Of a stretch of DNA of 64,000 nt, positions 1-64,000 are shown in pieces (the stretch's first letter is position 1; every line of letters begins with the position of its first letter). The DNA lies in assembly GCA_033297075.1 (NCBI GenBank), contig MU858065.1:124001-188000 (forward strand), in the 5' to 3' direction. The position numbers were made by a program, and so were the translations under genes. Below the pieces are notes generated by a model. That model saw only the letters and a program-made list of their open reading frames with translations. It was not told where the DNA came from and made no database searches. This DNA comes from Rhypophila decipiens. Lineage: Eukaryota; Ascomycota; Sordariomycetes; Sordariales; Naviculisporaceae.

Positions 1-638
1 TGTCTGTAGCTGTTGACATACTGGACTTCTGGTGACGGCTGGCTCAACACGCCGTTGGCATTTTGGAAGATTTTGACTGGGGTGGGAAGCAAGCCCAATG
101 TATCAGTGGAGTCCGAGTATAAAGGGAAAAAAGTGGACGGTGGACTGCCAGTGCTTGATATGGACGTACAGTAGGTCTTGACCGCATTTGTGAGCTTCTT
201 CATTAACATGTCTTTCTGCTTTCCGTAGTCGTTATCCGCTTGATGCTTCTTATATTCTGTTCCTTTAGCCTCTCGATTCCGGCGTTCAAGCAATTCAAGC
301 TCTTTCTGCAGCTCCCATAACTTGGCAGAATGGTATTCCAGGACGACGAATAGCTGTCGTTCGCAGGCTGGAAAGAAACGCAACTCCAAAGCCTTCTGCC
401 TGAGACGGGCACTTCCCGTTCGGCCTGTCAGGCCTAGACATAGCAAGTATGTCAGCGTGGGGGTTGAATATAGCGAAGGGTAGTCTTTCAGGAGGAACGT
501 TTACTCACAGTCCTCATCGGGTAATTGAAAAGTACTGTGGATTTGTTGGAGTGTTGACTCGGTAGCTGCGGTTTGCAGAGGTTTCAGGTTGATTCTGCAA
601 TCTCCAATATCGATTTCATCGGCCTTGTCCCGGTTCAT
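1..638 (-). CDS. Hypothetical protein, 5' part only (runs off left edge)
   Basis: Two exons are visible. Exon 1 (638-509) starts at an ATG and encodes 43 residues (MNRDKADEIDIGDC...). A GTGAGT donor follows at 508 and the acceptor CTAG ends at 434. Exon 2 (433 to the edge) stays open. Phase is consistent (130 nt, phase 1). The downstream part reads as an alpha-helical, charged segment (VLEYHSAKLWELQKELELLE) followed by a Ser/Pro-rich stretch. The helix pattern is loosely like the N-terminus of fungal DUF6594 proteins, but this is only a resemblance and I do not assign a function. The C-terminus lies outside the window. Confidence 0.5.
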
Positions 639-3290
639 GGTAACGAGTTAGCGAAGACGTTGAGAAGCTAGAGCGGTGTAAAAAGGTGACAACAAGGGTG
701 ACAGCGAGCTGGAAACCAGGTGGAGGTGTGCAAGTCTGCTATCCGCATGCGTGCTCCCATCGAGAGGGAAGGAAGCGGCAGTATATAACTGTAACGAAAC
801 CCATTCGGTTCTCATCTAAGGAACACCGGGAGGCTCTCAGAAGCCCAGTGTCTGTTGCCCAGCTTGTATCTAATACGCCTCACAAATGAGTTAGGTTTTG
901 AATACAACTCCGCATGATGATAGCCATACAACTGGGCCAATGGAGGAAATATCACGGTGTGCTGGGTATCCAAAAGTGCATATTGCTGAGTTCGACAGCG
1001 CGGTGTGAGGGTGTGGTCGACGGCGCGAGAAACAGAGAAGGCTTTCATGCCGCTGTCGTGATACTCGAGGTTTGTCGAATGGCATAGCAGATCCTTGATT
1101 GTCCATCCGTACATGGGAGAAACCGCAGCATCCTTTGCCCACCGAAGAAGCAAGATCATGATCATGATCCAACTCTTCCATATAGTTTCTTGCACCCGCA
1201 TTGATCGTCTCTGCGATTTCATGTCAGTCAGAATATCGCAATCCCATAATATACGGGCGGTGTAAGCTCTTGTCTTCTAGTACCTAATTCCAGTCTGGGG
1301 TTGCACGAGAGTTATCCAAATCGATCGTATTGGCTCAATTGCAGATCAGGGCGTGTCTCTCTACATGTACCATATTCAGGGCCAGAACCTGATGGCATTT
1401 GTGTGAAAGGAGAGATTCGTGTGATGAAAGGGTTCATTCAGTCGCAAGCTGGCCGTGTTTCCGGACTCCAGCCCTCGGTCGATACATTTAAGATGAACAA
1501 AACTTGCCAGTCGGGCAATAATCAGCTCCCGAAAGCACATTCATCAGTTTAGACCTTTCAAGAACAGACTGGTGAACCAACACTCGCAACAGCCCCTGAT
1601 ATACACTGGAAAATGATCTTCGATCAACTCAATGGGTATTTGAGGCATTCTGCAAAGCATTTAAGCATCTGGCCGTGGCTCGGCTGGCGGTCTGAACACA
1701 ATGTATTGAGGCACCATGCGTAATACATGCTATCACCCTATTTCCGTTTTACTGATCTCGGCTGATATGGTGCCGTGGTATTGAGAGGCACACTCGCGGA
1801 CTGATAGAGGTAATTCCAGCATATCAACAATAGGGAAGGCAAAGAGTGTAGAAGTATTGATGTTGCGTAACATGTGAAGGAGCCATTTCGAAATCCAATG
1901 GCATAATTTGGACCTATAGGCCAACTGCAACATGTGGCTAATGTCCAAATAATAATTGAACCTCAAAGCGGATTTTCGGAAAGAAAGAGAAATTTGGGGA
2001 TGTGAGAAGAAAATACGAGATCAAGTAACAATGAAAAGCCGAGAAAGCTCAAACTTAACTGGCAGCTGCCAACAAGCCAGGCTTGTTGAGGACCGGAGCG
2101 GGCCAGCAATATCGAAGGTTCGGTTCGGGCGGGACTGCCCAGCAGGCCGGCAGCTGCTGGCGCAACAAGTCCCAGGCATTCCCAGGTCGGGTCCCATCAA
2201 AAACAAGCGATGCAACTGTCACCTCGCCCGATGACCGGTCCAGACGGGATGACGTGAGTCTTATAGGTGAAAATCCGAGTGTACGATCGTATGTCTCAGC
2301 AAAATAGGTCGAAGAATAGGGCTGAAACTCAACTTCCATGGCAGTATACCATAAGAACCGACTCTGTGAAATATCACCATATGCTTTTTACCTTTACCTG
2401 GATATTCAGGCCGTGTACGCCCCTACTAAGGAACAAGTATTTTGCCTCTCCTTCCCCGAATGGTGTCTGTGATTGCCATTTCACACTCCATTCCAGAGCC
2501 CCGTTTATAAGTTGCGTTGATCTGACAAACGTCTCATAATGGACAACAATAGGCATATAGCTGTTTGAGGGCATGCAAAGGAAGGGATTGCCCAAGGGCG
2601 TATATTAAATGATATCCATAACGTTTATCAGCTTCGAGATCTTTACGTTCAATTTACATTCAATACGCCCGCAACAGGTTGCAGCACTCACCTGGACACT
2701 TGACGCCAAGTAAAGCATTTGGTCCAGGACAGATGGGGGTCGACGACCGCTTCTTATAACAAACCTCAAGTCTAATAGCCAACTACGCAGAGAGACTTCA
2801 CATGTTTTGTATATCCAAATATGGGGTGCCCAACTACTTATCGGAACCTTCTCAATAGCTTGATGCAGGGCAAGATAGAAACATTAGATGAACGAGTACA
2901 TATTAAATATACCCGTGATATACCATGTCTGAGGCTTTCAGTGCCTATTTTTCTATGCGAGGTACTCGTGTGGTGAATACTGAAGTGTGGTCTTTTTCTC
3001 CTTTACCCCTATTTACCCTACACATATAGGATGTAGATTATGATTAGCAACACGCACACGGCTTTCGGAGTCCAGTCAATTGAATGAGGTTAAAAGAAAA
3101 AATGGCAGATCAAACGCATCCTCTAGGGGGTGATGATGGCGGTCGTTGAGCTTTGAGATGGGTCATGATGCCTGTATCCGTAACCCACAATTCGATAATT
3201 TGCTGACTAACATGAACGTGCCTCGTCACCTCGTGGCCAGGCGTTCGAAACTGACAGCCCCATTCAGTTTTGCAGTGCGGGGTTTGGAAG
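639..3290. other. Intergenic, no supported gene
   Basis: About 2.6 kb without a convincing gene. A 136-codon minus-strand frame (1222-812) has an ATG but no recognisable domain and overlaps a competing frame of similar quality, so it is not called. A short stretch around 2575-2610 carries the 'aagggcgtat' motif seen in the arrays at 8.1-8.5 and 13.6-14.0 kb. Confidence 0.5.
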
Positions 3291-3363
3291 CCTATCGTAC
3301 TACATTGATACAGAGTGGCCAATTGTTGAAAAACCCCTACCACGCCTATAAAAACGGCCGTAC

Positions 3364-3482
3364 TGTGACGAATCCACTAGTCTAGAACCCTACCACTAGG
3401 CCATGGAACCCTCCGCAAAAGGATGTCGAATTTCAAGTCGAACGCCGACTTGAAATCAAGGGTTATATACACATCGTGACAC
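3364..3482 (-). mobile_element. 119-bp palindromic MITE-like element, copy 1
   Basis: Read on the minus strand it starts GTGTCACGA and ends TCGTCACA, giving short terminal inverted repeats. GTAC flanks both ends (3360-3363 and 3483-3486) as a 4-bp target-site duplication. It contains a perfect 11-bp hairpin (ATTTCAAGTCG, 5-base loop; 3430-3456) and the motif TAGCCTAGTGG... in copy 2 (here GGCCTAGTGG), which resembles a tRNA A-box. It is about 85-90% identical to the copy at 29998-30119, which lies in the opposite orientation with its own, different 4-bp duplication. It has no coding capacity. Confidence 0.75.
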
Positions 3483-3550
3483 GTACACACTACCACCACT
3501 AACATCAACATCATTAAATTAAGACTAACGATGACTGGCTTGTAGAGATT

Positions 3551-3735
3551 AACTGACTTAACTGGATTTGACTGGATTTGACTAGACTGACTAGATTTGA
3601 CTGAATTGACTGGACTGACTGGATTTGACTGGACTGACTAGATTTGACTGAATTGACTGGACTGACTGGATTTGACTGGACTGACTAGATTTGACTAACT
3701 GGATTTGACTGACTGGATTCAACTGACTGGATTTG
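3551..3735. repeat. Tandem repeat, 47-bp period built from TGACT/GGATT words
   Basis: The stretch is made of variants of 'gactggattt', 'gactggact' and 'gactagattt'. The marker 'ctgaattgac' recurs at 3601 and 3648, giving a 47-bp higher-order period of a bit over two copies, with irregular copies at both ends. It is low in coding potential. Confidence 0.85.
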
Positions 3736-4096
3736 ACGTCTTGATGTTAATGTTAGTGGTGGTGATATACACAGACGTTTTTATGGGCAGTGTGGGCTAC
3801 GTGGTAGGGGTTTTTCAACAATTGGCCGTCATGTATCACTGTAGCACCATAGATGCCCCTCCATCAACTTTGGCAACATATGGCGGGGTAAAAAAAACGT
3901 ATGGATTATCACTGCAGTATGCGAATGCATCGGAGAGTTGCGTCGGAGAGTTATACATCCACCTACCGACCTACGGCAATACAAAAAAAAAAGAATAGAA
4001 GGTTTTGCTGTCATTAGAAGTCTATTCATAAGTTCAACCTATATATCTCTATTTTTATCTTGCTCGTCTACGGCATGACGAATGCCCATTCTTATT

Positions 4097-4156
4097 GTAT
4101 CCACGTCCCTGTCTATCCACGTCCCTGTCTATCCACGTCCCTGTCTATCCACGCCC
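4097..4156. repeat. 16-bp tandem repeat
   Basis: The unit 'tatccacgtccctgtc' is repeated about 3.7 times head to tail; the last copy ends ccacgccc. Confidence 0.9.
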
Positions 4157-7100
4157 AACCTCGAGATACCGGTGCTCCTGAACTTTGAGAGTTGTCCATG
4201 TGTCGTAAACCGGACTTGGCCAGCTCGACAAAGGTAGCGCGGGGGTGTGAGAGCGGAGGTGAGTGTTCTCAAGTTTTCCAAACCCGTGCGCGAATCTTCG
4301 TTTTCTAGAGAGGATCGCCGGGCCTATTAAATCACCAAAGTTGGTTAGATGGTCCAACCAACATCTGGGCCGAAGGAAGCAGTGCTTTCGACTTACCGGA
4401 CGCTGCCAACTATTGCTTTTTCCCTACTTGTATAGATACGGGGTTCGAGCCCCGCGTCTGGGCATGTCCAGACCCTTTGGAGCGCTTGTTCGCGCGTTCC
4501 CCCGGCTTGCTGCTCTTGTTTGGGGCGGTGGACGTGTTCTTGAATGACAAACGGCTGGAGTACGTCTTTGCTGCAGGCGTAACCTGGTTGTCAGTCCCCA
4601 TTGCGGACTTTTTTGGAGTCAAGTTGGCGGAAAAGGATGTTTGGTAGGCGGCGGCGGCTGTGCCAAATGGAAAGCTGTTGGACTTTCAGAAAGTCTTTAC
4701 CTGACGTCGACCGGGTAAGGCGGGCCAAAGCTGCCAGTCCTCTACCTTCAGCAGCAGCAGCAGCAGCAGCCAGCAACCCCTGTTCGTCGGGACAGCTACC
4801 ACCCCCTGCCTCCTTTCCTTACATATAATCAGTCACCTGTCACCCGATGCCCTCGTCGCGCGCCAGCCGGCGAGTGCACCAGCACGGCGCGCCCCGCCCA
4901 TCCACCTTGCACATAAGGCGCGGCGCACATAATCACTCCCCCGCCGTTCTGTGCCCATGGGTCAAGAAAGACCGGGAATGATTCCCGGCGCGACCTTCCC
5001 CGATACCGGGTGAGGCAACACATCGGAAGACCTCACACCCCCATTGCCTTCTTGGCTTGTGTCGATCACCCTTGGCTGCCACCACATATGGCATATGATT
5101 CATGGCGATATGAAGTCGAGTCCGGCCGACGAACAGCCCCCCTTTTCTCCTTTGGCTCGGATCTATGACAGGTGATTTTGCGACTCTCTCCCTTCTTCCC
5201 TTCTTGTTATCGACTCGCACATATTCGAGACCCGTCGGTTGAGCATCCGCATCGTACATTATCCGGTGTCACTGACGTCGCCAGCCAGCATCGACGCCGA
5301 CGCCGACGCCGACATGGACGATGGACGATGGACGATGGACGATGGACGATGGAAGCCACCGTATGAGAATCCGATTTCGCCGTTGGGATATCGAGGTCGA
5401 ATTGGAACTGTGAGTTGCACGACTGATCAAGAATGATCACTACCAGCATGTGGCGAGCTGCTCGAGGGAATTCGTTGGCCTCTCACAGGTCGTCATCGCG
5501 CCTTTGGATACCAATGGCTCTCAGGGTGTTCGGTGTATACCGGAAAACCCGGGCTCGAAGGTAGGCTTGAATCGACCGGCCTAAGGTCGCCCTCTGTTGG
5601 TATCGCCAACGTCAAGCGATCGAGTTTGAGGACCTCGAAGTGCATGTCCCAGTCATGCGCGATTACTCGGCGGGCGATATTCCGGTCCACTCTTGTTCTT
5701 TCTCCTTCTCTGCTTGTGGCCACACTATACCAACGACGTCGGAGTTAACACTGACAGGATACAGACAACGTTTTTGTGAGGCATCGATTCTTGATATTAT
5801 CGTCGCTCTTCAATCGACATCGCTGGTATTCGATCACATCGCTGCGTGTTCGTGAGCCGCCACACTGGAACGCGTTGGACACGAAACCGACGATCGTGGT
5901 ATTCGAACTTGGGCCGGGACAGGCCTTCGGTAATGCTGCGTCATCCTATCCTATACGAGTACTACCGGGTCTCGGCGTCGTGACGTCCGTTGAACACCAG
6001 AGGGACCGATGGCCTGGTGGGCTAATCTTGCCTATACCTTCTCGTTATATCCACGGTCGCTGTGGGTTGCAATTTTTGGGGTCGTGGCATTGTCCTTTTT
6101 CCTCGGGCTGGCAGCACCGTGTTCTCGCCTGGACGATTGACGGACAAAGACTCTCGCGAGAGGAGTCATCATGATAGCGAGCTGATAAGCTTTCTGGGAG
6201 AATAGACAATAACAAGTGGTGGCTTGCCGAAATGGAAACGAGGACTATGGATCATGAAGAGAAGAAAACGAGCGACGTGTGTGTGGGAAGAGAGAGGGAT
6301 CATGACTCCACCAATGGTTGAGTGTCAGGCTGGTTATTATTAGTAGGAGGGCAATCAACCAGCGGTCGTGAGGGCGAGCTCCGGGTTCCTCCGTATCAGG
6401 CCTTTGGATGGTGACACAAGACCTCACTGGAACGCAAGCTCCGTCAGAATGAAACGGCCGAGCGGACTCACGTTGGCAAGGGGCCAGATCCCTTGATCCA
6501 GACCGCAAGCCTCCAAACTGACACAATGTGAGTTCTGCCCAGTGTTCTCTTTGAAGAGCGGGTAAACGGCCGGGAACCTGGAAGTGGGAACCGGTCGATA
6601 ACCATTCATCTTTCCTAGGGATTTATTTCGTAACGACAGGCAGCCGTGTTCCTGGTTCAACCGTGCAGCCACCGAAGAATGGTCCCGGAGACAGGCAGAA
6701 TACGGGGCGGCCGTCCCGGCTGTAAATGGGCGCACCGTATGATTGGCTAGAGCCGCACCGTATTCTGCCTTAAATAGATTTGGCGCGAAACCCATCGAAT
6801 CGAGAGTATGCGGTACCTTATCCTACGGCCCTCTTTATCCTCTTTATGTATTTGTTGACATCTGACCTGCGATCTGAGTATTTGGGGGGAAAAGCTAAAA
6901 CAACAGACACTGCTGCAGTGTTGCAGACCCCTTTATCAAAGTCAAAGTCAAGAAATTTACAGGTTTCGAATTCCAGCATTTTGGAAACGGAATCTTTCGC
7001 TGTAGCCCAAGCGATGGGATTTTCAATACGGGGCATGTACGGATACCTTTTTATGGGTACATAACATCGATAGGTGGCGTTCTCCGTATAAAATGGTTAG

Positions 7101-8960
7101 TGAAGAACCTTTTTTATTCTATACGGAGTAGATATAGATGACTGTCAATGGGCTGCGGAAAGTACAGGAGATACGTCAGCAAACCACCTCTAAGAAGCTT
7201 ACTGGATTCCCTTAAGGTAGGTTAGGTCGATGTTTCGGAAATGTCATTTCGAGAACGGTCTTTTTTTCGACTTCGCTGACATCCGAAATCTCGGACCATA
7301 GTCATCGTTGGACAACTTGGATCAGCCTACGGAGTACGGATACATACATCATAAACGATTGCATCCACTACAGACCGAAGACATTTGTTGATTGGGTACA
7401 GTGTTGAAATGCATGCGAGAGAGCTGCGAGTTGACCGCAAGTTGGCAAACGGCAAGGAAGTGAATATGTAAATATTACGGATGCGTGCCCAACTCATTCC
7501 AGTTAGCAACGAGCGCGGAAATGTGAGTTCTCGGTTTTTGACAATTTTCTTTTACCTTCAACATCCACCACAGTTCAGCAGTTCCCAGGCCTGCCAGATG
7601 GGTTGATATGGAGAAACATCGGACCACGACAAATGGGAGCAAAACCTCCCCGAGCAACCTAAGAATGAGGGGGGGGGCCGTCAGCGGCCAATCAAACACT
7701 GGGACTGTCCGGCTTCCCGCTGTGAGTCTGTGACAGATGAGAATGCATGTTGTACTACCCCCATACCCCGTACGGGTTGCCGAATTGAGCACGGCTTGGA
7801 CGACAGTACAGTGCAGTATCAGTGTGGACACTGTGAATGAGCTAACTCCTCGCGGGCAGTGGCTGGCTGCTGCAGTGAAACCCACCTTGCAGCGAGATGA
7901 GGCCGCAATCGAATCCGTGCCAAACCTAACAGCTATGAGGAGGCGGGTGCCCTTTTCGTCGGCGCATGTGCTGCTGAAGGTGGGTTCTCGCCCGGTACCC
8001 GTAACAGATGCCGTTCAGTGAATAGGGGTACTCCTATGTATGTGGTTGGTCAGCTCGTTCAATTTTCACTGTCGATTCACAGCTTTACATGTACGCCGTG
8101 TATTCATTGTACAGATGGCGGTCTCACTGGCAATTAAGGGCATATACTTTGAGCAAAGGGCCACAGGGCATATTGGCAATCTCCTGAAGGCCTGTATGGC
8201 ATTGACCAAGGTGCATACCAGAGATCATCTAAAGGCGTGTAATGGGTTATTGAAGGGCATTTGAGAGACGAATAATAGGCATAGAAGGGAACTAGCTATG
8301 TATATATACTGGTAAGTATCATTTCCAATCTTGGCCTTTAGTTTGGGATATATATACGCAGAAAAGTCCAGATATATGCTGTATATTAATCTCGCAATGT
8401 CGCTCTTACCGACAGTCAAGGGTATATAAGAGATCGTCCTAATGTGTATTAAGGGACTAATAGAGGCATATGGAGATTTAGCCAAGGGCATGCAAAGAGC
8501 TCAACCACTGGGCGTATGAGGTACATCTACACTACTCCCACTTCGTGGACATGAGCTTTCAGCAGCCACACGCCGTCGCTTCTATCCGTGTGAAGTACAT
8601 GCAACCCATATTCATGGTCACTGTGGAGAGCAGAGGAGATGTGGAACACAAACTTGTTGACGAGTATTAAGGCTGACCAACGCGGTTCACGCGGCTTTAA
8701 TAAACGTACATCCTCCTCTGTCAAGAGTCTCAGGACCTTTGTTTCGATATGTAACCTTGGCAGTAGACCGTCACTTCGAAGTCCCAAGAGCTTTAGAGTG
8801 AAAATTAAAGGTATTGGTATTTGCTTGTATGCACCAGCTACTTCCTCGATATCAGTCAATTATTGACCCATGAACAAATTCTTCATTAACTCCCCGGCTC
8901 CCCCAAAATTGCGCACTCATGTTTATCACTACCACCCCATATGACCAATGGTCGCATCCC
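4157..8960. other. Long gene-poor region with microsatellites
   Basis: No recognisable gene. It contains a CAG run (about 4749-4770), GACGCC repeats (about 5293-5312) followed by a 7-bp ATGGACG array (about 5314-5352), and a G9 run near 7670. One plus-strand frame stays open for about 112 codons from an intron-like acceptor (TTTTCTAG, ending about 4311) to a TAG near 4648. Its composition is protein-like and it ends in a hydrophobic part (LLLLFGAVDVF, FAAGVTWLSVPIADFF), but I found no matching upstream exon. Confidence 0.4.
8100..8520. repeat. Degenerate array of 'aagggcatat' motifs
   Basis: Around a dozen variants of (c)aaggGC(A/G)TAT(gag) occur at roughly 20-40-base spacing: for example near 8138, 8165, 8186, 8231, 8255, 8276, 8419, 8463, 8478 and 8511. 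A related array occurs at 13640-13970. It is too diverged to call a transposon class. Confidence 0.5.
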
Positions 8961-9937
8961 TCAAAGACTGTCCTTGAGCGCATTGTTCACCGGCGCCGCC
9001 GCCGCAGGGCCTTCGGGGGTGACATAGGCCTTGGTCATGCCGCCATCCACGACAAAATCATGACCATTGACAAAGCTGCTTTCGTCACTGGCCAGGAAAA
9101 GAACCGCCTGCGCTTGCTCCACCGCCTCACCGAACCTCCCTGTTGGGAAGTGAACCTCTCTCCTCTGGCGCTTGGGGATATCATCGCCCAGCCAGTCCTG
9201 CAGGAGCGGTGTGTTCAGCGGTGCGGGGCAAAGGTTATTGAACCTGAATCCCTCTCGCGCATGGACGATGGCAAGTTCTCTCGTCAGAGCCAGCACTGCA
9301 CCTTTGGATGCGGTATATGCCAATTGCGGCGTCGCTGATCCAACCAGCGCGACGACAGAGGCCGTGTTGATGATGCTTCCCTTGGTCTTCTTGTGGCGAC
9401 GAAGGGAAAGAACCGCGTGCTTGGAGCCGAACCAGACACCCTTGACGTTGATGTTCTGCGTGAGATCCCAGATATCCTCGGGCGTGGCGATCGCGTCGTC
9501 GTCGCGCGCGTGCATAATGCCTGCGTTGTTGAACATCACATCCACACCGCCGTGGGCGTCTGCCGACTCGACGAGAGACTGGACTTGGGCTTCTTTGGAT
9601 ACGTCACAGATCTGGAGACCGGAGGTGTTAGAGGCCTGTATAGCAGAAAAAAGAATGGGTCCCCCTAGGAATAAAGACGTACAGAGGTATCAACCTTGGC
9701 GCCGGGCACCAGCTGCAGAACCTTGGCTTTGGCTCTTTCCAGGGCTTCCTGTGAGATGTCGGCCATGATGACTGCCTTGGCGTTTTCTTTGGCAAAGAGA
9801 ATACAGGTTTCTAGACCGATGCCTCTGTTCAGAGCAGCGTGAGTTGTCCGTTCGCGTATAGCCGTGTGTGCGATCTGGGCGTCCACTTACCCAGCGGCAC
9901 CGGTGACGATTGTGACTTTGCCATCGAGACGACCCAT
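8961..9937 (-). CDS. Classical short-chain dehydrogenase/reductase (SDR)
   Basis: An NAD(P)-dependent oxidoreductase, probably cytosolic, 279 aa; substrate unknown. Exons are 9937-9891, 9824-9683 and 9611-8961, with GTAAGT and GTACGT donors. The third exon could start instead at 9635, in frame, adding 8 residues. I prefer 9611 because it restores the usual SDR strand ending in CDVS. Visible motifs are the cofactor glycine motif TGAAGGIG (12-19), NNAG (91-94), active-site Ser148, and YTASK with Tyr162 and Lys166, so the catalytic set is complete. The C-terminus has the usual VNGHDFVVDGG. Length is normal for the family. It is divergent from the glutamine synthetase-like gene across about 1.5 kb; a shared pathway is possible but not shown. 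Confidence 0.92.
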
Positions 9938-11437
9938 CTTGCGATTCTTGGTTACGGTGCCTAGGAATGTTCGGCAGTAGGTTGTTAAAGTGTTCGTGCG
10001 GATTCTCTTTGTGGTTGTTGAACACCAGAGAGATTGTGACAGCAGAAGAAATAGAGGGGTCGGAGCGATGACCGGATTGCGGGGCAGAGGTCGAGATAAA
10101 GGTTCTACGGGGACCGGGCGTGGAAGGTTATGAGGTTGGGCTTCCTAGACTTCTGGAAAATATAAAGGAGAGGAGACAGAGCTGCAGCACAAGGTCACAA
10201 GACTATTCCTGACTGCAATAGCTTGATCCCGATATGGATTGGATGGAGTAAGAGAAACCGACGAGAACGCCCCTGATTTGGTCGGTGAACCCAGACCGAA
10301 ACTCCAACAGCCGTACTGGTACTTATCGACCGACATCCGACAACGGCGCAACGGTTTAACTCGCAACTGCTGGGCCGTTGGTATCGCTCGGTCGTCACCA
10401 TAAAAGTTGTCAGCGAACCATGTATCCACCCAGCGGCGAGGTGGTTGATAACTCGCGATAAGAGCGTTATCTTCTGTTCCGTCTCCGGGCCGGTGTCACC
10501 CGGATGTCCTTATCAGTCGATCCCAGCGAAAGAGGGGTAAGTGTAGCTCAGACCTCCTTGGACCCTCGAGTATCAACCCAGCTCCAGAGCAAGTGTGAGC
10601 TCTGTCAAACGTCGAGAGACTGTTTTAACCATACAAGCACCTCGACATCTTCTCTGTGCGGTTCTGGCCATTACATTGTCGGCAGAGACTCGGAGGGCAA
10701 GAGGCGATCCTATTTTTGGTCACGCGGTGGTCGATTGGATGCGGGGTTGGTGAGTGGATGTTTCTTCCACTGAGACCAGGGTTCAAAGCTTCTGGGTGAC
10801 CTGGAAGCAGAAGATCTATAAGCTATTCGTGAAGGGAAAATGGATATCGTATGGAAATTGGGATGGGTTTATATTTCCCATTATAAACAAATAGTCCGCT
10901 CCCTTTAAGGCCTTTTAACCGGAGTGATCCCCATGCCGAGGTGTCAAATTACCCCACCTCCGCATTCCGAAGCCTTGGCCGGGAGGTGCGAGACCGGGTA
11001 GACCCAGCTGAGGTAAGCTACCAAAGCTTGACTTTCAGGGGCTTCCATGCCACTGGTCCGCTGTGTCGAATGACGCAGCAGCTCCAAGGGACCAAGAAGA
11101 GCACCAGGGCAGGACGTCATTGCATCTTGGTTAGCCCCATGACGGCGCGCTGCTCGCAGGAAACGGCTGTTGCACACATTCCCGGGCCGTTAACAACGTC
11201 TGAAGATCACCCTCAAAGTTCGACCCATCTGCAATTCTCGCCGTTTATCCAGTCCAGCGGAAAACTCCCTGTCTCCATCCGCAGAGCTCGCTTTGCCAAG
11301 TACGTACCAAGATTACTCGACGCGATCCACTTCGCCCCGCGATCCTACTGCGCGAGCCTCTGTCCCGACAGCATTCCCATCACGTAACGACCAGATCGAC
11401 AGTGCTTCACGTTGTTCAACACAACCCAGACTACAAG
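9938..11437. other. Divergent intergenic region (SDR / glutamine synthetase-like)
   Basis: About 1.5 kb between two divergent start codons, so it should hold both promoters. I see no gene in it; open frames here start with non-ATG codons and lack recognisable motifs. Confidence 0.5.
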
Positions 11438-13163
11438 ATGGGCTCCTCAAACGAAAATTTAACGGCCAAAGACCTCCCGAGTATTCTCGAGAACGACAAC
11501 TCGGTCAAGGTGGCTGGGATCGACGTCGATGGCATCCTGCGTGGCAAGCTCATGTCCAAAAAGAAGTTCCTCTCGATCGCAGAGAAAGGATTCGGCTTCT
11601 GCTCAGTCATTTTCGGGTGGGATATGCACGACCAGACATACATCAAAGAGCTCAAGATCTGCAACAAGGAAAATGGCTACAGAGACCTTATCGCAGTGCC
11701 CGACTTGAAGTCATTCAGGCGCATCCCATGGGAGAATGACATCCCGTTCTTCTTGGTCAGCTTCCTCGACCCAGATACCATGGAGCCTATTTCGGTCTGC
11801 TCGCGAGGTCTCTTGAGGCGGCAAATGGCCAAACTCGAGAAGGACGGCTACGGCGCCATGGCTGGTGGTACTAGGCCCATTTCCTCTCTGATGTTTGCGA
11901 TCACCTTGGCTGGCGCCGTGACTGACAACAATCATTCCCTTGTCAAACAGCCGAATACGAGTTCTTCCAGTTCCGAGTCCCTCCCGCGGGAGCCACGGCT
12001 GCTACCGATACGAGTCCGGCGTCGACAGCCGCTTTCCTGCGCGACAACCCGGCCCAATCCCTGCCCTCGCTCACGGACGGAATGTTTGGCTACAGCCTGA
12101 CACGACCTGTTCATAACCAAGACTACTTCTACGACATCTTCAACACATGCGAGAAGTTTAAATGCAACATCGAAGGATGGCATACAGAGAGCGGGCCTGG
12201 CGTTTTTGAGGCCGCGCTGGAGTTTGGGGAAATCACTGAGATGGCTGATCGGGCGAGTCTGTTCAAGTGCGTTCATCCTTTCCCGGTAACACAGACAACT
12301 TACTCCCGTATGCTAATCATCGCATCACACGCCTTACAGATACACGGTCAAGTCCGTAGCGACCAAATATGGCATTACGCCCTGCTTCATGGCCAAGCCC
12401 AAACAAGGGCTCCCCGGGAACAGCGGTCATATGCACGTCTCGCTGGTTGATGCCACGGGCAAGAACCTCTTTGCCCGGGAATCTCCCGACGAGAACCCTC
12501 CCTACGCAGATGTTGCCCACCTCTCCGACTTGGGCCGACATTTCCTTGCCGGTCTTCTTGAAGGCCTCCCCGACGTCATGCCTCTCGTCGCTCCCACTGT
12601 CAATAGCTACAAGCGGCTGGTCGAGAATTTCTGGGCCCCTGTGACCGTGTCCTGGGGTCTAGAGCATCGCGCCGCTTCGATCAGATTGATTGCCCCTCCC
12701 ACGGCCAGCCCTTCCGCTACAAGATTCGAAGTGCGCGTCCCGGGGGCAGATGCGAATCCGTTCTTCGTCATGTCGGCAATCCTGGCACTGGGGTGGAGGG
12801 GCGTGGAAAAGAAGTTGGAGTTATCGGTTCCCCCACTTGGCAAAGGCGAGGATGTAGGCGGAGAGAGCGATAAAGGGGCTAGGCTGGCCAAAAGTCTGAA
12901 GGAGGCGACAGAACGCTTTATGGCGAAGGATAGTATTGCCCGAGAGGTGTTTGGGGATGAGTTTGTGGAGCACTTTGGGGGTACAAGAGAGCACGAGATC
13001 CGTCTCTGGGATGAGGCTGTTACTGATTGGTACGTCATGGTTCATTTTTCTCCTTCCTCCTCACTTTGCGCCTTTGCTTTACCTTCTATTCGTGGGACCA
13101 TCAATGTTGACCCAACTTCTGTGTCATTTTAGGGAGATGAGACGGTATATCGAGACCGTGTGA
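11438..13163 (+). CDS. Type-I-like glutamine synthetase (GS catalytic-domain protein)
   Basis: Four exons: 11438-11867, 11951-12266, 12340-13029 and 13133-13163; 488 aa. The phases match exactly. The protein has the bacterial-type GS fold: an N-terminal beta-grasp segment (VAGIDVDGILRGK), then AEYEFFQF, the ESGPGVFE metal/substrate strand (intact Glu residues), the GNSGHMHVSL loop and the RIAP-like part RLIAPPTASPSATRFEVR. It is not the main eukaryotic (type II) glutamine synthetase. Relatives in fungi are the FluG C-terminal/lengsin-like ligases, so the substrate may be glutamate plus an amine or the role may be non-catalytic. The ATG at 11438 directly precedes the conserved domain. An earlier overlapping frame has no homology. 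Confidence 0.9.
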
Positions 13164-14111
13164 TAACTTGCGCTTACGCCACGACTGCGTGCGAAAGGAT
13201 GGGACTAGGACAGAATACGTTGAGATATCTTATATACCCGGGCTGCTTTCGTGTTGGATGTCATGTTTATCACAGCAAGTTTTCTCGCAGAATGTCGCGA
13301 ATTATTACAATGAGGAATAGCATGAATCTTTTTTGCACCCTTTTTTCACTTCCGCAAGACTCAGTCAATGCATGGTCATATTAAACGATTCGTTAATTCG
13401 TGATGAACTGCTTTGAAGGAGCTGGTGTTCTACCTATGCTCAGTCCTACCTCACGCCCAAGTTTGTGTAAAAGGGGATATAAAATCCCACCACTAATAGC
13501 ATTGAATCACGCCCATTCGCCGAACCTGGCACTTTTATGGCGGAGGTTCTCGGATGACAAGCGCTTTGTAAAACCAATACGACCTAGATATCTGAACTTT
13601 CGCAACCCATTCTACGTAGAACAGATAGGAGAACCCCAAATCAGGGGCCTTGTTAGTTCCGCTCGTAGGCCTTTAGTCAATCCCTTATATGCATTTATTT
13701 GTCCATTCCACGGACATTGCGAGACTAGGATAACCCATATATTTGTAAAACTAAAGGCGTGGTGAATTCTGGATATATCATATGGCTGGTCTCATAATAT
13801 GGACCTAGTTGTCCGTTAAAAGGCGTTTGAGAGACTATAATAATGTGTATAAATCACATACCGAGGGCGTTATGCCCAATTTCACACGCCTGTGCCTAAT
13901 CCCTCATATGCCCTTAATTTGTTACAGACGCCTTGATGAGACGGGGTCAACGCGTCTGTCCTTGTTTTTATATGCCTTTATACACTCATGTCGACCCCTT
14001 CGCTTCCAGGATAGGAGGTAGTTATCCAAAAATACTCTCTATGCAAAATGTACATACAAACAGCTCATATATACAAACTCAAACCTCTAAGCTCGGACTA
14101 CCTGTAGGCAC
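13164..14111. repeat. Intergenic with degenerate repeat array
   Basis: This is the gap between the 3' ends of the glutamine synthetase-like and lyase genes. From about 13640 to 13970 it carries reverse-oriented variants of the 'aagggcatatgag' motif, also seen at 8100-8520. The pair also shares the phrase 'ctcgcaatgtc' once the strand is matched. No gene seen. Confidence 0.45.
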
Positions 14112-15962
14112 CTAATCAAACTGCCCCTCAGTATTTCCCTCACCCATACTCTTGCTCCCCGAGCTACCACTCTGGATATGCCCCAAAATAGCATCCACAT
14201 ACGGCGCACCACTCCATTTCTGATGCGTCAAGACATCAACGCCCAATTCCTTCTCCCGCCTCTGCACAAGATCCACATACGCCTTCATGCCCTCCGTCTT
14301 GAAATTCCTCGCCAACTCGCTGCTGATCGTGGCATTGCTATGCAAGCCCGCCAGACTGACAAGCTGCAGGACAAAGCCCTCCTTAGCGATATCCCAGATA
14401 AAGCTCTTGAGTGTATCCTGGCTGAACCCATGCGCCATCCAGTTGAACGAGGGAGACAGATTGTACACGAGTCCCTTACCGGGGTGAACATCTCTTACCG
14501 CGCGTCCAAGTTTCTGACAAACCTCGACGTTCGGATCACCCGTCTCGACCCAGAGCAAATCAGCATACGGACCAAAGTGAATCGCCCGCTTGGTCGCCGC
14601 CTCCATACCAGCGCGGAAGTGATAGAACCCCTCCCTGGTCTTGGGGACATCCCAAGACCAGTAAACAGGTTCATAACCCTGACCCAACTCGGCAGCAAGT
14701 TTCCTCCTTGACGTGATACCCATATCGCGATCCTTCGACACAGCCTCTTTATACTGCTCAATATTGGACTTTTCCACGCCCACCTTGTCAAAGTGCTCAA
14801 TAACAGCTTCATCAAAGGTAACCATCTTCGTGCTCTTAACCCACGCCGCCTCGAACGCATCAATCTCCTTCCCACTTGCGCCCTTGGCCTCCATCTCGGC
14901 CAACTTCTCCGCAATAGCCTCCACAGCGGGATCATTCACTCCCAGGATAAACTCATGATCCCGCACATCGATACTACTGCTCAGCAATTTGCCACTCTCA
15001 GAATCAGTCCGTGCAATGACGAGATTCTCGGTGCCCATCACATCCCACTGGAACCGCGCCGCTTTGAGCCGATTAATATGCTCCCCCGTAGGCACAAGCA
15101 CCTTCCCGGCCAAATGTCCGCACTTCTTGCCGCCATGCATTTGGTCCTCAAAGTGTACCGCCGCGGCGCCGTTTTCGGCAAACAGTTTAGCGAGTTTCAT
15201 CACTGCTGTCAGACCGCCGTGTCCGGTGTCGCCGTCTGCAATGATAGGACGGAAGTAATCCACGTATGGGGACTTGGATTTCTCTGCGTCCGTCATTTTG
15301 GATCGGAGGAACCACTGCTTCCTGTCGTGCATGCTTTGCGCCTTGAACAAGCGCTGGACTTGGTTCGGGACGGTGTTGTAGGGGTAATCGCCAAAGTCGG
15401 GAGAGACTTCGTTGGTCGTGGTGAGGAGTGACGAGCACGCCCAGCCCGAGATGTAGAGGACTTCTTGGTGGGGGGCTTGTTGTGTCATTTGGGCTGGGTC
15501 AATTGCGCCGAGTGTGTGGATTGGTGTACCGGCCGAGAGGTGTTCTTGGACCAGGCCGAAGAGTTTGCGCGCCATGAGGGAGGAAGGGTATGATTGGGGC
15601 AGGGTGCCGCGCTTTGTGACTACGTCGAGGGCGGTCCAGTCGCGCTTGATGTTAGCGAAGCGCGGGGAGGCGAACCAATTTTCTACGGCTTCGACTTCGG
15701 CGTTGAGGAGGGCTGTCTCGTTGGCGCCGGATTTGGCTTTTTCGGGGAGGAGTTGGAAGTTGTCGGCTGTCGGGTGAGACGACGGGGGAGTCATTTTGAC
15801 GGGGGAGGTGGTCGAGAGGCTTCGTCGGGGAATGGTGAGAGCGGGAGCAGAGGAGTTGGTCGAGGAGGTGAAAATCGCTGAAGGTAGACGGGTGGCCGAG
15901 ACTAATGACGGAGTCCGTCGCGGGACTGTGCCTCCACTTTGGAGGATTGCTCTGCGCAGCAT
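14112..15962 (-). CDS. mclA: Mitochondrial 2-methylisocitrate lyase (probable)
   Basis: It would cleave 2-methylisocitrate to pyruvate and succinate, the last step of the methylcitrate cycle, in the mitochondrial matrix. Single exon, 616 aa from the ATG at 15962. An ORF extends 22 codons further up, but the chosen start gives a clean presequence (MLRRAILQ..., Arg/Ser-rich, through RRSLSTTSP). The isocitrate-lyase superfamily core is plain: ADGDTGHGG (about 243-250), HFEDQ, the active-site KKCGH (279-283, Cys281) and NLSPSFNW. A mitochondrial leader and the absence of a C-terminal SKL/AKL peroxisomal signal favour methylisocitrate lyase over glyoxylate-cycle isocitrate lyase. The neighbour is a methylcitrate synthase, which supports this. 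Confirming substrate needs a phylogeny. Confidence 0.85.
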   Translation of the reverse strand: MLRRAILQSGGTVPRRTPSLVSATRLPSAIFTSSTNSSAPALTIPRRSLSTTSPVKMTPPSSHPTADNFQLLPEKAKSGANETALLNAEVEAVENWFASPRFANIKRDWTALDVVTKRGTLPQSYPSSLMARKLFGLVQEHLSAGTPIHTLGAIDPAQMTQQAPHQEVLYISGWACSSLLTTTNEVSPDFGDYPYNTVPNQVQRLFKAQSMHDRKQWFLRSKMTDAEKSKSPYVDYFRPIIADGDTGHGGLTAVMKLAKLFAENGAAAVHFEDQMHGGKKCGHLAGKVLVPTGEHINRLKAARFQWDVMGTENLVIARTDSESGKLLSSSIDVRDHEFILGVNDPAVEAIAEKLAEMEAKGASGKEIDAFEAAWVKSTKMVTFDEAVIEHFDKVGVEKSNIEQYKEAVSKDRDMGITSRRKLAAELGQGYEPVYWSWDVPKTREGFYHFRAGMEAATKRAIHFGPYADLLWVETGDPNVEVCQKLGRAVRDVHPGKGLVYNLSPSFNWMAHGFSQDTLKSFIWDIAKEGFVLQLVSLAGLHSNATISSELARNFKTEGMKAYVDLVQRREKELGVDVLTHQKWSGAPYVDAILGHIQSGSSGSKSMGEGNTEGQFD

Positions 15963-17808
15963 TTGGGACGTCTCGCTTGATTGTATGGGAGTTGGAAAAT
16001 CGGACGTTGAGTTGGACGTTCGCGACAAGTGTCAATCGAACGTATGAGTCGCAGGGTTATAATGCTTGGGCAGGAGAAAAACTGTTGATGACGAAGCGAA
16101 GTCGCGGTTGCAGGTGCACAGGACTCGGCTTACAGCGGGGTTACAAGCTAAACCTCGGGACGGCTCAACGCTGTTGACTCTTCAAGCTTAAATACAATGG
16201 ATGATGAAGCCCAGGGTGAAAATGAGGCTGAAGCTTTCTACGATGATTTAAAGAGCAGCAAGTAGCTTTTGACCATTACGACTGACTCGCCTGGAACAAC
16301 AAAAGTCCAGTCGCTCTGTATTTCTCATCATCCGTAGTCGGCGGCTGACTTTCACCGACGTATCCCCGGTCAGCTTCCGTTTCGAAAGGCCGAGGATATC
16401 CTGTCGAGCGCTGATTGGTCAATCTAGCGTACCAGGTTGGTCCCTTCCGTTCGTCCTTGGCGGCCGAGAGATCGTGTTCTTCGTCCGCGTTCCCCGGCGT
16501 GGCCGGTTCCGCTTCCCCAGGTTTTCCACTTGTGCGTGTGGAAACTCTATGGGGGACTGGATTTTATGATCGACGACGTGCATCCATTTCCAAGCCGTGA
16601 TAATATGATCTGGTAAAAGGCGTCCAGGCTTGGAGATGGTGGTGAAAGAACCAGGAACATCGAGAGTCGTGAAAGCAACCACCACAGGCCTCTGGTGGTG
16701 TTTCGCACATGCCATCTTCGGACCTTTTTAAAGTGTAAAAGTTGATGAAACTTGTGCTTCAACGTTTTCGAGAGGCGGTAAGAACATCAACTCAAGTTAA
16801 GAGAGACGGATACAAACACGAATCATAGAGACCTAATAAGAGCTCGGGTGTGTATCTGTTACCACACTAACACCATTCCTTTGTTTTACACCGTCTTCTT
16901 GTTAATGCTCTAGATGTTTCTCATCTTATTTCCTTAAACCAGTCTTTATAATATCTGTAGAAAGTTCAACTCACTCTCTATATCATGCCTTCCAAGCTTA
17001 TTTCTCATAACAAGTCATTTCTATCACACGGCGAGTACCTCCTTGAGTACCAAGAATGGGAACGCCCCTTGGCATCTACAATGATCTGGGCAGCGGCCCT
17101 CCAGACAGCTAGGAGTTGCGACGCCTGATTGGTGAGGACTGATCATGTCCAAAGGTGATAAAGAGAGTCATCTCTTTGTATATGAGGTGAGGCTCTTCAA
17201 TTTTAACCCTTTGAGCCCTTGACCTAAAAAAGCCCATGTGGTGTGTGAAGCCGAGGAACTAATATCTCTCAGCTGTGTTTCATTGGTCAATGGCTTGGCT
17301 CCTCGATCGGTTGCCAACCATTTGCCCGGTGCGGGGGGTAGCACCGAAGCGGCTTTCCTCGGTTCATCTTGTGACCGCTGACGTGGGGTGCACAAACAAG
17401 AACGCAGGAATCCATCCTATTCCTCAATGAGCCTTGCAGAATGTCTGTGATGAAAATATTTTTTTCTCCCTACGATCTCGAAAGAAATAAGTTCTCAAGT
17501 CACTGAAACATTTCTTGTCTTCAGACAACTTGAACCCAAGAACTCGTCGAGGATCCCTTGTGAAGCTACCCCGCATCATCAGCACCCCAGCTGTTTCCCC
17601 AAACAGTGACAGCCCGAGGTCCCCAGGTTAACCTTGCAGCTACAAAACCTCCACCCTGCCCTCGATTGCCTACCCACCGCCCTTTCGTGCTCGTGGTAGC
17701 TTCCCTCCCAATAAATAGCGTGCCTCCTCGAAGCTCAGGACCTTCTCTCTATCTCGTGCACTCAGCAAGGTTCAACAATACATACAACTGAAAGTCACAA
17801 CCCACACA
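15963..17808. promoter_or_regulatory. Divergent promoter region of mclA and mcsA
   Basis: 1.85 kb between the two start codons, with no gene that I can support. An AATAAATA-like element (about 17710-17718) lies roughly 95 bases before the mcsA start and may act as its TATA box. Co-regulation by propionate is inferred from the pathway, not seen. Confidence 0.5.
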
Positions 17809-19389
17809 ATGGCACTGAACTTGAGAAGCGGGTCCCGGGCCCTCGGTGGAGCTCTCCGTGTAAGCCATCATCCGAACTCGCGCCTGCACTTTCGTCTGAA
17901 TAACATTTGCTAACACGTGCTCGAATACATCATAGCCCGTCGGCGCTGTTCCGGTCAAGCACGCCGCTTTGTCGATAAGATGCTACTCCGCCTCAGCCGA
18001 ACCCGATCTCAAAACCACCCTCAAGGAGGTCATCCCTGCCAAGCGCGAGCTGTTGAAGAAGGTCAAGGCCCATGGCTCCAAGGTCATCGGTGAGATCAAG
18101 GTGGAGAACACAATCGGCGGCATGCGCGGGTTGAAAGCCATGGTCTGGGAAGGATCCGTCCTTGATGCGAACGAGGGCATTCGCTTCCACGGCCGCACCA
18201 TCAAGGACTGCCAAAAAGAGCTGCCCAAGGGCAAGACGGGCACTGAGATGCTGCCCGAGGCCATGTTCTGGCTGCTCCTGACCGGCCAGGTCCCATCGGT
18301 CAACCAAGTCCGCAAGTTCTCTCGCGAGCTTGCCGAGCAGGCCCAGCTTCCGGCTTTTGTCAACAAGATGCTCGATGACTTCCCCAAGGACCTCCATCCC
18401 ATGACCCAGTTCGCTATCGCCGTCTCAGCCCTCAACTACACCTCCAAGTTTGCCAAGGCCTACGAGCAGGGCCTTGGCAAGGCCGACTACTGGGAGCCCA
18501 CCTTTGACGACTGCATCTCCCTCCTGGCCAAGCTGCCCACCATCGCGGCCAAGATCTACCAGAACTCCTACAAGGGCGGTGGTGCCCTGCCCGCCGAGGT
18601 AGACCTTGAGCAGGATTGGTCTTACAACTTTGCCGCCATGCTCGGCAAGGGCGGAAAAGAGAATGAGAACTTCCAGGATCTCCTTCGTTTGTACCTGGCC
18701 CTCCACGGTGATCACGAAGGTGGAAACGTCTCTGCGCACGCTACCCACTTGGTGGGTAGCGCATTGAGCGACCCCTTCCTCAGCTACAGCGCTGGTCTCC
18801 AGGGTCTTGCTGGACCTCTTCACGGGTAAGACATCCTAGACTTCCAAACAATAACCGCGCCCCCAAAAGCCAACTAACACATTTCCCCCACAGTCTCGCC
18901 GCCCAAGAAGTCCTCCGCTGGATCATCCAAATGAAGGAGGCAATCCCAGAAAACTACACAGACGAGGAGGTCCGCTCCTACCTCTGGACAACCCTCAAAT
19001 CAGGCCGTGTAGTGCCCGGTTACGGCCACGCCGTTCTGCGCAAGCCCGACCCCCGCTTCGAGGCACTGATGGATTACGCCGCTGCTCGTCCCGAGATCGC
19101 CAACGACCCCGTCTTCCAACTCGTCCAGAAGAACAGCAGGATCGCGCCAGAGGTACTCAAGGAGCACGGCAAGACCAAGAATCCTTATCCTAATGTGGAT
19201 TCTTCGTCTGGTGTCTTGTTCCATCACTATGGATTCCACGAGACGTTGTACTACACTGCTACTTTTGGTGTCTCGAGAGGATTGGGTCCGTTGGCGCAGC
19301 TCATTTGGGATCGGGCTTTGGGATTGCCTATCGAGCGGCCTAAGAGCATTAACCTCGAGGGACTTCTTAAGCAAGTTGAGAGTTCTTAG
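17809..19389 (+). CDS. mcsA: Mitochondrial 2-methylcitrate synthase
   Basis: It condenses propionyl-CoA with oxaloacetate and usually also accepts acetyl-CoA; mitochondrial matrix. Exons are 17809-17859, 17936-18825 and 18894-19389; 478 aa, with phases exact. The N-terminus ([17 protein letters not shown]...) is a mitochondrial presequence. Citrate-synthase hallmarks are [30 protein letters not shown], the catalytic-His region GLAGPLHG, the second His in [15 protein letters not shown], and the late [19 protein letters not shown]. The stretch [20 protein letters not shown] matches fungal methylcitrate synthases rather than the housekeeping citrate synthase, which has SKTQTLKE-type starts. It is divergent from the lyase gene, consistent with a two-gene methylcitrate module. 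Confidence 0.9.
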
Positions 19390-22300
19390 TTGCTGCGGAA
19401 GAGTTGGCTGAATTTTAGCGAGTATTTTGGATTTGCAGTTGAGCGTTGTTCATTTGATGTTACTGTACTTGATCTGGTGGATGATAGCGAGAAACCATGT
19501 ACTTTGCGATGTAAGATGACAAAATTCACTTTTCAGTCTGTCAAGATTAACTCTATATCTCAAGATTTCTTTGGTGCCCGTTTGTCCAATATTTCATCAT
19601 CCTCGTTGTGTCGTATATGCACTGCACAACGGTCGTGACTTGAGAGGACACACTGTGTATCCAAGAGCCACCACTCGGTTGCTTCACCGAGATGTCTACC
19701 ACTTATGATCGCCATTGCTTGAGCAAGAAACATCTTGTCCGGTTTGACTGACCGCCCAAGTCGGTTAAAAAGGGGCGTGAAGTGAGCTACGTACACCATG
19801 CTCAAATAAACAGCACGCATATAAGACTTTTCGTATATGCCTCAAATCGGACAACACTACACATCTCAGAGAAACCCTTATGGCGTTTACAGAGAAGAAA
19901 AAGGCCTTGACTACTCGTTCCAAATGCCTAAAGCTGTGTGTCTTTGTTAGCTCTACTTATTGCGCGCTTGGCACTCAATTCCTGGTCCAATTAAGGCGTC
20001 AACGTCGATGTAGCTCTCCGGTTATCCAGCTTGACTGGCTGGTCGGTGTTATGTAAAAAGGCTATGTGAGGTAGGTAGGCCAGGTGACACGGAGATAGGG
20101 AGGCATGTTACATCCAGTCCGTTCACACCGTAACCACCCTTCCTTCTTCATGAACCCCGGTGTAGCCACATCTGGCAGGGAGAGGCAGGCCGCTGTAACC
20201 GTGGTATCCACATACCAAAGGAGGTACCTGACTGACTACCAACTTATCAAAGATCTTGGCAGCATCTGAAACGTCAGGCCAGGAAAGACTATCTTCCTCT
20301 GGGCACGGCGTTAGATCTGTGCATGCATGCCATGGAAAGCTGAGATGGTTACAAGATCTTACCTTACTTGAGAGATCGTGGTACGGGTACGGGGAGTTTG
20401 TTTGTTAGAATCCCTCCATATCATGTCAGACACAGTACCGTATCTTGAGTGAATCTGGTTGACAATCTTGGGCGGGGATAGTCGACCGACTCTCAACTGC
20501 GGAAGTGAGCAGCAGGGCTTGTAGTCATTCACCTTGGCGAAAACACCACCACCTATACTTATCAAGTACCTAACAAAGATAGATGCTACTCATGGGACCT
20601 GCCCGTGGTCGGAAGATCCTGTCAGACTGTCTGTCATTTCCAAAGGTACCAGTAGACTGGTCTCTGGTGTAGGGCATGTCAAGGTAGAAACTTGCCAGGT
20701 TAGTCAAGAAAGAGTCAACTATACCAAGTATCCTCTTGTGCGTGGGTCACAGAGTATGGTACCAGTTTTGTGGGAGAGTAATGTTATACGTTTGGTCTCT
20801 TCGAGATGAGTCCAGTCCAGTCAAAAAGTTACATCCATCTACACTCACATGACATCCCTTTCCCCAGACACCACCATTTATACCTCCAGGACCCTTCCCA
20901 GCCAAAGACGATGATTGGTGCGCCACGAGTGCGCATACTTGACAGACCAGGTACGGTATGTCAGGCAGGTATGTGGGTAGGTGAAGGTAGGTCGCCTAGG
21001 TACATGTTGCCACCCATCACTCTTGTTTACTCCGGCTCATCGTCCCCACACTATGGGTGTACACGTTCGATTAGGCTCTCATCCCCCCATACCTGCCTTG
21101 CCCGGCTCCTGACCTATATCAGAGATTCCCTGGCTATATGGCTATATCCGAGCATATTCTATTGTATACTATTCTTGTCTCATGTCTTATATACACTGCA
21201 GCGCATTGCATATGCCATGCCAAAGTGAATTTCCTCACGTCAATTCATCACGTACCGCGTTCCAACTCCCTCGCTCCGGAGCTATGATAAATGTACCTGC
21301 TTCTCCACATCTCGACGTACCGTACATGCGCATGTAGGAAAAAGCGGGCTTGCGGCCAGGTAGACGGGATAATACCCCCCTCAGACCCGTCCAGCCCTTT
21401 CTCTCCTTGGCATATGCACAAGTCTGGGGACATGGGATGGCCGAGGGAGTGCCGTCATTTTCCCGGGTCGTGAAGAAGATCTACATGCTCTAGACACGTC
21501 TTTATACTACACCACGATCTGGACGCCTCTCTGGGAAGGTTGAAGCTTTCTGGTGAAGATCAACACGTCTAGAATGGTCTGGACTGCTCGATCCTCAACA
21601 GTCACGGCTTTAACTCTTCCGCTTTGGCCAATATCATGTCAGTCAAGCTCTGTCCATCAAATAGGTAAAAGGCACATCGCCGTGTGGCCAGACAAGTGCC
21701 CCTGCGGCAATGCCGAACCCGTTACATGCCCGGTCAATTCGAAACCGCACACCTAGGCAGGCGGGAGGTCTGTCTGCGCCGAGAGGTGAAGGGCAGAGTA
21801 ATGGGTGCTGCAATACCACTCACACCGGCGACCGCGATCCTCCTACCAACGGTAAAATGAAAGGCGGAGGACGGCACAGAGCGAAGGAAGAAAAAGAGAG
21901 CCGAACCCGAGTTCCTGGCTGGGGTATCATCTACCAACAAGCCCCTTGCAGCGGGGCCTCAAAGAGGATTTTGGCCTGGGGTGGCACAAACTGCAATGTA
22001 TAGAGAGGAATATCAACGTCGGACTATAACCTCAGTATCTTTCCCCATTATTCTCGAGGACAAAGGGCTCTATTCACTGTTAGTACAGGCACGGAGATAT
22101 TTGAGTGCATAGGGCATACCTTTTCCCAACAAGGGCAAGGTAAGTTCAGATGGTCGGAGGGGTTCGTCCGAGGCTGTTCCAATAATAACAAATGGCCCAA
22201 TCTATACGTTACTATTTCCTGGATGGTCGACGCTACGTGGTAGCCAGCATTTTCGTCCGGGTAGATTGGATCAAAGGAAACGATGCTCCAGTAGCAACCC

Positions 22301-24053
22301 GAGAAACCGTGGCATGTGTCGACGATCTTCCTTGGATGGTAGAATAGGGTTGCTTCTGGCCGTTTGCCACTCTGATCAATGTTGCCGCCATTCCGGGCCT
22401 TCTCCTGTGGTAGGGGGAGGGCGTGTGATTGTGTTTTGCTGTATCAGGTCCAGATCAACGGTAATTTGGTTATGGAATGGCCCAAATCGGGCCTTGCCTC
22501 ACCTCACCCACTCCCCGCAATATGCAGGGTGTGTGAGCCTCGCCTGGGAACCAATGGCAAGACCCGGGAACGCCGCTCAGGAACAGGAGAGGGTGAGCCA
22601 AAAACTGGGAATTAGTCAACGAGCAGATGAGCAGATATCTCACCGGCTGTTTGACACGGAACGGGTGAATTGCGGGAGCATGAGCCAATGCCTAGCAGAA
22701 CGTATGGATGGTAGCAGAAACGGGATCGATGCTCGCAGAAACGCCGAACGAAGCAAAGAGGGTCGTCTTTCTTGAAGTCAGCGGAGAATAATGACAGGCA
22801 AAGACGGGTGCATGTCTCATTCAGCTGACCTCGATATCCAACTCGCTCAGTGTCAAGGAACGGCTAAGTGAAACCACCAATAGGCAGTGATAATTAGGGT
22901 TGGAGAGGTTGAGTCCGTCGGGAGGGACAGCAGGGACCACAATTAAGCTTAATATACGAGCCTTGCCGACAAAACAAAAATAGAAGTATAAACAGAGGAA
23001 AGTACGGTGTGGCCAGTCAAGTCGCCGAGGGCGCAAATGAGCAATGTCTGGCCGACAGGCCGGTTGTAGCCGCTTGAAGGAAGAAAAAGAGACCGACGAG
23101 AGAGGACAATACCAAGGAAGTGGCCTCCGCTGCTGACCCGGGTCTAGCTTCAGGAGAAGTGACGATGATGGTGGGCGGGAGAGGCGTCCGCCCTCCGGCC
23201 AGCGCCAATCACCCATCCGCTCCCCGGAGACTGGATCTCGTACCATCTCGCCAAGTTGCATCAGTGAGTGCTGAACACTAACGGTCGATATTAAAGATAT
23301 GGCCTCGATCTGATCTGCACAGTGATGGGAGGTCGATACTTGACCAAGACGTCGAGACAGTTCTATAAAAAGATCAGCGGTGGCATCATCTCCACACAAA
23401 GATATTAAGCACAGGGCGGCGACTGGGAGAGGAAAAGGGGACGGCCGGGGTCTCGGCGCCACCGCTTACGGGAATGACCTGGCAACTTGAGGCAAACCCA
23501 TAAGTTGACCATGTCCCGCCTTAATATGCGCTTCATTTATCCTCACTTCACCCGCAAATTTGCCTCTCTGCAAATGGAGGCTGAGAGCAGGAAACACCCG
23601 TCACCTCAACAACTCGAATTCGAGCCATGACAGCGAAAAGACGTCAAGGAAAGATTGCTGGCAATGCCCGTCGGGCAGGGGTCATGGTCCGAGGCCAAGG
23701 GGGAGGGAGAAAGGGGGAAGATATTGTGATGCAATCTAGCCGGCAATATAACGACACCAAACGAAGGGACGCCAAGTGAACTTTCTCTCGACGCGCATTT
23801 GCCTCCACGGCCGAGGACCCGCGATGTTGTCTGCACCCGGCGAGATGGATGTGATCGTGAGATCAAGGAGGGGTCCCAGGAGAGCCGGAAGGATTATAAA
23901 TACCAGAGACCTCACCCGGATGGCATCACACTTTTTTGGGCCCAGCATCACCACAGTTCTCTCTCTTCACCATCCAAAGCAACTAAGCTTCAACATCTCC
24001 TCGAAACTCGTCTCTCTCGGTCTCAGGCACTCACCAGTCCCCAACAAGCCAAA
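19390..24053. other. Intergenic, 4.7 kb
   Basis: No supported gene. Many short frames exist; most start with GTG or TTG and none shows a domain or intron pattern. The 20.0-21.1 kb part is rich in 'ggtaggt' and 'ggtacc' words. The last 300 bases form the promoter of the DUF4360 gene. Confidence 0.5.
23895..23902 (+). promoter_or_regulatory. TATA box (TATAAATA)
   Basis: A perfect TATAAATA about 150 bases before the start codon of the DUF4360 gene, followed by a CT-rich leader, as in highly expressed fungal genes. Confidence 0.6.
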
Positions 24054-24823
24054 ATGCGTTCCGCCGCTTTCCTCCTTCCCGCGCTCGTCGCCGCCTCGCC
24101 CATCGCTCAGGTTTCCTCCGATGGCTGGGCCGATGGACCGGACCCCAAGCAGATCCAGATCGTCAGTGTCAGCTTCTCTGGCAATGGATGCCCGCAAGGG
24201 TCTGTGTCGACCAGCATCTCCCCGGATAAGACGGTAGGTTGGCTGCCCCACATGGGTTCGTATCCGATGTGCTAACTCCGGGATCCCGGACAGGTCATCA
24301 CCTTCGGCTTTGATCGCTTCCAGACCTACATCGGACCCGGCGTCAGCCCCGCCGAGAAGACCAAGAACTGCCAGCTGCACTTGAACCTCAAGGTAAGAAC
24401 ACGACAGGCTCTCAGCTATGAGATGCACAAATGCTGACGGTCTACCCGCAGTACCCCGGTGGTTTCCAATTCTCCATCGTCGAGAGCACCTACCACGGAT
24501 ATGCTCAGCTCGACAAGGGTGTCACTGGGACCTTCTATAGCACCTACTACTTCAGCCAGGATGCGCCCGCCACCACCACAACTCAGACCTCCATCTCGGG
24601 TGGCGGTATCTGGGCTCAGGGTCAAGTCTACACCAAGGCCGACAAGATCCCCACCGCCAGTTACATCTACTCGCCATGCGGCGCCAGCGGCATCCTCAAC
24701 GTCAACAACCGCATTGCGCTCACCACCACAAACGCAACTGCTACCGGTACCGTCAGTGATGATGACGCCACTGTTGCATTCACGCAGCAAGTCAACCTCA
24801 ACTGGCGCACTTGTAAGAAATGA
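24054..24823 (+). CDS. Secreted DUF4360 protein
   Basis: A small extracellular protein of unknown function, 216 aa. Exons are 24054-24233, 24294-24392 and 24452-24823, all joined in phase 0 with GTAGGT and GTAAGA donors. The signal peptide is MRSAAFLLPALVAASPIAQV. The mature part contains the family features: GNGCPQGSVSTSISPDKT, FDRFQTYIGPG, CQLHLNLKYPGGFQFSI, the GTFYSTYYFS strand, and the C-terminal VAFTQQVNLNWRTC. Cysteines at the start and end of the domain probably pair. It has a TATA box and short introns; nothing nearby suggests a pathway. Confidence 0.9.
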
Positions 24824-26537
24824 GCGCTCTCGAACGTGGCGACGAGGGCAAGATGGGTTGACAATCGGTGAACAGGCCCCTGAAGCGAGATGGTGAGGGG
24901 TAATGGGTGGTCTGCTTCTTGATTGAGGCATCCGAGACCACCGTTGGGGAGCGCTCTTCTGGCGGCTGTTTCCTCGTTCCTCCATGTGAACGAATCAGGC
25001 ACGGGGGGCGGCTGAAAGAAGGGCAACAAAAAAGGCTCGTCTTCCACGCTCGGTTACCAGGAACCAACGGACGCATCGGATCCAGGTGCTGCTGACTGGG
25101 AGGGAGCAATTGGGTGTTCATGTTTCCTTTCATGTATTTCTTTCTTTGGTCTTATTTCGGGTTTCCTCTTCTTCTTTTGTCCATATAGCATAAGTCAATC
25201 AAGCCTTTCAACTGAACCTTTTGGTGCTGAAATCCCAATGAGACTCGCCAGAAATCCATAGATTGGTCCTTAGTGCTCGGAGGCATCTTCCTCTGCGCCG
25301 AGACGGGAAATTGGCCGATTGATGGGTTCGCTTCTACCGCTCCAGTTGGGTGCCGTTGTAAATGTCAGGGTCAATAAATTGGGGGCCAGCCAACGTGCTG
25401 ATCTTCTCAATGGGGTCCAGCAACATGCGTTTTCTGGGAGCGGAAACTCGCGTCTGGGATTCGGGACAGCATTGTTCCCCCTGGGATGATGCATTTTGCC
25501 GCAGCGGCAAAAGGGATCGTTCCTTGGTCTCGTCATAGCATCCAAAAATAGACCCGGCCGGATCTAGATATAGGAGGTTAGACGCTGAACGGCCATCAAG
25601 ATTCAGTGGAAGAGACGAACTGTGCATTTTGCTGATCAACATGTCCGGCCGGCCAGACGTCGCTGCTCTCCCGACGCCCGCTCCAGCGGGTCACGCAACC
25701 GACATTGCTCTGGACCGATTCGTAGAAGCGAAAGCGAGGCCGACGAAGGATGACAAAGCAACGACCAACAATTGGGTCGATTTTGAGCCGGTGATTTAAT
25801 GTGGCTGTTTTCTGAAGGGAGCGGAGGCTCGAGGACCGGAGCGAGGCGGGAGCGGGCGAGAGACACGGCCTGCGAAGTTGCGCTGCGGTCGGGCACATTG
25901 TGGAAATGGCAGAAAGGTGGCGGGCTGAAAAGAAAAAAGGCGATCGAGAAAAAAGCCCCACTCTCAGCGAGGGAAAGAGTTGAGGCGTTCAGCGTAGATT
26001 TGTGCTTTCCTCCTCGACAGGACGTCTGATTAAGGTTCCTGTCACGATGTTTGCCCAGAGCCTAGAGAGGAAGGTGGCAGCGTCTGACCACCGCTGCGAC
26101 TGCAATGGTTCGCGCCTTCACGGGGGCCGGCCGTCTGGGCAGGCCCGGTGTGCTCCTGAAGCTGGTAGGTGCTACGGGGCGCTACAACGCTGTGAAGCTG
26201 TCAAGGGGCACGCCAGCGGCGCAGCGGCGCAGCGGTGTAGCGCGCAGCCCCTCCCCCACCTTTCAACGTCTTGCTTACCTGGGCCATGCGCGCGGAACCC
26301 GTAGCCTGGAGACATCTAGGTAGGGAAAACTAAACTCGGGAATTCTTGGATCTTCATTTCAGCTAAACCAGACTACCCTCAAGACAGGGGTTTTCGACTG
26401 ATATAATGATGAACACCGGTGAATGGGCACCTCCGCCGGTCGTCCATAAGAGTGACCCCCGGTTACGGAACGGGACGGGCGGGGAAACTCCGCCGGCCCG
26501 TGCCTATCAGACGGGTGGTCTCGAAAGTCCACACCGG
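24824..26537. other. Intergenic, GC-rich in its second half
   Basis: No supported gene. A 72-codon Arg-rich frame starts at an ATG at 26105 but has no neighbours, introns or recognisable motif. Confidence 0.5.
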
Positions 26538-26769
26538 CGCCGCCGCTAAAACCACCGTATGCTTGGCTAAAACCACCGTATGGCCTTTAATCTAGGCTTT
26601 TATTCGAGCCAGTCGAAGGCATTTATTCGAACCAGCCAAGGTATTTGTTCGAGCTAGTCGAGGTATTTATTCGAACCAGTCAGGTATTTATTCGAGTTAG
26701 TAAAGGGAGTTATTCGAGCTTGTCATAATGGTGGTTTTGGCCAGGCATACGGTAGTTTTAGCGGCGGCA
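26536..26769. mobile_element. ~230-bp MITE with ~42-bp terminal inverted repeats
   Basis: The left end (26539-26581) begins GCCGCCGCTAAAACCACCG. The right end (26728-26768), reverse-complemented, begins GCCGCCGCTAAAACTACCG, and the match continues about 42 bp with a few mismatches and one 2-base gap. A likely 5-bp target duplication ACACC lies at 26531-26535 and 26770-26774. The inside (26598-26727) is six diverged copies of a ~22-bp unit based on 'tttattcga(g/a)ccagtcgaagg'. It has no coding capacity, so it would need an element in trans. Confidence 0.8.
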
Positions 26770-26774
26770 ACACC

Positions 26775-28232
26775 CAGCGTCCTTTCTTTCTCACCGTTTA
26801 GGCCAAGTAAAACAGTAAAGTATATTCTGGACGTATTCATCTTCACTTCGTATTCACGCCTTCATACGGAAACTCGGTTGCATCCCTTATGATATGTTCT
26901 CGCCCCTTTCTCCCTCACCTGATCCTTGGTGTAAGGAGAACCCGGATTGAGCTACGTTGTTGATGGTTCTGCCGGTCTGAATGTCGAAGGCTAAGAACTA
27001 CCTACTTCTTGTCTTGTCATGACGGCGATTTTTCACCACTTCGGCACTTCCCGTCGGTGTTAAGAACTTGGTGGACACCATGTCTTACACCAACATGAGC
27101 CTGAGCTTCAGAACTCGAGAACAGGAAATGGTTGATCGGTTTGTTGTCCGGCCCAATCATCATCGACTTATTGAACAATGGTTCACCCGTGGGGCTCTCC
27201 GACACAAGTTGGCATGACGCTCGGAAATCGCAATTGACCACAGGGGATGGTGATGACCGACTCGGCCGGTCAGAATATCAGAAAAATGACATGTCAAGCA
27301 CCACCACCTCAGTCGTCCGGCCAATCACCGTACAAGGTACTCTCCTCACAAAACAGAGGTTACAATGTGGGATCGGGATCAAATTGTTCAACTGAGTGCC
27401 TGGTATTTACGCTCCTACCTTCCCTCCTCCAGCGAATGAGGAATATCTCTTAGTAACCTTGAAGAGCCATATCGCCATCCAGCCGGTAGACAGCACCTAG
27501 CCCCGAAGTTGTCAGTTCTCGGCTGGTTGCGTGGATATTTGTCTCAGGTTCAACGGTTCTCATCACTGTGCATCATCCACTCAATCTAGACCTCGATTAA
27601 TGACCCGTGTGCACGAGAGCTGTCGATCCTCGATGCCGCAACAGGCCGATACTTACAGAATGACATGGTTCCCATCGCTTCATTCGGCGACGCCCACCCA
27701 CATCCCATGTCTTGGGGGCTAATATGCTATTGGTCAGATGTGAAAGGGCGAGGGAGGAGGCACGCGAACTTGAAAGTGTAGGAAGGTGAAAATACCTGAA
27801 CAAACCGCGGTGAAGATCACCGCTGCATCGTACTACACATCTTACGAACACCTAACCAGCAGGCATTACTCAGGATGATCGCTGAGAGTGAGGGGTGTGC
27901 CAGGGTCACTGGCCCAGGCAAGCCCGTGTGGCGTCTTGAGTGTTGCTGCAGCTCTCTCGATCGACTTTGCGCTCTGAGAGGGACGCCCTTAACGAGCCAG
28001 CCAGTAGAAAAAGCAATCCGGACCCAGCAGAAAGGTTCAGCAACACAAACATCCGGGGCATGCAAACTTGACAGGTTCTACGGCATGGAGAAGTTGCCAA
28101 CACGGATACAAGAATCGCCCCAGGGGGCTTCTCGTTCTGGAGTTTGCCTCTTTATTACCTCTTCATCTTCACTTTCGACACCTGACATTCAGCAAACAAC
28201 TCTCTCGAGGAACGGGAAAGAACACCCAAACT
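26775..28232. other. Intergenic
   Basis: 1.4 kb with no supported gene; the end forms the promoter of the small Cys-rich gene. Confidence 0.5.
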
Positions 28233-28630
28233 ATGTGCGACTTGATCTATGTAAGTTACCTTTTTATTACCGCATGGTCAGGCTTTCTCGCAACCCAAAG
28301 CACCTCTAACACTGCAAACAGAGGCAATACGGCTGTGACCCTGCTCACCATCGCCATATTGTGTCCAGATGGTGTCACCAGTACGAATGGACACACAAGA
28401 AATGCCGATTAGCCCAGTGCACCGTGTGTGAGAATGACTGGCGGTAAGTTCGATCATCACGTTACCCACCTTTGGCATGTCTACAGAACCAGTGGCTCAT
28501 CGATAGTTTAAACAGGTGGGATGAAAAGTGCGGTACTTGTCGGGACAAGGAGCGTCCTCCTGTTGAGTGGGAGTTTATGATCCAACGGAGAGTGACGAAA
28601 CGGGAACCAAAAGCAGCTGTCTTTTCCTAG
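28233..28630 (+). CDS. Small Cys/His-rich protein, three exons (84 aa)
   Basis: The gene is too fragmented to appear as a long frame. Exons are 28233-28250 (six codons: MCDLIY), 28322-28443 and 28516-28630. Donors are GTAAGT in both introns, acceptors AAACAG; phases fit exactly and the sum is 85 codons with a stop. The product has eight cysteines (YGCDPAHH, RWCHQYEWTHKKC, QCTVCEND, EKCGTC) and a basic tail. Cys-X2-Cys pairs suggest metal binding. It resembles the short fungal proteins that begin MC..I...Y.CGH and have a CPxxxxxxxxC spacing; these are abundant, intracellular and uncharacterised. Function unknown. The second intron could end earlier, at CTACAG, but that frame stops at once. Confidence 0.7.
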
Positions 28631-29997
28631 CGGACAATCTGCTGGCCGTTTGTGTCAAACCATTGGCTTCATGGCCTTGTATCCTTGGTTCCTCTCTTAT
28701 TTTTTGGTGTTTACCTGTGTTCGGATATCCGGTGGTCTACTGGCTGTGTAGGGACAGTTGTGTGGTTTTGGTCTTTCTTATCACGGCGTTGCTACAATCT
28801 AGCGTCTTCTTGGGATTCAAGCTGTACGGGTCTGGGAGTCACGGCGCATAGGGCATTCACTGGACTGTTGCTCATTCTATGACCAGACATGGGAGTTTTG
28901 GTGATGGTATCTGCCTTTGGATGGTTACTTGCATGGCCATGGGGTAACTGGTTCGAAACATCGGGTGTGAAATGATTTGCACACGCCTTCAACAATCTCT
29001 CTCTCTACATATATGATGATACCTTTGCCTTTTTTGCTGGAGATCCTGTCCATATCAAGGATGCGAGGACAGCAATTGCATGGCCGAAATGCAGATTCCT
29101 GTCATGACTAAGACCTACCTGCTTGATCACACATGATGGGGAGACGAAAGACACTCTTGCATACGGAGAGCGAATGAGAGAGCTGTAAGATTGACACCAA
29201 AAGGCCGGGAAAAAACGACAATCACGTTTTGCTGAGTCCTCCCACCCTCTGGAACATTTCGATCTGTTGAGACGACCACACCTGCCACACTATCCCAGGA
29301 GTACAAGTTCAAAGCTCAACTTACTCGATCCAATGCTCTCATCCTTTCACAATTCAGTCTTTGCAAATCCTCATCGGGACAATAACTTATATCGGATTTA
29401 TAAGCAAAAGCCTTGTAACATTTACACCTGGCTGCATTCAAGGAATCCTTTCGGTTATTTCAACGTCGTTATTCGTTGGACGGGTACCGTTCCCGTGGTA
29501 CTGGGATTTAGTCCTCTCATACGATACCTGATGGGCCCTTTGCTGCGAAGTGACGTGGTAATCACCTTACAGTGTCAAGCTGCAATGGCAAAAGCACCAC
29601 TGTGTGGCTCTCACCCACAGATGAGCACATGATCTGATGTTGAAGCGTAGAATTATGTTCGTTACCACAATATCAGTCGATGGTTGTCAGTGATTCCTGC
29701 CGGCAGTTTTGGTAGCAAGTGTGGACGGGATGTGGGTTCTCATTGCCGGTCGGGTACACATCCATCCATCTCTATGAACGAGGGTACTTGGGAACGGAGG
29801 TGGCCAGGTACATAAGGCATATCTTACATACGCCAATAGCATCTAGTCAGTGAAGGGTGGAATCTGGGACGACAGCTCGGGTACTTTCATTGTGGTTTAA
29901 AGCGTGAACCAGGTGAAATGGAACGGGCAGACAACACAGTTCGATCCCGTGATCGAGACGTTCTTCGTACTGTACAAAATGCAGCGATACAAAGTGT

Positions 29998-30119
29998 GTG
30001 TCACGATATGTATATAACCCTTGATTTCAAGTCGGCGTTCGACTTGAAATTCTACATCCTTTTGAAGAAAGGGGGTCCGTAGCCTAGTGGTAGGGTTCTA
30101 GACTAGTGGATTCGTCACA
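29998..30119 (+). mobile_element. 122-bp palindromic MITE-like element, copy 2
   Basis: It starts GTGTCACGA and ends TCGTCACA, flanked by a GTGT target duplication (29994-29997 and 30120-30123). The hairpin arms ATTTCAAGTCG / CGACTTGAAAT (30024-30050) are perfect. A tRNA A-box-like string TAGCCTAGTGG lies in the right half. It is the inverted homologue of 3364-3482; the two copies have different 4-bp duplications, showing independent insertions. Confidence 0.75.
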
Positions 30120-30504
30120 GTGTGGCGGCGGCTCTTTCGACTTTCGTCCGTACAAGCAGAATTGATCCGAACAACATCGGAACTTAAAGCTGAACACCAG
30201 GAAAGTCTGATCAGAGATGTGACGGATGAGTCAGATTGAAGAAACAAAGCAATTTCGCGCCATTTTTGTGACGGTTGGAGGGAGGTGGGTGAGGGGATAC
30301 CGAAAATGAGATCTGAGTGAATGAATCAACCCTCCAACTCACTTCTCATGATGAAAAGCAACGAGACAAACTCATCAGCATTGTCGATTCTTTGCCCTCC
30401 ACACCCATTTAACCAGCCATATACACCACATAGAGTACATGTCTCACATTTTACGAGCACAATCACTTGTCCTCTTTTATCGTTTCTTTTCTTGTTCTTG
30501 ATCC

Positions 30505-30660
30505 CTTAAAGTACTACTCACTTACTCACTATCATTACTTACTCATTTATTCACCCACTCGCTATTATTACTTATTCACTTACTCACTTACTTACTATCA
30601 TTACTCACTCACTCACTCACTCACTCACTCAAAGTCACTCACACTCACTTGACTATCATC
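30505..30660. repeat. (ACTC/ACTT)n low-complexity tract
   Basis: Imperfect tetranucleotide repeat of 'cactcactta/ttactcac', including a clean (CACT)n run near 30606-30635. Confidence 0.85.
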
Positions 30661-31022
30661 ACTTAGTAACACCCTCACCTATCCACTTACTCTTCTTATA
30701 ATATAATATAGTAGAGACTAGGAAATTTTCGGAATATGCAGACGTGTGACAGGAGAGTCATGTTCAGTGGCCAAACTGCTAGTATAGAGAGATCATTATG
30801 GATGAGAACAAATATGAGGCCGTGAATGTAACACTTCACGACGCAAAATGTAGGCAGACAAAAGCGGGGGCAGCTGCCTGCATGGTGTCGGGTGACTCGG
30901 GTCGGAGAATTGCGCCCAACACATCGAGCCCCTTGAGCCTCAATATCTCGTGTTCACTTTGTTAGGGCAACCCTGAGACAATTCGAGTGAGCAGATTTCT
31001 GCCCAGCCGAGTAAACCTCAAG

Positions 31023-33365
31023 ATGAGCATCAGAGATTTATATTCTTCTACAAGCCTCCGCACAAATCATCGTGACATTCGCCTCCTCTGCCTCCAGCCC
31101 TCGACTGATTTCCACTCCCCCATCGAATGCACCCTACAAGTCGTCTCGTTGGACCCAGAGCCAGGCCCAACCAAATTCTTACCACCAGTCTACAAAGCGC
31201 TGTCCTACGTCTGGGGCGACGACTCCGAGGCCAACAAGCGCCCCATCCTCGTGAACAATGCCCAAGTAAGAGTAACGCTCAACCTAACCCTCGCGTTGCG
31301 CCGTCTTCGAGCGCATCACACCAAGGACTTGCAAAACAACAAAAAGAATACCTCCAACTCCAAAACCCATTCGGCCAATTCTAAAGATGCCTCGGACGAA
31401 CCGCTAGTAATCTGGGTAGACGCAGTCTGCATCAACCAATCCGACAACGACGAGCGCGCAAGCCAAGTCGCCTTGATGGGGCGCATCTACAAGTCCTGCT
31501 CCACAGTCTGCGTCTGGCTAGGCCCCGTCGGGTGCGAAGACGTCCCTACCTGTCTGAAATGGGACGATCTACTTGCCTCATCCTCACTTCCCGTCGTTAC
31601 TAGTGGTGGAACGGCACCAGATATCGTCCTCGGGTTAGAACAATGTGCCCATAACTTTGCGACACTAGCCTCAGCCTCGTTTTCTTCTTCTTCTTCTTCT
31701 TCTTCTTTTGTTTCTAATCCTTCCGATTCAGCAAACCCAACTCCAACCCACCGGCAGAATATTCATTTTAGTGACCTCCCACCAACCGCCGCCGCCATTA
31801 ACTCTAACCCGCCCACTCATGAAACTACTACTACCAGTACCAGCTCAAAGTCAAACCAACTACTACTAGGCTCATCCATGACCCTCGCAATGCGCACCCT
31901 CTCCAACTCGCCATATTTCACACGAGCATGGGTAGTCCAAGAAGCCCACCTCTCTCCCAGCCGAGAAATCTACTTTGGCCACATAACCCTCCCCTCCACG
32001 ATCCTCTGGACAGTCCACTCCAATAGAAAACTAATGCGCGAGAACTGTACATGCTGCATCAGAGGCGAGGATCCTGCTGCCCTTTCTCAAGCAACGATGG
32101 AATTCCTGGGTAAATTGATTTCCCTCGCCGTGGTGCGGGATCCTGTTGGCTTGGTACGACAGACCGAGGATGCTGGTAGTATCAAGGGGGGGATGCCGCA
32201 CGAGGTGTATACCATGCCCGAAATGGGTATTCTGGACTTTACGATTCGAAGACGGAGACAGGAGTGTAAAGACCCTAGAGATAAAGTCTATGCTTATTTG
32301 GGTATTGTGGAGGATTGGCTGGAGATTGTGCTCAAATTGCTTGGACGGACTGGGCTGGATGTTGATATTGATTGCTCGGTTGATTATGACAAGGGAGAGA
32401 GTGTGGAGAGTAAAGCTGGAGAATTGTATCTACGGCTGTGCTGTGATGCAGTTAACAAGGGGCGATCGCTCGAGTTTTTGGGCTGGGATACGGGCAAGAG
32501 TATTGCTTTCAAGGGATTGTTGCCGTCTTGGGCGCTGGATTGGATGTACCATGGTGGTGGGAGTGGCGAGCAGATGAACATGTTTGATTGTTTCCGGTGG
32601 AAGGCGAATAAAGGGCTGAAGTTTGACGCTGGGGTGGTGGACCTCGCTGGCAAGAAGATCTTGGTTAGCAAGGCCAGCAAAAGAGTCGACAAGATTCTCA
32701 AGGTCGGTGGGCTGTACGGAACTACCGAGGAGGCTTGCAAAAACTGGCATGATATCACGGGACTGAGGGAAACCCCTGACGCAGGAGAGAAGAGGTATCC
32801 GAACGGAAAGGACTCGTGGGGAGACGCTTGGTGGAAGGCTCTTTGTTTTGTCAGCGACGACGCACAGCGGCGATGGGGCGACAAGGATATCCGCGCTCTG
32901 GAGCTTGTCAGCGCCATCGTTGACAAGTCGCATTGGAACTACCTGGCCAAGATGAAGATTTCCAGGGCGTGCAGCGAGACGCTGCCCGTCAAGGAGATTG
33001 TGCAGTCGCAGGAGATGATGGCGGATCTCTTCAAGAGCAGCATCACCCCGATCACTGGGGAGATGGCGCTGAGGCTTCAGGGTAGGGTCTTGTTTGTCAC
33101 GGAACGGGGGTATTTGGGGTTTGGCAGGGCCGGAATCCAAGAAGGGGACGAGCTGTTTTTGCTCGGTGGTTGCAAGACGCCTCTCATTATGAGAGCTCTG
33201 GAGGGCAAACAGGTCGAGCAAAGTGTGATGTTGGGGGCGTGTGATCTGAAAGGGGAGGGTTTGTATGAGCTGGTTACTGGCGCTTTTGTTTACGGAATTA
33301 TGGATGGTGAGCTGCTTGCGAACGACGATGATTCACCGGCATTGGAAACTATATGTGTTATGTGA
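31023..33365 (+). CDS. HET-domain protein
   Basis: A heterokaryon-incompatibility (HET, PF06985) protein of 780 aa in one exon. The start is the ATG at 31023 (MSIRDLYSS); the frame is open for 12 further codons upstream without another ATG. The HET domain spans about residues 55-190: YKALSYVWGD, ILVNNAQVRVTLNLTLALRR, LVIWVDAVCINQSDNDERA, and IYKSCSTVCVWLG. A Ser-rich spacer encoded by a (TTC)n-like run (about 31680-31710) splits the domain from the next conserved part, FTRAWVVQEAHLS. The C-terminal 400 residues have no domain I recognise. Family members trigger cell death on non-self contact, often as effectors of NLRs. An NLR lies 10 kb downstream, but a functional pairing is only inferred. 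Confidence 0.92.
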   Translation: MSIRDLYSSTSLRTNHRDIRLLCLQPSTDFHSPIECTLQVVSLDPEPGPTKFLPPVYKALSYVWGDDSEANKRPILVNNAQVRVTLNLTLALRRLRAHHTKDLQNNKKNTSNSKTHSANSKDASDEPLVIWVDAVCINQSDNDERASQVALMGRIYKSCSTVCVWLGPVGCEDVPTCLKWDDLLASSSLPVVTSGGTAPDIVLGLEQCAHNFATLASASFSSSSSSSSFVSNPSDSANPTPTHRQNIHFSDLPPTAAAINSNPPTHETTTTSTSSKSNQLLLGSSMTLAMRTLSNSPYFTRAWVVQEAHLSPSREIYFGHITLPSTILWTVHSNRKLMRENCTCCIRGEDPAALSQATMEFLGKLISLAVVRDPVGLVRQTEDAGSIKGGMPHEVYTMPEMGILDFTIRRRRQECKDPRDKVYAYLGIVEDWLEIVLKLLGRTGLDVDIDCSVDYDKGESVESKAGELYLRLCCDAVNKGRSLEFLGWDTGKSIAFKGLLPSWALDWMYHGGGSGEQMNMFDCFRWKANKGLKFDAGVVDLAGKKILVSKASKRVDKILKVGGLYGTTEEACKNWHDITGLRETPDAGEKRYPNGKDSWGDAWWKALCFVSDDAQRRWGDKDIRALELVSAIVDKSHWNYLAKMKISRACSETLPVKEIVQSQEMMADLFKSSITPITGEMALRLQGRVLFVTERGYLGFGRAGIQEGDELFLLGGCKTPLIMRALEGKQVEQSVMLGACDLKGEGLYELVTGAFVYGIMDGELLANDDDSPALETICVM

Positions 33366-33984
33366 GACTGGTCTGGAATAGTGTAGGAGATATTCCAAAT
33401 GTTCCAATCGAATTTAAGAGAAGAGACATATAAAGCCCTGACGGTCAACTTTGAGTCAACAGCTAGTCCATGCAAGATCTTTGAGGGGCTTATACCGCTC
33501 GTCCCAGTGAAAAAGCATCCAGAGAGAAGTGAGGAAGCACACTCCTTCCTTCCCGACAACCTGCCAGCCAATTCGTCCGTTTCCTTCCCCGAAACTCTCT
33601 CCATAGACAGTCACCCTTCTTTGATCCGCGCCAGCTTGTACAGTTCGGACCGCCGAAATGCTCAGGAGGGCTTAAGGGGGTCTGTCCCTGTAGGTGGTGT
33701 GATGAGCATGTTCTTTGGAGAATCCGACGTCGGATGGCAGTAACTGTTTTTATTGTTAACATTGTAGTGAGCGATAACTTGAACTTGGGATCGAAGAAAT
33801 AGCAGCAGGAAGTGCCAAGACAGGTAGATTTAGCAAACTATGATATCGTACCATTTCGCCAGCATATAAAATGCCGGTAAGAAGTGCTAGCGGAATCCTC
33901 GACCGATTCGACAGTAGTAATTCGAAAAAAAAGGCGTCGTTCTGACAGCGGTCTCCCAGAAAGTCCAGAATGCTGACGAGACAA
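33366..33984. other. Intergenic, 0.6 kb
   Basis: Terminator region of the HET gene; no gene seen. Confidence 0.5.
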
Positions 33985-34311
33985 CTAACATCCCCACGCG
34001 ATCACTCTATTCAGGCCATGGAAGAGGATTTCGTACATACTAGATCGAAAATCTTGACGAATATCGACTGGCAGAGGCTCTTGGCGAATATGGACTGGCA
34101 GAGGCTCCGGTACCGGAAACCATCTATGCAAAGTAACCCGTGGATATCCTCTAGCAACCCGCAAACAAGCTGGAGATGCCAAAAGCAAGACGAAGAAATC
34201 CATCAAAGAATCGATAGAGCATAGAATTTCCAGCAAAAGCTCCGGCGGGAGGTTTTCGAGGGCGCGGGGATTATTATCCCGTGGTTGGTGACTTGATTCG
34301 ACGGCGTCCAT
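33985..34311 (-). CDS. F-box-like short protein, probably truncated
   Basis: 108 aa from the ATG at 34311. Residues about 18-50 (LENLPPELLLEILCSIDSL, then FFVLLLASPACLRV) match the start of a fungal F-box, which would bind Skp1 in an SCF ubiquitin ligase. Fungal F-box proteins are normally several hundred residues with a recognition domain; this one stops soon after the F-box. A 27-nt internal duplication (about 34048-34104) gives two PLPV.IRQ segments. It could be a remnant, or the first exon of a gene whose remaining exons I cannot identify. Confidence 0.45.
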   Translation of the reverse strand: MDAVESSHQPRDNNPRALENLPPELLLEILCSIDSLMDFFVLLLASPACLRVARGYPRVTLHRWFPVPEPLPVHIRQEPLPVDIRQDFRSSMYEILFHGLNRVIAWGC

Positions 34312-34926
34312 ATTTCTTTCGACTGGCTGGCTGTAACTCGCAGTGGTAGAGTTTGAATGTGGTTGATGATGATGGGGTAGAAAATAGAAACCAGCAAACC
34401 GAATTGGAAAGAGAAAGAAAAGTGCGACCATATTTAAGGGTTCAACATGCACAGTAAAAGGGAAAAAAAGACTCCATAACCAGGACAGCAGCCAGCGCCC
34501 ACTTCCCCACAACCTGCTGTCCAGAATTTTTATGCTTTTAGTCCATTCCCAAACCTACTTGATACCTAGGTAATTCCGATGCTCAAAGCAAAACTCAAAA
34601 TTAGCTCCACCGGTTTTTTTTCTTATGCCGACGGACCTCAAACCGGCGATGGCATTGTCTGTAATAATGCACAGAGCATGTATGGTGGAATAAAAATGGC
34701 AGTCCGACAGCTCGCTTGCTCCAAAAAGGTTCAAAGGTTAAGGTGTAATCTTTCATAACTCGGACAATAATCCAACAGAATTTCGAGTCGAAAAGGACAA
34801 ACAGACAGGGTATCAAACGCTCCCAACAAAGCAAAAACCCAAGCGCTTCCCAAACCTTGTCCCGATCCCCTTCCATGGTTGATCTTCAACGACAGCCCAG
34901 AACTCCCACGGTCTCACCTCCTCCGA
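34312..34926. other. Intergenic, 0.6 kb
   Basis: No gene seen; upstream region of the F-box frame and 3' region of the RNase H-like gene. Confidence 0.5.
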
Positions 34927-35829
34927 TTATAATGGATCCAAATCAAGAAGATCTGCTTCCCAGACGTGTCCCCTCCCTGCTTCGTCAAGTCTCGGGTGCC
35001 TCCTCCCCAACTCCAACACTTGAAGCTGGAGGGCAGGGCCGATAGGCTGGTATTGCCTACTATGTGGTCCCCAACCCTCCCCGTTCATCTCGTCCGACAT
35101 CCACGTGCCCCCCGACCTCGCGATCGATCTTGCCTTGTCGTCCGCCAAGACATGCGGGTAGACTTGATGTCCATGCCCCGGCAGCCAGTAAAACTCCACC
35201 GCAACGCCAGTCGCGGCGAGGCAATTGAGCAACTCGACAATCTTGGCCACGATGGGCTGGTACAACGCAAATCTCACCGCCCCAAACTGGAGAAGCTGGC
35301 CCCATCGAATCAGGTTCAGTGCCCTCTGCGAGTCGGTTCCGAGGCGGACCGTGAGCTTCTGCGCCTCGGGCGGGAAGGAGACGTTATATCTCCAACGCGC
35401 GAACCGCGAACCGCACCCCCAGGAACGAACATGCATGACCATGTTCAGGGCCTCGACCAGGGCCAGCAACTCCGAGTTTGTGCAGTCGTAGACGTAGGGA
35501 ACAGCACAAGCCACGACCAGCCACTCACCGGACTTGGTCGGGTGAGCCTGGTAGACGGAGTACCCGCCCGCCATCGGCGAGGAAACGCATCCCGTCATGG
35601 GGTCCGTTGGTCCGGGCAGGGCAGAGCCGTCTGCGAAGGACACGAGTAACGTGTCGCTTCGCGGCTGGTGAGCGTTGTGCTGTGCGTTGACCACCGCATC
35701 TTGTGCCGTGGTGAGTTGTGAAAAATCTCGCGATTTCCGACGGCGGCCGGTACCCGCGCGAACAAAGTTCGGGTACCACGCCGGCGAAGAGTGCCTCGAG
35801 GTCAATATGCCCCACCGTGCCGGCCTTGC
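34927..35829 (-). CDS. RNase H-like protein, paralogue 1 (5' end unresolved)
   Basis: A ribonuclease-H-fold domain. The frame is open from an intron-like acceptor (CTCTGCCAG, exon from 35829; branch point GCTGAC about 45 bases earlier) to a stop at 34927, about 300 codons. There is no in-frame ATG at the front, so upstream exons are missing or the gene is broken. Visible motifs are WGILTSRHSSPAWYPNF near the start; SFADGS (first Asp); NSELLALVEALN (Glu); RLGTDSQRALNLI (second Asp); WLPGHGHQVYPHVLADDKA (His and last Asp). The D-E-D-D set is complete. It is similar throughout to the protein at 39055-40469. These fungal proteins look like domesticated retroelement RNase H; the cellular role is unknown. 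Confidence 0.65.
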   Translation of the reverse strand, partial: ARPARWGILTSRHSSPAWYPNFVRAGTGRRRKSRDFSQLTTAQDAVVNAQHNAHQPRSDTLLVSFADGSALPGPTDPMTGCVSSPMAGGYSVYQAHPTKSGEWLVVACAVPYVYDCTNSELLALVEALNMVMHVRSWGCGSRFARWRYNVSFPPEAQKLTVRLGTDSQRALNLIRWGQLLQFGAVRFALYQPIVAKIVELLNCLAATGVAVEFYWLPGHGHQVYPHVLADDKARSIARSGGTWMSDEMNGEGWGPHSRQYQPIGPALQLQVLELGRRHPRLDEAGRGHVWEADLLDLDPL

Positions 35830-36040
35830 CTGGCAGAGCAGGTTGTTGAAGGACTAGGGCTATGGTTTGAGCTGTGGTCAGCATGCGCCCCTTATCTGAA
35901 TGACATGCACCGGATGACTATAGCATCGGGAAGAACCGAGTTTGCAGACAGAAGCACTGATAGACCCAATCTTAGAATGGGCCTCGGGTGAAAAGATGTA
36001 GGGCGGCAGTTGATGTGTCGGTGGGGTGTGACTACTCATA

Positions 36041-37431
36041 TCACATGTATCCCATTCGCAGCAGGAGGGCTGCGCAAACAGTGGTGGAGGATTGATGCCA
36101 GCCCATCGATGGGGTTTGACAAGGGGAAAGAACAGTTGGTATGTACAGACCTTGTTGTTCCTGCTGCTGCTGCTGACCTTGGGCCTTGTCTTCGAACCCT
36201 TGCTGCATATTGATGGTCTGCCGTGTTGTTAGCATCAGTGCCATGGTGCTGTGGTTAAATCCTTGTGATACAAACTGGGAGTTGGTGGATAGTCTGCGCA
36301 ATCGAAAAATCAGCCCTTCCTGTCAGCATATCTAACTCGCTGTCTTGTCTCCAGCACGCTAGTAGAGAATCTACTTACGACAGCAGATTGCAGGTCAAGA
36401 ATGATGTCTGTTCCAAAGTGAGATGGTACGGTCAACAAGTTTGTCATGGTGAAGAGCGATAATGACGGTCCGGACAAAACACACGTCGATGGATAAGAGG
36501 GAGTGTTCTGCGAGAAAGATCATTAGTATGAAACCAAGGAATACAGACCGAGCTGTTGTATGTCTCTTCAACGTGGTATCGATATACTCACCGACAAAAG
36601 TCGCAGCGTTATGACGGCTTTGTCTGCACCATGACAATGTTAACATCTCCCAAGGCTGAAAGGGTGATCTGGGATGTCTCCGGTAGTGTGCGAATTTGGT
36701 TGATTGAGAATGCGCATACGATGTTGGAAATATGGAGCTTGGTCTGCAGTGAGAAGCGACAGATTGTTAGCCTCGACGAATCAACAGGGATGTCGAGAAT
36801 GTTGGACGGCAGTTACTCACGCTCGTATGAGATGTTGTGTTTGACTATCATTGTCATGAACAGGCGGCTTGTCAGCAAGGAAGTACGTTGCGGCAAGGTT
36901 GTCTCGGCCATGGTTGGTCAATAGACGATACATATTGGTGGCTTTTGTCGGTTATATCCTCACCAAGTGTCAGTATGCTTGAAATTGACTTGCGAGCACG
37001 GGATGGTAGAAGAGCCACGATGTGAACTCAGCGGCATGTGGTACTCACAATTGCCGGGTCGTGATCTAAGGATTCAAACTGCAGCAATCGAACAAGAGCG
37101 ATTGTTAGTAAACAGCATCCAAGTGACCATACGAAATGGCCGGCATAGAAAGAGAAGGGAAAACCTCAAGAGGAAAGCGGTGTTGACGTACGTGTTGGTT
37201 GGCTGTGAATGTGATCGCTGTTTGGCGGAAGGAAAGAATGGAAGAACTGGAACTGGGAGAGCAAGATAAGTCGAGAGATCTTTCCAGGTTGTACGCAAGA
37301 GCCGTGGAGTCTCTGCCGGGCAGCTGGCACCGGACAGGCGATATTGGTTCAATGCGGCAGGAGGAAGGAGCGCACCAGGGGCGGGTCTGGGTGTTGAAAA
37401 ATCCCATATCGGAAGGTACGTAGGTACCCAT
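36041..37431 (-). CDS. Tentative multi-exon gene of unknown function
   Basis: A chain of short exons with good splice signals: 37431-37192, 37078-37049, 36958-36887, 36844-36821, 36743-36645, 36507-36379, 36293-36276 and 36217-36041. Every exon is a multiple of three, so one frame runs through all of them (about 262 aa). Introns have strong signals, for example GTGAGT..CTAAC..CTGCAG (36820-36744), GTAAGT..GCTGAC..GCGCAG (36378-36294) and GTTTGT..GCTAAC..GGCAG (36275-36218). The weakest one needs a GTTAAC donor at 36644. The product is Ser/Thr/Gln-rich and ends in a Q-run (GQQQQQEQQG). A separate Asn/Gln-rich open segment starts at an ATG at 37833, MWGANANIAQGSQ, and ends at a GTAGGT donor. 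It may be a 5' exon, but the phases do not join. Could also be a spliced non-coding RNA. Confidence 0.35.
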
Positions 37432-37833
37432 CTACCCTATAATTCAGAGACGCGTCGAGTGCAAAGTGTCAACTCTTCACCACGCGGTAACAGCACGTTT
37501 CACGAATTTTCAGATTGAAGAAACAAACAAGTATAAGCGCGTTCATTCAATCTCGCCTTGCCCCGCCCGCAACCATGCCGATCCAGGCCACTATTATATC
37601 GCAGTTAACCACAGAAAATAAATGCCTTGGGGAGACAGAACCAAATGATCTGATGTTATCCATGAAGGTGACCTACCATTAAGCTGCTGTTGTTCGGCGT
37701 TAAGGACTGGTGGGGCAATGCCGTACAGCGAGTAGGAAGGCAGCCCGGTCGTATTGCAGGGGTTAAACGACGAATTATGGTTGGCGGGTTCTGATTGGCT
37801 GCCTTGTGCAATGTTAGCATTTGCGCCCCACAT

Positions 37834-39054
37834 GCGGAGGACCAACGCAGCCCCGCAGAGAGGAGGTGAGGTAGGAATTTGGTTTGAAAAAAGGAAAAGA
37901 AAAAAAAAGTAAAAGAAAAAAAAGAAGCACAATGTCTTCACCGTACAGTTTGTTGCAGTGTTTTTAGTTTCTATGAGGGTCCTTGTGGGCTCGCTCGTGC
38001 AGATACAGTGATCCAGAAGGGAGTGTGTTCTTACTGTAATCCCGGTCACGAACGATCATCAACGTAACTGAAGCTCCCTAGTCACGTTAAAAACACCCGA
38101 GTCCCCAGGGTCATCTAGGCTGGGGCCCTGGATGAAGTAAATAGAAATTGGGAAGAGCACCATACCATTAATACTTGACTGAGAAAGACCATTGATGTAT
38201 TACCTTACGAGCTGTACGAGCAGGGTTCGTACACAATATTTTGACGATAGTCGTCCGATGTAATTCAAGACCACAGCGGGGCCTTTTGCGTTGACGGGTC
38301 GCGCGGTTACCAGATCTGCTGGGACGTGTTCATCCACCGAGCTCGTTGGCAGATACGAAATCCGGACGGCAACCAAACACCAACAAACGCTGGGAAAATC
38401 AGGAAGTCCTCCAACCGACAGCTGACACTTCTGCATCCTACCTTGTAGTCCGTCCCCAACTTTGGTTACCCTCGATTCCGTCGGTTTTCCATTCTTTTGC
38501 GCGACACTTACGACACTCTCGTCACCCCTGAAGAAAAACTACCGCATGTTTGCGAGCACTGGAAATGGCGAAAATGACCCAGGCTCGTGCGCGGGCTTCG
38601 AGCGCCCCTGCGGTTTTCCGATCAGCGGCGAGGAATGAACAGGCGCGGCGTGTGCGCAGTCGCTCCTTTATTGATCAAGGTAATAAGCAAGGCGATCCAA
38701 CCGGGTGATGCGGTGTTGGTTCGAGGAGATGCCTGTTGCCCACCTCCAACGAGGTCACCGAGCGGTGATCGCGCTGGAGATGATCCCTATTCCCATTCGT
38801 GGCCTGACTCCCGTTCCCTCCTGCCACCAAGCCAAATTGATTCATTCTCATCACGTCAGGCCATTGTGCCGCATTCTCAAAATCCATCTCCCAGTCTCCT
38901 TCCAACAGCAAAGCAGCCCTTGCAATCCAAAGACATACCCGAAACTTGCTGTCCCCTTTCCTATTGACCAGCCCCTCGCGCGTTCCACTCATTCTTATTA
39001 TTTCTTTCCGGCCACCTCTTCAAAACCAAGACCGGTACTGACTACGATATTTAG
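37834..39054. other. Intergenic, 1.2 kb
   Basis: It includes a purine-rich tract (about 37880-37925) and possible 5' exons of the RNase H-like gene. A short ATG frame at 38634 ends at a GTAATA donor, but this is not convincing. Confidence 0.4.
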
Positions 39055-40469
39055 GCCTAGATGATACCACATTTGACGAACATAAACCGGCTGACTGGAA
39101 GGCCTATGTCGGCAAAGAGACCAGCGTCAGCGGCACTCAGAAAGACTCTGGTGTTGGCAATACGAGAGGCGACCCCAATCGTGACGAATGTGTTCTCCCC
39201 GTAAAGGATGAGGAGATTCACGAAGCAATTACGCCCGATCACTTCGCCAACGACAAGGTCGATAGAGATGAGGCCATAGCGCACGCGAACAACGTCCTTG
39301 CTATGTCCCGCTCCCATTGCAAGAGATTTCTCCCCGTCTTTGGGGATTGCTCCGCACTTCTCAATCCCGACAACACCGTCCCAATGAAAGGATCGTATGC
39401 CGTAGTGCTTCCCGATCAAGAGTCTGGCTACGATTACTGTCCATCCAGCACCTTCAGAGAGCGCAACGTGTCGAGTTGGAAGGTGGACGAAATGCACGAG
39501 TCTACGAACGGCGAGCTTTTGGCTGTGGCTGAAATGTTGAACATGATAGTCTATCTTCGGAAAGGCTTCTATTCTCCTGCTGGCAAATCTTTTAGCACCT
39601 GGTCAGACTGCACCACCCACCTGCATGTATATGCGTTCACCGATTCAACGCATTCTTTAAGGTGTATCCAGCAGGGTACCAGGCCGAAGATTGGCCACAA
39701 CCCGGCCGATGACCCGAGAAAGTTTCCGGTCAACATGCTAGAGGAAGAGCTCGCCCAACCCATTGTTGCAAAGATTATTCAGCTGGTGAAAGAGCTGGAG
39801 GCGTTGAATTGTCGTGTTCATTTTCGGTGGCTTCCGGGGCATTTCCACTACGTGTATCCCCATGTGGAGGCGGACGAGGTGGCCAAGGCCACAGCAAGGG
39901 GGAAATGCCAGAATTTGCTCGCTGAGATCCTCCGCAAGGGGTGCAAAGGGACACCGGCTTATCAACCCATTGGCGCCGATCTTCAAAAGCAAGTCCGGGC
40001 CCTTGCGCGGAGCCACTTTGCGCTTGATAACGATGGTCGAGGACTTTCTGAGCAGGGGAAGAAGATCGAGGCCCGAAGAGGCCAAGAAACAGGATCATCT
40101 TCATCTTGGCTCCGGCAACTCACCAGAGGTTCTGCAAAAGTGATCGGCGAGAAGGCCAAGAGACTACTCACCGCCGGATTGTGTTGTGGAACCAACTCCA
40201 TCAAGTCACCTAAGAACGAGAATATACCTCCTAGTCTTCCCCAAAAGCCCGCAAAAAGGAAGCTGGCAGAAGAAGACATCGCAATGGGCATATTACCACC
40301 GGCGAAGCGACACCAGGGGGAAAAGCCCCTGACGAATCACCTGACGACAAACTTGAACTCTATAGCGGTCCCGCCCATTATTGCGGCGCTTATGGCAAGA
40401 AAAAAGGAGTTCCCCGTACCACCAGGAGGTTCTTTGAGTGGACGGAATGTTGGGAGACATGGAAGATAG
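39055..40469 (+). CDS. RNase H-like protein, paralogue 2
   Basis: The frame is open from an intron acceptor with a perfect branch point (TACTGAC, then ATATTTAG ending at 39054) to the stop at 40469. The first in-frame ATG is at 39303 (388 aa from there); the 82 codons before it look coding, so an upstream exon is likely. The RNase H catalytic residues are present: GDCSALLNP (Asp), NGELLAVAEMLN (Glu), AFTDSTHSLRC (Asp), and RWLPGHFHYVYPHVEADEVA (His, Asp). A conserved block QPIVAKIIQLV and YQPIGADLQKQVRAL is shared with paralogue 1. The C-terminal 100 residues are basic, with a bipartite nuclear-signal look (PAKRKLAEE, PPAKRHQGEK). Confidence 0.7.
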
Positions 40470-41466
40470 TAAAGTTGCGTGTGTCAACAGAAAGATGGAG
40501 TACGCCAGGTATCGAGCTTTCGAGATGCAGATGACAGCTATGTTGTGTTTCGAGTCCGAAAAGGATGCGACAACATAGGATGGATGCCCACGGTGAAACT
40601 GGTACTAAGATGTATGGAATGTGTCAATGTACTGCCTGGATGGTGTGTCGAGATACTTTATGTATATTTTATGTATTTACCATACGATCCTTTTTTCAGC
40701 TGCTTCATAACCTCGTAGCTGGAATTGCACGTCTTAGATGACATGTAAGAAAGATGACCTATGGGCTTGACCTGTACTGCTTTATCCAAGAAAAATGCTT
40801 TGAATGTACAAGGCTCCAACGGTCCTTTATAAGGCACCCTTTACCCCGCACCTTGTAACAATTGAAACTTGACAAATTTGGGTTAGTCGTGTAATGGTTA
40901 GCACACTCGGGTGAACCGGAGAGCACCGGACGTGATTTACGAACAATTAGGTAGCGGCAGGTCCTGAGTTCGACTGCCAGGTGTATCCGATTTTCACAGG
41001 TTGTCTGGCCGACAGGTCCCTCATAGTTTGTGCTCCTATCTCTCCTTCCTCTTTATTCGTGTCCTTCGCTCCTCTCATTCCTTTCCATCCTACCGAGCCC
41101 ACCCCCCGCCTTCCTCTGTTTCCCTTTCCTTGGCTCCTTTCCTTCCTTCCCATCCTACCGTTACTCCTCCAAATCATAAGGATGCGCTTGTATTACCTTC
41201 AGGTTCAATCATCGGCAAGGGTTTACCAGCCTTATGCACGACGAGAGGTGTTGGTTCGAGTCCAACCTAGTCCAAACTGTCTTCCAGCTTCAATTCAATT
41301 TTTTTTCTTTTCTTTTAAAAAAAACACATTCAATCTACACCTCGCGGGTATGCCAAATTGTCGCTGTCATTTTCACGTCAGCCAAAATATCTGCAATACC
41401 TTGAAGCCCAAGTTATTGAACTTGCCCGACGACGACGACGACATTCCTTCCATCCTCCGTCGTCGC
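40470..41466. other. Intergenic with split tRNA-like sequence
   Basis: A 5' tRNA-like half (40880-40905: GGGTTAG, then GTGTAATGGTTAGCAC as a D-arm) and a 3' half (41243-41274: CGAG, AGGT, then a perfect T-arm GTTGG-TTCGAGT-CCAAC, acceptor CTAGTCC and an A) lie about 320 bases apart. The acceptor strands pair over 7 bp with two wobbles and CTCG/CGAG can form an anticodon stem. No believable anticodon loop is left. The spacer is pyrimidine-rich. Confidence 0.3.
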
Positions 41467-42253
41467 CTAACCCGAGAGATTCCAGCCGATGGGTAACCAG
41501 GCGAGCAGGCGGACCCAGTCATAGTGCCATTTCGACGCGCGACGGGCTTTCTCCTCGGTGACTGGGTTGCTCTCGTCGATGTGGTTCCTGCGAAAAAAGA
41601 TTTGCGCCTCGTACATCAAGCGGACAAAGTCGCACACATGGCCAAGGAACCAAGCGCGATGCGCCATTTTGTACATGGTCGTCGCGCGGCCGGTTGCTTT
41701 GACATGGTGTGGAGGAGAGAACACCGTTTTCTGTTAGGAAGGCGATGTTCTCGAGGAATTGGAAGGTGTCAAGGAGGGAGCACTGCACTGCCGCTATGGC
41801 CCAGAGGACCTTGTCCATGTTTGCGGAGTCGATCATCAGTTTCCTGACCTGGACCTAGAGAGGTAGGAGGCCGAAGAGGCGCAAGGTTGCGCGCGCGTGG
41901 TAGACCACTGCGTCGAGTCTGGCAAAGGGGCAGGATTCTGAATCGGCGGGGTTGAAATCCTCGAGTGTGGCATCGGGAGAGGTGGAATGTTTGGTAATAA
42001 AGGTGATGGCCTGCGACTTGAGATTGTGGTCTTTGGCTTCCAAGTATGGCAGGAGGTAGAGGAAGTAATTTAAGGTCGTGAGAATGGATTCGAGGTCTTT
42101 GGTTGGTCTGAAGAGTCTGGGGGTGCAAGTCTTGCGTGTAAGACTGTCTTTGTTTGGCTTGTTCATTTGTTTAAGTGTGGACTTACTTGTCTAGCCTGAA
42201 AGCCAGACGGTCAACTCCACCTTCTGGCAGTGCGACCTTGGGCCTGTTGCCAT
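41467..42253 (-). pseudogene. PEX11-like peroxisomal membrane protein pseudogene
   Basis: The conceptual product resembles fungal Pex11/Pex11C-type proteins, which shape peroxisomal membranes. It starts GGVDRLAFRLD, is spliced (GTAAGT donor near 42186), then reads RPTKDLESILTTLNYFLYLLPYL, ATLRLFGLLPL, VQVRKLMI, TFQFLENIAFLTENGVL, MAHRAWFLGHVCDFVRLMYE and KWHYDWVRLLAWLPIGWNLS. Two clear lesions are seen. An in-frame TAG lies at 41857-41855, where homologous proteins read through between GLLPL and VQVRKLM. A one-base frameshift follows NGVL (about 41710). A third shift next to the start (between MATGP and KVALPEGG) is likely. Composition remains protein-like on both sides of each lesion, so the decay is recent. 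Confidence 0.7.
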
Positions 42254-43348
42254 CGCAGACTCATCTTGGTGTAAAGAGAAGATGCCATGCGCGAAGGTTT
42301 CTCGAAACTCGTTGTGTCTAGATAAAGTGGACATGTTCATGGAGGTTTCATATGTGTATAGACTACGAGATTCAAGCTCTTGATATAAGTGTCTCAATCA
42401 AACCAAGCAGGATGGACCTAGCCCTGGGAGGCTAGCAGATATTGTGCTGGTTGCGAAATGCATCGTGTCTTATTGTAAGTAGCCTTTACTTAATTATCCT
42501 TGGCCCCCAGCCTTTTATGATAGGCTGAGAGAATCAAATGGCGCACTACCCCGGGCCTCTGTTTGTTACCTGGTACACCTGCCACCTATTCACACTCGGG
42601 CGTTTTACCAGCTTTGACATCAACTGGGCCATTCATGGTCAACATAAATTCATTTACCACCACAACAGATATCGCAATACCCTGGCAGGGGGCAAATCGA
42701 TCAGCAATAAAAATTCACTGGCGAGCGCAATTCACTGGCGATAACTTACAGTCAATCCGTACAAGCACCTGATTTGGACTCATCGCAAGCGGCCACCGAT
42801 CCTATCGCGTTTCTAAACGTAATAGGCGAATCGAGCAAGCCTAACTCGCTATTCAATTGACTGTTACTCAATACCACGAAAATATCGCGAGGCTGTTTTT
42901 TCTACTTTTTCTTTTCCCACCCGGCACGGGCTTCTCCCGCGGACCAAAGCCCGTAAGCCGTCGGTTCGACTGTAGGGGTGCACTGTGCACCTAGCAAAGT
43001 TGTGAGTGCGCGGCTCGAGTGTCCTTATCAGCCAGTCAAAACCTTGAACTTCTTGGGTGCCTGAGGTACACGTACAGGAGGCACATGTATGTACAGTACC
43101 ACCAATACCTAGTATACTCTGCTTACCCCGCTTCTCGTGATCAGTGGTAAACGGATTTTGCTTTCTCCCTCATGCAACAACATCCTTTCACTTAAAAGAA
43201 TCGCTCGCCAACGTATTCACCCGTATGTTAACGCGCCTTTGTTGCACTTGGGAGAAATACTGGAGCTACGTATCCTGTGTTCGCCTTGCATCTATATTTC
43301 AGCCCCCGCCTCCGCGTAACACCCTCCGACAGTAGGGTATCTTGAGAA
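42254..43348. other. Intergenic, upstream of the NLR
   Basis: No gene seen. It should contain the NLR promoter; I see no clear TATA box. Confidence 0.5.
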
Positions 43349-46300
43349 ATGGAGCTTCGGGTTTCTGATGTCGGCATTTCCTCCGTCTATCGGCCAAAGC
43401 ATGGCGATCCGATTGTAGAGTAAGTCTTTGCCTTATTTCCAATGGACACTCTAAAACTCGGCCGCTGATATCTTGATAACAAAGTATCCTGTTCGTCCAT
43501 GGGTTTGACGGGCATCCGTTCAAGACATGGGCCAAGGACTCACCCAAAGGCTTGGCGCCTTGTTTTTGGCCCGCCGATTTGCTCCCAAGAGATTGTCCAG
43601 ACGCGCAGATTCTTGTATATGGATATGACCGTGGCATCTCACAATTCCCAACCAAAGATGTTGATAGGTCCGACATCTTCTCTCACGCCAACGACCGGTT
43701 ATTCTCCATGTCTCGTCCAGGTACAGATTCTGGAAAGTATACAGTCTACTCTCACGGCAAAGACCTGCTGTCCTCTCTTTCCCGCAGTAGAGATAGCAAT
43801 CGTCCTCTCATATTCGTTGCTCATGGCCTTGGTGGATTGATCGTCAAAGAGGTAACCAAGCCCGTCCTACGTGACTGACCTTCCTATACCGGTTCATTGG
43901 CAACCTCATATCATCACAGATGCTGACACGGTCAGATGCATCAAGCGAGAGCGGCCTGAGAAATATACTCGATTCCACCGTTGCTGTTATTTTCCTTGGG
44001 ACTCCTCATCGAGTCCCTGACAGCCGTAATGCATCAATACGCAATATCGACCTACAACCGACGAATCTTACACGTATTCAAGCTGAACGTCTTCAGGAAA
44101 CTTTCAGTACAATTTGGATGAAGCAAGGCTTCCGAGTGAAAACATTTCAAGAAGGGCTTGTTATCCTCGGGTTGGGCAACAAAGTCGTTACCGATTACTC
44201 CTCGTTACTCGGCAACCAACTTGAAAGAGCTGAGATTCTTAATGCAGATTATTCCGACATGTGCAGGTTTGCTGATGCCAATGATCCAAATTATCGCAAG
44301 ATAGCTTCGGAAATACTCTCTATTTTCCGGCCCTTGACCAAAGCCCGCGAAGAAGACAACGAGGACCCGCTGAGCAAAGCAGAGAAGACTTACCTGGGGT
44401 GCCTGCGCTTCCCACTCATGAATGTCCATCTCGACGATATGGCTCCGCCCGCCAAGGATACATGTCTTTGGCTCTTTTCCAATCAGCTGTACCAGAATTG
44501 GCTCCTGGATGTGGGTCAGGAGAGGTACAACGGTCTCCTCTGGCTAACGGGGTTCCCGGGCTCAGGAAAATCGATTTTGATGAAAGAGGCGTTTCGACGA
44601 GCTGAGCTAGAGCAGGGAAAGTCCGGTCATTCGGTTGCCGGATTCTTCTTCAATGGCAGAGGAGATCATCTCGAGCGCTCGCCTGTTGGTCTCCTCCGGT
44701 TACTGCTATATCAGCTTCTGGCTAAAGATCGATGGAATCTCCATCGCTTTCATGAGGCCTTCGCCAGCAAAGCTCGGGATGATTCCGATATTTTTAGCGA
44801 ACAGATCCTAAGCGCTTCCCTTGTCTCGATGTTCACCCGGCCCTCAGCGAAGAGAACCATCATTTACATCGATGCTCTCGACGAATGCGAATCTCACTGC
44901 ATCCAAGACCTACTTCTTCTCCTGCGCAAAATAACCATATCAGCATCTCAAGCCGGGGCGCGTCTTAGTGTCTGTTTCTCCAGTAGACAGTTTCCATTCC
45001 CTCGTGTTTCAGACTGTCCACAGATAATCATTCAGCATCACAACAGGCGCGATATCGCCACATACTTGGACGGGAGGCTTTGTGTTATGGACGAGCCACT
45101 TTGGAGAGCCTTGAGGAAGAAAATAATCACCAAGTCCGCTGGAATATTCTTTTGGGTGGCCTTGGTGACAGACGAAATTCTTCGGAAATGGGAGGAGGGT
45201 TATGGTCTACGGGCATTGCTAGCCGTACTGGATTCTCTTCCTCAGGAACTCGAGGATATGTTTTCCGCCCTGCTTCTATCATTGAATTCAGATTCTCGGC
45301 AACTCAGCTGTCGTTTATTCCAGTGGGCGGTTCAAGCAACCAAGCCACTACGTCTCCACGAATGGCAACATATATATGGCTTTATCCAGGAACCAACACC
45401 ATTATCCTTGCGTGAGTGGCGGAGCTCGGATAAATTTTCCGAAACCCCTTCCACACTTGAGAGGGTCATTGGAAATATCTCACGTGGCCTAATTGGCGTG
45501 AGAACTAGGGTGGAGGAACCCCGAGACCAGGACTTTGAATCAATGTCCATGCACGCTACTGCGGGATCGCTCCTTGAATACGGCGAAAACCGGGTGGTTG
45601 AAGTCATACATGAGTCGGTTCGTCAGTACTTCTTGCAAGGCAATGGTTTCCGCATCTTGGATCCAAGCCTCATAAGAAATCCTATCGGAGACGGACATCG
45701 CTTTATCATGGCCACATGTCTCCATTACATCAATATCACGGAGTTGGATCATCTTTCTAATGCGCGGAGTAAAGCAGCTGATAATCGGTCTGGTCCGGAT
45801 TCGCAGACAAGGGCGCAAACTACGGGGTCCGGATTATACAGCGCTAGGCGGCCATATGATCCCCCAGACAGCAATGCAACACAGGAACCTAGCGAGAGAA
45901 GCTCGGCCTTACCAGATAGCCAAGATGTATCCGCATATCTGGCCCATCTTGATGTTTTATACCAATCCGGGAAGACAAGGTCTGTCAACGTCGATCAGTG
46001 GATGACCAACCGAGTCGGAAACGACTTGAGTGATAGCCTGATTTCTAGGCCCATGTCAGCGCACAGCTCTGATACAAACATTTCGCTGGAGTCAAAACCG
46101 TCCCAGCTGCTGGAAGACTTTCCTGCGCTTCTCCCTTACACCACCTCTGAGTTGTTCACTCACGCTCAATTGGCCGAGGAGGCCGGGGTGGACCCCAGCC
46201 CGAACATTCACTTGTTGAAGGAATCCTGGGCTCGTTGGGTCGTGCTCAGTGAAAGTTTGCCTGAAGGAACAGATCTTCTTCAGTTCTTGAGGGACCGGGG

Positions 46301-49300
46301 TCTACCTCGGTGGGTGAGATGCCTTTCTGGTAATCCTGTGACAACCCCTAAGACTCCGGAGATGTCTCCAGAGCCGCAAGCGGTCGAGACAAAACGCAGT
46401 AACAATGACGAAACCGACCAAGAAACCGTTGATACGAGTCAGGCTAGAAGTGCTGGTTATTCGTCTAGTTTAAGCACAAATTTCGTTGACACTATCGATA
46501 ATTCTATCAACTATGGTCTGCATGATACGAGCTCTGATCTCACTTCTTGCACCCACGGGAGGTCGTTGCCGGTCCATACTTCCAAATATCTTGACGCTAT
46601 TCCGGAGGTCACGGGACAAGCACTCGAAGGCTCGATCCTGGAAGCACAACCGCAGGACGGCGCACAAGATGCGCAGAACCAGGGATTATATGACACCAAG
46701 ACAGACTATTCACCCTCAGAAACTTCCGCGCGCCCGCGCCCGCAGAACGACAGCTATGTGACCGATATGGCCAGTGAAGTGTTCGGTGCATTGAATTGTG
46801 ACGGAATGGACAAGGAGATAAACAAGCACATAGCCGAGAGCCTTCCAGTCCTTCTGAGGAGTTTCGCTCAAAAGCTTGGTCATGGAGCGCAAACAAAGCT
46901 GCACCAGGACGTCTCGTACTTCATTCACAAATACCGTTGGTATGTAACTGTCGATGAATCCATCTAACTCACGGGACCCAAGTTGCTAATGTTTCATACA
47001 GGAGGATTCGGGACGCCTTCGAGGACATGCTTCCGATAGAAGACGGCCCGGAAGTCCATCCTCTTAGCTCCGAACGCGCACCGCTAGGGCAATATGCTAT
47101 ACGTCGGATTTTTGATGAACCTGAGTTGGAGTACACTGCAGACGAACAGGAGGATGTGGCCGCTATGGATCATGCCGAAGAGCCTGTACTGCCAGGACTA
47201 GAGTCATTTGGCATCTTGAACCGAGCTGAGAATCGCGAGGAAACAGAAGACGATACCGACGACGACGACGACGACGAGCCAGAGCTAACAAAACCGCAGG
47301 GCCAAGGGTATCGAGAGTTCATCCTCAAGACTCCAGAATACATTTGGCTCTTGGCTTGTTTACGGAACGAATTGATATTAACCCATTCCCATCCCAACAT
47401 GATGGAAGAGATCAGACACAGGATACTTCGTGATCTTCCTTCCACATACAAGATCAGCAGGTCACGGCCGTCCCCAAGATATACAGCAATGTTTCAACTG
47501 AACTGGGACCCCCTCTCTTTCGTGACGGAGCAAGAATATGACCAGAAGCCTGGCCAAGCACTCGAAAAGGCCATCACTATTACTGGATCTGCGAACGACG
47601 CATATGCGGTGACTACCAAGGAGTACCTCTCACAGATATGGCCCGTCAGTGGGAGCCTCGTGATGCAGCTAGTGAACGATGTTGTCAGCGACACCAAAGC
47701 TTTGCGCGCCGCCAGTAAGTTCAACCAGCTACCCCCCGCTTTTGAGCTATAATTTCTCCTAACAATTGACCTTTAGTCGATCTACCGGATGGGACGAATG
47801 TGGAAGCACGTATTGAAGGAGCCAAACTGGTCGTAACTGCAGCTGGACCCGCAGAGTCTATTATCGAGACTTTGCAGCAGTTTGCTTGGATCGGCGCAGC
47901 ACTTCGATCATCATCGTTCGATACAGGAGTCGCAGTGTGCTCACCCTTGATACGAGATATACTGCCAGATGTTTCTGCGGAACCCGACCAGGAGGTATCA
48001 GCACGCATATTGTATGAGGTGGACTTTGAGATCGCTCCACCAACCGCTTACGACAAAACACCATCTTCTGGACAGTGCTGGCAAAACATGTTTCGGAACC
48101 CTGTCAGAGTTATCGGGTACCCAATATTGGCGAAGCACAACTCTGGACTGGGCCTCGAGATGCCGCTTGATATAATGGCAACCCTGGCTGGCTCCGATCG
48201 AGTCGGTCGTTTTGATGGGAAATTATATATCAAGGGGTTTTCTACCATGTTTATTGCCGTAAAGCTGACCCGAGACCTGCTCATCTGGCATTACTGTTAT
48301 AACCGGAATGGGGGAAGAATTTCCCACTTCGACCATGAGCTTCATGGCGTTGACGATATTGATTTAACACATTTGAGTACCGCTCGGCACGTGGTTGGCT
48401 GGTCCGACAAAAGCAGATACTACGCAGGTGAATAACCCTTGTTGAATACGCACCGATGATCTGTCACACTAACGCTCTGTAGGGGCCGCGGACGCGCGGT
48501 ATGATATAAAAGGGTCTGGCCTTCCAGGCCCAAGCGCCAGTTGCCTTCTGGACAAGGTAACAATATCCAGCGGAAGCATCATCAACATCGGGGCATCGTT
48601 TTTAGTTGGCGTTAAGGATACTCCAAAACATCTCACCCGAAAGGCATACATCCCGAAGCTTAGGTCGATTTATACGAAATACGTCGTTCTGTGGGACGAG
48701 GAAGACAAGAGGAGCTGGCTTGTTAATGGCACCAGCGCTTTGCTCCATCTCGTCCAAGCCTCACTCGAGGAGTACAGAAAAGACGATTTCTCGCGGTCAT
48801 TTCTCTGGGATTCTCGGAAGATGCAGGATCCAGTGGAAGATAGATACAAAGCTAATTCCGCCTCCCTTCTGCTGGGAAACCCACATAACTGGGGGATTGA
48901 AATCTATCCCGGCCAGGTCGAGCAGTTCGAGGAGGAGACGAGCCACATCGAGAGGAAGGACACAAATACCAAAGGTGCTGATGCTGCCGAGCTGACCAAG
49001 AAGCGGAAGAAGGGATACTACCTCTTCCAGGACCTGGTAGAACAACACTGCACGGTTCTGGAGCAGATCATGGATCACCAAGAGCAGCGGGCTGGTATGA
49101 ACGGGGTGAATATGAAAGTCAGGATTCGACAGCACTTGGAAGGGTGGGACTTTTTCGAGCCAGCGACTGATTCCAATCCGCGGCCGCGCGTTGCAACTCT
49201 CCGCGCGCTTGCGTATGGCTGGGTCGACTTTATCCACTCGATAGGTGCCATCACTCTCTTTGGGCGTGGTTTGGAGAGCTGATTCAGCCAATTCCATTTC

Positions 49301-50031
49301 AACGGATGTGCCCGGACTGGAGATGCCTCCCGACAAGCCGATATTACCTGGCGGCCAGTACGTTTGACCTGCGAAAGATCATGACCAAGCATGTTGGCAC
49401 GGATACGGATACCACTCGGCCAATTCACAACCTCTTATGGCATTGCCCTAAGGCTCTGGTTGCGGAATGTCCATGCCAAAGACAAGGTCCCCGCCGAATT
49501 CTCCGACAAGTGCTGACAACACTCTCAACACAACACCATGATCCAGTCCAAGTGCTTTACCCTACAAACTCTCGTCATATCCTGCCCGTTCGCGGCCCCA
49601 CAAGCCTCTATGATGGTGGTGCTGTGGTGTTTGGTCACAATTTCACATGGGGCTATCACTGGAAAGCGAAGGGCGATGACCTGGAAATAGGGCATCCTCC
49701 CTCGCCCCAAGTCCTGGGGCCGGAAGGCGGACCCAGCTCTAGCGAAACAAATACGACTACATCTTCAGAACCAGAATCCAGCCGAACCTTTGGCAGCCAG
49801 AGCCCCCAAAGTCGAGAGGGCACTGCGACATCTATGATATCTTCAACATCCTCCGTCGTCCCGACGCCGGCCTCAGCCTCGGTGCCGTCAAGTTCTGTCC
49901 CATTCAAGAATGTGGTTTCCCAATCTACTGGCAATGATTCGGGATCATCCAAAGACACGAGAACAAAGGATACCAGATTTAGAGCTCTTAGACGCGAAAG
50001 CAGGCGTATAAAAAAGAAAGACGATACCTAG
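43349..50031 (+). CDS. NLR-like protein: hydrolase-like domain - NACHT - long C-terminus, with a 3' frameshift
   Basis: A STAND-type innate-recognition protein. Exons are 43349-43419, 43485-43851, 43920-46939, 47002-47714, 47777-48427 and 48483 onward; all phases fit. Residues about 27-300 are an alpha/beta-hydrolase-like domain (ILFVHGFDG, FVAHGLGGLIVKE, VIFLGTPH). The usual nucleophile Ser of GxSxG is Gly here. The NACHT domain follows: P-loop GFPGSGKS (357-364), Walker B IIYIDALDEC (460-469). Then come a helical winged-helix region, low-complexity acidic linkers (a DTDDDDDDEPE run) and a conserved C-terminal module. The frame stops at 49282 after about 1873 aa. Yet the next frame, from about 49272 to 50031, continues with FGELIQPIPFQRMCPDW and SRYYLAASTFDLRKIM, the normal sequel in this family. 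No intron fits, so one base seems lost near 49270-49272. Confidence 0.85.
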
Positions 50032-50389
50032 CCTGTTACAGAATCAAGCAACTGGGAAAATGGATTTGGGACTAAAGTTTGAGTTTCGGGTTCTGTATCG
50101 CAAGACGTGCCAGGGATAGGAACCCGCAGACGGCTTTAGCACGTCTCATCAGAAAATAACCCGAGGGGAGGGCTCGATGTCTCTGCAGCCATTCATAACA
50201 AAATGGAAGGAGGATTAAGGACAAATGCAGGCAAGAAAAAAGCCGCAATTGTAGACATCAAGCCAACCGTTACCCTTGATGAGACGCAAAATGTAACGGT
50301 CACTCGAGTCCTTGCGTGAAGCGCCAGGCTGAATTCGCACGATTGCCCTGGCCCAGCACCGTATGAGTAGCATCCAACCAACCACCGTA
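50032..50389. other. Convergent intergenic region
   Basis: About 360 bases between the 3' ends of the NLR and the first UstYa-like gene; nothing recognised. Confidence 0.5.
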
Positions 50390-51412
50390 TTAACCCTCAA
50401 ACCTCTCCGCATCGCCTTGGTCATTGTATCGAAACCGTTTACTCCAGTCAAACAACGCACCCCAGTCCCGACACTGGTGAACGCTCCCGAATCCATCCAC
50501 ACCTTTTCCCTCAGTCTCGGGCCCGAACGGTTCAAGGTTGTTATCGGCCGTGCACATGATACTCTCCCTCAGGTAGTCGACGCAATGCAATGTATGACTC
50601 TCCTCGAGGTTCGTCTCTGGCTGCTGCTTTGTAAAATCACCTTCGAGTCCTCTGACGGCGCGTTGGAGGGCAACGTGGATTAGGTACTAATCAATACGCG
50701 GGTATAAACAAAACTGGTTAGTCATGATGGCCATGATACTAGCCCATAGCCGTTGGAGTAACTAATTACTAGACTGAGAGAGGAGGGCGTGATTCTGGCA
50801 TGGCACACTTACGAGACAGTGAAGCTGGTGAAAGGCAGCTACACAGAAGCGTCCAGATCCATCCGTCTCCATGTGTTTATATACAAGAGGAACCTCTCCT
50901 GCGTCACGAATCTTGCTCATGGAGACGTATCCCGTTCCGGCTGTGAAAAGAGACAAGGCATTAGATCGTCATCAGCAAAGCGAATTCCATGTTTTCGGCA
51001 ATCATGTCTAGGAGGCAGCACACATACGAGGAAAAAACGACATCCACGCTCTCCGGGTGGAGTTCTCGTCGCCGTCGTCGTCGGGCATGTATAAGCTCGG
51101 CTGCCCCTTGAAGATATGTTGATGACCGCCGAGAGGAGGTATGCTTTGTAAGCCGGGGAGGAGACCACCACCCTTCTGATATGGAGCGGCCCGGGTCGAA
51201 GCTTTTATAACCAGGTCATAAAATGCTACTGTTCCAATGATGGAGATGACGGAACTGGCGAATGAAACGAGGCATAGGACGCGCAGATTTGAGAGGTCAA
51301 GAATGTTGTTGCGACTTGGGTAGTACCAAGAGGTGGTGAGAATGGGTTTGTCGTGACCTTGTTGGGAACCTGCCAGAAAGGGAATCTCGCTCTCTGAGGG
51401 GGTTTCAGACAT
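50390..51412 (-). CDS. UstYa-like oxidase (DUF3328), gene A
   Basis: DUF3328 proteins (UstYa/UstYb in ustiloxin, PhomY in phomopsin) are membrane-anchored oxidases that cross-link or desaturate ribosomal peptides. Exons are 51412-51028, 50940-50813 and 50686-50390, with exact phases; 269 aa. A cytosolic N-tail is followed by one transmembrane helix (about 43-69: VLCLVSFASSVISIIGTVAF). The two metal-site motifs are present: HQLHC (166-170) and HCVDYLR followed by ESIMC (205-216). After these comes the family ending VHQCRDWGALFDW. The HQLHC motif sits just before intron 2, a common intron position in the family. It is convergent with the NLR and lies 1.6 kb from gene B on the same strand. Confidence 0.93.
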
Positions 51413-53056
51413 GGCGATAGTGATGGTCCGTGGACGGTGGCAATGATTATACAATGATCTGGGCGATTTCAGGAAGTGTGACGTGGAATGGAGTGACAAG
51501 AAAGGTCATTGCCTGTCCATGTCTGAAGGAGGGGAAGAAACCAAAGCAGGGATTTTGTAGTGCTCCAAGGGGATCTTTGACCGCCATTCAAGGCGAATAA
51601 TAATACGCGGGAATTGTTTCCACAACATGCCTTTAGGGTTTAGTCGACAAGAGTCATGCCTGCGTATTGAAGAGTATCACAAGCTGTAACTTGGTAATCC
51701 AGATACCTAGAATTGTTTTCCCAGACCGCTCGTTCTCTCTCCCCGAGTCCCCGTACGCCCTTTGCTGTGAGAAGAATGCCATGAAACAGGTATATACTGC
51801 CTATGTTATTGTTCTTGTAAGCGCGGTGCACTGTTCAGTGTAACTTCATGATGCTTTACGACGGTAATGGAGTCCCGGTTGTGTCTCCTCAAGATCGTGA
51901 CGTAACATGGTACTGCGTCACTCCCACCGTCAGCTCACTTCTTTGCCAGATGGACTGAGTGTATTTCTGGTGCAGTGTAACTGGCAGGACCCCGAGATAA
52001 TGCCTTGTATTTTCTTTCTCGAGGCAGCCCTTGTGCAATGTCCATTGCATACTCGGCAGGAACTTGGGCGTATCAACTGCTACCTTCCCCATTGCTCTTT
52101 AATTAGTAGGGAAAATAATTCACCACAGGTTGTGGCCAGAATGGGCCAGGATTGATACCATGGGTTTGCCAGATGCAAGTGTGATTGTTTACGAGGCAGA
52201 GCACCTCAGAGGTGGACCTCTGATCATGTGAACGATGCGTCTTCGACATGGAGACTTTATATGGCAGGTGGGATTCGAAACAAGTGCATCTAGGAGCGCG
52301 CTCAGACGAGATCGACAGTCACATCGGAGCTTGTGCAATCCCAGGAGCACCTATTTATGGAATATCTGCTATTAGTGATATCCTGCATGGCCCGGGTGGG
52401 ATGCCTGCCATGATTCCAAACTTGAATAGTTACTGGGGGAGATCGGTCATACGAGGGGAGTATTACCACTGCATTAATGCATGTCCCTTCATGACGCTTG
52501 GTCATCATGTGTAGTATTATTGTTTATACGCTTGCTAGTTCAACGGCTGTGGTATCTCCGGAAGAGGTTGGCCGGTGCGCGAAGCTGATCGTGGGGGGCA
52601 CCGGGAATAGGGAAGCGGAGCCGGCTTACGTCTACTGCAGGACTTCATCGGAGTAGTATTGTACCTCGAAATTGGCCATTTGATTGGAACAAGAGCCGTA
52701 TACAGAAATACTACCATAGAATGATCAATGGGTCTTGTTTCGGATTTTCTAATTCTTGGGACTAATGCGGGGAGTAGGGCTGACAGTCAGCAGGCAGCTG
52801 CGGACTAATTATTTCAGCACAGTCCTACTCAGAGCATTTTCAGGTGGTGAACTTTAATCAAACGTTTGTATCAAGGTAACATGCATGTGGGCCATAATTA
52901 TCCAGCATGCTCATTCCGGCCAATTACGAACTCGAGTATTATTCTTGTGATTATGCATGTATCCCGGTTCTTTCAATTGGCAGCATCTCCCTCAAAAAAT
53001 AGGTATGCCGAGGCTTTGTTCAGAAATCCTTCTATTTGACACCAATAATGGCAGCC
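51413..53056. other. Intergenic between the two UstYa-like genes
   Basis: 1.6 kb. An 88-codon ATG frame at 52248-52514 has no motif or intron support. No other gene seen. Confidence 0.45.
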
Positions 53057-54336
53057 TCAAGGCGGTCGTGGCCAGACCTTGGACCCTGCGGGCATGGGAT
53101 ATCCCGTCGCCGGGACCGGAGGCACGACATGATCCTCTATCCAGCTCTCAACGCTATCGAGATCACGGCACTTGTGAACCGTGTTGAAGTTTGCAAATGG
53201 GTCTCTAATATTCTCGACCCAGTGGTGGGGGATCACCCCCAGATCAGCATTGCACATAATCACCTGCCGGAGCATCTCGAAGCAGTGACCTGGATTCGAT
53301 GGTCAGAACCACGCTTTGTTCCAGAAATGGTTATGACACGGAGAATGCCAGTGGTCGAGAAACTTACTAATGTGCACTTTGATGGTTATGGGATTGTCAT
53401 TGAGCCAGTCGGCCCACATCTTGTTCTCTGGCTTCTCATAGTATTCGCGATGGTAGGCTTGGCGGATGACGTTGAGGCACTTGCTCCGGAGCCTGTGGTT
53501 AGCATGAACTCAGGGTTAGGGTTGTAGCCCGGGCATACGTACATGCATCTGATGGCTAACCTCAAGGAAACCAATGTAGCCACCACCAAATTCCGGCGTG
53601 AACTTGGCCGAGCCTTCCAAGTCCATCCCCATCTCGGCAAACTCTTGTTCCGAAAAGCTGGCGTATTTTACTGAGCGACAAGTTAGTCAAGCACAGAGTG
53701 GTAGAGTTTCTTGGGGCTCGACGAACCAAACTTACCGAAACCCCATTTGTTCCAGTTGCGATCCATCTGCTCGTTGGGATCTCCCCAGTGGCCACTGAAC
53801 TCGGAGTTTTTGCCAAGTGTGCCTGCGGACTTTTTAGTCGGGCGGATTCGAAAAGAAAAGACAGCTGATGATGGAAAATCAACATACCATTGAACTTGAC
53901 GTCATGGAGTTTGTTGCTGACTTGATTCATGACGGTTGCTAATGTTTTTTCAAATGTTAGGAATAATAGAACCAACGAGAGTTTATTTTTCGCAAACGAG
54001 ACAAAACGTACAATATTTCGAGGTGTGCCTCATGCATTTGGCATCCACGTCTAGGGACGGCCAGCTTCTTCCTAGCAGAAACCCGCTCAGAATACCAAGA
54101 GACAGGAAGGAGAAGACGGCAACCGCCATGTGCAAGTAGCCAAATCCTCGTCGCAGACGAAGAACTGGGTAGCCGCCAGAAAGCATCGCCTGGGCCTCCT
54201 CTTCCTGGCCGTCCAGGGTGTCTTGATCGGAGCTGCATCCTCGTTGGGTCTTTTCTGGATCGGAAACAGGCATAGCTGAGTATGACTGGGACCAGCGACC
54301 GGGTAGGGCTTTGATGACTTGGTCCAGGGGCTTCAT
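53057..54336 (-). CDS. UstYa-like oxidase (DUF3328), gene B
   Basis: Six exons: 54336-54012, 53938-53888, 53822-53736, 53670-53543, 53479-53368 and 53289-53057; 311 aa with all phases exact. One transmembrane helix (about 66-88: FGYLHMAVAVFSFLSLGILS) follows a long acidic N-tail. The catalytic motifs are complete: HQMHC (194-198), reassembled across the fourth intron, and SHCFEMLRQVIMC (235-247). The ending VHKCRDLDSVESWIED is typical. The fifth exon needs the acceptor GGAGCAAG rather than the earlier CACAG, which would shift the frame; only this choice restores HQMHC. It is transcribed away from the peptide precursor gene across a 0.8-kb shared upstream region. Gene B is diverged from gene A, as in pathways that use two different UstY enzymes. 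Confidence 0.93.
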
Positions 54337-55127
54337 TTCAACTCAGTAGTGATGAAGTCCAACATGAACAGGCTGAGAATGAGATTCGAGGAGAGGGGGA
54401 GAGTTGGCGAAATAGTCTCCCTTGAAATGGGTGAACAAACCGGGGTTAGCTAGAAGGGCGGCATATAATAATCCAGTGGATATACCCCGCGAGGGTTCCC
54501 CTCACAGACATTGCCAAAAGGGGCAGCTATGAAGGTCGATGGAGAATCACATTTACGGATTCCAGACCGCTCGTATGCGAGAGTTGAACATCTCTTCTCA
54601 TGCTCGTTCATCCTGCAGGTTGATGACAGCCGAGGGTTGGACAGGACCTCGAGTACTACTCTGAGTAATGTAACAGTCAGTAGGTAGAACAACATGGAGG
54701 GTGGAGTAATGAACATTATGGAAAATGCAGATGGGTACCTAGAGACGTCAATTAGGACAGGCCATCGTATACCGTGTCACCGAATTGAATTGCTTTCAGG
54801 CTGAGGTTTACCTGCCGCTTTTTTCTCAAGTCTCCCCCTGGGCCCTTAGGCGGCGAGGACCAAATGTGGACCGATATTTTGGCTGTATCTGTCTGTATCC
54901 ACGAGTTCAAAGTGTGAGACAACTTGATCTGATGTGCAATTCGCATTGACGCTGGCAGATGTGATTCGAGTTTGCAAACATAAATACTGGTAGCTGCCGA
55001 GACCAAGACCCAGCATCAGGCCAGCCACCCTCATACACTTCAAACCTCAGAAGGCCTTCTCCATTCCGCAACATTTTGAGCACTCTTTACAACCAACTTC
55101 CCAAGTCCCAACCCCCAAACCAGCAAA
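54337..55127. promoter_or_regulatory. Divergent promoter region of UstYa-B and the precursor
   Basis: Both sides have a TATA-like element at the usual fungal distance: ATTATTATATG-like sequence about 130 bases before gene B (near 54464-54474, minus strand), and CATAAATAC about 145 bases before the precursor start (near 54979-54987). Shared regulation is inferred from the layout. Confidence 0.5.
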
Positions 55128-55478
55128 ATGGTCAAATTCATCGCAGCTCTCGCTCTTGCCCTGGCAGGTCTCGCCGCCGCCGCTCCTGCTCTGGACCACG
55201 CTGCCGTCAAGCGTACCAATTCCTATCCCAAATATGGCAAAGCCGACGACTACGAAGCAGTCAACAGCAACGAGAGGCGCACCAATTCCTATCCCAAATA
55301 TGGCAAAGCTGAAGACTACGAAGCGGTCAACAGCAATGAGAAGCGCACCAATTCCTATCCTAAATATGGCAAAGCCGAAGACTACGAGGCGGTTAACAAC
55401 GACAAGGAGAAGCGCACCAATTCCTATCCCAAATATGGAAAGGCCGAGGATTATGAGGCAGTCAATGGCAAGGAGTAA
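55128..55478 (+). CDS. Kex2-processed repeat peptide precursor (ustiloxin-type RiPP)
   Basis: 116 aa, one exon. Residues 1 to about 20 are a signal peptide (MVKFIAALALALAGLAAAAP). After the site KR (28-29) come four near-identical repeats separated by RR (50-51), KR (72-73) and KR (95-96), all Kex2 sites. Each repeat begins TNSYPKYGKA(D/E)DYEAVN and ends in a variable acidic spacer (SNE, SNE, NDKE, GKE). The layout is that of the ustiloxin, phomopsin and asperipin precursors: secretory leader, tandem cores, dibasic cleavage. Each repeat has three Tyr (positions 4, 7 and 13), the usual target of UstYa cross-linking. I cannot tell which part is the final core. The repeats are also nearly identical in DNA. 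Two UstYa genes lie beside it. Confidence 0.9.
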   Translation: MVKFIAALALALAGLAAAAPALDHAAVKRTNSYPKYGKADDYEAVNSNERRTNSYPKYGKAEDYEAVNSNEKRTNSYPKYGKAEDYEAVNNDKEKRTNSYPKYGKAEDYEAVNGKE

Positions 55479-56794
55479 ACAGTACCGAAGACATTGTAAC
55501 TAGCTTAGTTCTCGGGGAGGGGGGCAGAGATGCATGCAATTCTTGGAGGAGGAGGAGGAGGTTTTGTGTTTCATAATTATGGATGATGTGCGTGCAAGGT
55601 TGTTAGTTGGGTACCTACCTACTGCTAGTATGATGAGACGGGAGTAGCTCTGAATTTTGGTCGCAGTGGATCTTGTTGAGTACTAGGAGGTTGATTTCCT
55701 TGTTTGGTTTGGCAGGAATAGTATGCAATGCAGACACAGTCGTTTCCGTACAGACATCTGAGCTTATCCCTGTTCTTTGCCAGCGATGATGTGACTCGTA
55801 TTCTAGGCGTTGACTACTATCCCATGTAAAAAGGGGGATGCTTTACCTTACCCTCATGTAAGTTTCAGGGCCCATTGCATGAATCAGCAACAACTCGAAC
55901 GTTACTGATAGGCATACCCGTGTTAAGTCCGTGGTCTTTTCGATCGGGTATATCCCCTAGATTCTAAATTCCCATGCAACATATTCGGCGGGGACCGTAT
56001 ATTTGGTAGTATTGCAAATGGCAGGGTATCCGGCTTGCCAGGTCATGGTTTGTGTGCTCTCAGATCGGTTAAACTTTCAAGTATCGGAATGGCTGTAATG
56101 AGTATAATTCCTCTTTTGATTAATGAACCTCTCGTACCACCTGACGCTAGCTACCTGCCCAAACGGTTAATGACAAAGACTCTTTGTCACTGTGTGAGCG
56201 GAGCTGCATGTCAGCTGCAGGACAGATCAAGTGCTTATCCACGGCACTCGTTTCTTGTGGTGTGCTACCTTGTCCCACTAACGTAATCTTAAAGCTTGAC
56301 CAAGGAGAGACATGGATGTGTCGTACACCCGTAACAAGGCGCTGGGCTGCGTTCACTAATTTCAGCGAGGTGCCGAGGGAAGGTGTCTCCAAGAGTAGCG
56401 GTCTGAAGCTCAACTTCCATAGATCACCAGCCAGTACTGAATACGATGTTATGGGCGACCCGGAATTCTTTGCGACTTGCCGCTCAGCAACCCACATGAT
56501 GTAGTATGCTCGTACTCGTTGTCGGAGGAGACGTTGACATCAAGTTGGTGTTGCATCAAGGGAGGCGACGAGCTGCACCCCAATTAGACTGTGGTGATTA
56601 TTTTGATCGTCCATCGATAACGAGCTTTGTGGTTGTCTGCTCGACGAGCGGGGCAATTGACTTGCTCAGGTTGGGTATTAAGGGAGATCCCACATCTTGT
56701 TACCCTTTTCCCTCTGTCCGAGTATCAAGTAACAGGGTTGTACGCCAATCTACGACTGGCGACTGTTAAGACCGCCTGCTTTGGACTCTCTACG
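55479..56794. other. Intergenic, 1.3 kb
   Basis: It contains a short GGA-rich tract (about 55545-55561) directly after the precursor. A 106-codon frame at 56184-56504 lacks support. No gene called. Confidence 0.45.
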
Positions 56795-57567
56795 ATGGAC
56801 CAGTATGTTGGTCAGTTCATCTGCCCCAGTGAGCAGAGTCTCAAACCATCACTGCTAACATCCATAGAATCTCAGCCACCGTGAAACGATTCCTGCCCAA
56901 GTCCAAGGAAGACGGGTACGCAAACATCAGCACAAACGATCAAGACAACTATTCAGAACCTCCAAGGACCAAAGACTGGCGGCCGTCAACACTCCTCTCG
57001 GCCCTCCTCAAGCTCACAATAATTTCCCTTGCCCTCCACAGTCTGATAAGCCTAAGCATCACCACCATCACAACTTTCTTTCTTGCGGCCTCTCTGCCGC
57101 CATGTTACTGCGGCACCTCCGTATCCGAAGCAGTCTCCCTCAACTGCAAATTCGACTCCCTCTCGACCTCGTGGCTCCCGCCCCACTGTCGCGACGACGA
57201 GCTCACGGCGCTCTTTGAGCGCGCAGGTCCCGGCCCCAACGGAGAATGGACCTACTACAGGACCCAGCCCCACCTCGGCGACAACCTCACGGCCGCGGCA
57301 AAATTCACGGTGGACGAGCTGGCCCTGTTGTCGGAGAAGAGCGAGGCAGAGCGCCAGGTTGTGGCCACGGTCGAGTGGCATGATAAGCACTGCTTCTTTT
57401 TGCTGCTCAAGATGGTCCGGGGCAAGGCGCCGAGGATGGGCTATACGGGGTTTCCCGAGGTCTTGGGGCATGCGGAGCATTGTGCCATGTCCATGGTGCA
57501 GGCCCAGGGCGTTCCGGGGTATTATCCTATTATCGGCGTTGTTCCGGGATTTGGCGATCCTGTTTGA
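56795..57567 (+). CDS. Membrane protein with two HxxHC motifs, possible third peptide-modifying enzyme
   Basis: Exon 1 is 8 nt (56795-56802, ATG GAC CA), followed by a GTATGT donor and CTAAC..CATAG acceptor; exon 2 is 56868-57567; 235 aa. One transmembrane helix (about 46-79) leads to a lumenal domain with CGTSVSEAVSLNCKFD, SWLPPHCRDDEL and then two HxxHC motifs, HDKHC (174-178) and HAEHC (204-208). This belongs to a common fungal family with C-x(9-10)-C-x-F/YD, W-x-P-x-x-C and paired HxxHC, to my knowledge uncharacterised. The topology and the two His/Cys sites recall UstYa, which has HxxHC and HCxxxLR. A role in the pathway is inferred from this similarity and the location. Confidence 0.75.
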
Positions 57568-57974
57568 GATGATTGGATGTAGTTTTAATGGGGGAAGTGA
57601 TCTCTTGCCTAGTTCCAAGTTGGCATACATCTAGATTGTCCACGCAAAGAAGTGAGGAATGATTGACACTGGGTGGACATGCCGTTAATTGTAGTACAGA
57701 TCATTGTTATAACTTGGGTGGGATTGAAGCCTTCGATGCCGTGCCGTGATTACACCTGACGCTCCGTGTAACCCGGTTACTTACCGACCGATGTCCAGTT
57801 TGTCAGCAATCGGTGGGGAAGGTGCTGCTTTTATCCGTACCACCTCAGCTTCCACTCCCACAGTCCCACTGGCAATTCAAGTTCCCTTTCATACCTCATC
57901 AACAACAAAACCCCCAACCCAGCTTTCTCAACACGACACAACACAACACAACCCAGGCAGAAAGGCTCATCACA
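57568..57974. other. Intergenic, upstream of the GNAT gene
   Basis: About 400 bases; the last 100 have CA-rich leader sequence before the GNAT start. No gene seen. Confidence 0.5.
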
Positions 57975-58880
57975 ATGGTAGCCACCCAACCCCCCCTCCC
58001 AATCAACATCATGCCCCTCCAATACGCCGACATCCCCATCGTGTCCCGCAACACGGCCTCGGCATTCGCCGTCGACCCCCACACGCTGGTTAAACAGCTC
58101 GGCAAAGGCGGGTACGACATGTACGCGATTTCCTCGTCGGGCTTTTTGGACAACCTGGGCAAGAAGAATTACATGCACTTCAAAGCTGTCAGTGTCGATC
58201 CCACTACTAATGATGATACTGGAGAAACTACTATCCTCGGCCACATCAGCTGGGCCTTTCGCGGGGTTTCCGATCAAGAGCTGGACAAGATGCCCCGTCC
58301 CCACCAGCCGCCTATTACCGCGGAGGAGGCCACAAATACAATCGTCACCGTCGCTGCTGAGGACGAGAATACCACTACCACTGCTGCGGCTGCGGTGGCC
58401 GATGACGAAGAAGCAACAAATAAAATCCAGCGCCTTCACGACCTCGAAGATGAGGATATGCAAGCTTGGATGTCAAGCATTGTTCCTCCAGGCCCGTGCA
58501 TCTTTGTCACCGGCTTGATAGTTGCGCCTGGCTATCAGTCTCGTGGAGTCGGCAGTCGACTCTTGCAAAAGTTGAACGAGACGGCTGATGCGATGGGCTT
58601 GTGCGTGTGGGTGCACTCTAGCCATCAGGCCTATCGTGCTTATCACAAGGCTGGGTTCGAGGTTACAAGGGTTTTGGAGCTCGATTTGGACGAGTGGGCT
58701 ACCAGGGGACCGAGGGAGGATGAGGCTGTGATGGGGGATTTGAATTTGGATGGGACAAGACAAGGCGGTGAACTGGGAGGAAATGGATTGGAAGAGGGGG
58801 AGCAAGGGCAGAGGAAATGGGGGCGGTATATCATTCGGTACTTGAAGAGAGAACCTCGGTTTCCTGCCAGTAGTGTTTGA
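57975..58880 (+). CDS. GNAT-family N-acetyltransferase
   Basis: 301 aa, single exon from the ATG at 57975; an open frame extends upstream but only through GTG. The acetyl-CoA-binding motif A is VTGLIVAPGYQSRGVGSRLL, followed by the motif-B part AYRAYHKAGFEVTRVLELDLDEW. The N-terminal half begins with a typical fungal GNAT strand (MPLQYADIPIVSRNTASAF) and then carries an insert rich in Thr/Ala (TTTTAAAAVADDEEA) before motif A. Substrate unknown. It sits next to the peptide genes and could acetylate a peptide amine, but GNATs are common and it may be an ordinary neighbour. Confidence 0.85.
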   Translation: MVATQPPLPINIMPLQYADIPIVSRNTASAFAVDPHTLVKQLGKGGYDMYAISSSGFLDNLGKKNYMHFKAVSVDPTTNDDTGETTILGHISWAFRGVSDQELDKMPRPHQPPITAEEATNTIVTVAAEDENTTTTAAAAVADDEEATNKIQRLHDLEDEDMQAWMSSIVPPGPCIFVTGLIVAPGYQSRGVGSRLLQKLNETADAMGLCVWVHSSHQAYRAYHKAGFEVTRVLELDLDEWATRGPREDEAVMGDLNLDGTRQGGELGGNGLEEGEQGQRKWGRYIIRYLKREPRFPASSV

Positions 58881-59135
58881 AAGAAATGGCTGGCTGGGAC
58901 CCTGGGTAAAGGTTTTGGAGCGGAGACCATAAGAATACAAGATGGTGTCATCACCAAGAGGCAATGAGCAGGGAATCTGGACAAGTCAAATATATAGTAT
59001 AGTCAGCATCGTTGTAGTAACAGACAGATGAAACTTGGAGAGATTGTTGCAGGAAATTGACAGCTAATTACATTTATATCCCATGAGAAGTCATCGTACC
59101 TTTAACCAGGACCAGCAACCTCCGTGGGGCCCTCC

Positions 59136-61585
59136 TTACCTCCATGCAGGACTAGACCCCCCAGCACCCCAAGAACCACCATAATTCCATTCCCCTGGTC
59201 CAAGTGAATTAGGGGTGGCAGCTCGTTCAGCCAGCCCCCACAGCACCCCCGAATCAGCCTCGAGTCCCTCTATACCACCCAACAACTCGCCAGTCCCCAT
59301 ACCACCAGAAACATGCAGCTGCGCCGCATACGGGAACCAATCCCTTCCTCGTTCGAGACCACTCGGGCTTGTAATCAGCAGCTTGAATACCAACCCAGTG
59401 TCTCCCCTGCTATTTGTCGCTGCAACTAGGTTGACCAGACTTGCCAGGTATTGCATCACCTGGTCCATCTGGCCAATGTGATGTCCTGTTTCGAAGAAGC
59501 TCGCGCCGTCGATGAAGCAGATTATTTTTGATGATGATCTGTTCGTTATCATGGCTGAAGTGAAGCTATTGAGGACTGTGTCGAGGAGAGTGCAAAGAGA
59601 AGGAATGTCGCCGTACTGAACTGCCTGTAGGACATTATTGATCTGGTACGGATTATGCCCCATGGCGGCCATTAAATATTGCGATATGAGCTCCGGAACG
59701 GGATGTTGTAGGATTATTTGAGCGATGACGGACCGTAGAAGGCCAACTGGACCGAGGACGACATCATTCGTGTTAGTTGCGTCGGAGTGGAGATGACAGA
59801 AGAACAAGGCTGTATGTATCGAGGGCACATCGAGGATACCCGCGAGCTGGACGGTTAGATAAGAAAATGGGGAGATCCTCGCGTTGTGGCTGTGGGAGTT
59901 GAGAGCGTCTAGATCCGAGCCATTGAGCAGTAGTACCGAGGACCCGGAATTTGGGCTTAACCAGGCCTTGAATTGTTCATCCTGGAGCACAGTAGACAGG
60001 ATGCGGTCGGCGCGCGAGGATATTTGTCTTCCCTGGTTCAATATCAGTTGCCTTTCGTCTGTAATCTGTTGGACGATGGAGTTGGCAATGTCAGACGCAT
60101 GCGAGTGGGCAAGGTTGAGGGCTTGCAATATCTGTGGGACGGTGATCATTGCTGCTGAACTCCGAGGACTTGGCGGTTGATGGGCTACAGTCAAGGGGTA
60201 TGTATTGGAACTGTCACCGCCTGTGAGGTTTACGTCCGCTATTAGGCGCTGGATGTGTTGTGCTTGCAACATCTGACGAATGCTGTCCTGGCTGGCTGCC
60301 AAAAGTTCCTTGTCTCGGCGGTCTCGTTCCACCCATTCGACCATAACTAGCAATGTTCAAGTTAACAACCTGTGAAGCCCTTCAAGCACTAGTGGGGTTT
60401 CCTTACGTTCTCTTACATCCCTCAGCAGATTCTCAACAGTGTAGCCGGCTGCAGTGACCTTTCTGAGTTCTCCAACGGTCTGTTCTATCTTTCCGTCGAT
60501 GATGTCGATGGTCTTCCCGACCGTAACAACGTTTGTGGCAATGGCGCGTGTTTCGAGGGTCAGGCAGGTTCTGACAGCTCGTTCAAAGGCTTCCACCTTT
60601 TCTTTGATGTTGGTTGACACTTGGGTCTCTAGCTCGCTTCCGTAGTCGTTTTGTAGGGCTATGGCTTTGCCGGCTTGGAATAGTTGCCCCCGGACTATAG
60701 AAGGGCGATTAGCGCATGACGAATGGAAGAAAAGTCATCTCGTTATGGAGCTGAGATGATTGGGCATTAAACAGAATCGGATTGAATCATGCTTTTTACG
60801 CGCAGACAATGAATGGACAAGGATGAAAGGATGTTCGGTCGTTGGGAACGTTGGTCCGAGCTGGACAAAGGCAAGCAAACTGTTGGTACTCACATCCTTT
60901 TCGCTTTTCAATCCACACCATGATTGCCTCGACAGCATCGAGGATGGCAACATACAAATCCTCCGATGTCTTCCGAATGTTTTCGTCCCAGGCGTATTCC
61001 CGTATGAGGATTTTGGCAAAACTGATTTCGGAATCGAGGGATTCCAAGGCACCAATAATGACCTCTCTAAGCTGTCTGTTCCGGTTTGCTGCCTGTCCAC
61101 GCCTGTTAGCAAAGAGCAAGCATCAAAGCGTTGAAGTATGTGGTTACACTGTAAGCCAGCTTCAGGCCTCCGCACAGGACGCCCAAGTAATCACCATTGG
61201 GGATCAGCTGAGTCAAAAACTCTAGCCGGGTTGCTGTGCTTCCAACCAAGCGCTTCGTTCTACGAAACGGATTGTTCCATGTCTTTCCCTGGTTGACATA
61301 TTGATCGACAGCTTGCTCCGCTTCCTGGCGGACATCCTCCCATGACGTGGCAGATCGGAAAGCGTTGTAGGCCTGGGGATCGCCTTGAGAAGAGAGAAGG
61401 TTCTGAATAAAGGTCTGAAACCGTTTTTTTCTGGATTTTAATCGTTCCGAGACTGGTGGCAGCTTGTGCTTCTCGAGAGCCTGTTCCAGTCCCCATGCCG
61501 GATCTACATCGGGAGCTTTGTGGATGATCCAGCGGCCTGTGTCGTCTAGAGCCTGAAATGGTTGAAGGGATGTCGTCGTTGCCAT
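59136..61585 (-). CDS. DUF7708-type STAND-like protein
   Basis: 711 aa in four exons: 61585-61148, 61092-60894, 60694-60407 and 60346-59136; phases exact. The order matches fungal DUF7708 proteins: an N-terminal helical domain (NPFRRTKRLVGSTATRLEFL), the DUF7708 helices (REVIIGALESLDSEISFAKI, YVAILDAVEAIMVWIEKR), a coiled-coil linker (TVGELRKVTAAGYTVENLL), then an ATPase-like domain starting SSVLLLNGSDLDALN. The normal P-loop (GxxxxGKS/T) is missing; a Walker-B-like IICFIDGASFFE is still present. Loss of the P-loop seems usual in this family. Such proteins are placed among NLR-like incompatibility candidates; the function is not known. It is divergent from the AAA gene. The second acceptor (GGACAG at 61093) is chosen because it keeps the frame. 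Confidence 0.75.
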
Positions 61586-62059
61586 AGAGTAAGTAATTTC
61601 ATTCACCCCTTGTTGGCTAAAGAAAATGTTGTGATGGTAGCTTGTGTGTGGATTGTCTGGTCGAGATGAGAGAAGGACGGGTCCTCCATCTCCACCAACG
61701 AACCCCTCTGTTGGCAGCGTGGAAGGTGTGCAGACACAACGGGCAGGCACATCGGGCAGGCAGAAGCGCTCGCGCTAGGAGCAAAAAGGGGCGCTTAATA
61801 TAGGCAATATGCAGGAGGAAGGCGCGGTCCCCAATCAGAGAGGGAGCTGGGCCTTAGCGGGGTAACACAAGCGGTTGGGTACTTGGGGTCCGGAAAATCA
61901 TGGATTGGTGTTTCATAAGACGCTTCACCGGGGTAAAATTGAGAGGATCTTCTCCTCATACAATACTGCATTCCTCCGCCCTCCCGTCAATCAATCTGCA
62001 GTCCATCACCAGACACATCATCCCTCCATGGTAAATAGGATCTCGAGATTCCCCAAATC
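61586..62059. promoter_or_regulatory. Divergent intergenic region
   Basis: About 470 bases that should contain both promoters; no motif I can name with confidence. Confidence 0.4.
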
Positions 62060-64000
62060 ATGGCTTCAGAACCAACACCTCCATCATCATTCGACATACC
62101 TGTGCAAGCGAGTTCCGATCCCCCTGCAACTGTGGAGGTTGTTCCCCAGCAGGCTTCTGATGAGAAGGATGGCCTTGAAACATCCAACACCCCGGAGGAT
62201 AAAAAGGAATCTCGAGACGACTGGGTTTCGGACGACAGCGACGATGCATCCGACTCTGACACCGAGTCCAATCCGGACGAGTCGCAGCCAGCATACGACA
62301 AGCTCCTGAAGTGGTGGCAGAAAACCAACAGCTCCGCCAAAGACCTAAGAAATATATCGAAATCGCTCCACAAGATCAAGAGGACTCGCACGCTCGACTG
62401 GAGACGTGAAATGAAGGAAGTGATTACTAATGTCAACGGAGTATTGCAGCTCCGGGATGAGCTTAACGAGGAACTGGAGAAGGAGGCGGATTGCGTGACG
62501 GACTCAGACGACGAGGAGGATGTGCGCACTTGCATCCCAGAACTGCATTACGTTTCTTGGAGGCACATGATGGCATGGAGACACAGCAGCAATACTTACG
62601 CAGCCATAGACATTCCCTCCGACAAGGCACCTGATTACTCGTTTCCCCCACCCCCACGATTTCTTCCACACCCTGTATCAATGGGCAGGAGGACAGCACC
62701 ACCACTCGGTCCACCCACGGCAGAGCCACTACCATATAATTACTTCCCAATCAACAACACTGCACCTACCCCTCCTGGCGCGGTTTACTCGGGAACTGGC
62801 ACCGATCCTAAGCATCTCCTCGAACAAGACCCCCGGGCTTCTGCCTTGGAAGACTTTCCGAGCAGAATCCGGATCAATTCTATTCGTCTTCAGATGCTTA
62901 TCCTTGAGGAAAAACGGGCGGTCGGAAACCACATCAATGATCCGGATCTGGCAGACAACAACAGCCGTCTTATCATTCAGAGGCCCTTCAAAGCTCTGTA
63001 CTACCTCGAGGACAAGGTCCGGGATCGGTTGCACACATATGAGGACATTCGTAGATCTCGAAATCCTGATACATCTGAGGAAGAATTTCATGCCATGTAC
63101 GACAAACATCCCGTATCCGATGTTCTTAAGTTTGGGGTAATACCCTCAGCCGATTCGATGGATCTCAACGTCCTTACTGCCATGATAAACGACTTGCGAT
63201 GCCTAGTCAAATTCATGGACCTTTACCTTGTCCCAGAGCGGAATCGAATCGTCAACATGGGTATTTCAAGTGGTTCCGGCATACAACCTCATGATCTTTG
63301 GCATTTGTTTCCGGTCGGCTCACTAATCTACTCCAGAGACGAGCATATACCGCAAAAGATCTGGCGAGTAGCCCACACTTTCTCTGCGCGTAAGGGACAG
63401 AACTCCAACTTTGTGCCTGGCAGAGGCGTCCGTTTGGGTTTGGGAAAGACCCCTGGCACCTCAGTCTTTTTTCTCGACTGTTATTATCTCGAGTATGATG
63501 GAATTCGCTATGTGCCAATTCACCGCCGCTTTCAGATCCAACATGGGTTGGAGGCATCGATAACTTATTCTTTCAAGTCCATGTCTTTGGTCCCACTCAG
63601 GATCGCATTACAAGATAAGACCATCAAAGGTACCTATAAAGAAGAGGTTCTTGCCCGTGGTGGTCGCTTCATTGGGTACGCGACTGGATCGCGCCATTTA
63701 TACTACACGGGACGGAGTTATTCTGTCACTCCCGCGGGCGAGAAACTTCCTAATGTTAGGCTGCCGGAAGAGTCAACCAGGACCAGAACAATCCAATACT
63801 CGGTGAGAGTTGACAGCCCGGTTATGGTTGACTATTCGCGGGCTTTTCAGGAGGTACCTTGGTGGAGACCTGAGGGATCAAGCTTGAATCGAACGGCTGT
63901 GGGGAAGGATATCGTTCTCTCCGGTCTTGCTCCAAACCCTGACGTCGATCATGCTAGCCAACTTTTTGTCGAGAACGATTACAGCTGGGACTTGAAGTTC
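62060..64000 (+). CDS. AAA-type ATPase with N-terminal DUF7025 domain, 5' part
   Basis: The frame is open for 647 codons from an ATG at 62060 to the window edge without a stop. The first 110 residues are acidic and disordered (DDWVSDDSDDASDSDTESN). Later parts match fungal DUF7025 proteins: VLKFGVIPSADSMDLNVLTA, LVKFMDLYLVPERNR, DLWHLFPVGSLIYS, IPQKIWRV, FFLDCYYLEYDGIRYVPIHRRF and the RGGRFIGYATGSRHLYYTG strand. In this family an AAA+ ATPase domain follows, which would lie outside the window. The genes are numerous in Pezizomycotina and uncharacterised. No intron is seen in this part. Confidence 0.85.
   Translation, partial: MASEPTPPSSFDIPVQASSDPPATVEVVPQQASDEKDGLETSNTPEDKKESRDDWVSDDSDDASDSDTESNPDESQPAYDKLLKWWQKTNSSAKDLRNISKSLHKIKRTRTLDWRREMKEVITNVNGVLQLRDELNEELEKEADCVTDSDDEEDVRTCIPELHYVSWRHMMAWRHSSNTYAAIDIPSDKAPDYSFPPPPRFLPHPVSMGRRTAPPLGPPTAEPLPYNYFPINNTAPTPPGAVYSGTGTDPKHLLEQDPRASALEDFPSRIRINSIRLQMLILEEKRAVGNHINDPDLADNNSRLIIQRPFKALYYLEDKVRDRLHTYEDIRRSRNPDTSEEEFHAMYDKHPVSDVLKFGVIPSADSMDLNVLTAMINDLRCLVKFMDLYLVPERNRIVNMGISSGSGIQPHDLWHLFPVGSLIYSRDEHIPQKIWRVAHTFSARKGQNSNFVPGRGVRLGLGKTPGTSVFFLDCYYLEYDGIRYVPIHRRFQIQHGLEASITYSFKSMSLVPLRIALQDKTIKGTYKEEVLARGGRFIGYATGSRHLYYTGRSYSVTPAGEKLPNVRLPEESTRTRTIQYSVRVDSPVMVDYSRAFQEVPWWRPEGSSLNRTAVGKDIVLSGLAPNPDVDHASQLFVENDYSWDLKF

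Follow-up and report, generated by a model that had tools for sequence, protein, structure and literature searches.

A gene cluster in Rhypophila decipiens, very probably for a new family of ustiloxin-type modified peptides

The window, that is, the whole 64,000-nucleotide stretch of DNA of the dung fungus Rhypophila decipiens analysed here, contains a real, small gene cluster whose products, judged from its sequence, are very probably enzyme-modified peptides of a new, ustiloxin-like family. Dikaritins are RiPPs derived from Kex2-repeat precursors and cyclised by UstYa homologues, with five reported as of 2022 (PMC10512285). We posit with good confidence that this small locus is a RiPP cluster of the dikaritin type, in which the precursor peptides would be oxidised by UstYa_A and UstYa_B and gene C would be a member of the pathway. 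The assignment to this class is well supported at the gene level, and the predicted product may be cyclic. The cluster is thus of a known kind, and gene C is one recurrent component that is so far uncharacterised. All parts listed in a preliminary description (repeat precursor, two UstYa genes, an HxxHC membrane protein and a GNAT) were confirmed by gene models and Pfam (Table 1), and its dikaritin-type reading is supported by the gene models, the conservation of the repeats and the recurrence of UstYa_B with relatives of the precursor. Kex2-repeat precursors with DUF3328 neighbours have been reported to number 1758 (PMC7329392); to these comes a defined precursor family that occurs in both Sordariales and Xylariales.

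Table 1. Features of the putative peptide cluster, in positions of the window
Feature	Position	Strand	Description
UstYa_A (DUF3328/UstYa)	50390..51412	-	exons 51028-51412, 50813-50940, 50390-50686; 269 aa; HQLHC + HTLHC
UstYa_B (DUF3328/UstYa)	53057..54336	-	6 exons; 311 aa; HQMHC + HISHC
UstYa_B-precursor intergenic stretch	54337..55127	.	791 bp between divergent start codons
Precursor (Kex2-processed repeat protein)	55128..55478	+	116 aa; signal-peptide-like N-terminus; 4 repeats TNSYPKYGKA[ED]DYEAVN
Gene C	56795..57567	+	235 aa; single TM; exons 56795-56802 + 56868-57567; HDKHC + HAEHC
GNAT-family acetyltransferase gene	57975..58880	+	PF00583 38.8 bits, cut-off 20.7

The precursor starts with a hydrophobic, signal-peptide-like N-terminus (judged by eye), and its repeats begin at residues 30, 52, 74 and 97, preceded by the dibasic sites KR, RR, KR and KR. 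The last repeat runs to the C-terminus (GKE), and the secreted precursor with four Kex2-bounded repeats that had been proposed is therefore present with a site before every repeat and none after the last. An ER signal peptide, on the same visual judgement, together with Kex2-bounded repeats is one mark of dikaritins. Tandem Repeats Finder described the array as a 66-bp unit in 3.8 copies (score 368), the sole further tandem array within 48-62 kb of the window having a 13-bp unit. Across the six pairs of precursor repeats, the codons show 34 synonymous and 3 non-synonymous differences, and the peptide has therefore been kept by selection. Three homologues of the precursor were found, in Rhypophila sp. 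PSN 637, Xylaria polymorpha and Hypoxylon sp. NC0597, each with three repeats compared with four in the window. T1, N2, Y4, Y7, Y13, E14, V16 and N17 are invariant in all 13 repeats, which were extracted by a pattern already fixing T1, N2, Y4, Y7, Y13, V16 and N17; the full precursor sequences contain 4+3+3+3 repeats, none of which the pattern missed. Positions 3, 5, 6 and 9 swap between lineages, and the three Tyr stay constant while the residues between them vary. This natural comparison marks the likely reacting residues and supplies masses to seek: for linear peptides stripped of their dibasic ends, the calculated monoisotopic values are 2263.987, 2278.003, 2434.092 and 2262.044 for repeats 1 to 4, respectively, any later trimming aside, and every oxidative cross-link would take off 2.016. 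A structural secreted or cell-wall protein could likewise be short, secreted-looking and repetitive, but the dibasic sites between the repeats, the varying repeat number and the recurrence of the precursor with oxidase genes speak against this explanation, which we regard as extremely improbable.

The R. decipiens genome yielded no second copy of the precursor (single match at E 10). Open-access article texts yielded no earlier report of the repeat and none that names YPKYG together with Kex2 or DUF3328, the papers matching strings of the repeat being unrelated by title; an unlabelled listing in supplementary tables (those of PMC7329392 included) is possible. The precursor also scored 34.5 bits against PF11518 (cut-off 26.4), a match that we judged to be spurious, as the domain is unrelated, only 23 residues are covered and no stretch passes alone.

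Both UstYa models have GT-AG introns and exceed the PF11807 cut-off of 25 bits, UstYa_A with 85.8 bits (265-aa draft model; also matched in the whole-genome PF11807 scan) and UstYa_B with 151.7 bits (draft model, one residue different from the final one). They share 29% identity over 117 aa, and UstYa_B and the precursor are transcribed divergently, as expected from the earlier account of two complete, mutually diverged UstYa genes, one of them divergent from the precursor. A second mark of dikaritins is a UstYa/DUF3328 gene that has two HxxHC motifs and lies next to the precursor, and UstYa_A and UstYa_B both represent it. The 791-bp stretch between UstYa_B and the precursor may be a shared promoter region. 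A sigma-70 promoter scan of the locus was disregarded, this type of scan not being meant for fungi. UstYa_A had no NCBIfam match, and no solved structure matched the UstYa_B profile by sequence at E 1; the predicted structure of UstYa_B is poor (pLDDT 61) and no claim is built on it.

UstYa_B recurs with the precursor in two fungal orders. Whether the precursor family occurs elsewhere without UstYa neighbours, a question raised in the preliminary description, was followed up in part with an outcome that favours the dikaritin-type reading, and for all three precursor relatives a UstYa_B orthologue is listed on an equal-sized contig (54403 in PSN 637, 229659 in Xylaria polymorpha and 107658 in NC0597), with adjacent locus tags in Xylaria polymorpha (CIB48_g664/g665). 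UstYa_B is 93% identical to P0004 of Rhypophila sp. PSN 637 and 59-69% identical to its named Xylariales and Hypocreales relatives (P0005-P0009, P0011-P0014). In trees of UstYa_B (18 of the 26 matches plus the window model, all 26 having been aligned) and of gene C (21 of 59 matches), Rhypophila is set apart from Xylariales/Hypocreales, several inner forks being weak; horizontal transfer of the two genes is neither proved nor excluded by these trees. An ustiloxin-like RiPP cluster has been reported in some Hypoxylaceae (PMC8403587).

This recurrence in 3/3 relatives also speaks against a reading in which the precursor encodes a linear secreted peptide, a signal or a pheromone-like one, that has nothing to do with the UstYa genes next to it. 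Alpha-pheromones are among the Kex2-repeat proteins, and DUF3328 neighbours are lacking for 6120 of 7878; 22% adjoin such genes, which is almost never the case for the mating-type proteins (PMC7329392). While the precursor relative P0002 gave a sub-threshold match to MF_alpha_N (13.4 bits, cut-off 22), the window precursor matched neither MF_alpha nor MF_alpha_N at E 0.1, and only ~0.16% of the R. decipiens genome lies within 5 kb of at least two UstYa genes. We consider the pheromone-like reading to be very unlikely.

Gene C, annotated in R. decipiens as QBC37DRAFT_80813 (P0030; 2 residues differ from our model at the first splice junction), is the membrane protein with paired HxxHC motifs noticed before, and it carries a Cys cluster (CxCG...C...CRD) besides them. 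It matched no Pfam family over cut-off and no NCBIfam model, scoring 13.2 bits against PF11807 (cut-off 25), and only 7 of 54 members of its family reach E 0.1 against PF11807 (best 1.2e-4). Alignment with the UstYa profile by hhalign placed both motifs opposite each other (prob 55%, E 1.2e-4 for a single comparison), a distant profile similarity which suggests that gene C is a distant relative of UstYa. In the AlphaFold model of P0030 (pLDDT 81), helices span residues 43-78, 171-187 and 201-215, the latter two holding the HxxHC motifs, and by this model and hhalign gene C has the UstYa-like layout of a TM anchor and two HxxHC-bearing helices. Since gene C is distantly UstYa-like, the locus comprises three membrane proteins with paired HxxHC motifs (UstYa_A, UstYa_B and gene C), one beyond the UstYa-like genes first listed. 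No solved structure matched the gene C profile by sequence at E 1, and Foldseek with its model returned no match at E 0.001 in PDB or BFVD.

Among the aligned relatives of gene C, Cys 82, 84, 96 and 110 (presumed lumenal side), Trp130 and Cys178 are invariant in 54/54, whereas the full pair of HxxHC motifs persists in just 40/54 and not in 14/54, a pattern that suits a thiol or copper carrier better than a plain oxidase. The alignment holds 54 of 59 matches, P0054, P0056 and P0057 (Aspergillus niger/luchuensis) being omitted as presumed near repeats of kept rows, together with P0081 (two-domain partial) and P0086 (143-aa fragment). An accessory copper/electron protein for the UstYa class is hypothesised, with none named, in a study of CctR (PMC12435403), and the gene C family, a recurrent UstYa companion unnamed in Pfam, is a candidate for this partner. 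We tentatively suggest that this family, for which neither Pfam nor NCBIfam has a model, serves a subset of UstYa oxidases by supplying Cu(I) or electrons or by forming a mixed dimer, a role that we hold to be doubtful. The tag of one Aspergillus niger homologue from this family stood in none of the papers listed for HxxHC and UstYb.

UstYa_B and gene C occur on equal-sized contigs in five cases, namely PSN 637, Cladobotryum mycophilum (PT974_07853/07855), Hypoxylon crocopeplum (106085), Xylaria cubensis (1016200) and an 18,182-base public contig; equal size is an indirect sign of a shared contig and, on contigs of 1.0 Mb and 6.9 Mb, says little on distance unless the tags are close, as they are in Cladobotryum. 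The tags of gene C and the precursor are neighbours in PSN 637 (V8F33_012884/012885). Within the R. decipiens genome, 6/6 members of the gene C family found have a UstYa match no more than 4 kb away, compared with ~0.87% of the genome lying within 5 kb of one. These linkages argue against gene C being a bystander, and the reading that limits the working cluster to the precursor and two UstYa genes, with gene C and the GNAT as bystanders, seems rather unlikely to us, despite the low PF11807 score of gene C and the C306 locus of the same genome, where no gene C relative accompanies UstYa and a repeat precursor. Sampling of three other 10-kb stretches with UstYa showed a different architecture, 1/3 having a repeat precursor but no relative of gene C and neither being found in 2/3; scans of C326 (whole contig, 18.5 kb) and C155 (19.8 kb) found no repeat precursor. 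For the GNAT alone, the bystander reading is likely. Its identity was upheld by the PF00583 score, it is a single match in the genome, and it is probably a neighbour, not a cluster member; N-acetylation of the peptide would be a candidate role for it.

Among the known systems, the asperipin-2a cluster of Aspergillus flavus (aprA, aprY, aprT, aprR) resembles the locus in its Kex2-repeat precursor and UstYa-type oxidase, and is described as producing ether macrocycles from the core FYYTGY with four genes, one UstYa-type enzyme and no tyrosinase (PMC6514808). This core contains Y-x-G-Y, as does YIGY of the Xylaria and Hypoxylon relatives. The window differs in its repeat (TN-x-Y-x-x-Y-G...YEAVN) and in its two UstYa genes plus gene C compared with one UstYa, and no transporter or isoflavone reductase was recognised among the 30 scanned of 83 long ORFs. 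The ustiloxin B cluster (ustA, ustYa, ustYb, ustQ) shares the signal peptide, the Kex2 repeats and two UstYa-family genes beside the precursor (PMC10512285); in contrast, the window precursor has 4 repeats and not 16, its core is unlike YAIG, and the same 30 ORFs include no recognised methyltransferase or PLP enzyme. The phomopsin cluster (phomA, PhomQ) likewise combines several HxxHC membrane proteins, with five DUF3328 proteins reported (PMC7329392), and one Kex2-repeat precursor, its core YVIPID being unlike that of the window. Both clusters further differ from the cluster's contig (C21), which has no match to tyrosinase (PF00264, the family of PhomQ) or, with respect to phomopsin, to S41 peptidase (PF03572), 60 and 4 matches, respectively, lying on other contigs. 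An earlier, stricter definition of dikaritins called for both of these enzymes in the cluster; the four genes for asperipin-2a likewise include neither, and later work reportedly defines the class by DUF3328 (PMC12048977). The suggestion that the chemistry may be minimal accordingly stands as regards tyrosinase and S41 peptidase, but not as regards gene C, a third UstYa-like protein recurring with UstYa_B. The claim that the repeat is unlike known dikaritin cores holds for the three cores compared, YAIG, FYYTGY and YVIPID. CctR, the DUF3328 hydroxylase of cyclochlorotine, has the same single TM helix and HxxHC(x)nHxxHC arrangement and is the biochemical reference for the binuclear copper centre (PMC12435403); it differs in acting on a non-ribosomal peptide by hydroxylation, with no precursor gene.

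In the pathway that we propose, the precursor would enter the ER through its signal peptide, and Kex2 would free peptides of ~20 residues (TNSYPKYGKAEDYEAVN with a short tail). Both UstYa enzymes, UstYa_A and UstYa_B, would be membrane-bound along the secretory pathway, their HxxHC...HxxHC centres facing the lumen, and would oxidise the peptide using copper and O2; the enzymology of this family involves binuclear Cu, HxxHC ligands and O2 (PMC12435403). The likeliest reaction would couple the phenol oxygen of a Tyr with a beta-carbon within TN-x-Y-x-x-Y-G, e.g., Tyr4-Tyr7, and the constant [D/E]-Y-E-A-V-N end may serve for recognition or as a second site. As the third HxxHC membrane protein of the pathway, and a diverged one, gene C would act as another oxidase or as a partner to the UstYa enzymes. 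We infer the peptide processing, the type and site of the cross-link, the role of each oxidase and the secretion of the product from the gene sequences.

UstYa-family enzymes also halogenate. In a variant that does not exclude our main reading, the UstYa proteins would catalyse beta-hydroxylation, dehydrogenation or halogenation as their oxidation, leaving the peptide without a macrocycle. CctR hydroxylates (PMC12435403), phomopsin homologues desaturate (PMC10512285), and two or three different HxxHC proteins allow more than one reaction; however, the two Tyr of Y-x-x-Y, invariant while the residues between them change, resemble a ring-forming pair, and Tyr is commoner in DUF3328-linked precursors (65.6% vs 38.2%; PMC7329392). 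This variant appears unlikely to us, and a cross-linked product is preferred.

A second Kex2-repeat cluster was found on contig C53 of the R. decipiens genome, where a repeat precursor, a UstYa pair and two gene C-type proteins lie within ~6 kb. Its repeat, TDNSAAGVVTWADVSKR, differs from that of the window in containing no Tyr, and a cross-link in this peptide would therefore need another residue such as Trp.

The genes that the preliminary description had named at 50390..58880, a Kex2-type precursor with four repeats, two complete UstYa/DUF3328 (PF11807) genes, a membrane protein with paired HxxHC motifs (gene C) and a GNAT, were all confirmed in the gene models. Its proposal of a ustiloxin-type (dikaritin) RiPP cluster was upheld as the best reading, with precursor relatives in three fungi and UstYa_B orthologues on equal-sized contigs; judged from sequence, the locus is very probably of dikaritin type. 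This kind of cluster is already known, as 1758 Kex2-repeat precursors have DUF3328 neighbours according to PMC7329392. The novelty lies in the precursor family and in the recurring family to which gene C belongs.

Features of the cluster (window coordinates) and of two further Kex2-repeat precursors in the same genome
Feature	Position	Strand	Description
UstYa_A	50390-51412	minus	three exons, complete, two HxxHC motifs; upstream of precursor
UstYa_B	53057-54336	minus	six exons, complete, two HxxHC motifs; upstream of precursor
Precursor	55128-55478	plus	116 aa; hydrophobic N-terminus, short pro-stretch ending KR, four repeats
Gene C	56795-57567		downstream of precursor
GNAT gene	57975-58880		beyond gene C, downstream
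Second precursor	L019:911-1231 = C53:10811-11131	minus	TDNSAAGVVTWADVSKR x4; signal-like N-terminus
Third precursor	L025:3420-3985, contig C306	minus	YNGDDEGADKKKR x5; between UstYa genes

UstYa_B and the precursor are divergent and lie 791 bp apart. The draft models of UstYa_A and UstYa_B scored 85.8 and 151.7 bits in Pfam (cut-off 25 bits). The precursor, whose signal peptide was assigned by eye, carries four copies of TNSYPKYGKA[ED]DYEAVN separated by the spacers SNERR, SNEKR and NDKEKR, with a DNA repeat unit of 66 bp. Since the codon differences among the six repeat pairs are 34 silent versus 3 non-silent, selection evidently preserves the peptide. A PF11518 match of 34.5 bits exceeds the cut-off and spans 23 repeat residues, with no single stretch passing. 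The repeat was not found in the open-access library searched, main texts being covered.

The precursor search returned three proteins, from Rhypophila sp. PSN 637, Xylaria polymorpha and Hypoxylon sp. NC0597, with three repeats each; Rhypophila species are described as dung isolates (PMC12734299). T1, N2, Y4, Y7, Y13, E14, V16 and N17 never vary across all 13 repeats of the four precursors. The pattern used for extraction itself fixes seven of the eight, but the full sequences contain no further repeats. Rhypophila has S, P, K and K at positions 3, 5, 6 and 9, where Xylaria/Hypoxylon have G, I, G and S. We infer the Y-x-x-Y-G block as the best candidate for the core and the YEAVN end as the best candidate for the recognition part.

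Among the 26 proteins of the UstYa_B search, orthologues occur on equal-sized contigs for all three precursor relatives. A shared contig is thereby inferred indirectly, which says little on distance for the longest contigs; neighbouring locus tags are stronger evidence. Such tags are seen in X. polymorpha (precursor and UstYa_B orthologue, CIB48_g664 and g665) and in PSN 637, where V8F33_012884, one of 59 proteins of the gene C search, adjoins the precursor V8F33_012885. Gene C and UstYa_B orthologues share equal-sized contigs in PSN 637, Cladobotryum mycophilum (tags PT974_07853 and 07855), Hypoxylon crocopeplum, Xylaria cubensis and an 18,182-base public contig.

We posit that Kex2 would cut the repeats free within the secretory pathway, after which the UstYa enzymes would oxidise them. 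Judging by CctR, UstYa/DUF3328 proteins are membrane-bound dimers with a binuclear copper site from HxxHC(x)nHxxHC that use O2 and Cu(I) (PMC12435403). No match to tyrosinase (PF00264) or S41 peptidase was found on the contig (C21), and the architecture is therefore closer to asperipin-2a than to ustiloxin. The asperipin core FYYTGY is cyclised via Tyr ethers in a pathway that has a single UstYa-type enzyme and lacks a tyrosinase (PMC6514808), and it shares its Y-x-G-Y spacing with the Xylaria repeats. The tyrosinase complement of the genome is large, with 60 exon-level PF00264 matches, 0 of them on C21. Flanking genes were Pfam-checked for 30 of the 83 ORFs of at least 150 aa in the window plus the adjoining 19.8 kb on the right, a set that short exons could escape. 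Around the cluster lie one gene with a HET domain and genes of NLR type with NPHP3_N (30966-33362, 43875-46964 and 59139-60356, the third match being under the cut-off).

Across the 45.7-Mb genome, PF11807 gave 67 exon-level matches in about 48 gene-like units and 34 loci; roughly 0.87% of the genome is no more than 5 kb away from a match, and 0.16% is that close to two. Two different queries agreed on six places with gene C relatives: C21 (gene C itself), C53 (two), C326 (two) and C155. As only the best candidates were scored, this means at least six, and more distant members could escape. None is among the PF11807 matches, and each lies 1.3 to 3.8 kb from one. On C53 the second precursor adjoins two relatives of gene C and a divergent UstYa pair; its repeat contains Trp and no Tyr, and the precursor itself has one match in the genome. 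At each of three of the 30 remaining UstYa loci, 10 kb was inspected as a control. The C306 locus yielded the third precursor, which apparently has its signal exon upstream in a different frame, but it has no relative of gene C; C251 and C167 yielded neither. At C326 (L020/L021) and C155 (L022/L023), UstYa genes are accompanied by one or two relatives of gene C and a repeat precursor was not found; it may have been overlooked or lost, or these enzymes could have a different substrate. Together, these patterns tie gene C to a subset of UstYa loci, not strictly to repeat precursors.

Over its length, gene C shares 99% identity with QBC37DRAFT_80813 (P0030) of R. decipiens; it scores just 13.2 bits in Pfam (UstYa cut-off 25). 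Its 54 aligned relatives have one TM helix, called by eye or from the predicted model, and invariant C82, C84, C96, C110, W130 and C178. Both HxxHC motifs are kept in 40 of the 54. For P0030, an AlphaFold model of fair quality (pLDDT 81, pTM 0.69) places the two motifs on two helices, as described for CctR (PMC12435403). A profile comparison with UstYa_B aligned both motifs (probability 55%, E 1.2e-4). We read gene C as a far relative of UstYa outside PF11807. The CctR paper hypothesises an unknown protein supplying Cu(I) or electrons, for which gene C is a candidate given its invariant cysteines and its UstYa neighbours at all six genome places. The 14 relatives without one or both motifs (e.g. 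FVARC, NWHHC), most of them unnamed proteins (P0055, P0058-P0062, P0064, P0066, P0067, P0069, P0070, P0075, P0087, P0088), keep Cys 82, 84, 96, 110 and 178. A predicted partial protein from Beauveria asiatica (P0081, on a 5,575-base contig) combines a UstYa domain with a gene C-like part, perhaps a fusion or two neighbouring genes merged in annotation.
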